A stretch of DNA of 64,000 nt from Caenorhabditis remanei (lineage: Eukaryota; Nematoda; Chromadorea; Rhabditida; Rhabditidae). The stretch lies in contig NC_071330.1 of assembly GCF_010183535.1 (NCBI RefSeq), positions 2,337,717-2,401,716 on the forward strand, given 5' to 3'. Under the pieces are notes generated by a model. It was not told the origin of the DNA. It saw only the letters and a program-made list of their open reading frames with translations, and ran no database searches. Shown in pieces: positions 1 through 64,000 of this stretch. Within the stretch, counting starts at the first letter, position 1. Each line of letters opens with the position of its first letter. Position numbers and translations under genes: made by a program.

Positions 1-112
1 ACTGTAGTTTGAGCGCCACGGTTTTGTTGGCATGACTATACACATTCGAAAGTTCTCATTTCAAAAATTCCACTTGTTTTGGGTCTCACCACAAAATAGA
101 AAAAAAACTCAC

Positions 113-1521
113 GACTGTGGCACTCCTCCAATTCCGAACCCAGTCAGTCCACGGAAGAATAATAAAACATAAAAATTTGGCGACATTCCAGATAACACTC
201 CCATGATACAAGCAACCAGTGTGGAGAATGTTAGTCCCTATAAGCAGTATATCTGTGTGTCTGGAATCCAGTTGTCCCTCACCTTTCTCCTCCCGAACCG
301 GTCACAAATCTTTCCCCAAAACGTGCTTGACAACATCATTCCACTGAAAACACAAGTTGTGACAAGAGCTTGTTGGACAGATGAAATTCCCCATTCACAG
401 GCTAAAGCAGGGGAAATCAGGGAGAGAAGCATCATCTCCATCGCGTCGGCCATCTGGAATACGGTAGTGGGTTACGGTAGTAGGTACAGTAATAGGACAG
501 TAGTAACTAGCAGCCTGCTAGAGATTCGTCACAGTAGTCTTGCTAGGTTGTACTGTAGGCTCCTAGGCTACTACACTCTTACTGTAGTCGGTACGATTAC
601 TGTAAGATGGCTACAGTAAGCTAACTTTGGAAATGGTAGTTAGATTACTGTTGATTTTTTACTAGGGTACTGTAGTTACTGTAGTCGAGGGGTTCCTAGG
701 TTACGGTAATCGGCGTCTATAGCTAGCCAGTTTCCGATGACAGGTTACGGCGGCTACTGTAATCAGGAAAGTTCTATAGTAGTTGGTTACTGTATCCAGG
801 GAACGGTACAACGGACTCACATCATCTCCAGTAATCCAGAAGAATACAAAAACAATGCCCACTACTACAGTACCACGGGGTCTGGGGGTGAGTAATAAAA
901 TCAACCGCGCTCTGCTGAAATCAGCAAACGTTAAAGCGCGAAATTCATAATAATTTTTTTAATTCATATTTTTGTAGAATTGATCTTAAGAAAACGTGCG
1001 ACAGTCAAAAATCTGGCATAAATCGGTTCAAAAAGTCACAACGAAACAGCGAATTGGAAATATTAAAATTTGAATTCGCCTCCAAGTCTAGTGGAGCGCG
1101 TTTCATTTCAGTACTCTCTCCCAGACTACTGTAGCTATCCCACCCTGGCTACTATACCCCCTCACCCAAACTCACCCACGCCATCCCTGTCAAAATAGAC
1201 AACTTCAACTGAAACCTTCCGAATCCCAATGACTCCACAGCTTCATCGACTGTAAACGTCTTTTCTTGAGACCCATCGATTTCCCTTTGATCAGACGGCT
1301 CGCCTAACTCATTTCGATCGTCCAGATTCGAGTAACGAACAGCAAAATCGTCGCCGACATGACGAATTCTGAAGGGTAAATATTTATTTTGTGGTTTTTG
1401 AAAATTGTTAAATAAAAATAAATATTTACTCTTTGATCAACTGTTTGGCCGTCAAATCAACATAAGCCTCCGTGAGGTTTGATGCTTCAAGCACTTCGGT
1501 TAGGATCGCTTTGTCTCCCAT
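113..1521 (-). CDS. svop-1: SV2/SVOP-like major facilitator transporter, 5' part (partial)
   Basis: Four exons read on the minus strand: 1430-1521, 1176-1368, 283-453 and 113-237, all joined in phase by GT/AG introns; the gene continues past the left edge. The product starts [15 protein letters not shown], passes through an acidic stretch, then [14 protein letters not shown] and [13 protein letters not shown], and reaches the MFS loop signature [11 protein letters not shown] after the second membrane segment, followed by [16 protein letters not shown]. This arrangement is typical of the SV2/SVOP branch of the major facilitator superfamily (polytopic membrane organic-ion or metabolite transporters, neuronal in worms). 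I take the C. elegans ortholog to be ZK637.1 (svop-1) from memory. The start is the ATG at 1521, 14 nt after a TTCTTCCAG acceptor, which could be an SL trans-splice site; an upstream coding exon is not excluded because the frame stays open to the acceptor. Intron 2 (454-1175) holds a TACTGTAG-rich repeat. Confidence 0.9.
460..890. repeat. TAC(T/G)GTAG-rich dispersed repeat in svop-1 intron 2
   Basis: About 430 bases in which TACTGTAG, TACGGTAG and their reverse complements recur every 10-40 bases, broken by GGTTAC and CTAGC motifs. TACTGTAG is a very common low-copy motif in Caenorhabditis intron repeats. No open frame here continues the transporter, so I treat the two ORFs crossing it as chance. 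Confidence 0.6.
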
Positions 1522-1556
1522 CGAGAGACACTTTTCTGGAAGAAATAAAGGATTAG

Positions 1557-2310
1557 GGACATCCGGACATACAGACAGACACAAGTTTCAAATAAAAAAA
1601 CGAAAAATAGGAAACATCTACAGTTTTCAATTGAAAATTAATGAGCGAGTTATTGTCATAGGGGGTGTTTCGAAACTGAGACACTTTGAAACCGGGAAAT
1701 TTTGCAACCAAGGGAATCCGGACATACAGAAATCGTGACAGATATAACAAGGGCGTCATAGAGTATAGGAGGGGCGTTTTGAAACTTAAGGACACTTCAA
1801 AACAGGAAATCTCAAAACTAGGACACTATGAAAACAGACACTTTGGGAATGGAGTAAATACGGTGTTGGAACTAATGGCCTAGAAAACCAAAAATTGGTT
1901 TTCTAGGCCATGGGCTCAAAAGTTCCATCATCTTGCGAACTCTTGAGCCAGACACACACAAGTTTCAGATAAAATGGCAAAAACTGGGAAAAATCTGCAG
2001 TTTTCAGTAGAAACTGAGCAAGTTATTGTCATAGGGGGTGTTTCGAAACTGTACAGTTTAGAAACCGGGACATTTTGAAACCAGTTGAAGGAAATCAGGG
2101 AATACAGAAATTGTGACAGGCATCATAAGGGCGTTATAGAGTAGAGGAGGGACGTTTTGAAACTTAGGGACACTTCAAAACAGAAAATCTCGAAACTGGG
2201 ACACTTCCAAACTAAACGGTTTGTAGCTAGAGTAAATACGGTTTCGATATGACCTAGAAAATTGAAGGAGGGTTTTCTAGGCCATGGGCTCAAAATTTCG
2301 GTCATCTTAC
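1557..2310. repeat. Two-copy tandem duplication upstream of svop-1
   Basis: Two diverged units of about 360 bases, roughly 1577-1935 and 1957-2305, share the same block order: ACACAAGTTTCA, then ACAGTTTTCA, then GTTATTGTCATAGGGGGTGT, a GAAACCGGGA block, GGCGTTATAGAGTA, a CACTTCAAAACAG block, AGTAAATACGGT, and a closing GGCCTAGAAAA...TTTTCTAGGCC palindrome. They lie immediately upstream of the first recognised svop-1 exon, in what would be its promoter or an early intron. Confidence 0.75.
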
Positions 2311-3364
2311 TAACGCGCCGCAGGCGCCCCAGACTTTTTAGTTAGTAAACCAAAAAACATGCCCGAGAGGGGATTACGAAACAAAAACGAGGTCAGAAAT
2401 GGAAAAATAAAATAAAATAAATCGATGCTAAAAGAGAAAGAGTGGAGTCCAAGAGAGAAAAAGACACAAATAATGTCAAAATGACGGGGTGACACCACTA
2501 AAAAGGGAATCGGTGCCCCTGTGTCTACGTAGAATTCAGATGAGAAGGCGTCGTTGTGAAGCGGTCTCTCTTTCTCTGCGTCTCTCAATCTCTCGCCCCC
2601 TTCCCTCTATTTTCTGGCTCATGGCTCACGGAGCAGCATTTCGCGCAGAAGAAAAGATGATGGAAATGGAGAAAATGGGAGAGACAGGAGGGTTTGGGCA
2701 AACAAGGGGAGAAAAATGAAAAAAGTGTTTTGGGGGGCGGAGCTTACTAGGGTTGAGGGAGATCTTGTTTCATTTTAGATGAGACGACACTTTTTTTTCA
2801 AAAGTTTTGAATGACGTTCGTGGGAAAACTGGGGGACTAGTTTATGGGTTCTAAGCCACCAATTTTAAAATCTATGGCCTTGCGTTTTCTAGAAATTTCG
2901 GCGTGAAATTTTGAAATGTCAAATTCTGTGTATCGCCAGTGATTACGCAGCGAATTAAAGTTTTGTTAAAATTTGGTTTTGCCTCGCCAAGTCCAGTGAA
3001 GCGCGCTTGCATCTTGATACATTTCGAAATTTTTTTGGCCTAGAAAATAAAAATTGACCAATTTTTGAGATTTCGGTTTTTTGGGTGGAACCAGTAAGTT
3101 TATACATGAAACACTGTAAAATAGTTTTTTTTTAACTCAAACCCCATTTTTAAGAATAAAACTTACAGAAATTCTACATTTTTCAGACAAGCAACATTGA
3201 AAAACAATGAATCTACAGTTTGTATTTAATTTTCGGAATCTCCACTCTTTTCTCTATCTTCTACACTTAAAATTTCCAAAAACCGTCCATTATTCGCAGA
3301 GTTACACCCTTCTCCCCCGTCTACCCCTTAAGCCCCGCCCACTGCACACAAATCATAGCGAGCG
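2311..3364. other. Intergenic stretch between svop-1 and the U6 gene
   Basis: No gene recognised. 2560-2610 has a CTCTCTTTCTCTGCGTCTCTC tract of the kind seen near nematode promoters and may be the svop-1 promoter or 5' region. The rest is AT-rich with CTAGAAA-type repeat fragments (2880-2900, 3035-3060). ORFs at 2310-2588 and 2489-2719 are low-complexity and overlap each other on opposite strands; I do not believe them. Confidence 0.4.
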
Positions 3365-3412
3365 GCGGAACCCGTGAGATGTCGGCCGCTTGTCTGCGTG
3401 CCCCCTTATAAG
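3365..3412 (+). promoter_or_regulatory. External Pol III promoter of U6 (PSE-like element and TATA box)
   Basis: A TTATAAG box at 3406-3412 sits 30 bases before the first U6 base. The GGCGGAACCCGTGAGATG... block at about 3365-3395 sits at -71 to -41, the position of the proximal sequence element. Spacing fits a type 3 Pol III promoter. The TATA box is clear; calling the upstream block the PSE rests on position and on its resemblance to my memory of the worm snRNA PSE. Confidence 0.75.
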
Positions 3413-3435
3413 CGACCCGTCTCTCAGTGTATTTC

Positions 3436-3537
3436 GTTCTTCCGAGAACATATACTAAAATTGGAACAATACAGAGAAGATTAGCATGGCCCCTGCGCAA
3501 GGATGACACGCAAATTCGTGAAGCGTTCCAAATTTTT
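3436..3537 (+). ncRNA. U6 spliceosomal snRNA
   Basis: A 102-nt gene starting GTTCTTCCGAGAACATATAC (5' stem-loop) and containing the near-invariant ATACAGAGAAGATTAGCATG core (ACAGAGA box for 5' splice site recognition and the AGC triad), then GATGACACGCAAATTCGTGA and a terminal TTTTTT Pol III stop. U6 pairs with U4 and U2 and forms the catalytic core of the spliceosome. The core looks intact and a matching promoter precedes it, so this is probably a functional copy rather than a pseudogene. Confidence 0.97.
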
Positions 3538-4100
3538 TGTGTAAATTTGGATGAATTTTATTTTAAGTTTGTTTTCTTTTGACTGATTTTTCTCTTTTAA
3601 ATTCCATATTTTCGTCATAATTTAGCTGTGTTTTTGAATTTTTCTTCGCTTCAATTTTTCTGTCCATTTGTCCCCGTTTATTTTTCTCGATTTCTTTTCG
3701 ATAGACCCAATTTTAAAATCAATTTTCTATCTGAAAACCTCGAATTTTTACAAAAAACGAGTTTTGCGTCAGCGAAATCGAGTTTCGTGTCTACAACCCC
3801 CTTGACGTGTTTCTGGTGATTTTGACCAAAATAACTCGTTTTTTTCTCAATTTCCTGTCTAATTTTCGTCGTTCTTTGAGTGTATTTCTCATTTATTTTC
3901 TTGCAGAAAAAAGAGTAATAAATCTTTTTCTTATTTTTAATCTATCCTCTCTTCAAAAATCCCATTTTAATACAATTTTGGGCCAGACTAATCTGATAAT
4001 CTCCTCGGCTTTGCGTCATTCATATTTCTGCTTTTTTCTTGGTTCTGGAAGCTTTTTAATCGATTTTTCTTTAAATTTTTCTATTTCAGAAGGGTAACAA
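3538..4100. other. Intergenic region and 5' end of the FAM136A-like gene
   Basis: T-rich sequence after the U6 terminator, with no coding signal. TTTTTCTATTTCAG at 4077-4090, only 10 bases before the ATG, is a good SL trans-splice acceptor for the next gene. The ORFs reading F/S-rich peptides here are translation of poly-T runs. Confidence 0.5.
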
Positions 4101-7100
4101 ATGTCAAATTCGACGATGGAGGCGACTCAATGGAAGGTAAAACAGGCGGTCGACGAGATGATTGATGATTTGGATAAGAACTATTTGAGAGATATGCAGA
4201 AGAGCATGTTTCTCTGCTCAGCAAAGTTAGTAAAAGTGACTGAAAAAATGAAGAAAATTGGCTGAAAAAAGGCTGAAAAATGCTGTAATTCTCAGAAAAA
4301 TCTACAATTTTTGCTGAAAACGAACAAAAATAATACAAAATTTTCGACTTTCACTACTAGAAAAGTCGAATCACTCAAAAATCAGTTCTATATGATTTAA
4401 AAAATTTTAAAACTGCAAAAACAGCTACACAAGTTATGCAAGCTTTGTGAAATTACAATGCCGTATCGTAAAATGTTTTTATTTTATTTAGTAGAGGTTT
4501 TCGTGGTTTAGATAGGTTTATTATAGGGTAAGAATAAGGATGGGAAGAAGAAGTCATGAATGATAACCAGAACGGTATTTATACTGGATCTTCGATGGGC
4601 GGAGTCAGCGGCTTTCAGACAGGCAGGGCAACGGGCGCTTCAGGAATGTGCATCATGGGACTGTGGGCGATAGAGCATTTGAGGTTTGGTTATGGTGCAT
4701 GATGTTTGAGACGGTTTGGATCTTGTGGGCGGCTGGGTGAGATAGTGTTGGAGATTGGAGACGGTTCCAGAATGTGATGTGGATGGGATATGGAGCGGCG
4801 CCTTTGACAGTGTGGGTTGATGGCGAGAGAGTGTTTGAGTTGGTGAGACGTTGACGGGAGATCTGGAAGAATCGTGTTAGGCTTAATAATGGGAATGGGA
4901 CGTGGGAGCGGGCTCGCCTGTCCTGGACAGAGACCCGGAAGTATCCGGATGGGATGACGATGATGCGTCACCGGGTACAAAGTCCGGTGGGATCTTGGAA
5001 TACCTAAGGGATTACGATATCCCTTACACCTCCCTCCTCAGCGAGGACCGACCCTGGTCCTCTAAAGGAAAACAGGTGTCTTATCGGTTGTTGGTGGTTA
5101 TTGGAAAAGTCTTCAAAATTATTGGATTGTTGGTATTGGCTTTTTAAAAAAAAAATTCTTTTTGGATTCTGACGGAATTTTGGAATATTGGTACTTAGTA
5201 TTGGTTTTATGGGCTGATTTTTTTTTTGATTTGTTGAGGTTTAGGCTGGTGTTAGGGGTTGCTCGAAAAAATGAGAGAGAGAGACTGGATACTAATAGGG
5301 ACGACCTTGTCATATCCAGTCCTCGGAAACGAACTACTGTTTCCATAATTTTTGAAATTTCTTGCCCCCCGCCTAGGTGGATTACCTTGGAAATTTTCCA
5401 ATCATCTAGTGGAGCGTCTGCAGATGCCGCATGAGGTGGCTCGGATCTTTGTGGAAGGATCCGGGCGGGATCTTGCAGAAAAGATTGGACCACAACTTCG
5501 ATCGTCCGGCGGCGGCGACATCGACCAACACGAGGCATAGCGATTTGGTGCGGGTCATGGCGACGTTGAGTCTTTCCGGGCTCTCGATGAAGTCAGGATC
5601 GGCGGCGGCGGTTCCATCTGGAGTCTTGTTCCTTTCACCGGCTCTGTCGGACGAGTGGAAAGACTTGGAGCGGGAGGTGAGGATGATCACGAGGTCGAAC
5701 TCTTGCCCTTGTGACGCGTCGATGGTTCCGACAAAAGCTGGGGTGTCGTCGAGTTCTCTTGCTACGTATCCGGCCTGGGCTTTGTAGTAGGTGAGGATGC
5801 CGATCGATGCTTTTTCTTCTCTTGCCAGCACTCGTGACGTGATTGCCAGAGCGATGCTTGCTTCCGTTGGGTTGAAGAGTGAGGTTCCGGAAGTTTGTTG
5901 GGCGGCGAACCTGGTGGTGTCGATGATCTGGAGCGGATAGCCATTGTTGAAGGCGAGAAGATCAGGGAAACGGCTTCTCTCTCTTGGTCTCCTGATCGAC
6001 GTGAGCCGGTTCTGGTAGAACAGGGCCGAACTCGTGGCTGTGACTTCGAACGGGCATCTACGGACTTCTGTGATGTTCAGCTGGCATGAGGTCTTCGATG
6101 TTCCTCCCAACAGGTTTCCGACCGCGGGAACTTTGAGAACCTCGTTCAGATCGATGTCGGCATACGGCTTGAGTTGTTTGATATCTCCGATTAAGGCGTA
6201 TCGAGCTTTTGGGCAGAGAGGACCAAGAGCAATGACTGAGTGGATGGCGATCTGTGATGCTTCGTCCATTTGTACGGTTGCAACGCGTGATCCGTATTGT
6301 GACATGGCTCCGTTCTCCCGAAGTGCGTCAGTCACCGAGGAGATTGTTCCAATGACTCCTCGTGGATTGATGAGTTGCACGAGAATCTCGAAGATGGTGC
6401 GGATTGGTTTCTGGACGGCTTTGAGGGCCTTTTGGAGATCCTTCCGACGAACGAGTTTGAGGCTGATGGACTGCACTCTGCGAAGGTGGGCGTATGCGTC
6501 GAGGACTATCTCGGTGATGGGTGCCTGGTCATCGTTGTCCGTGCGCTGAAGAAGTTTGTCAAACTCACGTGGCCAGACAACTGGGAAGTCAAAGGACGTT
6601 CTGTGTTGCGGATCGATGTGGTCGTAGTTTGCGGCGGAGATCATGCGGATGATGGTGGCGGCATTGGAGATCTTTGAGTAGGAAAGTACGATGGCGGCGG
6701 TTGCGGCGTTGGTGGTTGCCATGGCGAGGTGCATCTTGTTTCCTGCGGACTCGCGGATGGTGATGTGAAGAGCGGCCGCGATCATGGTGGTTTTGCCTAC
6801 TCCGAATGATGAATTGGCAACGATAACTGGGATGTTGGTTTTAGCCAACGCGCAGACGTATCTTGACTGCTCCGAAGTCAATACGACGCTACCCATTTCG
6901 ATGTTGAAACGGTGATCTGGAATCGATTCCCAGGGAATTGGTCGGCCTCCGAGGCATGCTTCCAACAACAGCTTGACTGGAGCTTTTGGATCCATTGTCT
7001 GGTAGACTGCGGCGGACGGGAAAAGCTTGAGATGGTACTCGTTGTTCTCCATCTCTTGCCAGACGATGGTGCGAACTCGGTTCATCTTATAAGCGGTGTC

Positions 7101-10100
7101 CACAGCTTCCGATTCTGAAGTGATCAGCTTTGCTCTTATCACGAGGTCGTTGTCCACAAACGAGGCGTCGTCGACTTCCATCTGCAGATTTCTTCCGTCG
7201 GCTTTCATGAGGAAGACCGATGAGCGCGCCCATTGGGAGATCTGGGCTGGACCACTAAGATTCGTTAGTACAAACGAAATCGTTGGTTTGTTGCGGACCG
7301 TCAAGACTCTGTCGATGAGAACGGTGTGAACCTGGAAGTCTTTGTTTTTGTTTGCGAGCGCTAGAGTTCCAGAGAGACCAAGGTAGGCGGAGTCGAAGAG
7401 TGCTTTGTAGCATTTTCTGATGTCACTCGGAAACTTTTTGAACGGCTGGACGGTGTGACACATTGTTTCCTGTGTTTCCGTGGAAGCTGCGGCGAGAGTG
7501 ATGACACTAGGGAAAGTTGGGATGGAAGAAGCGTGGTCGCGCGTTTGATCGGCTGCGTATGGGCGTGACTCGTCGGATAGATTCCACACGAACTCTCCAG
7601 TCTTAAGCTTCGGGCAGAAAATTTTGGCTGAAACAATAGTCCCTGCTGACGCTGTTTTGTCAAGCGCCTTGAACATGTCCGCTTTTGCGGTTACCAGAGT
7701 ATTAAAACCGGCGGCGACGCAGAGGACTTTACCAGAACGAGACTTGCTTGAGTTTACCTTGACGGCCACGACATCCTCCTGGATGGTCCTGTGTAGCAGA
7801 TAGCACGTCTTAATCTTCCAGAAGTGGTGATTTTTCGTACTGTGAATTCCGTCGAAAGAGACTAGCTTTTCTCCGACTGTTGCCTTTGGCCGGGTGACTA
7901 GCTCAGTCACGTACAACGCGTCCCCTGGGTAGTAGTTGCTGGTGTGTGGGACTACACCCGGGTTCGAAAGGTCGTCTGCGAATACGTCGAAGTAGACCAT
8001 ATGAAGGTCTGGCCTGTCGTTGGCCACGACTTCGAGGAGATGGGGCTTCGCGTACCATCCTCTTCCGTCGCTCTCTACAATTATGTAGATCACTCCCCAG
8101 TCGGATGGTTTGGAAGTGATTCCGGTGAGCGCGGTTTTCGGGGCTCCACTGCGGCCTCCTCCGCCTTCTGTGAAAATTTGAGAGGCGGCTTCGGTTTTGG
8201 CGCGGAAGAAGGTGACGTGAGCTAAGTCAATTTGCGTGGCGATCCAGCGGACGTGTTCGTTCATGCTCGGTGGGGTGTTTTTAACGAAGGTGTAGTGAGG
8301 TGCGAACGGATGATCGCTTGGATCAGCAGAATCTGAGGTAACGTAGGTTTGAATCGGATGTGAGTCGACAGAGTTCAAGCTACGGTCCTCAGGGAGGCTG
8401 GTGATTTTCTCAAGAGCGGAGTTGGTTTCGTTTACGACTGGGGTTGCCGGATTCATTTCGGAGCTGCGATCCTTTTGAAAACAGTTTTCTTCCCCGTGTA
8501 CCGTGCTCACCGAAGATGGCTTTTCCGTGGATTCCTGTGTCTCCTCGGTGCTGGTTTCGGTGGCGTCGTCTCCCAGGATTTCTGCTTCCTGTTCGGGCGA
8601 GACGTCGACCATCTCGATGTCGTTGTTGCTGAGGCGAAGATCCTCGGCTGCTGCTGCGGGGTCGGTCGGCGGTGGTTGATCGTTGAGCGGGGGATCCGCC
8701 GGGTTGTCGGTCATTGCTTGGTCGGTGAGTTGGTTCGTTGGTTTCTGAAATGATAACATTGATGGTTTTGGATATTAGCTCTTAAACGAGGGGTAGGAAA
8801 AAGAAAAGGAAAAAGGTGGCGAGAGAGAGGGAGAGAGATAGAGAAGGAGAGAGAAAAGTAACGCGAAAGAGAGGAGAAAATGTGTTTTCGGAGGCGGTGC
8901 GATGGTATTTTCGAGAAAGGAATAGGAGAACGAGCTTGGGTGAAGAGGATATTGAAATTCGGAAAGAAAAGGTAGGGATGCGCAACCTACGCTTCGTGCA
9001 TTAAAAAAAATTTTAATTATGGTTTCGAAATGGGATTCTCATTCCTTGCAATGGAACGTGGTTCCGGACTCCTTCAGCAACGGCTTGGCCTATCTGTCTG
9101 GCCATGCCCGTTATTGGGTCGTCGTGGCGAAAGAATTTTCTCTCGTAATGAGGGTCGCAACCGCATGTGAGTTCGACGACTGGGCGATGTCTGGTCCATA
9201 CCTCCGTCGATACTATGCGGAATTGTGGGGGAGACCGCAATGGCAACGGGTTGTTTCTGCGATCCTGTCGCCAAGGCGGACCTCCACTGGCGAGGCGTCC
9301 GTCCTCGAGTACGTAACCCGGAAGGTCTTCTTTGACGTCGAAGGTGCTGAATGGCGAATCATCTCTCGCGATCCATACGGTGAGTGTATCCTCGTGGCGA
9401 CGAATCGTGACGTTGAGTTTGACCAGGTGTACGATTTTCCAGGGTGGTGGGTCCTGTCGGCCAGGTTTGGGCGGAATCGATGGTTGAGAATCCGTGAAGG
9501 CTCTCTTCATGTTCGAGAATGCTGAAATTATAACTTTTGATTGTTTGGGTATTGGTTCTTAACGAGCGAAAGAGAGAGGGAGAAAATGGGTGGTTTCGAG
9601 GGTGACATGGTTAGTAATCAGATGAAACGGATGGACGGAAAATTGGTTTAGAACAAAAACGCGTGGAAGGTAGGGATGTACAACCTACGCTTCGTCTGTT
9701 TCTAAGATTTAGTTTCGAGCGAAAAATCTCATCCCTTCTATTGGGAGGTTGTTCCAGATTCTTTCTGCGATAGCCTGTCCCAACTGACGGGTTATGCATA
9801 CTAGTGGTATGTCGTGGTACCAGTAGTCCGCGTCGTATTCCGGATGGCAACCGCAACTGAGATAGTCGAACGAGACGTGTCTTTTCCAGGCTTCGGTTGA
9901 CGCTTCACAGAATTGTGGCTCGGGTTGCGCGGGCGTAGTGATTCTGGGACCACTGAGGGCTCTCCAAGGTGGCGCGGTGGCAGCATGGAGGCGTCCGTCC
10001 ATGAGTATGTAACCCGGAGATTCTTCCTCTTCTTCTTCCATGGCTACTGTGATCTCGTGCGGCTCGAATGGTTCGAGGTCCAAAGTGACCCATGCGGTGA

Positions 10101-13100
10101 GATCATCGTCAAGGAGACAGGTCTTGACGTTGACCTGAACCAAAGGTCCAATTGCCCAGTATTGTTCAGGTTGACGGGCAACGGGGTCGGGGGGTGGTGG
10201 CGAATCCATGGCGGGCGTGAGGAGTGCTCAAGTATGCTGAAATGGTAACCTTGGTCTGTTGCGTATTTTTAAGCAAGAGGAAGAGGAAAAGAGACGACTG
10301 AGAAAGCGGAGTAGTGGTAATTTCGGAGAGCAACGTAAGTGGGTGGAAGAAGAAAAATTAAAAATGTTTGCGACCTGGGGAATGTAGGGATGTGCAGCCT
10401 ACGCTTCGTCTAGGCTCTTGTCCTATCGAGAAATGTCATCCCCTCTACCGGACATAGGTTCCAAAGTCTCTCGGCGACGTCCTGAGCTAACTGCCTGGCC
10501 CTGCACCGGTCTATGTCCAAGTGGTCGTCTTCGTCGTAGAAATCGTCGTATTCCAAGCTGCAGCCGCATGTGTGGTTACCGTAGACTGCGCCATGTCTTT
10601 TCCAGGCCTCGATGCAGTACCAGCCGGAGTGCGGGGGTTCGAAGGTGTCGTAGAGTGAATGGGATGCTGGAGGCATAACCTGGAGAACACCACCCATGAG
10701 CCAGAAATAACGGAAGGGTGTTTGGATGAACGGAAGGCGGCCTATGCTTCTTGGTTCTAACTCTAACTTGACAATTCCTATGGTGATTCCGTCAACGACG
10801 CCGGTGTGGGCGTATATCTCGACCAGGGGTCCACGTGGGTAGATAGAGTGACGTGGCTGATCGGGACGGAGAAGAACGGATGGTTGTGAACTCATGAAGG
10901 GTGTGAATAGTACGCAAGTATGAAAGCTAAAGAAATCGAAAAATAAGTAACGTTATTTTTGATGAGTGATGGAAGAGGCAAACCGAGGGCTTTAATAAAG
11001 ACGAAAATCAGAGAGGGAAAAAAAACGTAGGTGAGCTTGAAACAAGCTAGTACCGGGATAAATAAAATAAATAGTACGAGAATTTAACGGGCTCCTACAC
11101 GTAAAAAAAAATGCGTTAAAAAAATGATGATGGCAATCGTAATGTTAATAATGCGAATGTCGACGGGAACGCGACGAGAAATCAGTATAAGGAGAATGGG
11201 GAGAAACGGGGAAGAAGGGTACAGTACGCGAAAAAAAAAAATGATAGATGCTCCCTTCTCTTGGCTTCCATGCCAAGGGACGAGGCTTACGATATTGCGG
11301 ACAATAAGTTAGAAGAAGATAGAAAGTGACTCAGCTAGATGGCGCGTTGTGAAAATGCGGTAGGATGAAAAGACTGAGGCAACAAGGGGCGAAACAACGA
11401 TGCTGACGTTAAGAGGACAAAGAGGGGAAAGAAGATACGGTAAGGGCTGTAAAGTCGTGGGTGGAACGAAAAATAACTCCATCGGACTGTATTCGCTCGC
11501 TGTTTAGAGTTTAGCTGGAACTCGGTTTCTACACTGGTGATATAACAAGAGGTTTTTGGAATTGGGGAATTGATTCGGGATGGATGGAAATAAACAAAAG
11601 CGGGCGAGGATAGTGACAGAGGAGAATAAAAAAAAACAAAAGCGGGCGAGGATGGTGCCAGAGAAGAAAAAAACAAAAAGGGTGAGCCGATGGGTGGACT
11701 GTAATTTGATACGCGGTTTCTACTAATGACTGGAGTTGGGTTTGCTTGGCGGAGAGTTTTATGGTCACGTTTAATCAGGGCTGCGACCTGATCCTGTTTC
11801 GGAAAAAAAAATTACCTCAAGTGATTTTAACTTAGCTACTCTTAACTAAAGTTACTGCTTGGGCGTACCTATTATTTGCTGATGAGTGAAGAATCTGGTG
11901 ACGTTAGACTGAGCCGATACGGGGCAAATTGTGGTGCTGGGGTCTTATTTTGCTGCTACGGGGAAGTAAATTGTAGAGTAAAAAGTGACTGTGAATGTTT
12001 CGAATGGGCCGAGAAGTATTACTGATTTTGACGGCGCTTTCGGTCAGACGCGAAATGACCTTTCGTTACGACAACTGAAGGCCCTTGAGGAACGATAGTG
12101 TTAGCTTAGCGGCTTCTAAAGTCAAAAACTTAACTTGAACAGGTGAATTCGGCGCGACCTTTTAAAGGACTTTTACGTAAAGAAAATTTCTAGGTTGGCG
12201 AACCTGTCGATGAAGGTATTTAGGATGGGGGTTTCGATATGATTTTGAGTAACTTAAGACAACTGGACTGGGAACCGTTAATTGCGCATACGAGCCGGTT
12301 GGGAACCCTGACTTACCTTCGATGAAGTTGATCCTCCTTTGACTTGAAGCAACGAACATTTTGCTAACAACACTTGACGCACGTGTACCATACACGTGGG
12401 GAAAACGACTTCGAACTATCTTATTTTCTTATTCTATTCTTACAAGTATTTTTACTTTAAGAGGGGAAACTTAATTCCTAAGCTTGTCGCTACGAGGCAA
12501 GATGAAAAGAAAAATAACAGGGAGCGAAGAAAGATTGCTACCGGACTGTTATATTCAAACGGTGGGGAAATAGAAGACGCGGGGACGAAAAGGGGGCGGG
12601 CGGGTGGGGGGATTGTGTACACATTACACTACTGCAGCTTTCTGCACTCTGAGTCATATCTTAAAAGGTCAACCTTTGTTGCCTATCTCACAAATTTTCT
12701 CAATTCTTTTGGACTACTCTCAACTCTCATCGTACGTACGGAATTCTCTTACTGACTCTTGACTCTTAACTCTTAAATTCTTAACTCTTAATTCTTAATT
12801 CTCGAAATTCACAAATGTCTCTATAAGACTTTTCTTACGACTAGGCAGGGAGACTCAACAAATAAAACTATGAGGGACCTAAGTATTAAACTAATTGGCG
12901 CCTAAGCTTAATACCTAAATTATCCTCCTACGGATGCATCCCGGACACGTATTTGTCCGACTCAAACTTAACTTAACTTATCTCAACTTATCATCAGGGG
13001 CGGCAGAGGTCCAATTACCCCCCTGGCACTCAATATACCTGCACTAATCGGTCCAACACTTACCTTACCATTCCTATCCAACAACGGGTCGATCTTTTGC

Positions 13101-16100
13101 TCGGCGGGACCACGGCCACCGAGACTCGCTGCTACCAGTAGAGGTTTTCGTGGTTTAGATAGGTTTATTATAGGGTAAGAATAAGGATGGGAAGAAGAAG
13201 TCATGAATGATAACCAGAACGGTATTTATACTGGATCTTCGATGGGCGGAGTCAGCGGCTTTCAGACAGGCAGGGCAACGGGCGCTTCAGGAATGTGCAT
13301 CATGGGACTGTGGGCGATAGAGCATTTGAGGTTTGGTTATGGTGCATGATGTTTGAGACGGTTTGGATCTTGTGGGCGGCTGGGTGAGATAGTGTTGGAG
13401 ATTGGAGACGGTTCCAGAATGTGATGTGGATGGGATATGGAGCGGCGCCTTTGACAGTGTGGGTTGATGGCGAGAGAGTGTTTGAGTTGGTGAGACGTTG
13501 ACGGGAGATCTGGAAGAATCGTGTTAGGCTTAATAATGGGAATGGGACGTGGGAGCGGGCTCGCCTGTCCTGGACAGAGACCCGGAAGTATCCGGATGGG
13601 ATGACGATGATGCGTCACCGGGTACAAAGTCCGGTGGGATCTTGGAATACCTAAGGGATTACGATATCCCTTACAATTTTATCAAATATCTTGATGAAAA
13701 ATTCGTGTTCATAAATATAATTTCGTCAAGAAAACGCATTTTTACATTTTTCCTGATAATTTTCTTCAAATTAGGCTGAAACTGTCAAATTTTGAACCAA
13801 ATTTTCTTTAAAAAGAGATCCCAATAAGGTGGCTACCAAGTCTGTGCGAAAAAATTTTCTAACGAAAAGATAGTTTCCGAAAAAATCGTTCGAAAAATTT
13901 AAGTAATTTCTTCTGAGATTCTTTCGAAAATTAAGTAACAAAAGTTGTGATTTTTCCTGAAATTTTTCCTAATTTTGCACATAAGAACAGGTTTTCGTGG
14001 GTCTGTCCTTGAAATACTTACAATGTTCATAAATTCTAGATTTTTCAGACTTTTCTTTACTTTTTTTCGGTTTTTTTCAGTCAAAACTGCTAGAAACCCG
14101 GATTTTTAACTAAAAAACTTGAAAACTGAATAGCAAAAATTCATCTGTAAACTGTCAAAACCAGACGATTTTCATCCAATTTCATATCATTTACAGCCAT
14201 TTTTCTCACAAAAAAAACCCTCAATTTCCCAAATTTTCCAGATGCTGTGACAACAAGAAGACGACACGTGACGCCGTTGAGAATTGTGTGGAGAGTTGTA
14301 ACGACGGAATGAAGAAAGCGCAAGGGAATCTGGAGAGAGAACTCGGTGGTCTACAGGATCAGTTGTCTCGGTGTGCGATGACTTGTTACGATAAACTCGT
14401 TCAACAATTCGGTCCAGATGTCAACAAGTACACTGAGAATCAGGTTTGTAGCAGGAAATTTATGGGGTAAAAGTCATACTTGCAACGGGCCGGGCCGATT
14501 TGAGAATTTTCACCGGCCCGGCCCGAGTCACAGTAAAAATTTGAAAATTTGAGTTTTTTTTTGAATTTTTTTTCGATTTTTTCGCAAAAAAAGTCGATTT
14601 GTTTTTACATTTCGATAAAATACCAGTTTACATGGATTTTTGACTATTTTTGATGAAAATTAAAAAAAATTTCGAACAATTTTTGGCTCCGGGCCGGGCC
14701 GGGCCGATATTTTGCATACTTGTCAAATGACGGGCCGGCCCGTCTCGTCAGGGATATGGGATTTTTGAGAAAAATTTTCAATTTTTTTTCAATTTTCAAT
14801 TTTTCATGCGGAAAAATTGACAAAAAGACACTCATATTATTCTATGAGAAAAGTCTGAGTTCATCTTAGTACACCTTTAATCAAATTTGCAAAAAAATTG
14901 AAAAAAAAATTCCCTCCAAAAAGACGGGCCTGAAAAGCTTCGGCCCGGCCCTTGACAAGTATGATATTTTGCAAGTCTGGTAAAAGTAACGAAATCCGAT
15001 TTAATTTTCATTGAAAACCAGTTTTTAAAGCTGGTGCTCAAAATTTGATACTAAAATTTAGAAAATAGTTTTTTTCTGAAGAGTGCTTCTCTGAAATTTC
15101 GGATTTCGTCCTGAAAATATTGATTTTAACCGAAAAAATGCTGGAAATTGACATTTTTCGGCTATTTTGACCCGAAAAACCTTGTTTTCTCACATTTTCT
15201 CCTCGGAGAGTCTACAATCCTTATTAGCTTCTTACAACTGCGCCCCATCGCAACCGAGAGAGTATCGGCGAGAGACGCAGAGTTTTTTTCTGGCGCGAAA
15301 CAGATTTTCACCATTTTTATCTTATTTTGCATAATTTTCTCTTTTTTTTTCTAGATTTTTAATTAAAACTTGTGAAAATAGATCAAAAATGGCGAAAATC
15401 TGTTTCGCGCCAGAAAAAACTCTGCGTCTCTCGCCGATACTCTCTCGGTTGCGGTGGGGCGCAGTTGTAACGAAATTGCTCTGCTAATATACACTGAGAG
15501 TCAGATTTATCACGAAATTCGGGGTGAAAAAGTAACGAAATCCGTCTAAATTTTCATGAAAAATCAGTTTTTGAAGCTGCTGATCAAAATTTGATACATT
15601 TTAGAAAATCAGATTTTCCGTTGAGGTCGTCTCTGAAATCTCTGAAAAAACGCCTGGAAACTTACATTTTAACCGAGAAACACTCAAAAATCGGTTTTTT
15701 CGTCTTTTTTTACCCGAAAACCCCTAATTTTTCAACATTTTGCCTTCTGAAATCCTAAAATATCACAGGTTGTTCATTGAATGAGAGGAAATGACATCGA
15801 AACGGAATAGACACAAAAAAGAATAGTTTTCTGATAATGAAATTAGAATTTTCTAGAGAAATTACGTAATAGTAGGAATAGCGTAGGAATGAGAGGAAGA
15901 GAGATAGGCTCCGCCCAATTTTTGCAGTTTTTTGAAGAAAAATTGCAAAGATGGACGAAGTTCAAGATAGTTTTTTGGTGAAATTGAAAAAAAAAACACA
16001 GAAATTGGTTTAAAATATGAAAAAATAGTGAATTATCCATACATCGAATCGTGAAGCTCCGCAAGATTTCTCTCCCTCTCCTCGATTTCCAACTCTCCGT

Positions 16101-18494
16101 CCGTCTTGACTTTCGCTCGACACGTTGGACACGTTTGCTCTTTTTCGAGCCAGAGAGTCAGACAGAAATAATGGAAACGATGGTTGCACGGCATGATGAC
16201 AATCGATTCCCGGAATGTCGCCTCGTCGGTTCTCAGCTCCTCTTTGAGCACGAAATCTTGAGGAATATCGACCGGATTGCACACATTGTCGAGGCAGATG
16301 GCACAGACGTCTGAAAAAATATAGGATTTTTAGTGAAAGTGTCGGAAAATTGAGGAGAAATAGAATTTTCAACTCCTAAAACGACTGAAGAACTATTTTT
16401 TCGCGTAAGACTTATTAGCAGCTTCTCTCACAACTGCGCCCCACCGCAAACGAGAGAATATCGGTGAGAGACGCAGAGTTTCTTCTCGCGCCAACACAGA
16501 TTTTCACAGTTTTTGACCTTTTTTCGCCATTTTTCCTAATAATAATAATTTACAAAAAAAAACCAGGTATGTGCCCGGGTGGCGTTGAGCGCCTCGCATT
16601 TTTTGAAGAAATTCGAAATTGCGGCGAGAGAGAGTGTGCGAATTGGAGTGACGCAGACAGACTCTCTCGATTTTACACACTCTCTCTCATCGCATTTTCG
16701 CACACTTTGAATTCTTTCAGCGCCCAAAGCGCCTCCATAGGCACATCCCTGAAAAAAACCATGAAAAAATGCGAGAATAGCTCAAAAATTATGAAAATCT
16801 GTGTCGGCGCGAGAAAAAAAACTCTCTCGTTTGCGGTGGGGCGCAGTTGTAATAAAAATGCTCGGCTAATAACAAAAGGAGCATCGGCATTGTATTTATA
16901 GGTTTTCTGCACATTTTGAGCAATTTTTCACCAGTTATAAGTGAAAAATATTGGAAAATTGAGAGAAAACTACTATTTCGAGCTCCGAAACTCAATAATA
17001 TCGGCTGAAAAATTGATTTATTATCCCCATTTTCGCATTAAAATCGTGAATTCAGCAGTTTTGAGCGATTTTTAGATGAAAGTACGATGAAAAATAAACA
17101 AAACGCATTTTTTCGCTAAAAACACATTTTTTCGATTAAAAATTCATTCCAAATTCATATTTCCACTTACCAGTCTTATCCTGCTTATTCACGTGCTCCT
17201 TCTTCATCAATCGCAACGATTTGAATGATTTCCGGCCGGGAGCGATGTCTGGACGACTGAAAATGTCGGTCCAACGGCGGAACGAGTCGCGGTTTCGATC
17301 GCTGTCACCTTCCGTAGCGATTCCTGCATTTAAATCGAAAAATTTGAGGTTTTTGACTGTTTTTACCGCTAATTTTAGCTCAAATTTCCTTTTTTTTTAA
17401 CAATTTAAAAAATTCTGAAACTTACTTCTAAAAATCTCTTCGAGCAGCTCCGAATAATCGGTTGGTTGAACACGTAAATCAGCCATAATTTTCTACTTTT
17501 TCCACTGAAATTTGCTCTAAAAGCAGCGAAATCTCCACTAGAATCGTCTAGAAGTCGGCGGAATAAACGTCACACGAAGGTGACAAATTCCCCGAGGTCC
17601 GCAGCTTTTCGTCGCGGTGTTTGCGTACGAATGTCTGTCGTCTCTCCGCTTTCATCACGTGTCAGGTCTCTCTCTCTCTCCCTCGTCGTCTGCTTTCATG
17701 TGAATTGATGAATCATCCGTTTCATTCCGAAAAAAGAGAAATTTCATTCAATTCCACGCCTCTTCAGCTTGAAAAATCGATTTTTTCAATTGATTTTCAC
17801 TGTTTTCTCCTTGATTTGTAGATTTTAGTAGTTTTTATTGCTAATTATCATGGGTTGCCTGGAAAACTTTGAAATATAGCTTTTGAGAGTTCAAAAACCT
17901 GAAAATAGCTGTAAAATGCCGATTTGCCCGGTACAAATATTAATTTTCCAGTATTTTCAAGCTTAAAGGTACTTATTTTGGAAAAAAGGTTTTCCAAAGA
18001 AAGTCTTATGAAATAGCACTTTGTCTTGTTGGATATCGGTTTTCTATATTAAAAAAAGTGATCACAATCCGATTTTTGATTTGAAACGCAAGTTTTTAGC
18101 CTTATTGTCTGTCTTTATTCGAAAAAATATATAATTTTTGCCAATTTCAAGTAAAAATCTGCAATTTCGAAATCGAAAATGCCTGGAGACCGCCCATTTC
18201 TTAGAGAAAAACGGATTTTCATTCAATTTTTCTGAGAAAAAAACCTACTTTTCGTATGAAAAAACAGATTTTCAAGACGACGTCCTTCGTCCGAAAAACC
18301 AAAACGATGTGCTCTGCAAAAAGGGCGTAACCTAAATGTGGGCGGAGCCTAAACCCTAATCCTCTCATTATTCCCTTATCTTTCTTCAGAAGATGAGTTT
18401 CAACGAGAAACTCGACTCGTGTGTCTCCGTGTGCGCCGACGATCACATCAAACTGATTCCAGCCATCAAGAAACGGTTCGCCAAAAATCTCTAA
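4101..18494 (+). CDS. FAM136A-like mitochondrial twin-CX3C protein
   Basis: Three coding exons: 4101-4225, 14242-14443 and 18390-18494, giving 143 residues with all splice phases matching. The protein begins MSNSTMEATQWKVKQAVDEM and ends KKRFAKNL. It carries four CX3C pairs (CSAKC, CVESC, CAMTC, CVSVC), the layout of the FAM136A family (human about 138 residues), which localises to mitochondria, probably the intermembrane space, with the cysteines as likely disulfide pairs; molecular role not firmly known. I recall the C. elegans counterpart as ZK637.2. The gene is odd in structure: intron 1 is 10.0 kb because a 9.2-kb LTR element sits in it antisense, and intron 2 (3.9 kb) contains a complete RING gene on the other strand. 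A TTTCTATTTCAG acceptor 10 bases before the ATG suggests SL trans-splicing and supports the start. Confidence 0.93.
4490..5028 (-). repeat. 3' LTR of the helicase-bearing element
   Basis: Read on the minus strand it starts TGTAAGGGATATCG at 5028 and ends ACCTCTACT at 4490. I saw no difference from the right copy. A minus-strand TATAAATA lies at 4576-4583 and AATAAA at 4517-4522. The 96-residue ORF inside (4690-4980) lies in the U3-like part upstream of the TATA box and is repeated unchanged in the other LTR, so I treat it as non-coding. Confidence 0.92.
5029..5039 (-). other. Polypurine tract
   Basis: On the minus strand GAGGAGGGAGG abuts the LTR start TGTAAGG with no gap. In LTR retrotransposons this RNase H-resistant purine run primes plus-strand DNA synthesis. 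Its exact placement at the 3' LTR edge is strong support for the retroelement reading and for minus-strand orientation. Confidence 0.85.
5040..5405 (-). other. 3' untranslated segment of the element
   Basis: 366 bases between the helicase stop and the polypurine tract. It contains an A/T-run (5145-5160) and a GAGAGAGAGAC stretch near 5273-5284, but no hairpin block like those between the upstream ORFs. No coding signal on the element's strand. Confidence 0.5.
5406..8714 (-). CDS. UPF1-like superfamily 1 helicase encoded by the LTR element
   Basis: Single intronless ORF, 1102 residues from the ATG at 8714. An ATG at 8759 would give 1117, but a TTATCATTTCAG acceptor ends at 8745 and would remove it from spliced mRNA. 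Numbering on the longer frame: residues 1-150 are acidic and low-complexity; an unrecognised domain follows; helicase motifs fill the C-terminal half. Motif I SSFGVGKTT is near 650-660 (the first glycine of GxxGxGKT is replaced by serine), motif II DEAS near 830, motif III GDIKQLKP near 855, motif V TIDASQGQEFDLV near 1012-1024, and motif VI RLNVAMTRTK near 1058-1068. DEAS and SQGxE belong to the UPF1/MOV10/SMG2 branch, ATP-dependent RNA or RNA/DNA translocases. A nucleic-acid unwinding role is safe; the substrate is not inferable. It is the last cistron of the element. Confidence 0.92.
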   Translation of the reverse strand: MTDNPADPPLNDQPPPTDPAAAAEDLRLSNNDIEMVDVSPEQEAEILGDDATETSTEETQESTEKPSSVSTVHGEENCFQKDRSSEMNPATPVVNETNSALEKITSLPEDRSLNSVDSHPIQTYVTSDSADPSDHPFAPHYTFVKNTPPSMNEHVRWIATQIDLAHVTFFRAKTEAASQIFTEGGGGRSGAPKTALTGITSKPSDWGVIYIIVESDGRGWYAKPHLLEVVANDRPDLHMVYFDVFADDLSNPGVVPHTSNYYPGDALYVTELVTRPKATVGEKLVSFDGIHSTKNHHFWKIKTCYLLHRTIQEDVVAVKVNSSKSRSGKVLCVAAGFNTLVTAKADMFKALDKTASAGTIVSAKIFCPKLKTGEFVWNLSDESRPYAADQTRDHASSIPTFPSVITLAAASTETQETMCHTVQPFKKFPSDIRKCYKALFDSAYLGLSGTLALANKNKDFQVHTVLIDRVLTVRNKPTISFVLTNLSGPAQISQWARSSVFLMKADGRNLQMEVDDASFVDNDLVIRAKLITSESEAVDTAYKMNRVRTIVWQEMENNEYHLKLFPSAAVYQTMDPKAPVKLLLEACLGGRPIPWESIPDHRFNIEMGSVVLTSEQSRYVCALAKTNIPVIVANSSFGVGKTTMIAAALHITIRESAGNKMHLAMATTNAATAAIVLSYSKISNAATIIRMISAANYDHIDPQHRTSFDFPVVWPREFDKLLQRTDNDDQAPITEIVLDAYAHLRRVQSISLKLVRRKDLQKALKAVQKPIRTIFEILVQLINPRGVIGTISSVTDALRENGAMSQYGSRVATVQMDEASQIAIHSVIALGPLCPKARYALIGDIKQLKPYADIDLNEVLKVPAVGNLLGGTSKTSCQLNITEVRRCPFEVTATSSALFYQNRLTSIRRPRERSRFPDLLAFNNGYPLQIIDTTRFAAQQTSGTSLFNPTEASIALAITSRVLAREEKASIGILTYYKAQAGYVARELDDTPAFVGTIDASQGQEFDLVIILTSRSKSFHSSDRAGERNKTPDGTAAADPDFIESPERLNVAMTRTKSLCLVLVDVAAAGRSKLWSNLFCKIPPGSFHKDPSHLMRHLQTLH
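8744..9012 (-). promoter_or_regulatory. Intercistronic module between ORF C and helicase (hairpin plus splice acceptor)
   Basis: Just after the ORF C stop lies the block GTAGGGATGCGCAACCTACG (8972-8991), whose GTAGG (8972-8976) and CCTAC (8986-8990) arms can pair around a 9-nt loop, followed by GCTTCGT. About 230 bases further on is GTTATCATTTCAG (acceptor, exon from 8744), preceded on the minus strand by a CGTTTAAGAGCTAATATCC stretch that closely resembles the one before ORF C. The intervening GAGAGAGAGGG tract (8819-8850) is low-complexity. Confidence 0.75.
9013..9510 (-). CDS. Element ORF C, paralog of ORFs A and B (165 residues)
   Basis: Complete small ORF, ATG 10 nt downstream of a TTATAATTTCAG acceptor (exon from 9521). 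I do not recognise the family. Alignment by eye with ORFs A and B shows the same order of features: a proline-rich N-terminus, a hydrophobic HLVKLNV strand (PLVQVNV in B), a DGRL/DGRLH core segment, TEVWTRH (TEAWKRH in B, IEAWKRH in A), CGCDPHYE, and a C-terminal helix ARQIGQAVAEGVRNHVPLQG. No signal peptide or membrane segment. Conservation of a CGC motif suggests structural cysteines, but no zinc-finger spacing is complete. Probably a cytosolic or nuclear partner of the element's RNA or helicase; that is inference from position alone. Confidence 0.82.
   Translation of the reverse strand: MKRAFTDSQPSIPPKPGRQDPPPWKIVHLVKLNVTIRRHEDTLTVWIARDDSPFSTFDVKEDLPGYVLEDGRLASGGPPWRQDRRNNPLPLRSPPQFRIVSTEVWTRHRPVVELTCGCDPHYERKFFRHDDPITGMARQIGQAVAEGVRNHVPLQGMRIPFRNHN
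9521..9708 (-). promoter_or_regulatory. Intercistronic module between ORF B and ORF C
   Basis: Hairpin block GTAGGGATGTACAACCTACG at 9670-9689 (arms 9670-9674 and 9684-9688), again followed by GCTTCGT, lies about 20 bases past the ORF B stop. Downstream, the minus strand reads CTCGTTAAGAACCAATACCC and then GTTATAATTTCAG, the acceptor before ORF C. The block and the acceptor region both match the helicase-proximal module. Confidence 0.75.
9709..10209 (-). CDS. Element ORF B, paralog of ORFs A and C (166 residues)
   Basis: Complete ORF starting MDSPPPPDPVARQ, 26 nt after a GGTTACCATTTCAG acceptor (exon from 10236). Shares with C and A the PLVQVNV strand, a glutamate-rich insert (EEEEEESPGYI), DGRLH, TEAWKRH, CGCHPEYD and the terminal RQLGQAIAERIWNNLPIEGM. 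Similarity to ORF C is clearly higher than to ORF A. Function unknown to me. An uninterrupted frame beside apparently identical LTRs suggests it has been under selection until recently. Confidence 0.82.
   Translation of the reverse strand: MDSPPPPDPVARQPEQYWAIGPLVQVNVKTCLLDDDLTAWVTLDLEPFEPHEITVAMEEEEEESPGYILMDGRLHAATAPPWRALSGPRITTPAQPEPQFCEASTEAWKRHVSFDYLSCGCHPEYDADYWYHDIPLVCITRQLGQAIAERIWNNLPIEGMRFFARN
10236..10409 (-). promoter_or_regulatory. Intercistronic module between ORF A and ORF B
   Basis: Hairpin block GTAGGGATGTGCAGCCTACG at 10384-10403 (arms 10384-10388 and 10398-10402), again followed by GCTTCGTC, abuts the ORF A stop. The ORF B acceptor GGTTACCATTTCAG lies about 145 bases further along the minus strand. 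This is the third instance of the same block order. Confidence 0.75.
10410..10895 (-). CDS. Element ORF A, paralog of ORFs B and C (161 residues)
   Basis: First cistron after the leader. Starts MSSQPSVLLRPDQ; the preceding minus-strand sequence CGATTTCTTTAG ends at 10927 and is a weaker acceptor than those of B and C. Shared features: PLVEIYA strand, IEAWKRHG, CGCSLEYDDFYDEDD and a C-terminal ARQLAQDVAERLWNLCPVEGM. It lacks the DGRL core seen in B and C (LMGGVLQ in its place), so it is the most divergent copy. No recognised domain, no signal peptide. The acidic run after CGC is longer than in B or C. Confidence 0.8.
   Translation of the reverse strand: MSSQPSVLLRPDQPRHSIYPRGPLVEIYAHTGVVDGITIGIVKLELEPRSIGRLPFIQTPFRYFWLMGGVLQVMPPASHSLYDTFEPPHSGWYCIEAWKRHGAVYGNHTCGCSLEYDDFYDEDDHLDIDRCRARQLAQDVAERLWNLCPVEGMTFLDRTRA
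10927..13057 (-). other. Non-coding leader of the LTR element
   Basis: About 2.1 kb between the leader splice donor and ORF A. No ORF on the element's strand exceeds 113 codons and none resembles gag. It holds a short direct repeat (ACAAAAGCGGGCGAGGAT at 11594 and again at about 11636) and a run of degenerate 9-mers (ACTCTTAA / ATTCTTAA) at 12745-12795. Likely the first intron of the element's spliced transcripts and perhaps its packaging region, by analogy with retroelements. Confidence 0.55.
13058..13066 (-). promoter_or_regulatory. Leader splice donor
   Basis: On the minus strand AAG|GTAAGT, cut between 13064 and 13063, a perfect nematode 5' splice site. It lies about 60 bases downstream of the primer-binding site, where retroviruses and spliced LTR elements keep their leader donor. 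It could pair with the acceptors before ORFs A, B, C and the helicase. Confidence 0.7.
13120..13137 (-). other. Primer-binding site resembling initiator tRNA-Met
   Basis: Minus strand TGGTAGCAGCGAGTCTCG directly abuts the 5' LTR, its first T shared with the last LTR base. TGG pairs with the CCA tail, and TGGTAGCAG matches the 3' end of eukaryotic initiator tRNA-Met (CTGCTACCA). How far past nine bases the match to this species' tRNA extends is unknown to me. Confidence 0.75.
13137..13675 (-). repeat. 5' LTR of the helicase-bearing element
   Basis: Right-hand copy of the 539-bp repeat and, given the minus-strand gene orientation, the promoter-bearing LTR. Same length as the left copy and identical wherever I compared them, including the shared 96-codon frame. 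U3 is about 445 bp; R and U5 together are about 90 bp. Confidence 0.92.
13164..13230 (-). promoter_or_regulatory. LTR core promoter and poly(A) signal
   Basis: TATAAATA on the minus strand at 13223-13230 predicts initiation near 13200. AATAAA follows at 13164-13169, so R would lie between about 13200 and 13150. In the left LTR the same AATAAA would direct polyadenylation. An ATG at 13204 lies almost exactly at the expected start site. Confidence 0.7.
14475..14979. mobile_element. hAT-type MITE, GGGCC-rich family
   Basis: Ends CATACTTGCAA and TTGCAAGTCTG are inverted copies; the 8-bp target duplication GTAAAAGT is exact (14467-14474 and 14980-14987). Interior is A/T-rich with GGGCCGGGCC simple runs near both ends. 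Eight-base duplications with CAKRSTTG ends indicate hAT transposase mobilisation. Lies in intron 2 of the FAM136A-like gene. Confidence 0.85.
15222..15489. mobile_element. Palindromic fold-back element, TTAGC ends
   Basis: A near-perfect 268-bp hairpin: ATTAGCTTCTTACAACTGCG...CGCAGTTGTAACGAAATTGCTCTGCTAAT. Arms of about 115 bases meet near 15350. The AACTGCGCCCCA and GAGAGACGCAGAG blocks are shared with the element at 16413-16871, and the TTAGC...GCTAA termini with the 139-bp MITE. Confidence 0.75.
16033..17486 (-). CDS. RING-H2 zinc-finger protein nested in the FAM136A intron (163 residues)
   Basis: Three minus-strand exons: 17426-17486, 17171-17323 and 16033-16310, all in phase, 163 residues from the ATG at 17486. 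The N-terminal 70 residues are basic (FRRIATEGDSDRNRDSFRRW, RKSFKSLRLMKKEH). A RING-H2 domain starts at about residue 74: CAIC, then CNHRFHYFC and CPTC provide the metal ligands. RING-H2 proteins act as E3 ubiquitin ligases by binding the E2; the substrate is unknown. I recall the C. elegans counterpart as ZK637.14. The whole gene lies inside intron 2 of the opposite-strand FAM136A-like gene. Confidence 0.93.
16413..16871. mobile_element. Palindromic TTAGC element interrupted by a hAT MITE
   Basis: Left arm TTATTAGCAGCTTCTCTCACAA..., right arm ...GCGCAGTTGTAATAAAAATGCTCGGCTAATAA. Same family as 15222-15489. The loop has been entered by a second element (16564-16751). Lies upstream of the last RING exon, in that gene's intron 2. 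Confidence 0.75.
16564..16751. mobile_element. hAT-type MITE nested in a palindromic element
   Basis: Ends CAGGTATGTGCC and GGCACATCCCTG; target duplication AAAAAAAC on both sides (16556-16563, 16752-16759). Internal inverted arms contain GGCGTTGAGCGCC and GAGAGAGTGTGCG. Confidence 0.8.
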
Positions 18495-19061
18495 GTCCCG
18501 CCCACTTTTTCCCCCACGCTTATTTATATTTTGAGTATTGCCATATCTCTCTCTTCCGTTTTTAGTCTTTTATTTTTCTCAAAATTGATATCAATCTTTC
18601 TCCCCCCATTTAGGCGTATTTTTAGGCTCCCCATTCATTGTTGTGTTCATTTTTTCTCTATTGCTCACAATTCTTATTCCAGTTCTTTCTTTTTCTCATA
18701 AATATATTTTTAGTACCGTTTCTCTTTGTTTTGTCCCGTCGTTTTCCGCGTTTTCGTCGTGAATTTTTCGTATTTTAAACCGTTTCAATCCAATTTCAGC
18801 TCGAAAATGATGGTTTTGGGTGTTGACTAGGCGGAAAAATCAAAAATGAAGTTTTTAATCGAATATTTTAGGAATTTTAAGCCAGTTTCGTTTGAAAATC
18901 GCTGAAAACCGCATACTAATTCGTTTTTGAATAATCACGCAATGAGTCCAAACGTGGTATTTGCAAAGTCCGATTTTCGTGGCGAGACCCATTTACAATA
19001 TTCGTCCATGCGCCTTTTTTGTCGATTTACGCGGTGTACTGTAATTATTTCGAAATTTGTT
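18495..19061. other. 3' flank of the FAM136A-like gene
   Basis: T-rich 3' UTR and intergenic sequence. 18977-19055 carries a dispersed repeat (CGTGGCGAGACCCA ... GTCGATTTACG ... GTACTGTAATTATTT) that recurs in near-identical order at 29286-29350. No gene recognised. Confidence 0.5.
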
Positions 19062-19479
19062 ATTATCGGAATAAAAAAGTTCCGACATTTTTTACCGACG
19101 CGCAAGACTCCCGCCACTGATCTACGGAAACGCCCACTCATCATAAACATTTCTTCTGCAAGATCAGGGCACGGTTTCATTGAATTCGCGGGTGAAGTTT
19201 TGTTTAAAAATACCACTTTCTAAATAAAATTTGACCTATTTCCCTTAAAATTTCATTTCCACCATGAAGTTTGAGGAAAAAAGATCAAATTTTAAAGGAA
19301 ATAGGTCAAATTTTATTTAAAAAGTGGTATTTTAAAACAAAACTTCACCCGCGAATTCAATGAAACCGTGCCCTGATCTTGCAGAAGAAATGTTTATGAT
19401 GAGTGGGCGTTTCCGTAGATCAGTGGCGGGAGTCTTGCGCGTCGGTAAAAAATGTCGGAACTTTTTTATTCCGATAATA
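19062..19479. mobile_element. 418-bp palindrome with TA duplication
   Basis: Arms of about 190 bases run inward from TATTATCGGAATAAAAAAG and its exact inverse CTTTTTTATTCCGATAATA, separated by about 37 bases. The ends fit TA target duplication plus TTATCGG, a Tc1/mariner-type MITE signature. Each arm encodes the same 40-codon frame on opposite strands, which follows from the symmetry. It lies 400 bp upstream of lnkn-1. Confidence 0.8.
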
Positions 19480-19877
19480 GTTTTTAGTGATTTTTGTTTT
19501 TTACAAAGAAAAAATCACATTTCAAGTGATAAAATAGTAAAAATAAATGATTTTTCATCATTATATTCCAAAATTATCATAATTTTCCCATTTTTTCGTA
19601 ACATATTCTAGTTTCCCCAAATGCAAGTAATACTGATGTTTTCGCAATTTTGTCTCAGTTTTCTGTTTTAAAAATCCAGTTGTAATAGAATTGTTTGCAT
19701 TTTTTACTACAAACTGTATTTTTTTCAAAAAACGACACAAAAATCAACGTTTTTCCGTTAAAACTGGACTTACACTGCATAAAAGTTCCTAAAATCATTA
19801 TTTCCTTGCCTTTTTTCTTTTTTTTTCAAAAAAAAAAACTCCTTAAAACTCTCTCATTTTTCTCATTTCCAGGTACT

Positions 19878-22800
19878 ATGAAAAGGGTATTACCATCAGT
19901 TCTCTGGTCCCTCTTTCTACTCGTTACCGTAACCCATTCGCTGGAAAAAACGGCGCCAGATCTACTGGGAAAAGTGTGTGCATTCGGTGATTTCAATGCG
20001 GATCGCAACACGGATATACTCGTTTTCAACAATGGAAGTTTGACTATAAATTATCAAGAAACGAAGCTATTGGACGTGTTGGAAGCGTCGAAATTCACTC
20101 AAGGAACCTCGTTTGTCGTCGGAAAATCAGATTTGAATCCGGAATTGGTTGAATGTTCAGTTGGAGACTTTAATGGAGACTCTAGACTCGATGTCCTGGT
20201 GAGTTTTAACGAGAAAAGTGGTTTTTTGAGAGAAAAAATGTTGGAAAACTTGAGGTTTTGTTATGATTAGATGCAAAAGTTAACAAAAATTATAGATTTT
20301 CAGTAAAAATTTCTATTTTACCCAGTTTTTCTTTGAAAATAGATAATTTCTACTTTTTTCGGCTGTATGTTCAAGTTTTCTATTGAAAATTACACAAATG
20401 TGCTGAAAAATGACTTTTCACTGGAAAAAAAAGTTCAAAAACTATAATTTTTCATGTTTTCTCCTTCAAAATAAGGTTTTTACTCTGAAAATCTTGAATT
20501 ATGTGTGAAAATTCACAGAATACGGCTGAGAGGCCGCTGTCTTGGGGGTTTTTTTTTGGCAATTCCAGTGTTAGAAATGACAAAAATGAGTTCTCAATTA
20601 AGAAAAACGGGAAATAATACCATTTTCAATATAAAATTTCAATTTTTAGTGATTTTATGCAAAAACTCATAAGATTTTTAAGAAAAACCCAATTTCCAGC
20701 AATTTTTCCAATAGAAAAGTGAAAAAAATCACCAAAATCTCACGAAAACCGTCAATTTTACCCTTTTTTGAACCCAGAAAACCAGAATTTCGGTTTCTAG
20801 ACAATTTTCCCTCAAGTTTTAATATTTTTCACGTCAAAAACGGAATTTTCGTTCTAAATTCTCTCCCGCCATTTCCAGGTCTCAATCCGCGATGCCGACG
20901 GTCTCTACAACCACACCCTATGGACATCTGACGTCGAAAACGAGAAGGAAATCTTCCGCCCATTCCACGTGGATTTCCTCCAACAACACGCGATGGCAAT
21001 CGACGTGACGAATGACGGATGGACTGATATTTTGGGTTTCTATCCGAATGGAACAATGTTTTGTTCACAAGTCGGAAAGCAGGGAACGGTTTATCCGATT
21101 GTTCACGGGTGTGATAACGAGTTCACCAGTTTCCCCGATTCACTGAACATTTTCCCAGGAATGCCACATTTATTCGTTGATTTGAATTGTAAGTTTAAAG
21201 TGGCCGAGTTTTGGTTTCCTAGGCCATCAAGAGATAGTAGTTGCTAGCCGCGCTCTATTGACAAGCATGGTACATTTTATATAGCCGGAATAGTATGCAC
21301 ATAAGTTCGAATATTAACCGTGGCGCAAAAAATGCCGTGACGCAAAAATTGTCAATCGCGGCTGCATTGGTAGCCTTGGCCTCATCGTGAAGTTGTATCC
21401 CAGTGAAAACCGTGATTGGTGACCTGGAAAACCGAAAATTGGGAAGTTATGCCATCAAACAGTGGCCTGGCTATATTTATCATTTAGACTCGACAGTTTC
21501 ACCCATTCTAAACCCCGCCCCTTTCCCCCACAGTATCCCATAGAGGATGGCTGAAATCTCTAGGATCGAGATATTTGATCAGCAGCAGAAGGAGGACGAT
21601 CGATCTACCAGTAATTGTTAATTGTATGTGGTTAATTGTAGCTAATTGATCCATTTGGCTGATTATCCCTGAGGAAATGTCCAATTGAAGACCTACTCAG
21701 GGACAAAATGACAGTAACCCCCGTCTCGTTTATAAGGGGATACCTTCTCATGCGACAGACATCTCACGGGTTACGCCATCCTCTATACTGGGAAAAGGGG
21801 CGGGCTTGAGATGGTCTGTTTCTTTAAGTCACTCTAGAGATATCAAGTGCGCTCTATTGACGCCGTGGGAACTAGGCGGGGCATATACAAATATTTCATT
21901 AATTTTCTTCTTTTTTTCAGCCGATCTCATCGCCGACATCATTTTCATGACAAAAGACACCGATGGATCGCTCGTGATGAATGTAAGTTAGCCTTCTAGA
22001 GAATCCCCGCCCCCACTTTTGCAACATTTTCCCATTTCCAGGTGTGGCAATTGACAAAAATCGGTTGGCAATACCGTGACTGGATCCCAAAAATCTCGGT
22101 GAACCAATACGCGAACCTCGCCGCGCCGATCGTCATGGACTTTGACTCGGACGGAGAAATGGACATTCTCGTTCCGATTTGTCAGGATTCGAGTTGCAAT
22201 CGATTCGCCCAATTGGCCTCGTGGTCAAAGACGAAATCATGGGGAACAGTGACGATTGATATGCAGGATTATACGGTCAAACGGGAACCATTCTCTCTTG
22301 TTGTATTCCGTGTTGGAGAATTCTCTTTGGACAGTTTCCCCGATATTACTGCTATCATCCAGTCTAGGGTGAGGCATTTTTAGAGGGCATGGAGATAAGC
22401 CACGCCCATTTTAATTAACTTTCCAACAATAAAAAACACAGAATCCTGAATGCTCCGCCCACTTTTTTCAGCAATTCAGATTCTCATAAAGAACTAAGCT
22501 CCGCCCACTTTTTTACATTTTACAAGAGTACGAGAAATTTCGCGAAAAAATAAGCTCCGCCCACATTTCGACGATATTCCCGAGATTTGGGTTTTTCTGA
22601 GATCAAATCAGCTGGAAAGGGGCGGAGCCTATTTCAATCTTGTCTCACATTTTTTGATGCTTGATGGGCGGAGCTTGTAATCAGGTTCCTATGATTTTCT
22701 CACATAAAAGTGGGCGTGGTCGAATTGTGGGCGGAGTTGACTGCTATTTATTCTGAGCGTATACTTTTCCAAACAAAAAGGGGCGTGGCCAGGATTAGAT

Positions 22801-25800
22801 AGGCCACGCCCATTTTAATGAACTTTCCAACAACAAAAAAAAACAGAATCCTGAATGATCCACCCATTTTTCAGCAATTTTTCAACAGGCTCCGCCCACT
22901 TTTTGCATTTCACAAGAGTACGAGAAATTTCGCGAAAAATGAAGCTCCGCCCACTTTTCGACTTTCTTTCCGAGATTGGAGTTTTCTGAAATCGAATCAG
23001 CTGGAAAGGGGCGGGGCTTATATTCAATTTTCTCCGTTTTTCGAACTAAAAAGGGGCGTGGCTTAATTGTGGGCGGAACCTATTTCAATCTTGTCTCACA
23101 TTTTTTGATGCTTGATGGGCGGAGCTTGTATTCAGGTTCCAATGATTTTCACATAAAAGTGGGCGGAGTCATAATCAACTTTTTCTCAGAATATGGTCTA
23201 TCAGGCTCCGCCCACTTTCAGGCTCCGCCCAACCTACTGTAGAGAGGAGCTAGGATATGGGCGGAGTCAAAATTTCACGCTTTTGAATTATTATTAATTC
23301 AAAATTTTCTGTGCAAGGAAGGCACGTCACGTCCATTTCTTGCGGCAGTGTTGAAATGAGAGTGGGCGTGTGGGCGGGGCGAGCTTTCCTTGCACAGAAA
23401 ATGTTGAATTCATTATACGTTTCCAAACAAAAAGGGGGGCGGAGCTTAAAGATTCTAATCAATTTTGTCGAATAGTTTCAGGCAAACTCCCGTCCCATTG
23501 TGAAAGTGATAGAAAATGCGGAATGCAAGAATTGCGAAAAGAACGGAACTCGTCGATTCGAACTCCGGAAGTTAGAGTTCGTCCAACCAAGGAATATGTC
23601 ACTTGGAGTCATTAAAATGGGAACTTTTTTTGATTTATTGGAAGATGGATCACTTGATTTGTTGGTTGAATACGAGTACGGTAATCAGACACGTTTCGGA
23701 TTCATCTACTGTCCCGATAAGGGTGATACGACGTTTCTGAAAGTGCAAGTGTTCACCGGAGTGTGCAGTGACAACAGATGTAATCCAAAATCAAATGAAA
23801 TCGGATCAAGTATCAGTATGACGGGAGCGTGTGCATCGTTCTCGATGACTGATGGATGGGGTGGAAGTACTCAGAGTGTCGCGTGTCAAGTACCTTCCTC
23901 TTCCCACAGATCACTCTATTTGCCATTTTTGTTGTACGGATTGGGAAGAAGTCCCAATTTTGTCGATGAGGTGCGGATTATTTGGGGTTTTTTGAAGTTT
24001 TGCCAATTTTTCAGATGGAAATTACACAAAAATTGTTATTCATTAGCTCGGCACCATTCTTACAACTGCGCTCTACCGAAACCCTCTTAAAAATGTCTCT
24101 TTTTCTCTGCGTCTCTCAATTTCGCACACAATTTTCTTCGGTTTCGGTAGAGCGCGGTTGTAAGGAGTGTGTTGTGCTAATAGAGAGAAAATTAAATTAA
24201 AACATGCAAAACAAAAATTCTAAGCAATTCAGAATACCATAGCATGAAAATCGCCATTTCGAGAATTTTCTTGCAAAAAAATTCGAAAAACCTGGTATTT
24301 TTTATAACAGAAATCAGTGAAAATTTTGAAAAATCTCATCTTTCACTTTTTCTCATAAAAATCCAAAATTTCAGCTGAAAATTGATGTTTTACAAGGTTA
24401 AGCCCGGATTTCAGACCTGAAAAGTCGAAATTTCATGAAAAAAAACTTCACAATTGTCAAGGTCTGGATAATTGGGGACAAAATTCTAACTTTAATATTT
24501 TAAAATTTTCGGAATTTTTTCCCAAAAAAGTCAAATTTTCAACTGTGATTAAGAATTAGAAGTAATTTTGAAAAGTCTCCAATGATAACTGTTTTTTTAC
24601 CTACTATCTCGGCATAGTTGTTACCAGACTTGTCACGGGCCGGGCCGGGCCAAAATCAGGAAAAATCTCGGCCCGGCCCGGCCCGTAGCCCGGCCCGGCC
24701 CGCTCGGCCCGTTTTGAAACATTTTTTCAAAACATTTTTTGTTTTTCAACTTTTTTTTGGAAATTTTTGGAAATTTTTGGAAATTTTTTGAAAAAAGTAT
24801 AGTTTTCGAATGAACATTTAAAATTGAATCAAAATGTGAATATGTATGATAATTTAAGCATTTTTACTCTTTTTTTTTCGAAAAATTTCAAAAAAAAATT
24901 GGTAAAAATGGGTACCCATTTTTGAATCCGGGCCGACCGGGCCGGGCCGGGCCAAGAGAAATTCCGGCCCGGCCCGGCCCGGTCAAGAAAAATCTCGGCC
25001 CGGGCCGGCCCGATAATGTTTTTGAGAATTTTCTTGCAAAAAAACTGGAATTTTTATTCAAAAATTCCCAAATTTCAGCTGAAAATAGATATTTTACGAG
25101 GTTTTTAGGCCGGATTTCAGGCGTGAAAAGTAGAATTTCCCTTGAAAATTTTTTATAAAAATCCATGAAAATTGCCATTTTGAGAAGTTTTTTGCAAAAA
25201 CGTTCAAAAAAAGAGATTTTTTAAATTGAAATTGATGAAAATTTTGAAAATTCTCACCTTTTCATAATTTTTTTTCATTAAAAAATCCCAAATCTCAGCT
25301 GAAAATATATTTTTTACAAGGTTTTACCCGGATTTCAGGTTTCAAAAGTCGGATTTCCGTGGAAAAAAGTTAAAACTCTTCATTTTTCAATTTTTTAGGA
25401 GTTTTTTGGTCAAAAATCGGAGAAAATTCTAGAAAAAGACATTTTGAGACTAAAAATACCCATTTTCATTTTATAAATTCAGTTTGGTGATCCCTGGAAT
25501 CTCTCGAGAGATTTCTCAATTTTTTCTCGAAATTTTTTTTTACATTTTTAAAAATTTTCATTCAAAATAGTCATAAATTCTTATATTCGTCTTTTTTTTT
25601 GCAAAAATTTCGAATTTTTGTACTGACTTGTGAGTCCCGGTCCGAAAGTCTCTAATTATCTCTATATTTCCAGCTCAACATCGCCATTCCAAAATACGCG
25701 GATCGTAAAGAGGACTGGAAGACAAGTCTGAAACAAATCGTTCCGAACTCTCGTATCATCGTCCTCCCCCCGTCAACAGAGTATCCACATTGGAGTAGTC

Positions 25801-27631
25801 GACTCTATGTTACACCATCTGCACTCATTGTTCAGGTATCGATTGATTTGTTGGCAGTGGTGGGCGCGAGTGAAGCTGAGCTTCACTCCAAAATCCACGG
25901 GGGGAGGAGAAATGTCTGCGTCTCTCGCTGTCGGCAATGGTGGGGCGCGCTCTCTCGCGCTCTCTTCTCCCCGCGCTGTGGCCTCTGCCGCCACGGGGAG
26001 AGTCACTTATTTCACTCCTCGCCCACCACTGTTTGTTGCATGCTTTTCCCTTTTACCCTGAAAATGGACATACGGATGAACAGCACTACAGAAAGACTGA
26101 AATTTATAAGAATCAGCTATTAGCACGGCACACTTCTTACAACTGCGCTCTACCGAAACGGAAGAAAATAGTGTGCGAAATTGAGAGGTTCAGAGAAAAA
26201 TAGACATTTTTCAAGAGAATTTCGGTGGAGCGCAGTTGTAATAACTGTGACGTGCTAATAACTGGCAATCTGAAAACCTGGGGACATCCGGACATACTTA
26301 CTCACAGACAGACCTGACAGTCTTGGGCATCCAGAACCTCAGAATCCTCGAGTAGAGACCAAGTTCAGGTAATCTGGACATCGAGACTGACAGGCAGTCC
26401 TGAATCTGTAATTCTGGACATCCGGACACACAGATTTACATACAGACAGAGCGCTGATTTGACAACAATCGAGACATCTGGATATCCAGACACACCGACA
26501 GACCAGATATGTCGAATTACGGAAATTTGGATTGGATCCCTGGATATCCGGACACACAGATCGACATAGATAATTTTTTTGTAAAACACGGAAATCTGGA
26601 GTTCCGAATACACAGATTTATAGATTGACAGATATTTCGATTTTCAAAAATCTGGAAATCTGAACATCGAGACTGACAGACAGACCTGAATTCGTGATTC
26701 TGGACATCCGGACAAACAGACAGACCAGATATGTCGAATTACGGAAATTTGGATCCCTGGACATCCGGACACTCAGAGCGAAATACAGCAAGTTTTTTTG
26801 TGAAATCCGGAAATCCGGATGTCCGGACAGATTCACAGACATTTCAAGTTTCGAAAAACTGGGATTTTGGACATCTGGACACACCAATTTTCAGCAAAAA
26901 TAGTTTTTGATTTTTGGAATCCAAGAAATCCGGAGACAGATAGACGCCTATTTTTTAAATTACAGCAATTTCATATATTACTGGATATTCAGACACACAG
27001 ACAGACGAGATGTGTCGAATTACAGAATTCTGAACACCTGGACACACAGACCGACATACAGAACGCTTTTTGTAAATCACGGAAATCTGATTCATAGATT
27101 CAAAGAGATTTCGACTTTCGAAAATCTGCATACTTGTCACGGGCCGGGCCAAAATCAGGAAAAATCTCGGCCCGTTTTGAAACATTTTTTGAAACATTTT
27201 TTAAAATTTGATGTTTTTTGGAAATTTTTTGAAAAAAAAAAGTTTTCGAATAAAAATTCAAAATTCAATAAAAAAGTAAATATGTATGATAATTTAAGCA
27301 TTTTTACTCTAAATTTTCGAAAAATTTCAGAAAATTGTGTTACAAAATGAGTACACATTTTTGAATCCGGGCCGACGGGCCGGCACGATTTTTGACAAGT
27401 ACGAAAATCTGGACATCCCGATCCACATACAGACAAATTTTTTGATAACCAAGACATCCGGACTTCCCACACGCACACAGAGACAGAATCTCCTTTCAGA
27501 GTCTCGCCGTGATCGCCCTTGTGTGTTGTATGCTCCTAATGGTCGTCGTATTTCTACACTATCGTGAGAAGAAAGAGGATCGATACGAACGACAGCAACA
27601 GTCGCATCGTTTCCATTTCGATGCCATGTAG
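19878..27631 (+). CDS. lnkn-1: LINKIN / ITFG1 (TIP) family transmembrane protein
   Basis: Seven exons: 19878-20198, 20879-21188, 21921-21982, 22042-22368, 23482-23970, 25674-25835 and 27500-27631, giving 600 residues with every phase matching. Signal peptide at 1-21 (hydrophobic SVLWSLFLLVTVT). The large ectodomain has FG-GAP/integrin-alpha-like calcium-binding repeats: GDFNADRNTDILV, GDFNGDSRLDVLV, DVTNDGWTDILGF, DLNSDLIADIIF and DFDSDGEMDILV. One membrane span near 558-577 (SLAVIALVCCMLLMVVVFL) and a short basic tail. The family (ITFG1/TIP in mammals, LINKIN in C. elegans) maintains tissue integrity through cell adhesion during collective gonad migration and binds cytoplasmic RUVBL ATPases and tubulin. 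A CATTTCCAG acceptor 5 nt before the ATG suggests SL trans-splicing. Poly(A) signal AATAAA at 27870-27875. Introns 4, 5 and 6 are loaded with repeats. Confidence 0.96.
22380..23460. repeat. GGCGGAGC / GCTCCGCCC inverted-motif array in lnkn-1 intron 4
   Basis: At least twenty occurrences of GTGGGCGGAGC-like motifs and their complements (GCTCCGCCCAC) in about 1.1 kb, with two larger diverged copies of a ~430-bp block (about 22400-22770 and 22800-23190). Opposing motifs could fold the intron transcript into many hairpins. Confidence 0.75.
24043..24181. mobile_element. 139-bp TTAGC...GCTAA MITE (copy 1)
   Basis: Ends TTAGCTCGGCACC and GTGTGTTGTGCTAA with inner arms CAACTGCGCTCTACCGAAA and TTTCGGTAGAGCGCGGTTG. 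Core carries TCTCTGCGTCTCTCAATT. Lies in lnkn-1 intron 5. Confidence 0.8.
24625..25016. mobile_element. Truncated GGGCC-rich hAT MITE
   Basis: Starts CAGACTTGTCACGGGCCGGG and contains long GGCCC runs at both ends, but the right terminal repeat is missing, so no target duplication can be read. In lnkn-1 intron 5. Confidence 0.6.
25855..26031. mobile_element. hAT-type MITE, CAGTGGTGGGCG family
   Basis: Ends CAGTGGTGGGCGCGAGTGAA and TTCACTCCTCGCCCACCACTG minus one base are inverted copies. Target duplication TTTGTTGG/TTTGTTGC (7 of 8). GC-rich interior with TCTCTCGCGCTCTC. Sits 19 bases inside lnkn-1 intron 6. Confidence 0.82.
26120..26258. mobile_element. 139-bp TTAGC...GCTAA MITE (copy 2)
   Basis: TATTAGCACGGCACACTTCT at left, GTGACGTGCTAATA at right; TA flanks both ends. 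Same inner arms as copy 1, with GAAATTGAGAGGTTCAGAG in the core. In lnkn-1 intron 6. Confidence 0.82.
26279..27118. repeat. GACATCCGGACACACAGACAGAC minisatellite, lnkn-1 intron 6
   Basis: Degenerate tandem units of roughly 20-110 bases built from GGACATCCGGACA and CACAGACAGAC. A ~220-bp higher-order unit (about 26390-26620 and 26640-26880) ending in ATGTCGAATTACGGAAATTT can be followed. The same words recur at 32740-33110, 34860-40740, 45820-46320, 59040-59080 and 63820-63965. Confidence 0.75.
27129..27403. mobile_element. hAT-type MITE, GGGCC family, exact 8-bp duplication
   Basis: Begins CATACTTGTCACGGGCCGGG, ends TTGACAAGTACG. Target duplication AAAATCTG exact at 27121-27128 and 27404-27411. 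Inserted within the GACATCCGGAC minisatellite of lnkn-1 intron 6. Confidence 0.87.
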
Positions 27632-27910
27632 ATTTGGAAATTCCAGATTTTTATATATTGTATAGTGTCCCTATCATATCTTTTTTCAGCTTCTTTTTCA
27701 CTGTTTTACGGGTCGAATTTCCCCCCCAATTTTTATGCATATTTGACTCCGCCCACTTTTGACCCCGCCCCCCTAGCTGTGATTTTTTTTTTCATCCAAC
27801 CGAGTTTCAGCTTTAATTCTGATAGCATGCTTTCTCGCGTGGCCCCACCCCCTTTTTGTAAATTGTTGAAATAAAGTTATTTCGAATTTTTTTGTGAATT
27901 TAATATTCGA

Positions 27911-29036
27911 ATGAAATTTAAATATTCTCTAATGGATATCGAACGACAAGAGGGCGGAGCCAGACGGGCATCGTTGAAATATGTGAGTTTTTAAAACTTT
28001 TTTATTTTTGAGAAAAAAATTGAATTTTTTTTAAATTATTGATTTTCAGGTGCCGACGAATACGATGAAAGAGCGAGTTCTGGAATTTTTGGATTATTAT
28101 TTTGGGCCGATTAAATTGTGAGTTTCAGCATTTTTTTTTTTAATTTTTGGCTGAAATTATTTTCAAAAATTTCAGATATTTGTTCTCGTACCCGATGCCC
28201 AATGGGTTTTGGGATAATCGAAAGTGGAGGTGAGTAGGCTCCGCCCACTTTTTGGAATAAATGGGAAAATTCACAAAAGCACAGATTTTAAATCTTTTTT
28301 GATTCTAAAAATGATGTTTTGAACTGAAAATTCGATTTTTTATTTAAAAAGTTTTGAATTTTGGAATTTTTTCATGAAAATGTGCTGAATTAATGAGAAA
28401 AAATTCTCGGGCTGAATTAATGAGAAAAAATCGATTTTTTTGTCTTAAATTGAATAAAAAATCCAAGTTTTAGAGTCTAAATCTGATTTTTTACATTGAA
28501 ATTTGAGTTTTTATTGGAAAAATCCATTTTCCCATTTCCAGTGATTTAATACACAATTTCTAATCGAAAACATTACAAAATCTAGTTAAAATATCATAAA
28601 ATCTAGTTAAGTCCTAATTTTTGTGAATTTTTCCCCAAAAAAAACAGAAAAAGCAACGATTTTTCGGGTTTTTTCAGTGTAAAATTTAATTTTTATTTTA
28701 AAAGCATCCTTTGAAATCTCCCTGGAAACGAAGAAAAATCGCCCTGAAAACCGAAAAAATCTCCATGGAAACACCTAGAATTTTCTGACTAGAAAACTCT
28801 GAAAACTAGGCAAAAATCGGATAAAAATTAGAATTTTCACTCAAAATCACAGAAAAATTCCACGTGGCACCCCGACTTTTCACTAATCCACGTGTCTTTT
28901 TTTGCTTTTTCCCCATAAAAAATCAATATTTTATTGCAGAATGAAAGCGAGTGGAGTCCAAGTATTGCCACGTGTCGAAACGGAGCCAATCGTCGATCGA
29001 CTCATTCATATTGTACAGAAACGGCCGGCACGTTGA
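27911..29036 (+). CDS. Small conserved uncharacterised protein (96 residues)
   Basis: Four exons: 27911-27982, 28050-28117, 28176-28229 and 28940-29036, in phase, 96 residues. The product reads MKFKYSLMDIERQEGG, then TNTMKERVLEFLDYYFGPIK, YPMPNGFWDNRKWR, and ends IVDRLIHIVQKRPAR. An alternative in-frame ATG at 27932 would remove seven residues. I recall this as the ZK637.4 position in C. elegans but know no function. No signal peptide; the central FGPIKLYLFSYPMPNGFW is too short and mixed for a confident membrane span. The start is only about 35 bases after the lnkn-1 AATAAA, and no obvious TTTCAG acceptor lies between, so the two genes may share an operon-like unit. AATAAA at 29066-29071, 30 bases after the stop. 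Confidence 0.88.
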
Positions 29037-29802
29037 TTTAAATATTTTGAGTTTTCTTTTGAAGAAATAAATGCGACTTTTTCGAGATTTTTTTTTGAAT
29101 TTTAATAATTTTTCGTGTGTTTTTATCGGTTTCTTGACTCCGATTTGATATTTTTAGTGATTTTTTTTAATGATTTCGATTTTTTTCGCAAAAATGTCAA
29201 AATTTCAACGATTTTCATGCATTATCCATGCTTAAAATCACCAGATTCCGCCAAATTGTTTTAATGAATCTACCATTTTCTTTTTCGTGGCGAGACCCAC
29301 TTCAAGCATGCGCCTTTAATTGTCGATTTACGAGGGTACTGTAATTATTTTTCTGCCACGAGTTTTGCCGCGATTTTTTGGGAGTTTTTTCTATGATTTT
29401 CAACAATTTCTTTGAGGTTTTGTTGAGAAAATCATAGTTTTCATTGCGGTGAAACAATTTTATTAGAAAAGTCGTGGTTTTTCTGTGGAAAATGGTTTTT
29501 TTCAGTTCACAACCGCTTATTTCAGAATTTTCAAAGTTCAAAACTTGAAAATTTTATTATTTTCTCTTTGATTTTTCTGAAAATACTTCTTTTTCAGCAA
29601 AAATTCATTTTTATTTGCGAAAATTGTCTCGAAAAGTCATAAAAATTTTATGCGGTTCAGATTTTCCAGTTTATGCACCTGAAACAACTGAAATTGTAGA
29701 TTTTTTCCGACAAAAATTCATTTTTTCTTGTCTTTCCTTTAAATAAAAGGTGTTTTGAAATACAATTTCACCTGAAAAATTACAATTTTCAGCCAAAAAG
29801 TC
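29037..29802. other. Intergenic region before asna-1
   Basis: AT-rich. A second copy of the CGTGGCGAGACCCA...GTCGATTTACG...GTACTGTAATTATTT repeat is at 29286-29350. TACAATTTTCAG at 29781-29792, 10 bases before the asna-1 ATG, is a good SL acceptor. No gene recognised. Confidence 0.5.
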
Positions 29803-32800
29803 ATGTCGGACCAACTTGAGAGCTCAATCAAGAACGTATTGGAACAGAAGACGTTGAAATGGATCTTCGTTGGAGGAAAGGGCGGAGTCGGAAAGACGAC
29901 ATGCAGTTGCTCTCTGGCTGCTCAATTATCGAAAGTTCGCGAAAGAGTTCTCCTCATTTCGACAGACCCCGCCCACAATATATCCGACGCGTTCTGCCAG
30001 AAATTCACGAAAACGCCGACGCTCGTCGAGGGATTCGAGAATCTTTTCGCAATGGAAATCGACTCGAATCCAAGTGGAGAAGGTGTCGAGATGGCGAATA
30101 TCGAGGAAATGCTCCAAAATGCTGCACAAAATGAGAGTGGAAGTGGCGGCGGATTCGCGATGGGCAAGGATTTACTTCAGAGTTTCGCTGGGGGACTTCC
30201 GGGAATCGATGAGGCTATGAGTTTCGGGGAAATGATGAAGTGAGTAGAGAAATCTAGGGAAAAGATGGGAAAATGACAGAAAAATTAGAGATTTTTGCAA
30301 TAAACCAGGAAAAATCTCTGCCCGGCCCGGCCCGCTCGGCCCGTTTTGAAACATTTTTTCAAAACATTTTGTGTTTTTAAACATTTTTTTGGAAATTTTT
30401 TGAACTTTTTTGAAAAAAGTATAGTTTTCGAATAAACATTTAAAATTGAATCAAAATGTGAATATGTATGATAATTTAAGCATTTTTACTCTTTTTTTTC
30501 GAAAACTTTCAAAAAAAAATTGGTAAAAATGGGTACCCATCATAGTTGTCCGGAATCCGGATTCCGGAATTCCGGGTTTTTTTTGACATTCCGGTTCCGA
30601 TTCCGGATTCCGGAAAATGAAAATTTTCATTCCCATTCCGGATTCCGGTTTTTTGAATTTTTTTCCGGAATCCTGAAGATTAAATTTTAAAATTTTTTTT
30701 TTGAGTTTTAAAGACAACTGAATTACTTATTTTTCGGTTTTGAAGTTCAAAACTAGTTTTAAACTTCATATATCATTAAAAACACTCGAAAAAAAAGACT
30801 TGGACTTGCAAATTTATCGAAACATTCCGGATTCCGAGAAATTCCGGAATTCCGGGTTTTTTCGTCATTCTGGTTCCGGATTCCGCATTTCGAAAATTTG
30901 ATTCCGGTTCCGGATTCCGTATTCCGGAAAATCTAAATTCTCATTCCGGTTCCGGATTCCGGGTTCCGGAAATAAAAAAATCCCATTCCGGTTCCGGATT
31001 CCGGATTCCGGAAACTGAAAAATCGCATCCCGTACAACTCTGGTACCCATTTTTGAATCCGGGCCGACCGGGCCGGGCCGGGCAAAGAGAAATTTCGGCC
31101 CGAGGCCCGGCCCGGGCCGGCCCGATTTTTGACAAGTCTGGTAAAAATAGGTTTTTTTTCAGTGGAAAACTTGAAAAATGATTCAATAACTGGATTTTTA
31201 ATGATTTTTTCATTAAAATTTCGTTTGCATCCGATTTTCCACGAAAGGATCAAGTTTTACTATTGAAAACTTTTAAAAACCAATCAAAAATAGAGTTTTC
31301 TGCCAAAAACCGTTGGGACTCCACGCAAAGCGCCCTCAATGAAGAAACACTGGTTTTTACCAGACTTGTCAAAAATCGGGACTCATTTTTAATAAAGTTT
31401 TTTGAAAATTTCTGAAAATTTAGAGTAAAAGAGCTTAAATTACTACACATAATCAGATTCTGATCGAATTTTTAAGTTTTATGTCGGAAACTAGGCTGTT
31501 TTCAAATAAATGTCGAAATTTAGTTCAAAACGGACCTGACCCGTGACAAATCTGGATTTTTTACTAATTTCCTAACGAAATTAGAAAAAAATGTGTTTGG
31601 TCCCTTTTTCTTCAATTAATAACACTGCAAATTACTCAATTCCCACTTTTTCCTATTTACAAGCTCAGATCCGTGGGATATCGACAGTGTGAACGTCACC
31701 TTGTCAGTTGTAAATATAGTATAGTGACAGATGTGATAATCGGTACGTTTTCACCGTGATAGGCGCTGGATTATGGTTATTGTTGGTCCCTTGGAAATCT
31801 ATAGAATCTGTAACATCCATAGGATTAAGCGCATTCATGGTCCCTGGGAAATCTATCATATCTAATATATTAGCACTGCACGCTTCTCACAACCGCGCTC
31901 CACCGAAACCGAAAAAAATAGTGTGCGAAATTGAGAGACTCAGAGAAATAGAGACATTTCTCAAGGGTATTTCGGTGGAGCGCGGTTGTAAGAACTGTGC
32001 CGTGCTAATATGTCTGTTGGCTTGGTCAAAAATGGATTTTATATGAAAAAAAAATGAAAAAGCTTCGGCCGTTTCATTATGCGATTTTTTGCACCTTTTT
32101 CTGAGTTCTAAACCCAAAAATCAGTATATCTCTTCCAGACTGATAGACTCTCTCGACTTCGACGTCGTCGTTTTCGACACGGCACCAACTGGACACACTC
32201 TTCGTCTCCTCCAATTTCCAACACTTCTGGAGAAAGTGTTCACGAAGATACTGTCACTTCAGGGAATGTTTGGGCCAATGTTGAATCAATTCGGTGGAAT
32301 GTTCGGAATGGGAGGCGGATCGGTGAATGAGATGATCGAGAAGATGACGACTACACTCGAATCTGTCAAGAAGATGAATGCGCAGTTCAAGGATCCGGTA
32401 GGTTTAGGCCACGCCCCTTTTTGGAAATGTGAAAAAACACAGTTGTACTAGTGGATGCTATAAATGAGATTTCGGTGGTTTCCAGAAAGTAGCTCCGCCC
32501 ATATTTAGGTCACGCCTCCTTTCTGACTGAAATTTGGACCCAAATGGGCGTGAACTGATTCAAATCCTTAGTTCACCAGTGTAGTTATCGAAATCTGAAG
32601 AGAAATGTAAAAGTTTCGAGAGAAATTGAGATTTAAGCGCTGTAAATCAGTGATTTGACTGAAACTGCTCAATTTCAACCGAAAAAAACTCTAAAATCTA
32701 ATTTTAACAGTATTTATTTGAGTCCAAATGTCTCCAGATGTTCAGATTTTTATAATACAATTCGAATACCTGAATCTAGGAAAATCGGACTACCTGAAAT

Positions 32801-33894
32801 TCCAGGTTTCCGGATGTCTGTGCATCCGGACATCCAGATTTCCAATTTTCCAAGTTAAATTTCACAAACGTTTTTGAAAATCGCCCGACTGTCTGTCGTT
32901 TGTTTTCAATTTATGGACATCCGGACATCCAGACACACCAGCCGACTTTCAGTGCAACCGTTTTCTGAAATTGAATATCTGTCCGTGTGTCCGGATGTCC
33001 ACAGTTTCTGATTTTTGTGCTATTTTGCAAAGACTGAAATCCCTTCCGTTTTGAGTTTCAATTTTCGGTCGGTGTGTCCCTATATCCGGATGTCCAGACA
33101 GATAACAATTTGGCTAAAACGTTCATCATTTCGGGTTTTTCGGTGATTTTCGATAAAAAACCTTTGGAAATTTCTACAAAAAATTTTCGAAAATTTAGTA
33201 ACAAAAATTGGGATTTTTTGATTTTTCTTGAAATTTTTTTAAAATTTGTACTCAAAAACGGGTTCCTGGGGGTCTGTCCTTGAAATACTCACAGTTTTTT
33301 ATACAAATTTAAGATTTTTGATTCTTAAATACTTGTTTTTTCTGTTTTTCGGTCAAAATTTTCGAACATTTTTCTTGTGATTTTTTCGGGTTTTTTGTCA
33401 AAAAACTCGAAAATTGTTCGAAAAAAAAAAATTCGCAGAGCCCTGATCCTTTCTTTTTGACTTTCGATTGTCGAATTTCCGTATATCCAGATACCCAGAC
33501 GGACGGAACTTTGGAAAATTTCGTTCCCAAATTCTTCTGAAATTCCTCCTTCTATTTCCAGGAAATCACCACATTCGTCTGCGTCTGCATTGCCGAATTC
33601 CTGTCTCTCTACGAAACGGAGCGTCTGATTCAAGAGTTGACGAAGCAAGGAATCGACACTCACAACATAATCGTCAACCAACTTCTGTTCCCGGATACAG
33701 ATGAGAACGGCAAAGTGACATGCCGAAAATGCGGTTCCCGTCAGGCGATTCAATCGAAATATCTCAGTGAAATCGACGAACTCTACGAGGATTTCCACGT
33801 CGTCAAATTGCCACTTCTGGAGGCAGAAGTACGTGGAGGACCGGAGATTCTGAAGTTCAGTGAGAGAATGGTTCATCCGGAGAAGAATAATTAA
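29803..33894 (+). CDS. asna-1: ASNA1 / GET3 (TRC40) tail-anchored-protein targeting ATPase
   Basis: Three exons: 29803-30239, 32139-32397 and 33562-33894, giving 342 residues, the usual length for metazoan ASNA1. The deviant P-loop [10 protein letters not shown] is at 24-33, followed by [12 protein letters not shown] (switch I) and [15 protein letters not shown] (switch II / A-loop). The methionine-rich [10 protein letters not shown] segment belongs to the client-binding groove, and CRKC at 286-289 is the zinc-binding CxxC that joins the homodimer. It delivers tail-anchored membrane proteins to the ER; in worms it also promotes insulin secretion and arsenite/cisplatin resistance. Start supported by a TTTTCAG acceptor 10 nt upstream. 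Introns of 1.9 and 1.2 kb are filled with hAT MITEs and minisatellite; the C. elegans gene, as I recall it, is much more compact. Confidence 0.97.
30305..31140. mobile_element. GGGCC-rich hAT MITE split by a second hAT MITE
   Basis: Left part 30305-30540 (CCCGGCCCGGCCCGCTCGGC onward) and right part 31043-31140 (GGGCCGACCGGGCCGGG ... TTTTTGACAAGTCTG) rejoin at GTACCCAT to match the uninterrupted copy at 24625-25016. The extreme left terminus is missing. In asna-1 intron 1. Confidence 0.75.
30541..31042. mobile_element. hAT-type MITE, CCGGATTCCGGA-rich family, nested
   Basis: Begins CATAGTTGTCCGGAATCCGG, ends CGTACAACTCTG. Target duplication GTACCCAT exact at 30533-30540 and 31043-31050. Both ends are arrays of TTCCGGATTCCGG. 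It sits inside a GGGCC-type element, so it arrived later. Confidence 0.87.
31361..31554. mobile_element. Degenerate CAGACTTGTCA element
   Basis: CAGACTTGTCAAAAATCGGG at left and CGTGACAAATCTG at right; flanks GTTTTTAC and GATTTTTT match only partly. Lacks the GGGCC runs. An old or diverged hAT MITE in asna-1 intron 1. Confidence 0.55.
31870..32008. mobile_element. 139-bp TTAGC...GCTAA MITE (copy 3)
   Basis: TTAGCACTGCACGCTTCTCA at left, GAACTGTGCCGTGCTAA at right, TA flanks. Inner arms CAACCGCGCTCCACCGAAA / TTTCGGTGGAGCGCGGTTG are perfect inverses. In asna-1 intron 1. Confidence 0.85.
32740..33110. repeat. GGATGTCCGGACATCC minisatellite, asna-1 intron 2
   Basis: Repeated GGACATCCGGACATCCAGA and TGTGTCCGGATGTCC words in both orientations, same family as in lnkn-1 intron 6. 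No coding content. Confidence 0.65.
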
Positions 33895-34425
33895 TTGGTC
33901 AATTAATTTATTTAGTTGCATTTCATTTCTCCCCGTTAATTACTTGTCTTTAATTCATGTGGTTTTTTTCCGGTTCCAGGACGTTTTAAAACTTTAAAAC
34001 CGAGACGTTTCGAAACTATGTCGTTTCGGAACTAAATATTGAAATATCACTGAAAAATGGCTCATTTTTCATTTAATTTTTCATTTTTAGGGTGAAAATG
34101 TGTGTTGCGATGCCTGTAAAACATCTTAGTTCGTTGGAGCGCACTTTCTTAGTTTGTGCAATGGAGCGCATTTGCAACCCCTCAAATTTTGAAATTTCTG
34201 TGTCATGGTTTCAAAACGTCCCGGTTTCGAAACGTCCCGGATCCCCCTTCCCCCTTTTCTCCGCTTTTCTAATGTAAAATTCACTGAAAAATGTGAATTT
34301 ATTGGGATAATTTATTCTTCTTATGCCTACTATTATGAATTCTTATTCTTTCCTAGGCCCCGCCCCCTTTTCCCACCCACAGAAGACATATATAATTCAT
34401 TTATTCTTTGAAACTCCAAAAATAA
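33895..34425. other. Convergent intergenic region between asna-1 and the methyltransferase
   Basis: Both genes end here. Holds GTTTCGAAACGTCCCGG repeat words (33965-34030, 34205-34245) and GGAGCGCAYTTGCAA words. Minus-strand AATAAA at 34400-34405, 21 bases past the methyltransferase stop, is its likely poly(A) signal. No gene recognised. Confidence 0.55.
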
Positions 34426-37400
34426 TTATAATTTCTTTGAGAATAATAGGAAAATATCGTCGTGAGTGATGAACTTGTAGCCTTGTTCGGCGGTTGTCGC
34501 CATTCCATTTGCCTGAAATTTAAGGTTTTTTTTTACTCCGCCCCACTTTCCCGACTCCACCCACCTTCAAACTCTCGACAATATGACTCTGCTTCAAACA
34601 GTGACATCTGAACGATTTCCCGCCGAAATTGTAAGTAGTCGCACCCAAGACTCCGCCCTGAATCAGGAATCCCCCGTCTTCGATGAGAGAACACGCACTA
34701 CGGACCGCCCGAAAGTAGGCTTCAAGGGTCTCACAGGAATACTCGAGACAGAATACTGTAGACACCACTTGGAACTTTTGAGGCACTTCAATCGATGGAT
34801 TCTCCTTCCAGACGACTGATTGAACTACTGGAGACTCATGGACGTTTACCTGGAAGAATGTCTGTCTGTATGTTTGTACTGGAAAGTGTCCGGATGTCCG
34901 TTAGTCAGATAGAGCGCGTTTGCTCACCTCGAAGCTTAAAAAAGCCTTTTCTTTTCAAGGTTTTCGCCCAGAAGCTCATATTTTTGTATCTGTCTGTCCG
35001 GATGTCCACTAGTCCAATAGAGCGCATTTACATACCAAAAGGACGTTTTTTGAGTTTTTGGTGTCTGTTTGTCCGGATGTCCTATGTCTGTCTGTGTGTT
35101 TGGATGGGGGTGTCCGGATGTCCGCAAGTCTAATAGAGCGCATTTACATCCTCAGAAATTTCGAAAAACTGACATTTTTACCCAAATGTCCGCTAGAGCG
35201 CGTTTGCAGACAGCGGAAATTCAAATTTCCCGGCTATTTTGCAGTCTGGAACTTTTCCGCTGTGTGTCCGGACATCCGGATGACTTTCTCATTAGAGCGC
35301 ATTTGTACTGATTTGGAAATATTTGCAGTAGAGCGTGTTTGCAACATCGTAAAGTGTTCTAGTCCATTGGAGCGCACTTGACAAAATGACAGAGTGTTAG
35401 GGAAAAACTGATACATTTGTTCAGTGGATCGCATTTGCAACCTCTCAAATTTTCAAATTTTGGTCTTTCTGTGCGTCCGAGCGTCCCATCCGGATGTCCA
35501 TTAGCATACCGGCTGAGAAAGTTAAGTCACATGTGTAGTTCCGACAGAGCGCGCTTTCTAATGTTTGGGAGAAATTTCCTGTTTTATCATCAGAGCGCGC
35601 TTGCATTACATCTCATCAGACCCCCTTTTCTTTGTTAAATTCGCAATAGAGCGCACTTTCTCAGTTTTTGAAAATTTGCGTTGGAGCGTGCTTGACAAAA
35701 TGACAAGTTTGTGCAATAGAGCGCATTTGTTCCCTCTCAAATTTTGAAATGTCTGTCTGTGTGTCGTCTCTGTCCATCAGTCCAGATGTCCACCCACTCA
35801 CATCCAACACAGCTCTCATCAGTTGTCTCGTTTTCTCCTGCATCACTTTTCCAGTTTCCATCGAAGCCTCGATATTGGCTATCCACGTGCACACGTTGCT
35901 CCAGTCAAATGTAGATCTACAAAATTTTGAAAAAAATCGATAAATTTTTTTAAATTTTGAACTCGAGCAAACGCGCTCTATCGGACTTGGTTTCATTGGA
36001 GCGCACTTGCAAGTGTAAGCGCTAAAATCCAATAGAGCGCGTTTGGTGTGCAGGATTACGGTAGATTAGGCATATGTAGTATTGTGTGCATTTTGTCGTA
36101 ACATTCGGTGCATTCAGCGTGATCAAAAAAAATTCAAAAAAAATTGTCAAAAAAAAAAGTGATTTTCTTACCGATTCTCACACCAACTGATAAGTGTCTC
36201 CCGATTGGCTGGCGCATAATCCGACGTATAAATATTCTGAGCACGGAGTCTCAACGCGATGGGAAGGTATACTGTAGGCCCCGCCCCCAGATCGAGTACT
36301 GTATTCACTTTCTCTGGGAGACGGTACAGTATACCGGGAAGGAAGAAGAGAACGATCTGCATTGCGGTGTCTTCCGACGCGGTTTTGTAGAAACAGTCGA
36401 GGTAGGCGGACGGGTTGAACTGGAAGTATACGGTAGGTACGGTGGGGCGCGATTGCATAGTAGTCCATTAGAGCACAGTTGCTTAACGTGGACAACAACG
36501 CAAAATGTGCAATACGGTAGGGCGAAGTTGCAGAGCGTGCTTCAGAGTGCACTTGTATCCTCGAAAATTGGAGTGCGGTGGGGCGCGGTTGCATTGTACG
36601 CAAATTCAAAAAACTCAAAATGTTCATTAGAGCACATTTGCATCGTAAGAACTAGTTTGTTCAATGGAGCGAAGTTAGAAAACCTGCACTTTTGATTTAG
36701 AGCGCGTTTACATCGTCTAAATGGATTGTTTAATAGAGCGCGTTTTTGATAAACATTAGAAAACTGTCCAAACTCGAAATGTGTGCGTTAGAGCGCATTT
36801 ACAACATCCGGACGTTTAAAAATTCGATTCAATCGCGCTCTATTGAAATCATTCAAAGTTGCAACCGCGCTCTACTGCACAAACATTTTACATCCATTTC
36901 GGTAGAGCGCGCTTGCATACACGTTCCAATTTTTTCAGACAAAATTCTTTCAGATTTCTGTCGGTGTGTCCATAAGTCCGAATGTCCAAAGAATTATTTT
37001 TAAAAAATCGCAAAATTGTTAAATTCAGACTGAAATGTCCGCCTGTGTGTCCGTGTGTCCAGATGTCCAGAAGCCTAATTTATCATGGATATCCGGACAG
37101 ACAGACACACCGACAGACTTAAGTTTGATCCGGAAATTCAGTTTTCCGGACATCTGGGCAAACAGACATCAGGACAGACAGGTAATTCAAAAATTGCAGT
37201 TTATCAAACGCGCTCTATTGGACTGTCATCATAATTTCAAATTTTCAAGGTATGCAAGTTCGCTCTAACGAACTTCCCCGATTTCTCCATTCTTATCCAG
37301 GAATGAGCAAATGCGCTCTACTAGATTGTTTCCCAAATCGCTTTAAATTCAAATCCCTAACATCTGCAATCGCGCTCTACCGAACTCGGGGGGTGAGTAC

Positions 37401-38340
37401 TGAAATCAAACGCGCTCCACTAGACACTAGACCAGTTTTTCATGCATTTGGACATCCGGATATTGAGACACACAGACAGACAATCAAAGGAATCAAATGA
37501 CTGTCTGTCTGTGTGTCCAGATGTCCGGATGTCTTCAAAATCGTTAAAAACTGCAATTTCTAGGCATCTGGACATCCGGACATCGAGGCACACATTCAGT
37601 AATATCAAATAAGTGTCTATCTCTCTGTCCATTAATCCGGATGTCCTCAAAACACAATTTTTTTGAATATCGGGACATCTGGACACACAGAAAGATACAA
37701 AAGTTCCAGAACTGAGAGCAGCCGACATCCGGACACCTGGGATACACAGACATACAATCAGCAAAATGAAATAACTGTCTGTCTGTGTGTCCAGATGTCC
37801 GGATGTCTTCGAAATCGTTAAAAACCGCAATTTCTAGGCATCTGGACATCCGGACATTGAGAAACAAGGATAGACATTCAGTCATATCAAATAAGTGTCC
37901 ATCTGTGTGTCTTTTAGTCCGGATGTCCTCAAAACTCAGAATTTTGAATATCGGGACATCTGGACACTTGGATACACAGACAGATATCCAGCAATAACCA
38001 ATTTTGTCTGTCGGTGTGTACAGATGTCCGGATATCATCAAAACTGGACATCCGGACATCAAGATAACTGTCCATCTGTCTGTCCATTGATCCGGATGTC
38101 CTCGGATTTTTAACATTTGTGGAAAGATTTGACCATTCTTATTGAAAAAGCGGGAATGAGAAAATGTGCTCTAATGAACTTCCAAGTTTCCAGTGTTGTA
38201 AATACGCTCTAATGTCAATTTTTCGTGCCGCCACTAACCTTGTCTTTATGCTCCTCAGCACCACACTCCTCATCCTTCTTCTCCTCTTTCCCATCATCTA
38301 CCTCCGTATCGTCCTTTTTCTCTTCCTCCGTTCCGGTCAT
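34426..38340 (-). CDS. NNMT/PNMT/TEMT-family small-molecule N-methyltransferase (278 residues)
   Basis: Five minus-strand exons: 38239-38340, 36172-36419, 35802-35916, 34565-34849 and 34426-34512, all in phase, 278 residues. The N-terminal exon is an acidic/lysine tail (MTGTEEEKKDDTEVDDG). The enzyme domain opens FNPSAYLDCFYKT (compare the FxPxxYL start of NNMT); the SAM-binding motif I VLDLGAG is at 75-81, then YTSDYAPANRETLISWCEN, FDWSNVCTWIANIEA, VFCLEYSCETLEAYFRAV and a C-terminal FITHDDIFLLF. The family transfers methyl from SAM to nicotinamide, phenylethanolamine or indolethylamine; worm members (anmt genes) methylate amines or nicotinamide. Substrate cannot be told from sequence. Exon 1 is preceded by a GAATTCAG acceptor directly at the ATG. 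Its introns are mostly minisatellite. Confidence 0.9.
34913..37430. repeat. GAGCGCRTTTGCA motif array with an orientation switch
   Basis: About thirty short copies of (A/T)(A/T)(A/G)GAGCGC(A/G)(T/C)TTGCA, spaced 30-150 bases, in introns 1-3 of the methyltransferase. From 34913 to about 36920 nearly all read GAGCGC on the plus strand; from about 36830 to 37430 they read GCGCTCTAYTG, the inverse. Words resemble the inner arm of the 139-bp MITE (GAGCGCAGTTGTA). Confidence 0.7.
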
Positions 38341-40740
38341 CTGAATTCTCTCCTGAATAACAATTTAGAGAAATTTCCATATCAAGATAAAAAGTGTACA
38401 GAGTGGGAAACAGGGAGATGCGAGAATTGAGATAAGTCTCTTTTCCTCCAAGAGGTATACTCACAAGAAGAAGATATCCGGTCTCTCCGTCCCCCCCCCC
38501 CTGGGAGCTCCATCTCACTCTCTGCGTCTCTCCCCTCGACACACTCTCTCGTCGGAAGCTTTACCCGCCCGAGATTGTTGTAACACTCTACTCACACTCT
38601 CTCTCTCTGATCTCTATTCTATTTCTCTTTTCACCCTCTCGTCTCTCTGCGTCTCTCCGCCCGATCACTCTCTCGTCTCTCTCAGAGAGAGAGAGCAAGA
38701 GTGCTCTTTCCTGTCCCATCTTCTTTATGTTTCTCCGTTTTGGATCACTCTCCCCCCGTTAATTGGCCTCTATGTTCTCTTGTTTTTGGTCTTTCTCTTT
38801 TTGTTTTGCAATTAATTAGTTTTTGAGAGAGGATATCCGGATTCATGAACACACAGACAGATAGGTTTAATATCTGTCTGTGTTTCCAGGTGTCTGGATG
38901 TCCGAATGTCTAGAAATTAAAGTTTTAAAGACATCCGGACATCTTCTTACACAGACAGACAGTTATTTCATTTTGCTGATTGTCTGTCTGTGTATCCAGG
39001 TGTCCGGATGTCCGCTGCTTTCAATTCTAGGACTTTTGCACATTTTGGCTTGTCCCAGATATCCGGATGTCAAGAAATTGTTGGTTTTAAAGACATCCGG
39101 ACATCTAGACGCACAAACAGACAGTAATTTGATATGACTGAATGTCTGTCTGTTTATCTTGATGTCCGAATGTCCATATTGTACGAAAAACTGGGTTTTT
39201 GGTCTTTAAACTCACTTTTTTACAAAATGTTTTGGTTTTGCTGAAATCTAGATTTCTGGGAGCACAGATAGACAACACTTGTTACTGCTGGATATCTGTC
39301 AGTATGTCCAAGTGTCCGGATGTCCAATTTGGGGACATCCGGACTAAGGGACACACAGATGGACAGTAGTTTGATATGGTTGAATGTCTATCCTTGTTTC
39401 TCAATATCCGGATGTCCAGATGTCCAGAAATTGCGGTTTTCAACGGTTTTGAGGACATCTGGACATCTAGACACACAGACAGACAGTTATTTCATTTTGT
39501 CGATTGTATGTCTGTGTATCCAGGTGTCCGGATGCCCGATGTTTTCATTTCTTGGACTTTTGTACTTTTTGGTGTGTCCTGATGTCCTGATGTTCAAAAA
39601 ATTAGAGTTTTGAGAGGGCATCCGGATTCATGGACACGCAGATAGTGAGCTATTTGATATGACTGATTGTCTGTCTCGATGTCCGGATGTCCAGATGTCC
39701 GCTGCCAGAAATTCTTGGCCTTTGTATCTCTCTGTGTGTCCACATATTCAAAAACTGCGCTTTTGAAAATCTATGGGCATTCGGACACACAGACGAACAT
39801 TAATTTTACCAGTTTGGTTGTCTGTCTGTCTGGATGTCCGGATGTCCGGAAGTCAGGGTTTTGATGTTTATGCTAAAACTTTTCTCAACATTTCTTTGAT
39901 TTTTCAAGACATCTGGATTAATGGACAGACAGATGGACAGTGATTTGATATGGCTGATTGTCTGTCTCGATGTCCGGATGTCCGGATGTCCAAAAATTGC
40001 AGTTCTTAACTATTTTGAAGACATCTGGACACACAGACAGACAGTGATTGTCCAGATGTCCAAAAAACCGCGCTTTATTGGGCTTTCAACTAATTTTTTA
40101 AATCAAAATTCCCGGAGAGCCGGACATCTTGACACACAGACAGACAACCACGTGACTAAACTGTTTGTTTGTGTTTCTTCGTGTCCAGATGTCTGGAAAA
40201 TCGGATAAAATTTTACAGCATTCAAAATTTTTTAGTTTGTCGGTGTATTTTTCATAATTTCTGACATGCGGACATTCCGAGTGTCTGTCTGTGTATCCTG
40301 ATGTCCGAACGGAAAAAAGCTTTGTTTGAGCGTCCAACTGTGTGTCCGGATGTCCAGATGTCCCGAAAATTCGTCACTATTTTGCCGAATTTCAGCGTTT
40401 TTGCATTGACAAGTTCGGATTTCCTTTTCTTTTTTTTTCTGTCTTCTAGTCCGAATGTCCGAATACCCGCTATTAATCTGATTCGGGGACTAGAAAACCC
40501 ATATGGAAAGTTAGGCCATGATGATGGGGGACTAGTTTTCCAATTGTGCGGTATCTAGGCCACAAATATAAAAAAGTTAGGACATCCGGACTGACAGACA
40601 CACACAGAGTCCATTTTTCGTTTTCAGACTATAATTCCATCTGTCCGTCTGAAAATCCGGATGTCCGCACAAATCAATCGATTATTTAATCGTTTTCCCG
40701 TCTGTTCGTCTGTCTATTTGTCCAGATGTCCGCAATGTGT
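36960..40740. repeat. GTCTGTCTGTGTGTCCGGATGTCC minisatellite block
   Basis: Nearly 3 kb (interrupted 38160-38830 by exon 1 and promoter) of degenerate units alternating TGTCTGTCTGTGTGTCCAGATGTCCGGATGTC minus some bases and its inverse GGACATCCGGACATCTAGACACACAGACAGAC in shorter pieces, often with TTTGATATGGCTGA between. Higher-order units near 240 bp recur at 37500-37990 and 38960-39660. The long ORFs here are artefacts of the repeat. Confidence 0.8.
38450..38770 (-). promoter_or_regulatory. CT-rich probable promoter region of the methyltransferase
   Basis: Pyrimidine-rich tract with repeated TCTCTCTGCGTCTCTCC and CACTCTCTC, 110-430 bases upstream of the ATG at 38340, free of the minisatellite that surrounds it. 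Resembles CT/GAGA-rich core promoter zones of nematode genes. Position and composition are the only evidence. Confidence 0.4.
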
Positions 40741-41263
40741 GAATTATCGCATTAAAATGTTATAATCCACTTATAACTCCCCTCTTTTCCTCTTCTTTTC
40801 CCCCTCAAAATTTCTTCATTTTTCGCAATTTTTTCGTCTGTAAATAGCTGTAATTTTGGGCGGTTTCTTTCTTTTTTACAACCAGTCACATTGTTTGTCA
40901 GCTGTCAATTTAATAGTGATGAAATTTCATGTTTTTTTCTGGAAGAAGTTGCGTTTTATTTATTGAGCTATTTTTATCGATTTTTTGAAAACAGATTTTA
41001 CGAAAAAACCGTCGAAAATAACATAGAAATCGCTTTTAAATCAAAAAAATGAATTTTATTAAAAACAATTAATTTCAAACTCCCGCCATGCAACACTTAG
41101 GCCACGGCCACCGTGGAAAACTCGGCCACCTCTACAAATTTGGATTTTTCAATTAATAACCGTTGTTTCAACCGTTTTTCTAAATTTTCCGGTCAATTTT
41201 TTTAAAATTTTTCTCCTTTTTTCAGATAAAAATAGCATAAAATGCAATAAAGCACCATCGAAA
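40741..41263 (+). promoter_or_regulatory. Upstream region of fli-1
   Basis: 523 bases with no minisatellite. AT-rich, with a CTCCCCTCTTTTCCTCTTCTT tract minus one base at 40777-40796 and TTTTTTCAG at 41217-41225, 38 bases before the ATG, a probable SL trans-splice acceptor. No ORF of note. Confidence 0.45.
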
Positions 41264-44200
41264 ATGTCAACAGGTGTTTTGCAATTCGTCAAGGGAATCG
41301 ATTTTTCCGGAAATGACTTTTCGGTGAGTATTTTGATGGGTTTTCCAGTTCTTTAATCGAAATTTTTGGTGTTTTTCAGGGAGATCGATTCCCACATGAT
41401 GTGGAACAAATGACGCAAATGACGTGGCTGAAATTGAACGATTCGAAGCTGGAGCAGGTGGGGAAATTATAAAATTAATGAAATTTCTCAAAAAAATTGA
41501 TTTAAAAAATGGAAAATTTTCTATAAATGCATTGAAAAAGCTTCGGAAACTGAGTTTTTATCGTACAAATCATGTTTCCTTTGTTTTTTAATCCGATTTT
41601 CGCAATTTTTCGACTTTTTGAATTAAAAAGTGATAAAAATGTCAATTTTACTGCATAAAAACATTAAGAACCTGCTGAAAATCGTTGTTTTTAAATTTCC
41701 TGTTCATTTTACTAGTGAAAATGCATTTTCTCGACGATTTTCATTTAAAAAGTCAGGTTATTAAATTTTTTACTCGGAAAGTCTCATTATATTCCAAAAA
41801 ATTTAATTTTTCTTGAAAAATGAGCAGTAAAATGCGTTTTTCTTTACAATTTTGACATTTTATTCAAAAATATATTTATCAAAACGAAAAAATAATGAAT
41901 TTTCCCCATTTCTAGGTCCCAGATGAACTTTCCCGTTGTGCGAATCTGGAACATCTCCAAATGGCTCATAATCAACTAACATCTGTACATGGAGAACTTT
42001 CCGATCTGCCGAGACTTCGATCCGTTATTGTCAGGGATAATAATGTGAGTTTTATTCAGAAAAATTGAGAAAATTTGGATTTTTAAAGTCAAAATTAACA
42101 ATTTCAGCCGAAATTGATCAAAAAATTGAAATTTTTATTAAAAATCTAATGAACATAATCAAAAACTTGCTTCACATTCACAGTTTCAATCCGGAATTCT
42201 TAATTTTTTTAATCGAAAATTTTCTTTGAAGATAATTTTTCTAATTGGGATCAATTAGGGCTCTGACTGAGTTTTTACAACCTAACAATTAAAAAACTAA
42301 TCAATTTTCAGCCAAATAATTTTCCAATTGAGTTCCACTGCAAATTATTGAATTCCTAGCTGAAAAATACTCACAATCCTTGGAATTGGCTAATAGAGAC
42401 GAATTTCCTTATTTTTTAGTTTTTCATCTTGAATTCTGTCAGTTTGGAACCAAAAATCAGCGCAGAATTGAGAAAATTTCAGTCAAATAGCTCTACAATT
42501 TCAGTCAATTGGCCGAAATTGGTTAAAAACTTGAAATTTTTATTAAATAATCTTATGAATATAATAAAAAACTACTCAACGTTCATTGTTTAACCCCGAA
42601 ATCTTCTAAATTTTTCTCTAAAAAGCAGCTGTAATTTTCATGAAAATAGTATTTCTAGTTGGGAGCAATAAGGGCTGAAATTCGTCTCATTTTCATGGAA
42701 AACCTGATAAAAAATACCTTAGACTACCTTAGACTCATTTTCGGGACAAATTGGAGCAAAAAATATCAAAACTAATCGTATTTTCCTTCAAAAACCTTCA
42801 AAAAACTCTGAAAATTAATGTGAATTAGCTAATTTAGGCCTATTTCCTCATTTTGCTCTTGAAATACCTCTAAAATCGCAAAAAATGAATTTAACAACCA
42901 AAATTAGGGCAGAATTGAGAAAATTTCAGTCAAATAGCTCTAACATCGTTTTCCAACTAAAATTCCATTAAAACTCCTATTTTTCCTGCTTAAAACTCCT
43001 AAAATCATAGTTGTCAAGGCCCCGCTTCAAAAAATGACCCTTTTTTCGAAATTTTTTTCAATTTTTCATCGAAAATGTGACCATTTTTGACTATTTTTAA
43101 GAATTTCTTCAAATTCTGAATGATAATCGAAAATTTGGCTTTTTCGCGAAAAAATTCAAAAAATTTAAAAATTTGACTTTCAAATATGCCTGAAATCCTC
43201 TATTTTCTTGTGAAAATCACCGAAACTTGCACGTGTTTTCAATGAAAAACCCAAATTTTGACAATTTTTCATCAGAAATTAGTGTAAAATCATTAAAACT
43301 AATGAAAAACACTCTTAAAATCTCCCAAATTCTCCCTCTTTTTTCAGTTAAAAACAGCAGGAATTCCGACGGATATCTTCCGAATGAAAGACCTAACCAT
43401 CATCGATTTATCTCGTAATCAACTGAGAGAAGTGCCCACAAATCTGGAATATGCGAAGGGATCGATTGTTCTGAATCTAAGTTACAACAATATTGAGACG
43501 ATACCAAACAGTGTGTGTGCCAATCTGATAGATCTCCTCTTTTTGGATCTTTCGAATAACAAATTGGACATGTTGCCACCGCAAATCAGGAGACTTAGCA
43601 TGTTACAGAGTCTTAAACTCTCGAATAATCCATTGAATCATTTCCAATTGAAACAGTTACCGAGGTTTGTTTCATTATGACTTGGAAAAGGGGAAATTGA
43701 GTTGATAAATGATGATTTCAGATAAGAAATTGAAAAAAAAGCTTATAAGTCAGTTGGACAGTGTCAAATGATTGAACGCTGAATGTGTTATTTTTACAAA
43801 AAAACTGTTGAAAAACGATTAAAAATTATAGTTTTCGAACATTTTTTATTCGAAAATATCACCTAGAGACTTTTTGCAATTATTGAGTTGAAAGCTGACG
43901 ATTTTCAACAAGTTTTTCACTGAAAAATTGAAAGTTTTGGACCATTTCTATTCAAAAATTGATTAAAATTATAGAAAAGACCTATTTTACTCAAAAATTG
44001 TCTGAAATTATGGTAAATACCGATTTCAAACCCAAAGGTGTCTAAAACTGACTTAAAATCACTCAAAAATGTGTGAAACGACGATTTTTTGCAGTTTTTG
44101 CAATTTTTACTTAAAAAAATCCGGCAATAACTTTGCGAAAACTCAGAAACGATATTGACTGGGAATCCCTCAATCTATTTGAAAATTCGCCTAATTTTCA

Positions 44201-47200
44201 GCATGACATCACTAAGTGTCCTCCATATGAGTAATACCAATCGAACACTGGATAACATACCACCGACGTTGGATGATATGCATAATTTGAGAGTGAGTTG
44301 TTTTTTTTTTTGAAAATTGTGACTAAAAAATTTCGAAAAATTTTGACCGAGAAAACCGAAAAATTCTGAAAAAAAAGAAAAAATATATCTGAAAAATGAG
44401 TTTTTCGGAGTCAAAAGTCCTGAATTTGTATGAAACCTGTAAGTATTTCAAGGACAGACCCCTAGAAACCTGTTTTTGAGTAAAAAATCGAAAAATCACT
44501 ATTTTTAAAGTTAATTTTGCACATTTCAGGAGAAAATTCCAACATTTTTCGGTTTTTTCGAAAACTTTTCCATTACATTTTTTTCATAGTTTTATTTGAA
44601 AAACATGTATAATGATTAAGCAGGTTGAAAAATACCTGCAGAATTGGATCAATAGAACACATCACGGCCTCCCAATTGTGGATAATTAAATTATCTTTCG
44701 AATGAACCAGAAAACGTGAATTTTGGTCAGAAAATTGACTTTTTTGATACTGAAAAAACCCCGATTTTCAGCCATTTCAGCCAATTATTTATTTTTCTGA
44801 AAATTGTATTAATTTCAGAGCATCCTCAAGAACAGTATATGCATTTTTTATTAAAAAATGTTTTCTTCCAAAAAAGTTATACTCATTTTTCTGAAAATCA
44901 GTTTTTTAAGTATTAAAAATGTCAACTTCTGATCAAAATTCACGTTTTCTAGCTCATAAGATAGAGAAATTCATTTTCCGATATTCTGATGAAACCGTTT
45001 TTTTTCCTGAAAATCTGAAAATACTGCATTTTCAGTGAAAAAATCGGCTTCACGTTTCTTGCAGTTCTTTTTCAGACAGATATTAGCTTGGCACAGTTCT
45101 CACAACTGCACTCCACCGAAATTCTCTTGAAAAATGTCTCATTTTCTCTGAATCTCTCAATTTCGCACGCTATTTTCTTTGGTTTCGGTAGAGCGCGGAT
45201 GTAAGAAGTGTGCCGTGTTAATAGACAATTCCAAAAACACATCTCCAATCAATTTTGCAGGACGTGGATTTCTCTGAAAACAACCTTCCCGTCGTCCCGG
45301 AAGCGCTGTTCAAACTGCGAAATCTTCGAAAACTGAATCTCAGCGGAAATCGAATCGAAAAGTTGAATATGACAGAAGGAGAATGGGAGAATCTGGAGAC
45401 ACTAAACATTAGTCACAATCAACTTACAGTAATCCCAGATTGTGTTGTCAAACTGACGAGACTCACCCGACTGTACGCATCGAATAACCAATTGACATTC
45501 GAAGGAATTCCATCTGGAATCGGAAAACTCATCCAATTGACAGTACTCCATCTATCGTATAATCGACTCGAACTCGTGCCAGAGGGTATCTCCAGATGTG
45601 TCAAATTACAGAAACTCAAATTGGATCATAATCGATTGATCACTCTTCCAGAGGGAATTCATCTCCTTCCAGATTTGAAGACATTGGATTTACATGAGTG
45701 AGTTGGGGGCGGGGCCTAGGGACTGAAAATTCATGATAAAACGGATGTTGGTGAATTTCATGAGAAAACCACTGAAAAAATGATGAAATTTGGATAAGAA
45801 ATGAGCCAAATATGATCATTTCCTGTGCGGACATCCGGACATCTGGACGCACAGACAGAAATATTAGAATCGGCTCTAAACCCCGCCCACTTTTAGACCA
45901 CGCCTCTTTTTGGGCATCCAAATCGATCGGGGAACACCGAGATTGGGAAAATCTGACTCACAGAGTCATCGTTTCTTTTTAAAATTTAAACTCCGCCCAT
46001 CATAAATGATCCCACGCCCACTTTTCTGTATATTCAAGAAAAAACAGAAATCTGGACAATTGAATATACAGACAGACAGGCTTTAAACTAGAAAAATTGA
46101 CTTTTCTGAAACTCCGCCCACATTTGGAGGCCACGCCCCTTACTGGAACAGGTTTTGCTGAAAGCTCCGCCCACATTTGGAAGCCACGCCTTTTTCTGGA
46201 ACAGTTCCTTTTTGCTGAAAACTCCGCCCACATTTTTAAGTCACGCCCACTTTTCTGTATTTTCAAGAAAAAAACAGAAATCTGGACAATTGAATATACA
46301 GACAGACAGGCTTTAAACTAGAAAAATTGGCCACGTTTTGAGGCCACGCCCCTTTCTGAAACAGGTTTTGCTGAAAGCTCCGCCCGTTTTTAGGCCACGC
46401 CTCTTTCTGAAACAGTTCTCATTGATCGAATAACTCTACCAACTCTGAATCTATCAATTCTTTTGAAAATTTCATTTTGAAAGTTTCTTTTCCGAAATTT
46501 TATGAATCGTGACTTTTTAATCGGCCGGTTTGTGTATCTGTCCATCCAGATGTCCCAATTTTGTATATTTCTCTGGAATTTTATGACTCATGTTTGAATA
46601 TTTTGAAAAAAAAGACAGAGAGGGAGCCCATGAGAAGTTTTGATTGAAAAAGAATGTGAACATATTCTCGAATGTTTGCAGAGAGTGAGAGACAGAGAGA
46701 GAGAAAGATGCATGATAGTGCCCTGACCCATTCATAAAATGTCGGAAAAGAAATTTTCAAAAAGAATCGATGAAATCAGTTTTAGAGACAATAATAACCA
46801 TACTTGCAAACCGGGCCGAAACGGGCCGACACGGGCCAGCGCGTAACTCGCTTCAAACTCAATATTATGAGCTCAAAAATATACCAAAATGTAGATCTCG
46901 ACGAGTTCTATGACACTGACCCACTACGGGCCGGATGGCTATTTGTTAATGTGCCGCGGACCAGGAAAAAGTGCCAAAAAACGCGAAAATGGCCAAAAAA
47001 GTCATTCTAGCCCGGCCCGCGGCGCATTAACAAATAGCCATCCGGCCCGTAGTAGGTCACGGGCATAGAACTCGTCGAGATCTACATTTTGGTATATTTT
47101 TCAGTTCATAAAACTCAGTTTGAAGCGAGTTACGCGCCGGCCCGGTTTGCAAGTATGATAATAACTTTGAAACGGATAGTTTCCAAATCATTCCGTAACC

Positions 47201-50200
47201 AAAGTTTCAAACCGTCCCGAACCTCTGAAAAACGTCGACGTTCTAAAATCGAGACATTCTGAAACTGTGAAATTCCAATTTCAAAGTGTTTTGGTTTTAA
47301 AACGTCCCAAACCCGATAGGTTTCGAGTGTGGACGTTTTGAAACCGAGACGTTTCGGAACTGCCTTGGTTTCAGAATATAACAAAGTAGTTTTGAATTGT
47401 AACATTCCGAGCAGTGTTGTTGGGAATTCCGACTTCCGACTTCCGGGCTTTTTTTCACTTCCAACTTCCGACTTCCGGATAAGGAATTTTCACTTCCAAC
47501 TTCCGACTTCCGGATAAGAAATTTCACTTCCGACTTCCGACTTCCGGATAAGGAATTTTCACTTCCGACTTCTCATTACATAACGGTGAAATTTCGGAAA
47601 AGTAAATTTCGCAGAAATACATGGAAAAATGGTGAAAAATGGACAGAAAATAGGCTTTTCTTCATCCAAAAACTAATTTTCCGCTGATTTTCGCGAATTT
47701 TATGAACTTTTTCGAGGAGTTTTTGAATCTTTGCGAAAAAATCTAATTCCTACTTCCGACTTCCGACTTCCGGGCGTTTTTTCACTTCCAACTTCCGACT
47801 TCCGGATAAGAAATTTCACTTCCGACTTCCGACTTCCGGATAAGAACATTTTCACTTCCCAACATCTCTGATTCCGAGCTCGATTTCAAAATGTCACCGT
47901 TTCGAAACAGTGTCATTTCACAACCGTAATTTCAAAGTTGCAAAACGGCCCAGTTCCAAACCGTCCCGGATCCCTGAGAGAGTCGAAATTCCCTATTTTT
48001 CCGCCCCCAATTCAAAACGGAGATTTGCATTAATGAAGTCTCTTTTGGATTAGGTCTCCCCGGAGGGATGTCCCCCTCTTTCCTTCTTTCCCTCATTTTT
48101 CCATATATTTTATATAACTTTGTTCAAATTTTTTTCAGCAACGAGAACTTGGTGATGCCACCGAAACCAAACGATGCAAGAAAGAAGTTGGCATTCTACA
48201 ATATTGATTTCTCGTTGGAGCATCAGGTGAGAGTTTTGTAATTGAAATTGGCTGAAATTGGTCTAAAAACTGTAGAAATTGGCTGAAAATAGGTCTAAAT
48301 CAAGATAAAGTGAAAAAGGAATTTTCCAATTGAAAAAATGTTGAAAAACTGTTGGAAATACAAGAATTTATTTCAAAAACAGAAAAAATTATCAAAGAGA
48401 CTATGAAAAATTCAGTTTTTTTTTCGGATTTTCTGAAAATTCACAGAAAATCATTAGAATTTTGTCAAAAAATTACTCTTAACGGAAAAATGAGAAAAAA
48501 ATTGTAATAATCGTTAAAAAAACTATTTGGATGTGGGCAACAATCATTTAAGTTTTAAAAAGTCGATTCAAAAAAGCTGATTTATTGAAAAGTCCGCCAA
48601 AAAACCGCTGAAAAATAATTGAAAAGTTGACTTGAATTTGTAAAAAAAAAACTTGCCGTAAATCCATCGAAAAATCAGACGAAAACAGGGTGCTCTACCG
48701 ATACTTCAAAACCGATTAAAATCGGTTATTGGTAAGAAAATCGATTAAAATATTCATCAGTTTTTAGAAAAATAAATCGGTTTTTCTCCTGGGAAAAATC
48801 GGAAAAAATCGATTTTCTTCGATTGTGCCAGTGTAGTCGTCGACGATAAACACGGTACCACAGTACAACCGGTTAAAAAACCGATTATTCTTCGATTTTT
48901 ATCGATTTTCATCGGTTATTTTCTGAAAGTTCAAATTCTACAGTAGTTTGTCGCGTTTCTATCATATTTTGCACTGTTCTCAATTTAGATTTTACGTTAA
49001 AATTGATAATTTCTCATCTTTGTTCAAATTTTCTATAAAAATAGAAAAAACGAATGAAGTTATTGAAACGTGACAAACTACTGTAGAGTTTGAACTTTCA
49101 GAAAATAACCGATGAAAATCGGTAAAAATCGAAGAATAATCGGTTTTTTTAACCGGTTTCTAAACGGATGAAAACCGAAACCGAACCGTTTTTTTTTTCA
49201 AAAAACAATCGAAGAAAATCGATTTTTTCCGGTTTTTGTTTTTGAAAAACCGGTTGAAATTAACCGATTGAAGAAACGATTTTCACCTGTTGAAAAAACT
49301 TTTTTTGACATTTTTTTTTTGAAATTTTTCCATTTTTTCATCAAAAATTTGAAGATTTTGATGATTTTTCAAAATTTCTTTTAATTCAGAATCATAGTCA
49401 AAATTTGGACTTTTTTGTTAAAAAATCGAAATTTTTCAAAAATTTGAATTATTGATTTTGGCGCCAATTACCCGGGTCTTGACAAGTATTCTCAAATGAG
49501 TTTTGATCTACACAAAATCAATATTTTTATTTAAAAAAAAACAATTGACTAAACCAAAACAACCAAGTCCCTTGAATTGAATCTAGTCTGAACTCCATAT
49601 TTGATCTACCACTCAATTCCTCAATTTTGCATCATTTTTCGATCATTTTTGAATGATTTTTCCCCCAAGAAAAACTGCAAAAAACTGCCGCCGTTCCATC
49701 TCAGTTTTTCGCGGGTTTTTTTTTGCAGTTTTTGCACTCTTTTTTTATGCCGGAAACTGCCTAAAAAAGCGGAAAAGAAGCACGACGTCTTCTCAATTTC
49801 TTCCCCCTTTTTCTCATTCCTTTCCGCCGCCTTCCTCCTCTCTCTTTCCACAAAAAAAGTGCTGCTAGACATTTCTCTTTTTTGAGCTCTTTCCCCCATT
49901 CCAAAATAGACAAAAATTGAGCACAAAGAGCCCGCTGGGCGGGTGTGTCTACTCAATCTGTCACCCCTCTTATTCTCTATATTTCTTCCCAATTTCCTAT
50001 TTTTTCCACTAAATATCTAATAAGAAATGCGGGCTGAATGTCTTTTGGTGAGTAAATGACCTCGGTGTATCAGCAGGTGGCGTCTTTGATGGAGAAGACA
50101 AGGGCAGATGACTAAAAAATGATCAAATTTACACTTTTTTGAGGGTTTTTAAATTTAAAATCGGAAAATTTTGACTAAAGACGCTTTTTTTCCTGAAAAA

Positions 50201-53200
50201 TCAGAAAAAATTGGCCTAGAAACCCAATTTTTCGATCTGGTGGCCTAGAAAACCAAGAGGAGGGAAAATTAGGCCAGCTTGACTGAATTCACACTTTCTG
50301 GTGAACAGAAAACGTTAATTTCCGTGAAAACCTGCCTAATTTCGGCGAAAAACGAATATTTTTAGTTAATGGCCTAGAAAACCAAATCCGGGAAAAACTA
50401 GGCCATCAATTGATTTTTTGAAGAATCGTTTTTATTGGGCTTAGTGGCCTAGAAAACCAAATTGAGGGAAGCTAGGCCATGGTATTCTTGTTTCAAATGT
50501 GGCCTAGAAACTCAAATACTGAAAACTAGGCCACCACTCTACTCAGGTATCGATGGCCTAGGAATCCAAATATTTTAAAAAAACTAGGCCACCAATCCTC
50601 CAAATTTTGAGAAAATGAAAGAAGCCTAGGAATTGCAAGTAGGGAAAGTTAGGCCACCAAAAGCACCATGATGGCCTAGAAAACCGAAAAGAGACAAAGC
50701 TAGGCCACCAAAGATCCCAGTAGTGATAACCGCCTAAGGACCTAGAAAGCAAACTTTTGAAGAACCTAGGCCACCTAATTTTAGTCATTTGTTTTCTGAA
50801 TTACTTGCCACTCTTTTTCAGCTATTTTTACTTTCAAAAACGGATTTTTTACAGCGAAAAATTGCGGGTCAAATGACGAGTCCATCGTCGTCAATCTCAT
50901 CGGTTCACTCGGGTGGAGCACGTCAAGACGCTTTGGCAAGACGAAAAGAATTCATTCGACGGAGGAAACAACAGGCGGATCAACAGAGCGCCGACAAGGT
51001 TATACAGGTGAGAAATGGAGAGATTTATGACAGTTTTCACACACAGAGATGGAAAACGGTCAGTGATTTGGTGTGTATAAAACGATCAGAAATATGGGGA
51101 GAAGAGGCTATTTTTGGAGAAGAGGAGAAGAGGACATGTGAAAATCATGATTTTGAGAGGTTTTAGGAGATCAGGACACTTTGAAACCAGGTTTTGAAGT
51201 GTCCTGGTTGCGAAATGGGACGGTTTCGAAACATCTTCGTTCTGAAAGGGTTCTATTTCATCGATCCTGAATCAAACCGTTTTGAAATGTCCCGTATTAG
51301 AACGCCTTGTTTAAGGAGGACACTTTGAAACCAGACGTTTTGAAACCGAACCATTTAAAAACCAGAAAATAATTTATTCAGATTTTTAGTTGTAAAATAT
51401 CGCGGTTTCAAAGTGTCCTGGTTGCGAAATGTCTCAGTTTCAGAACGTATCGGTTTCTAAGCGTTTTCGATGTCAAGCAAGACAACCCGGTTTTGAAACG
51501 TCCAATGTAATACGGTTGCGAAACGTCTCAGGCTGCATTTCGCCGTTTTGAAATGTCCCAATCCGACAAATCCCCAGTTCTAGAATGAATTAGTTTCTAA
51601 AAGGTTCAGTTTCATACGTCTTCAGTTTCGAAACGTCTCGTTTTAATTGTAAGATCCTCCGGTTTCGAAACGTCCGAATCCCCAAATATTCTAGTTTGAA
51701 AACGTCCCAGCTGCGAAGCATCGGGGTTCAGAACATATTGGTTTTGAAACGTCCTGCTATCGAAAGTCTAAATTTCTTAGTTTCAAAACGTCAATTTCTG
51801 GTTTTGAAACGTCTTAGTTACGAAGTGTCCGCTGTATAACCAGAAATTTGGAAAAATCACATCAAAACCTGAACAAAATGCTCTTTTCTCATGTTTTATA
51901 GCGTTTTGCTTTGAAAAATCTTTCCATCGCAGCTACAGTAAGACTCTACAGTAATCCCTATAACCATAGGCTGCACTGTATCACTTATTCATCTATGTAT
52001 ATACATATGACCTCATTTAAAACATACTTGCAAAAAAAAAACCAATGAAAATTTTTTGTTTTCAAAAAAAAAATTAGCATATCTGTATAAATATGGTTTC
52101 CAAAACTCTCATTTTATGATGTTTCATCACTATTCTCTCTACTTTTTTAGTCGGTTTTGACTTCCCTTTTGATCGATAATTTCGACCATAAACTGATGGT
52201 TTTTTCTATATATTATCATTCCTTTTTTCCTTTTTCGGGCCGTTCTCCTCCGCCTTTTCCCTCCTATCACTATCCTTCCTCTTCTTTATATTCCCATTTT
52301 CGAGAATTGAATGATGATGATAGTTTTATCTTCTCTCTCCCGGAGAGAGATAGTTTTCGATTTCGTTCTCTGTTTTTCTTATCACTTTTTCTTTGCAAGT
52401 AGAATGATGATAGTTCTTCTGTGTTTTGGTTAGCTTAGGAACCTGATGAGGGAATTGATGGACTCAAAGTGAAAAAAAACCGATTTTAGACTGAAAAATA
52501 AGGAAAATAATGAAAATTTTGGGTGAAAATTATGGAAAATTCTAGAGAAAAACGATACAATTTTTTGACATGATTACTGTAGTCTAGGATATCTAACAAA
52601 GAAACCCAATGAGTATTTGGATTTTTGAATTGCTGATAATTCATATAGATCATACTTGCAAACCGGGCCGGCGCGTAACTCGCTTCAAACTCGATATTAT
52701 GGGCTGAAAAGTATACCAAAATGTAGATCTCGACGAGTGCTATGTCTATGATATAATACGGGCCGGGTGGCTATTTGTTAATGGGTCGCGGATCGGAAAA
52801 AAGTGCAAAAAACGCGAAAACTGCCAAAAAACCATACTTGCAACGAGGCTGAAAAAATTTGAACTGAAATTTTGAACGAAATTGTTTGAATTTTTTTGAA
52901 TTTTTGACTATACTTCAGAATTCGATCAAAAGGTAGTTATGCATCAAAAAATGAAATTTTTTATGTGAAATTTCAAAAAAATTCGGTAAAAATTTGGTAA
53001 AAATAGGTACCTTTTTTTGAAGCCGGGCCTTCGGGCCAGGCCGGGTCTTGAGAATTCTCTACCGGGCCGGGCCGTAAATTTGCAAGTATGAAAAAAACCA
53101 TTCTAGCTCGGCCCGCGGCACAATAATGAATAGCCATCCGGCCCGAAGTAGGTCACAGAGATAGAACACGCTGAGATGTAAATTTTGGTATATTTTTCAG

Positions 53201-56200
53201 CTCATAAAACTCAGTTTGAAGCGAGTTACGAGCCCCGGTTTGCAAGTATGATATAGATATTTGGCTATACCTCAAGAGTCGACTATATATGGTAGAGTCC
53301 TCATTGATTCCCAAATTCACATGCTCGTTGGGTTTTTCTTAGATGGTTTAGAGTACAGTAACCATACCATGTCTTAAAAGAAACATCGTATAGTTTACGT
53401 AAGAATTTTTCATGATTTTCACCCATTTTCAATCTAAAATCTGCATTTTTCAATTTTTCGACCAATATGGTTACTGTACTTTGGACTCTAGTTTGATCAT
53501 CTTTTTTTTTTTCGCTACCTAAATTCCACGTTTCCATCTCATTTTCTGCTTTCTGTTACACGTGAATTTCTAAAAAATTTCATATGTTTCATTTTTATCA
53601 GAATGTTCCTCTTTCCCAAGTATTCTCAACCAAACGCGCTCTACCGAAACGGAAGAAAATTGTGTACGAAATTGAGAGACTCAGAGAAAAAGTGACAGTT
53701 TTCAAGAGCATTTCGGTGGAGCGTAGTTGTTAGAAGCGTGCCGTGCTAATAGTACAAAATTTCACCAAAAATCAACATTTACATAGTTGTCAAGGCCCAG
53801 CTTCAAAAATTACCCTTTTTTTTCCATTTTTTTTCGAAATTTTTTCAATTTTTCATCGAAAATGTGACTATTTTTCGAAATTTCTTCAAATTCTGAATCA
53901 TAGTCGAAAATTTGACATTTTCGCGAAAAAGTTCAAAAAATTTTCAAAATTTGACTTTCGCGCCAATTTGCCCGGGCCTTCGGGCCTTGACAACTATGAA
54001 AATTTACGGCGAAATTTCTAGAATTGGCCTCGTCTAAAATTGGAAAATCTAACCGATCATTGGAAAACAGGGACCTAAAAATAGATTGAGCTTCAGAAAC
54101 CCCGCCCATTTTTCCATTTCTGAAAATTAATTTTCATCCCAAAAATCCTTTTGAAAACACGTAACCCTCAATCTCTTTGTATTTCAGGGAATGTCAAAAA
54201 TCGCTGGCGTCGGTGCGGCGCTCTCCGAGAAGCAACAAGAAGAGGAAGAGCGTCAAATCGAGGCGAAATCAGCGGTGAACTGGAAGAAGAATATCGAAAA
54301 GCATCGTCGACACATTGACTACTCTGACATATTCGATGAAGACGTCGGAAGTGAGGAAGGAATGTGGGTGTGGGAGATTGAGAACTTCTATCCATCGATA
54401 ATGGACGAGGCGTTCCACGGTCAATTCTACGATGCCGACGCGTATTTGGTGCTGAAAACGACACGAGAGATCTCCGGACAATTGAGACACGCTATCTTCT
54501 ATTGGTTGGGAGAGCACGCCTCTCTTGATAAGGGAATGTGTTCGGCAGTGCATGCAGTGGGTCTCCGGAATCATCTGAATGCTACGTGTCGGACACAGAG
54601 AGAGGAGATGAACGATGAGACGGAGGAATTCCTGACGTTGTTCGGTGAAGAGATTGTGTATATTGAGGGTGGACGGACCACTTCTGGATTCTATACGACG
54701 GAGAAACCCGCTCACTTGACGAGACTATACAGAGCGGGTGTCAATGGAACGGCGGTGGAAATGGAGCCGGTGCCGTTGAGTGCGGAGTCGTTGGATCCTA
54801 GATTCTGCTTCTTGTTGGATGCGGGGGAGACGATTTGGATATGGAGTGGTTATAAGTCGAGGGTGAGTGTGGGAACCCTGAAATTGACAGAAAAATGTGA
54901 AAAATGCCAAAACTATGCGAAAATTGTCTATTTTGGACTAATTTTCATCGATTTTCAGACATTTTCAACTGAAATCTAAATTTCTCGTCGGAAAACTGAA
55001 TCGTGAATCTGATAATGGCCGAGCCGGTAGGAAATTTTCAAGGCCCGGCTTCAAAAAATGACCCTTTTTTCCAATTTTTTTTCGAAATTTTTCCAATTTT
55101 TCATGGAAAATGTGACCATTTTTGACTATTTTTCAGAATTTCTTCTAATTCTGAGTGATAGTCGAAAAGTTGACTTTTTCGCGAAAAAATTCAAAAAAAT
55201 TTGAAAAATTTGAAAAATTTGACTTTCGCGCCAATTTGCCTGGGCCTTCGGGCCTTGACAACTATGGGAAAATTGGTCTCAAAAAGGGATTTACAGATTT
55301 TCATCATTTCTAGACAAAAAAGCTGAAATTTAGCTAATTTTTAGTGATCTACAATACGAATTATAGCAATTTTCAGACATTTTCAACAAAAATCTAGATT
55401 TCTCGTTGAAAAACTGAATTGGGAATTTGAAAATATAGAAATTCCCGTCATAATAGTCAAAAACCCTTCCTAAAAGCGAATCTTCCACCCGGAAATTGTC
55501 AAAATTGGTCACTGCTGGCCGAACTTTTCGTTTTTGTGTTTCTAGGCCACGGAAAGTTATTCCAATTCCGCTCTTGAAGTTTTATCATACTTTTTTTGAA
55601 CTGCTTCCTTTTATCAATATTATTAGGCTGAAAACACTGATAACTAGTCAAAATTTACAAATAATCGCGAAACTAACGGGGAAGAACTTTTCGTGGCCTA
55701 GAAACACAAAAACGAAAAATTCGGCCAGTAGTGACCAATTTCGGACTGAAAATCCGGTTTTAGAAGGGTTTTTGAGTATTGTCATGGGAATTTCCATATT
55801 TTTCTACACATTTTAAAACATATTCTCAATTTCCAGAAATCCCTTTTTAAACCTGAAAGAAATGTAGACTTTCGCATTGAAAACGTCTGAAAATCGCTAT
55901 AACTGGTATTGTAGATCACTAAAAATCAGATTTTCTGGCTGGAAATGATGTCAAACCCTCCAAAAATGGACAATTTTCGCTGAAATTTGTGTAAAAAATG
56001 CTCCAAGGCCCCCGAAATGCGCGCCCAAGGCGCCCCAGTTACTCTCTTCTCCCCCTCCCCCCATTAGAGATGACTCTCCTCGCCGACCGCCTTCCCCCTC
56101 TCCCCTTCCCTCTTTATAAACCGCCTCGACTCTCGTCTATTTCATGACTGCTTGGCGCAATGGTAGCGCGTTCGACTCCAGATCGAAAGGTTGGGCGTTC

Positions 56201-59200
56201 GATCCGCTCAGTGGTCAAATGTTTTTTGTTTTTTTGCTTTGCCTGTTTTGAGATGGGGAAGTGGGAATTTCAAGGGAATGAAGTATTTTGGGGTGATTTT
56301 GGATGTGGGATGAGGATAATTGGGGTGCCTCGGGCGCGTTTAGACTAGATCAAGAACGTGGTCGGAGTCTAGTTTACGGAAAATTCATAAATTATAGATT
56401 TCTGTAAGATTGACATGACTCGAAAGTGGGCGGAGCTACGAATTTTCTGCTTAAAATGTACCACAGTTTTTATCGATATTCGAAAGTTTCATTGACTGAA
56501 ACTCTCAAAAGTGGGCGTGGTCTTAAAATAGGCGGAGCTACAAATCTCCGGTTTATTCTTAAGAAATACTACAGTTTTAGTCGATTTATGAAAGTTTCAT
56601 TGACTGGAAATACCAAAAGTGGGCGTGGTCTGAAAATGGGCGGAGTTTAATCCAGAATCTGACCGTCTTAGAATGGGCGGAGCTACAAATTTTCGGTTTT
56701 TGCTTAAAAGGTGCGAAATACCACAGTTTTAGTCGATTTATGAAAGTTTCATTGACTGGAAATACCACAAGTGGGCTGAGTTTTGTCCAAATTCTGATAA
56801 TCTTAAAATGGGCGGAGCCTAATTATCTCAATGATTTCAGATCACCGTATCGAACAAAGCGCGTCTATTCGCCGAACGTCTGAACAAGCGAGACCGAAAA
56901 GGAAAATCAGAAATCGAGACGTGTCGCCAAGCGCGTTGCCCTCCAGAATTCTGGCAAGCACTCACTGGACATCCGGACAAACCGACGGGAACGATAGTGG
57001 AACACGTGCCGGAGGGATTTGTGGCGGAGCGGAAGAAGTTGTATAAAGTGAATATCGGAATGGGATTTCTCGAATTGCCACAAGTGGAATTGCCGAAAGG
57101 AATTGCCAAACAGGATATGTTGAATTCGAAAGGAGTATTCATTCTTGACTCGAATTCTGATATATTCCTATGGACTGGAAAGAAGGCGAATCGATTGTTG
57201 AAAATGGCTGGACAGAAATTGGTTGTCGAGTTGCATCAGATGCTTGATAGGCCTGATTATGCACAGGTATGTTATTGAGGGCCCATAATCCAAGGGTACA
57301 TCGAAAAAGGGTACATCTATGAAAAATTTGATCAAAGGGTACATTGAATCGAAGGGTACATCGAGGACCTATGATCATGGGCAGGGTTGGGAAATCCCGG
57401 GCCGGCCTGACAGAAATTTTTTGCAGGCCCGGTCCGGATTCAAAAAATGTGCACAATTTTTTCACATTTTTTTTCGTAATTTTCATTAAAAAATCATCAA
57501 AATGCTCCAAAATTCTCGTACACTTCAGTTTTTGTCGATATTCCAAAACATATTCAAAAATTAGACTTTTTTGCAAAAAGATTTCAAATTTCTACGGGAG
57601 CCGGGCCGGGCTGAGGAAAATTTTTCTGTCGGCTCGGAATTTCCCAACCCTGATCATGGGGTACATCCATACATAAAATTTCAGAAGTCTCACAGGATTC
57701 ATCAACTTTTGAGAAAAGCTTTACAGACGTAGTTCGAGGAACGTATTATTGCTGTTTTCAGAAGGATGACATAAAAAGAGATATTATTGAGACATTTAAT
57801 CTCAAAAAACTGGTTATTAGCACGACACACTTCTTACAACCGCGCTCTACCGAAACCAAAGAAAATTGTATCCGAAATTGAGAGACTCAGAGAAAAGGAG
57901 ACATTTTTCAAGGGCATTTCGGTGGAGCGCAGTTGTAAGAACTGTGCTGAACTAATTAAGAAATTTATACGGAAATCCGTTATTTTTGCTCGAAAAACTG
58001 GATTTCAAGCCATTTTTTGAAGTTTTTTGAATGAATCTTAACAGGAAATCATAAGAATTTTCAGAAAAAAGTTGAAAAATCCCGAAGAAAAACATTAAAC
58101 ATTTTGCATTAAAAATCTGTAAAAATCGGCCTAAAATTAATTCCGTAGACGTTTTTTTGCCCAATTTTAGTCGTAAATTTGCAAGAATAAGACAAGAATT
58201 ACTGCGAAAACCTGACCAAAACCTGATATTTTTTTCAAAAATTCATAGGCACAGTCTCCCAAACCCCGAAAAACAACTGCAAGCGAAAGTTCTCAGCGGA
58301 GCGCAACGGCCGCGCGCTACAGTAGTCCGAATTAATTTTTCAACTGAAAATTTTGATTTTTTCAAAATTACGAACAATAAAGGGAATAAAAAGTGAAAAT
58401 TGTCCATTACAAAGAACGACAAAGGCAAAAGCAACATTTCGGAAAAAAGAAAACTATTTTTGGAGCAAAAATAAAGGCGCTGATACAGATCGCAGTTTTG
58501 GCCTGAAAAATCAGTTTTTTCACTATTTCTCGAAACTTATTCGGCAAAAAAGTGACCCATCCATCAGAAATGAAGATCTATTTATTGCGGATTTTTTGAG
58601 CTATAATTGAGATGGAAACGTCAAGAAATAGAGAGCTGGACACAGTTTGAAGTCGAGAATTCGGCAAACATTTTCAGTGGAAAATGGTGTTTTCTTATAA
58701 AAATTATCAAATGCAACACTCAAAAGACATGATATCATGGTTTTTAGTAAAATAATTGTTTAATTCAGAAAAAAGTTCCTTGATGTCTTCATCACATTAA
58801 CCTTTATTGAAGTGACTTTTTCATCTTTAGCTTCACGCTAAAAATTTAAAAAATTCACTTTTAGACCTTCAAATTTCTCAAATTTTTCGTTTCGTGAGGG
58901 GAGATCGAAAATTTCCTTGCAGTTCTTACTCGGACTTTGGGAGACCGTGATAGAATAAAAATCTGAAAACTAGGCGGAATTTGAATTTTTTCCATAAAAT
59001 ATTGCCTATGAATCAAAATTTTCTGAAATAAAAATTGGGATATCCGGAATAAAAGACATACAGACAGACAAATCCAAAATCCGATTTTCATCAATTTCAA
59101 CGAAAAAATTCAATATTTTAGGAGTGATAGCCTAATTTTCAATTTTTCCTGAATTTCCTAGGTCTTCTCGTTGATAAAAATGAAAAAAAGGTCTGATTGA

Positions 59201-62200
59201 CTTGGAAAATCTGAACTTTCCGAACGGCAGACATTTCAAAATTGCAAATTTTCACCAAAATTTCATGCTAAACGCGTTGCAAGCGCACCAGATAACTGAA
59301 ACGGTATTTTATTCTAACAAAAACCAATAAACAATGACGTCACAGGCACGCCAGGTAGTATTCTGTAGACATCTGGACACACAGATTGACATTCAGAGGC
59401 TCATTTTCTCATTAAAAATCGTCCTAAAAACGCGTGAAAGGCACGCCAGACCGATGAAAATTGCCGTTTTCTGTAGAGAGTTCTGTAGAGAGCAGGACAC
59501 CTGCTATACCTGTTTGAACGCCAAAATTTCAGTTTAGGACATCTGGACACACCGACAGACAGACAGACAATCAGTTTTCATCGCTCTGGCGTGCCTTTGA
59601 CGCGTTTTTGGGCGGGTTATGATGGCAAAACGAGCCTCTAAATGTCAATATGTGTGTCCAGATGTCCATAGAAAACTGTCTGGCGTTCCTTTGACGCGTT
59701 TTTTTCGGACGGTTTTTTGTTGGAAAAAAAGATTTCCAGTTATCTCGCGCTTTTGACGCGTTTTGAACGGAATTTTAATGAAACAAAAATCAATTTTACC
59801 GCTAATAATCCCATGTCTGGTTTTTAAAACTTTAAAAAAATCTTATTTTTACTCAAAAAAACGGCATTTTTCATTTCCTTCATTCAAACCAATCAATTTG
59901 CAGGTGTACCGAGAGACAGAAGGTGAGGAGTCAATGATGTTCCGATCGAAATTCGCAGGATGGGATGAAATAGTTCAAGTGGATTACACTCGAGTCGCCG
60001 AATCAGTTCAACGAGTTCCAGATCTGAAAGTGATAATGAAGAAGGATAACATGATGAAAACAGATCTCGGAGCACTATTCCTCGAGAGACAACCGTCGAT
60101 GAGTTATGAGGAGAGTGAGGAATTGATGTTGGATTGTAATTATGATTTGGAACTAATGGAGAGTTTTGTGTTGGAAGGAAAGAAATTTGTGAAGTTGCCA
60201 CAGAAAGAGTTTGGAATATTCTACACAATGGATTGCTATGTGTTCTTGTGTCGATACGCAGTACTGCCAGAAGAGGATGAAGACGAGGAGATGGAGGAGG
60301 GGGCGGAGTCGGACGAGAAACCGGAAATGGATTTCAAGTGTGTCGTCTATTTCTGGCAGGGAAGAGATGCATCGAATATGGGATGGTTGAACTTTACATT
60401 CCAGTTGCAACCCAATTTTGAGGAGATTTTTAAGGATAAGTTGGAGGTTAGTCAGATGGATGGGATGATTTACAGACAGACAGAAAGAAAATTAACTCGA
60501 GAAAATGCGGACATCGGGATGTACAGACAGATGTAGATTCAATAGATGAATTGTGTTTTAAACGCGTCATAGGCGCGCCAGACAAACAGAAAAGTTAATA
60601 TGGTCATCTGGATTTATAGAGACACAGACAAGACCTAGAGAATGCGCCGCAGGCACACCAGACATTTCAAAATTGCAACTTTTCATCAAAATTCCTTTCA
60701 AAACGCGCTACAAGTGCGTCGGATAACTGAAAAGTTAGTTTTTCCCAACAAAAACCGAACAAAAATCGCGCCACCGGCACGCCAGGCGGTTCTTTATGGA
60801 CATCTGGACGTATTGACATTAAGAGACTCGTTTTCCCATCAAATCCCGTCTGAAAAACGCGTCAAAGGCACGCCAGAGCGATGAAAATTGTCGTAGACAT
60901 CTGGACAGACAGAAAATATATTTTCTTTGGTTTCGGTAGAGCGCGGTTGTAAAAAGCGTGTCGTGCTAATAAGTTCTGACAAATTTTTTGAAATTTTCAA
61001 AAATTTTCATCAAAAATAGTCGGAAATCCAATTTAGATTCGACTTTTTATGAAAAATTGAAAATATAGTCGAAAACTTGACTTTTTTGCTAAGAATTCCA
61101 AAAAAATTAAATTTTTAAATTTTTATACTGAAACCCGGGCCAGCCGGTGAGATATCTCAAATCTGCTTTTACGAAAATATTAGACCGAAAAACCGAAAAA
61201 TTCGAATTTTGAAAAAAATCAGAAAAATCGAGAAATCACTACTTAATTTTTGAAAATTTCGGAAGAAAACACCAAAATTTTTCGAACGGTTTTTTTTCGA
61301 AAACTATCCGAAAACTTTTCATGAAATAGCTAAAGATCCGGATAAACGGAAATCCGGACAAACGGAACAGACATACAGACAGACAGGAAAGCTCACAGCT
61401 AAATAATTATAGAAATCGGACATCTGGATGTCAGGACGCACAGATAGACGGAGATGTATTATGAATGAAACATCTTTAAAACTTTCAGGTCGTTCGAATG
61501 TACCAACAACAAGAAAATCACAAATTCCTGTCGCATTTCAAACGGAAATTCCTCATCAAACGAGGCCGTCGTGGACTGACGAAGAATCTCGGCGGCAAGT
61601 GGCCAGAGTTGTTTCAGATGCGTGCAAATGGATCAAGTGTCTGTAATCGGACTATTCAAGTCGATTGCCAGTGAGTAGTTGGACGATCTTTTTGTCACGA
61701 AAATACTAAAGATTAAGCTCCGCCCACTTTCTGGATTCGCGGTTTTCGAAATCGCAAGATTTATATTTTAAATTGTGAAAGTGGGCGTGGCCTATAAGTG
61801 GGCAGAGTCATTACCGACTTTTTTCTTCGGATCAGACTCCGCCCATCTTCAGAATTTGCGTTTTTCGAAATCCCGAAATTTCTCTTTTTTTAAGTTATAA
61901 AAGTGGGCGTGGCCTATAAGTGGGCGGAGTCAATCAACTTTTTTCTACAGATCAGGCTCCGCCCATTTTCAGGATTTGTGTTTTTCGATATCACAAATTT
62001 TATTATTTTTTTTAGCTGTAAAAGTGGGCGTGGCCTATAAGTGGGCGGAGTCGTTATCGATTTTTTTCAGCTCAGACTCCGCCCATTTTCAGAATTTATG
62101 TTTTTCGAAATCACAAAACGTATTTTTTTGTTGTGAAAGTGGGCGTGGCCTATAAGTGGGCGGAGCCAAAACATACTTTTTCTAAAATCATGGGCTATCA

Positions 62201-63196
62201 GGCTCCGCCCATTTTCAGGATTCACATGTTTTGAAATCGTTTAATTTCTCAAATTTTTAAAAGTTGTGAAAGTGGGCGTGGTCTATAAATGGCCGGAGTC
62301 ATAATCGAATATGTCTCAGATTCTGGACTATTAGGCTCCGCCCACTTATAGGTCACGCCCAAATTACTGTAGAGAGGCTCTAGAATGTAGGCGGAGTCAA
62401 ATGTCTACTTTAAAAACTAATTTCATGAACTAGACCCGCCTACTTTCTGGCCACGCCCCTTTTTCACAATATCAATAAAAAATGTTTGGGCTTTTGAAAC
62501 AGCAAAAAACTGATTCAAAAAGTAGGCGTGGCCTATAAGTGGGCGGAGTCATAATTGACTTTTCCTCAGATCAAAGGCTATCAGGCTCCGCCCACTTTCA
62601 GGTCACGCCCAAATTACTGTAGAGTGGATTTAGAATGTGGGCGGAGTCAAGTTTTCATGCCTACTTTCAGACCACGCGCCTTTTTTCATAATATCAATGA
62701 AAATTTGTTTGGGTTTTTGAAACAGCAAAAATGAATTATTCGAAAGAGGGCGTGGTCTAAAGATGGGCGGAGTCCTGGTGCCACACCCCTTTTCTGAAAC
62801 TATTTTCGGTGATTTTTTTCTCTGAAATCCTCTCTTTTTTGCAGATCAAATCAACTGTGCAGTGCATTCTGTCACATGCTTCGAATTCCATTCAAAGAAA
62901 TCGACGAGAGCGGTCATCGGGGCGTTGTCTACGTGTGGTTCGGAAAGGATTCGGACCCCCGAGAGCACGAATTCGCTCGCCAAGTCGCATCGGATCTCGT
63001 CGTTCGAGACGATGACGATGATTTCCGAATCGTCGATGTGCGGGAAGGAGAGGAGAATGAAGAGTTCTGGCGAGTACTTGGAGGAAAAAAGAAATACGAG
63101 ACAGACTCGTCATTCGTCAAACACACCCGCCTGTTCAGGTGTACCAATGAGAAGGGATACTTTGCGGTGTCGGAGAAAACTGTCGATTTTTGTCAG
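41264..63196 (+). CDS. fli-1: Flightless-I homolog: leucine-rich repeats plus gelsolin domains (3' partial)
   Basis: Thirteen exons seen: 41264-41323, 41380-41457, 41916-42044, 43348-43664, 44202-44292, 45261-45697, 48139-48226, 50855-51007, 54188-54862, 56841-57266, 59904-60446, 61489-61670 and 62845-63196. All phases close, coding 1177 residues; the last gelsolin segment lies beyond the window. Residues 1 to about 390 are leucine-rich repeats ([51 protein letters not shown]) ending [14 protein letters not shown] charged linker (exon 8, [12 protein letters not shown]) precedes the gelsolin-like domains: [20 protein letters not shown] and EAFHG...GFYTTEKP (exon 9), [19 protein letters not shown] (exon 10), [17 protein letters not shown] and [16 protein letters not shown] (exon 11), [18 protein letters not shown] and [11 protein letters not shown] (exon 13). 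The protein binds actin and remodels it, and serves as a nuclear-receptor coactivator and Ras-pathway partner in other animals; the worm gene acts in germline and muscle actin organisation. Introns total about 18 kb and are full of mobile DNA. Confidence 0.97.
43006..43190. mobile_element. Truncated CATAGTTGTCAAGGCCC element
   Basis: Starts CATAGTTGTCAAGGCCCCGC and continues with the interior seen in 53782-53998, but the right terminal repeat is absent. In fli-1 intron 3. Confidence 0.55.
45083..45221. mobile_element. 139-bp TTAGC...GCTAA MITE (copy 4)
   Basis: TATTAGCTTGGCACAGTTCT to GTGTGCCGTGTTAATA, opposite orientation to copy 3. It ends 39 bases before fli-1 exon 6, so it lies almost on the branch-point region of that intron. 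Confidence 0.8.
45830..46410. repeat. Direct repeat and CTCCGCCC/CCACGCCC words in fli-1 intron 6
   Basis: An ~82-bp block (CACTTTTCTGTAT ... ACAGACAGACAGGCTTTAAA ... CTAGAAAAATTG) occurs at about 46018-46099 and again at 46247-46329. CTCCGCCCACATTTGGAGGC words lie between. No coding content. Confidence 0.65.
46799..47157. mobile_element. hAT-type fold-back MITE, exact 8-bp duplication
   Basis: Begins CATACTTGCAAACCGGGCCG, ends CCCGGTTTGCAAGTATG; the two arms pair over about 150 bases (GCGTAACTCGCTTCAAACTC, AGATCTCGACGAGTTCTA, GGCCGGATGGCTATTTGTTA). Target duplication ATAATAAC exact at 46791-46798 and 47158-47165. Confidence 0.9.
47412..47870. mobile_element. hAT-type MITE, ACTTCCGACTTCCGG-rich family
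   Basis: Begins CAGTGTTGTTGGGAATTCCG, ends CCCAACATCTCTG. Target duplication ATTCCGAG exact at 47404-47411 and 47871-47878. Both ends are arrays of ACTTCCGACTTCCGGATAAG around a unique AT-rich core. Confidence 0.9.
48686..49289. mobile_element. Large inverted-repeat element, ATCGGTTTT-rich
   Basis: About 600 bases folding on itself: AAACCGATTATTCTTCGATT ... CTACAGTAGTTTGTCGCGTT and the inverse AACGTGACAAACTACTGTAG ... AATCGAAGAATAATCGGTTT. Candidate ends CAGGGTG and CACCTG; flanks GACGAAAA and TTGAAAAA match poorly, so boundaries are uncertain. In fli-1 intron 7. Confidence 0.6.
50027..50047 (+). other. Candidate alternative first exon of fli-1 (gelsolin-only isoform)
   Basis: ATG CGG GCT GAA TGT CTT TTG followed by the consensus donor GTGAGT. 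The exon ends in phase 0, and exon 8 (50855) begins in phase 0, so splicing gives MRAECLL joined to [10 protein letters not shown] in frame. The 400 bases upstream are promoter-like (CT-rich, TTCTCTATATTTCTTCCC) and lack repeats. No clean acceptor precedes it, which favours a first exon over an internal one. Confidence 0.35.
50205..50790. repeat. GGCCTAGAAAACC ... CTAGGCCA array
   Basis: Eight or more inverted pairs of TGGCCTAGAAAACCAAA and AAACTAGGCCA with 15-40 bases between, each a potential small hairpin. Same motif as 1879-1912, 2260-2285 and 40484-40562. In fli-1 intron 7, ending about 80 bases before exon 8. Confidence 0.7.
51170..51840. repeat. GGTTTCGAAACGTCCC array, fli-1 intron 8
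   Basis: About 25 degenerate copies of the partly palindromic word GTTTCGAAACGTC(C/T), spaced 20-40 bases. The same word appears at 33965-34245, 47165-47400 and 47880-47980. No coding content. Confidence 0.65.
51841..52650. other. Unannotated part of fli-1 intron 8
   Basis: AT-rich with a CTACAGTAAGACTCTACAGT fragment (51932-51951) and a CTCTCCCGGAGAGAG palindrome (52334-52348). I see nothing functional in it. Confidence 0.4.
52651..53250. mobile_element. hAT-type fold-back MITE, interrupted copy
   Basis: Begins CATACTTGCAAACCGGGCCG, ends CCCCGGTTTGCAAGTATG; same family as 46799-47157. Target duplication ATATAGAT exact at 52643-52650 and 53251-53258. Interrupted by another element at 52833-53090. 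Confidence 0.88.
52833..53090. mobile_element. hAT-type MITE nested in another hAT MITE
   Basis: Begins CATACTTGCAACGAGGCTG, ends AAATTTGCAAGTATG. Target duplication CAAAAAAC / AAAAAAAC (7 of 8). It interrupts the GCCAAAAAA stretch that is continuous in the sister copy at 46799-47157. Confidence 0.85.
53619..53749. mobile_element. TTAGC MITE (copy 5, left end missing)
   Basis: Starts inside the left arm (CTCAACCAAACGCGCTCTAC) and ends GAAGCGTGCCGTGCTAA. The right end is intact. In fli-1 intron 8. Confidence 0.7.
53782..53998. mobile_element. hAT-type MITE, CATAGTTGTCAAGGCCC family
   Basis: Begins CATAGTTGTCAAGGCCC, ends CGGGCCTTGACAACTATG. Target duplication AACATTTA / AAAATTTA (7 of 8). 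In fli-1 intron 8, 190 bases before exon 9. Confidence 0.82.
55037..55266. mobile_element. CATAGTTGTCAAGGCCC-family MITE, left end eroded
   Basis: Right end CGGGCCTTGACAACTATG intact; left end reads TTTTCAAGGCCCGGCTTC with the terminal CATAGTTG lost. Flanking GGAAATTT and GGAAAATT probably are the old target duplication. In fli-1 intron 9. Confidence 0.65.
56146..56217 (+). tRNA. tRNA-Trp (CCA anticodon)
   Basis: A 72-nt cloverleaf: acceptor arm GACTGCT pairs AGTGGTC, D arm GGCGCAATGGTAGCGC, anticodon arm TTCGACTCCAGATCGAA with CCA in the loop, and T arm GGGCGTTCGATCCGCTC minus its flank. No intron. Followed within 10 bases by TTTTTTGTTTTTTT, a Pol III terminator. It lies on the sense strand inside fli-1 intron 9 and is preceded by CTTTATAAACC at 56111-56121. 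Confidence 0.96.
56218..56840. repeat. GTGGGCGTGGTC / GGGCGGAGCTAC repeat after the tRNA
   Basis: About three units of roughly 120 bases (near 56420, 56540 and 56660) each containing GGGCGGAGCTACAAAT, ACCACAGTTTTAGTCGATTT and GAAAGTTTCATTGACTG. Fills the end of fli-1 intron 9. Confidence 0.65.
57382..57652. mobile_element. hAT-type MITE, CAGGGTTGGGAAATCCC family
   Basis: Begins CAGGGTTGGGAAATCCCGGG, ends CGGAATTTCCCAACCCTG. Target duplication ATCATGGG exact at 57374-57381 and 57653-57660. In fli-1 intron 10. Confidence 0.9.
57817..57955. mobile_element. 139-bp TTAGC...GCTAA MITE (copy 6)
   Basis: TTATTAGCACGACACACTTCT minus its first base to GAACTGTGCTGAACTAA. Core GAAATTGAGAGACTCAGAG. In fli-1 intron 10. 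Confidence 0.82.
59230..60910. repeat. AACGCGTCAAAGGCRCGCCAGA array, fli-1 introns 10 and 11
   Basis: Repeated words (A)AACGCGT(C/T)(A/G)AAGGC(A/G)CGCCAGA with GACATCTGGACACACAGA between, on both sides of exon 11 (59904-60446), in both orientations (GGCGTGCCTTTGACGCGTTT at 59588-59607). A further block is at 63255-63830. Confidence 0.7.
60925..60970. mobile_element. TTAGC MITE right end only (copy 7)
   Basis: TTTCGGTAGAGCGCGGTTGT then AAAAAGCGTGTCGTGCTAA. The left half is gone. In fli-1 intron 11. Confidence 0.65.
61710..62800. repeat. ~120-bp tandem repeat with opposed GGCGGAGTC and CTCCGCCC, fli-1 intron 12
   Basis: GTGGGCGTGGCCTATAAGTG recurs at 61781, 61903, 62024, 62139 and (GTGGGCGTGGTCTATAAATG) 62272, spacings 115-133. 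Each unit continues GGGCGGAGTC ... TCAGRCTCCGCCCATTTTCA then GTTTTTCGAAATCACAA. Two larger ~240-bp copies follow (62330-62560 and 62580-62800). Confidence 0.82.
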
Positions 63197-64000
63197 GTAA
63201 ATGGTGGAGAATCGTCATTTTTTACTGAAAAATGCGGATTTTTTCAACAAAAAAAGCCTAGAACGCGTCAACGGCGCGCCAGGTGGCGTCAAAAATGGTA
63301 AAAATCCAGCGAAATGTGGAGTTTTTGTCTGAAAATTGAACAGTTTTCATAGAAATCTTGTTTAAAACGCGCTTTAGGCGCGCCAGACATGGTATTATTA
63401 GCGGTAAAATTGGGTTTTTTCATCAAAATTCCGTTCAAAACGCGTCAAAAGTGCGCCAGATAACTGGAAATCTTTTTTCCAATAAAAAAAACCGTCCGAA
63501 AATACGCGTCGAAGGAACGACACGGAGTTCTCTATTGTTTTCCCATCAAAACCCATCCGAAAAACGCGTCAAAGGTACGCCAGACAAGCAAAAACATAAA
63601 TATGGACATTTGGAATTATGGAGACACAGACGGAACCAAGAAAACGCGCAGCCGAGTGGTAATTTGACAAAATCTAAAAAAAAAAAGGCGCCTCAGGCAC
63701 GCCAGACATATCAAAATTCTGTTCGAAACGCGTCAAAGGCGCGCCAGATAACTGGAAATCTTGTTTTTTGTCCGAAAAACGCGTCAAAGGCACGCCAGAG
63801 AGATTGAAAAATTGTCGTTTTCTGTAGACATCTGGACATACAAAACAGACATACAGAAAAACGGGCATGGGGACCGACATCTGGACGAACAGACACACAG
63901 ACAGATGCTTGATCGCCAAAATTTGAGTTTTAGGACATTTGGACAGACAGACACACAGACAGACAAGCAAAAAAGCCTAAAATTATCTAAAATGGCGATT
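63197..64000. repeat. Right-edge fli-1 intron 13 with GCGTC and CAGACAGAC arrays
   Basis: Starts with the donor CAG|GTAAAT. 63255-63830 is AACGCGTCAAAGGCGCGCCAGA units; 63830-63965 is GACATCTGGACA ... ACAGACAGACACACAGACAG minus some bases. No further fli-1 exon found before the edge; the missing exons should encode the last gelsolin segment. Confidence 0.65.

What the first reader, a model, noticed from the sequence alone, without database searches (positions are those of the whole stretch)
4490..13675. LTR element without reverse transcriptase that carries a UPF1-like helicase and three paralogous ORFs
Seen: 539-bp direct LTRs, an adjoining TGGTAGCAG primer-binding site and purine tract, TATA and AATAAA in the LTR, and four intact ORFs on the LTR strand. 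None is gag or pol. Known: non-autonomous LTR elements usually are non-coding or carry decayed gag-pol; a 1.1-kb-residue-scale intronless SF1 helicase with DEAS and SQGQE motifs is not standard cargo. Inference: a retrotransposon lineage that exchanged gag-pol for a helicase module, either a captured host gene family or a counter-defence system, since UPF1/MOV10-like helicases act in small-RNA silencing of retroelements. Mobilised in trans by an autonomous partner.
Basis: partly seen in the sequence, partly recalled or inferred. Interest (0 to 1): 0.93.

Follow-up and report, generated by a model that had tools for sequence, protein, structure and literature searches.

The report
Helicase-carrying LTR retrotransposon in nematode
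A young jumping element in a roundworm genome has lost its own copying machinery but keeps a helicase gene that looks functional, and related elements that do carry copying machinery bear the same kind of helicase, so the helicase looks like a real accessory gene of this retroelement group whose job is unknown.

Summary
Window 4490-13675 is a real, recent LTR insertion in Caenorhabditis remanei: identical 539-bp LTRs, 4-bp duplication AAAT, primer site and purine tract, and four open minus-strand ORFs (helicase plus three paralogous ~160-aa proteins). Six more LTR-paired helicase elements of this LTR family lie at other sites; five of the seven, the window's included, carry an open helicase frame and all three small ORFs.

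The interpretation needs one main correction. The helicase did not simply replace gag-pol. A sister Ty3/gypsy lineage carries pol and helicase in one element: a helicase lies 3' of RT-integrase at 4 of 4 loci found. The window element is a gag-pol-less derivative with decayed gag in its leader. Its likely source of gag-pol (2 intact copies) shares LTR ends and primer site, lacks the helicase, and carries one small-ORF homologue. Two other LTR families also hold helicase-only elements.

Helicase dN/dS among gag-pol-less copies is 0.05-0.24, so it works for the element. What it does is inferred: most likely it remodels or protects the element's own RNA. The boldest reading left open is a two-component retrotransposon, gag-pol on one element and helicase on another. 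Ten keyword searches listed no earlier description.

The parts
4490..5028 (-). 3' LTR (539 bp, coding strand minus)
   Evidence: 100% identical to the 5' LTR; 34 matches to this LTR in the genome
13137..13675 (-). 5' LTR (539 bp); TATAAA at LTR position 446, AATAAA at 507
4486..4489 (.). target-site duplication, copy 1 (AAAT read on the minus strand)
13676..13679 (.). target-site duplication, copy 2 (AAAT read on the minus strand)
13125..13137 (-). primer-binding site TGGTAGCAGCGAG; the tRNA was not identified
   Evidence: the 15 bases after the LTR are identical in the two autonomous copies (L038/L039, L040/L041)
5029..5041 (-). polypurine tract next to the 3' LTR
10896..13136 (-). leader with decayed gag fragments; its PBS-proximal part (LEAD 1785-2241) is 83% identical to the autonomous element's leader
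13057..13066 (-). splice-donor-like AAG|GTAAGTG, 74 nt after the 5' LTR; kept in 7 of 7 helicase elements of this LTR family, absent from the 2 autonomous copies
12310..12320 (-). second splice-donor-like GAAG|GTAAGTC; at +806 to +828 in 7 of 7 helicase elements of this LTR family
10410..10895 (-). small ORF sC (161 aa); T-rich AG acceptor-like site ends at 10927
9709..10209 (-). small ORF sB (166 aa); acceptor-like CATTTCAG 10244-10237
9013..9510 (-). small ORF sA (165 aa); acceptor-like AATTTCAG 9529-9522
10379..10411 (-). GCGTAGG-loop-CCTAC hairpin after sC
   Evidence: D4 family
9665..9697 (-). same hairpin after sB
8967..8999 (-). same hairpin after sA
   Evidence: also after the small ORF of the autonomous copies
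5406..8759 (-). SF1 helicase ORF (1117 aa; likely start 8714); acceptor-like CATTTCAG 8752-8745; motifs GVGKT, DEAS, GDIKQL, SQGQEFD, RLNVAMTR
   Evidence: purifying selection

Best explanation
SHOWN: this is a young, non-autonomous member of a Caenorhabditis Ty3/gypsy group. One lineage of the group (el52) encodes protease, RT, RNase H and integrase and then an SF1 helicase as a 3' accessory ORF (its gag was not read). The window family lacks gag-pol but keeps the helicase and three copies of a small ORF that the autonomous relative carries once. Helicase dN/dS is low among gag-pol-less copies. INFERRED: the family arose by deletion of gag-pol from a gag-pol-helicase ancestor. It moves by using gag, RT and integrase from L038/L040-type elements, which share its LTR ends, PBS, leader start and nearly its purine tract. 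The ORFs are expressed from spliced subgenomic mRNAs, using donor-like sites in the leader and an acceptor-like site before each ORF. The helicase binds or remodels the element's own RNA, aiding export, packaging or escape from decay or small-RNA silencing. Because it is kept on elements that could borrow it from others, it probably favours the RNA that encodes it.
For: Insertion: 4-bp duplications in 14 of 14 tested insertions and LTR pairs with 0 differences, except one pair with 1. Pol with helicase: el52 (C6) has a protease in an open frame, an intact RT-RH-IN ORF (1031 aa) and then an open helicase frame (1080 aa), inside identical 380-bp LTRs spanning 12.1 kb, duplication ATTC; about 3.4 kb of its 5' internal region was not read. 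Of the RT loci found, 4 of 4 in the 70-72% class have the helicase downstream on the same strand, one of them 3.5 kb away and with stops. Deletion intermediates: L037 and L042 keep gag and PR fragments, and L037 also RT residues 15-77, upstream of the helicase. Partner: L038/39 and L040/41, each with open 1423-aa and 1043-aa gag-to-PR and RT-RH-IN frames, identical LTRs, duplications AGAG and ATTT. Selection: 10 pairs among 5 gag-pol-less copies, omega 0.054-0.235; el51 pair 0.145; el52 pair 0.081; Fisher p at most 4.3e-22 in all five pairs tested.
Against: No expression, splicing or activity data. The direction of change (loss of gag-pol versus gain of helicase) is inferred without a rooted tree. 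The two autonomous copies nearest the window family lack the helicase, so a gag-pol-helicase ancestor within this LTR family was not found. The autonomous copies' LTR is only 89% identical to the window's (95-96% to L037 and L042). dN/dS pairs are not independent and conversion between copies was not excluded. The leader is no clean neutral yardstick: its mismatch lies below helicase dS in 4 of 4 pairs, and for window versus L037 (10.5%) also below dN (12.6-12.7%). One of the five open helicases (L031) lacks 21 residues of helicase domain 2. Small-ORF omega is weaker (0.14-1.1 in the helicase elements). The helicase structure prediction was useless (pLDDT 37).
Confidence: 0.72

Rival explanations
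1. Two-component retrotransposon: the gag-pol element (L038/L040 type) and the helicase element need each other. The helicase is supplied in trans by the helicase element, gag-pol by the other, and both RNAs are packaged through the same leader and copied.
For: In the window LTR family the autonomous copies lack the helicase (0 of 2) while five helicase-only copies have open frames; in the 57% RT class 0 of 4 RT loci have a helicase hit nearby, while an LTR-related helicase-only family (el51) has two copies with open frames. Only the 70-72% class has it in cis (4 of 4). So each of three RT classes has the helicase either in cis or on an LTR-sharing or LTR-related element. Small-ORF homologues lie on both partners.
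Against: The autonomous copies may simply not need it. The el51 LTR is only 70-72% identical to LTRs next to three of the four RTs of the 57% class. Neither genome search was exhaustive (44 of 280 and 41 of 60 candidates scored). No dosage, packaging or mobility data.
Confidence: 0.22
2. The helicase is a trans-acting anti-silencing factor: a decoy or competitor of host SF1 helicases used in small-RNA silencing or decay (ERI-6/7, ZNFX-1, SMG-2 type; the last recalled), protecting all related elements.
For: Host SF1 helicases act in worm small-RNA pathways (ERI-6/7, PMC3213143 passages). The helicase diverges faster than pol between the window and el52 lineages: 31-33% versus 69-72% identity, as expected in an arms race.
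Against: A purely trans benefit gives no reason for each gag-pol-less family to keep its own copy. The ATPase motifs are kept in the four C. remanei lineages compared, arguing against a dead decoy. No specific similarity to a silencing helicase.
Confidence: 0.25
3. Passenger: a host gene captured by read-through or template switching, mobile but without use to the element.
For: Gene capture by LTR elements is known (for example the title of PMC3726574, seen in the listing).
Against: Open frames and omega well below 1 in three separate LTR families; helicase at 4 of 4 RT loci of the 70-72% class.
Confidence: 0.03
4. Host genes or segmental duplications that happen to be flanked by direct repeats.
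For: Long intronless frames of this helicase family are numerous, and some may be host genes.
Against: 4-bp duplications, different flanks, PBS and purine tract at every full copy tested.
Confidence: 0.02

Closest known systems
Ty3/gypsy (Metaviridae) elements of Caenorhabditis, such as Cer1 with its 3' ORF protein CERV
   Same: LTRs, PBS, pol order PR-RT-RH-IN in the partner, and an extra ORF between pol and 3' LTR. CERV is made from a spliced mRNA and is needed for genomic RNA export (PMC10309623, abstract and passages).
   Different: Cer1 uses a tRNA-Pro PBS TGGGGGCCG (same paper); here it is TGGTAGCAGCGAG. CERV is 517 aa and the word 'helicase' occurs 0 times in that paper. Homology of the small ORFs to CERV was not tested.
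Bdelloid rotifer LTR elements with captured ORF3 (GDSL esterase, DEDDy exonuclease, env), and TelKA2n
   Same: An enzymatic extra ORF at the 3' end. [quoted passage not shown]
   Different: No helicase ORF there (the word occurs once, in a reference title). They report ORF3 variation as mostly neutral; here omega is low.
Autonomous/non-autonomous pairs such as RLG_Cereba and RLG_Quinta in wheat
   Same: Partners recognised by shared PBS, LTR ends and purine tract; the non-autonomous one still encodes a protein (PMC11302176, abstract and passages).
   Different: Quinta supplies GAG; here the non-autonomous element supplies a helicase and small proteins, and no intact gag.
UPF1/SEN1/DNA2-type SF1 helicases
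   Same: SF1 motifs and AAA_11/AAA_12 domains.
   Different: Own N-terminal region with motif E[VL]VA[ND]DRPDL; no hit to a UPF1-specific Pfam domain; profile ties between SEN1, DNA2 and UPF1.

Membership tests
LTR retrotransposon (any) | identical or near-identical direct LTRs, PBS, purine tract, target-site duplication | tested here: met
   4-bp duplication AAAT
Autonomous Ty3/gypsy element | intact gag and pol in the element | tested here: not met
   no gag-pol ORF in 4490-13675; decayed gag in the leader
Non-autonomous element of the L038/L040 Ty3/gypsy family | same LTR ends and PBS and matching purine tract as an intact autonomous element; PR-RT-RH-IN order in the partner | tested here: met
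   LTR 89% identical, purine tract differs by one or two bases of 15; the partner's protease match is just under its Pfam cut-off (24.1 against 24.3 bits)
LARD/TRIM-type non-autonomous elements (recalled definition) | internal region without coding capacity | tested here: not met
   four open ORFs, helicase under selection
SF1 helicase | Walker A, DExx, motifs III, V and VI | tested here: met
UPF1 (SMG-2) orthologue | UPF1-specific N-terminal zinc domain (recalled) | tested here: not met
   all six Pfam rows are helicase/AAA domains or one weak unrelated row
UPF1 (SMG-2) orthologue | closest similarity to UPF1 | tested here: inconclusive
   single sequence: UPF1/NAM7 only; profile: SEN1, DNA2 and UPF1 tie
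CERV protein family (for the small ORFs) | sequence homology to Cer1 CERV | not tested
Trans-spliced polycistronic unit | spliced-leader mRNAs for downstream ORFs | not testable with these tools
   acceptor-like sites before each window ORF, no RNA data

The most novel reading that the evidence does not exclude
These elements form a split, two-component retrotransposon system: gag-pol on one element and a helicase plus small RNA-handling proteins on another, each needing the other, derived from a one-piece gag-pol-helicase ancestor whose arrangement survives in the el52 lineage. That would be a retroelement counterpart of multipartite viruses.
Probability: 0.22. Interest if true: 0.92.

Novelty: new variant of a known kind. 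Interest (0 to 1): 0.78.

Why it matters
Retroelements are best known as targets of SF1 helicases (MOV10 and ERI-6/7 types; UPF1 recalled). Here a retroelement group encodes its own, in one piece with pol in one lineage and on separate gag-pol-less elements in others, and selection keeps it. That makes two questions testable: what 3' accessory genes of LTR elements do, and whether non-autonomous elements can be partners rather than parasites. The host is a free-living laboratory nematode close to C. elegans, where small-RNA and decay pathways are well mapped.

Tried and rejected
Segmental duplication or a single locus: rejected. Helicase swapped for gag-pol: rejected as the simplest account after el52 was found. 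Neutral passenger: rejected by dN/dS. Leader divergence as a neutral yardstick: tried and dropped, because the leader differs less than helicase synonymous sites in 4 of 4 pairs. Known fold for the small ORFs: the AlphaFold2 model is weak (mean pLDDT 62) and Foldseek against the PDB gave 0 matches at E <= 0.001 (best 0.88). Helicase structure: pLDDT 37, unusable. Pfam for the three small ORFs and the one of L038: none above cut-off. Homologues in the protein collection: a profile of the small ORFs gave 3 C. remanei proteins (682 candidates); the helicase gave 6 proteins, 4 C. remanei, 1 C. brenneri, 1 unnamed (7991 top candidates scored). A profile of 5 helicases listed 3 of those six plus two distant AAA proteins; it missed P0004 and its own members P0005 and P0006, so these searches are not exhaustive. 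Primer tRNA: not identified (ARAGORN on the window found only tRNA-Trp). Autonomous partner of el53: not found; 16 LTR pairs roughly 5 kb apart share its LTR (40 of 50 candidates scored) and none coincides with an RT or helicase hit, but only 44 of 280 RT candidates were scored. Not in print: searches (open-licence PMC only; I saw the listed rows, not all papers counted) listed no paper on a helicase encoded by an LTR element; I opened four papers and saw abstracts, passages and, of PMC5408684, one section.


Full report
Observation. The window lies on contig C3 of a 130.5-Mb, 186-contig assembly. A public protein on a contig of the same length as C1 is named Caenorhabditis remanei (GCK72_000367). 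The LTRs at 4490-5028 and 13137-13675 are identical over 539 bp, start TGTAAGG and end CTACT on the minus strand, and are flanked by AAAT on both sides. Four minus-strand ORFs are open.

Copies. An LTR search of the genome gave 34 matches. I fetched 20 stretches around the larger ones outside the window; a few short matches were not followed. Nine LTR pairs and two solo LTRs could be tested for duplications: 11 of 11 show a 4-bp duplication; three further single LTRs could not be tested. Of the nine pairs, eight have identical LTRs and one a single difference. Seven of the nine pairs are helicase elements. Five have an open helicase frame and three small ORFs: the window, L032, L036, L033/L035 (with roughly 18 kb of other DNA between sB and sC) and L031. 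The L031 helicase is shortened to 1068 aa by in-frame deletions, one of 21 residues in helicase domain 2. L037 has a 1108-aa helicase frame with one in-frame stop near its start. L042 has a decayed helicase. Helicase fragments also lie in L043-L045 and L048.

Autonomous partner. The other two pairs (L038/L039 and L040/L041) have the same LTR ends and the same 15 bases after the LTR as the window element, and a purine tract differing by one or two of 15 bases. Each has an open 1423-aa frame and an open 1043-aa frame. In L038 these match gag, zinc knuckle and aspartic protease (the last just under its Pfam cut-off), and RT, RNase H, H2C2 and integrase. Each element ends with one ORF homologous to the small paralogues (37% identity to sB for both, rounded) and has no helicase match. 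So the small ORF is a 3' gene of the autonomous element that is present three times in the helicase element.

Origin of the helicase element. The window leader carries decayed gag. L037 and L042 carry larger gag and protease fragments, and L037 also RT residues 15-77 within about 200 nt upstream of its helicase acceptor. An AAA_12 search led to other long intronless helicase frames; three loci were read. el51 (C3) has identical 425-bp LTRs and duplication ATAT. el53 (C5) has LTRs of about 373 bp after a one-base trim at each end of an identical 375-bp repeat, and duplication GTAA. Both lack gag-pol-length ORFs: their leaders hold no frame over 188 aa, and el51 has only a weak gag match of 89 residues. 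el52 (C6) has a protease, an intact RT-RH-IN ORF (69% identity to L038 over 1040 aligned residues) and then an open helicase frame, inside identical 380-bp LTRs spanning 12.1 kb, duplication ATTC. I did not read about 3.4 kb of its 5' internal region, so its gag is unverified.

Genome-wide picture. With the L038 RT-IN protein (44 of 280 candidates scored), close RTs fall into three classes: L038/L040 (2 loci), a 70-72% class (4 loci, one partial with a stop) and a 57% class (4 loci, two with a stop); all others listed are at most 37%. With the window helicase (41 of 60 candidates scored), a helicase lies downstream on the same strand at 4 of 4 loci of the 70-72% class (two with full-length open frames; one on C102 matched only over residues 101-650; one 3.5 kb away with two stops), at 0 of 4 of the 57% class and 0 of 2 L038/L040 copies. 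Three loci of the 57% class lie next to LTRs 70-72% identical to those of el51. Between the window and el52 lineages the helicase is 31-33% identical while RT-IN is 69-72%, so the helicase diverges much faster.

Selection. Nei-Gojobori counts on the five window-family helicases give omega 0.054-0.235 over 10 pairs; against L037, 0.183-0.192 over 5 pairs. Other families: el51 pair 0.145, el52 pair 0.081. Since the five copies share the gag-pol-less structure, the selection seen among them most likely acted after gag-pol was lost. A control did not work as hoped: the leader differs by 4.0-5.6% in three window-family pairs, above helicase dN (1.8-1.9%) but below dS (10.5-14.7%), and for window versus L037 it differs by 10.5%, below dN (12.6-12.7%). 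So the leader is itself constrained or exchanged and is no neutral yardstick. The small ORFs show weaker constraint (omega 0.14-1.1 in the helicase elements; 0.12 for the single autonomous pair). In the sequences compared, the helicase motifs are kept in all four C. remanei lineages, with changes in L037 (motif III QPKS) and small ones in others; the unnamed homologue P0006 has GEAN for DEAS. L031 was not in that comparison.

Expression signals. Each of the four window ORFs, and the small ORF of L038, has a T-rich AG acceptor-like site just upstream; so does the helicase of el52, while el51 has none close to its frame start. All seven helicase elements of the family keep AAG|GTAAGT at +74 and GAAG|GTAAGTC at +806 to +828; the two autonomous copies lack the first, and only 396-465 nt of their leaders were scanned. 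el51 showed no such donor in 2.3 kb and el53 two others. The arrangement resembles a retroviral major splice donor; spliced-leader trans-splicing is equally possible. A GCGTAGG...CCTAC hairpin follows each small ORF in the window, L031, L032, L036 and the L033/L035 copy, and in L038 (with one base changed) and L040; L042 keeps one although no small ORF was found there. Its role is unknown.

Function. CERV of Cer1, encoded by a 3' ORF in the same position, is needed for genomic RNA export (PMC10309623, abstract and passages). By analogy of position, not homology, the 3' genes here may handle the element's RNA. Retention of the helicase by elements that already lack gag-pol argues for a benefit to the encoding RNA, or for a two-component arrangement in which the helicase is their contribution. 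These two readings are not separated by the present data.

Context. Extra enzymatic ORFs in LTR elements (bdelloids, PMC5408684), a pol-less relative keeping its 3' ORF (TelKA2n, same paper) and protein-supplying non-autonomous partners (RLG_Quinta, PMC11302176) are known. A helicase ORF in LTR elements appeared in none of the rows listed by my ten library searches, which cover open-licence PMC papers only.

Noticed in passing
L038:6036-7973 (and L056:3363-4499): The first ORF of the autonomous element runs gag - glycoprotein-like region - protease without a stop. The middle region has a strong hydrophobic stretch near residue 1083 and a sub-threshold match to Monjiviricetes_fusion (E 4e-4, 18.9 bits against a cut-off of 27). 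An env-like part between gag and protease would be an unusual order.
   Followed up: partly
G000 C2:19210082/19223527, C4:10563899/10577321, C4:20224052/20237527: An el52-type LTR sequence (85-94% identical) sits as an inverted pair about 13.4 kb apart at three loci. At the two loci read, the arms are perfect inverted repeats over at least 441-451 bp, reaching beyond the LTR match. Perhaps an LTR inside the terminal repeats of a large DNA transposon.
   Followed up: partly
L034 (C1:15591300-15601299): One helicase element contains roughly 18 kb of extra DNA that includes two arms of at least 4568 bp in perfect inverted orientation, 250 bp apart (one arm reaches the end of the fetched piece): a nested palindromic element or an assembly artefact.
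   Followed up: partly
L043:2243-6709 (C148): A Pao/BEL-type element with a 1488-aa pol frame lies between stretches that match this helicase family.
   Followed up: no
G000 C2:15701817-15723229, C5:9182937, C4:15748606, C2:6133159: Long intronless frames (741-1050 aa) whose match covers only the helicase core, not the N-terminal region, four of them clustered on C2.
   Followed up: no
G000, e.g. C4:9037206-9042285: Sixteen LTR pairs roughly 5 kb apart share the el53 LTR and 3' region at 69-77% identity, with no RT or helicase hit nearby. Their content is unknown.
   Followed up: no
window 8967-8999, 9665-9697, 10379-10411: A conserved hairpin follows every small ORF and holds TACCTT in two of the three window copies, recalling (from memory) the Ur element of SL2 trans-splicing. 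It also follows the last ORF of the autonomous element, which does not fit a purely intergenic role.
   Followed up: partly
G000 C1:14473759, C1:13709274, C6:20871809, C147:7352: Four weaker small-ORF homologues (35% identity) outside the seven elements that carry the ORF.
   Followed up: no
L051:108-3632, L053:69-3479, L052:2171-5401: The helicases of el51, el53 and el52, but not the window's, pass the Pfam cut-off for Viral_helicase1 over a short C-terminal stretch (33.2, 32.7 and 24.6 bits against 21).
   Followed up: no
window 56145-56218: A tRNA-Trp gene.
   Followed up: no
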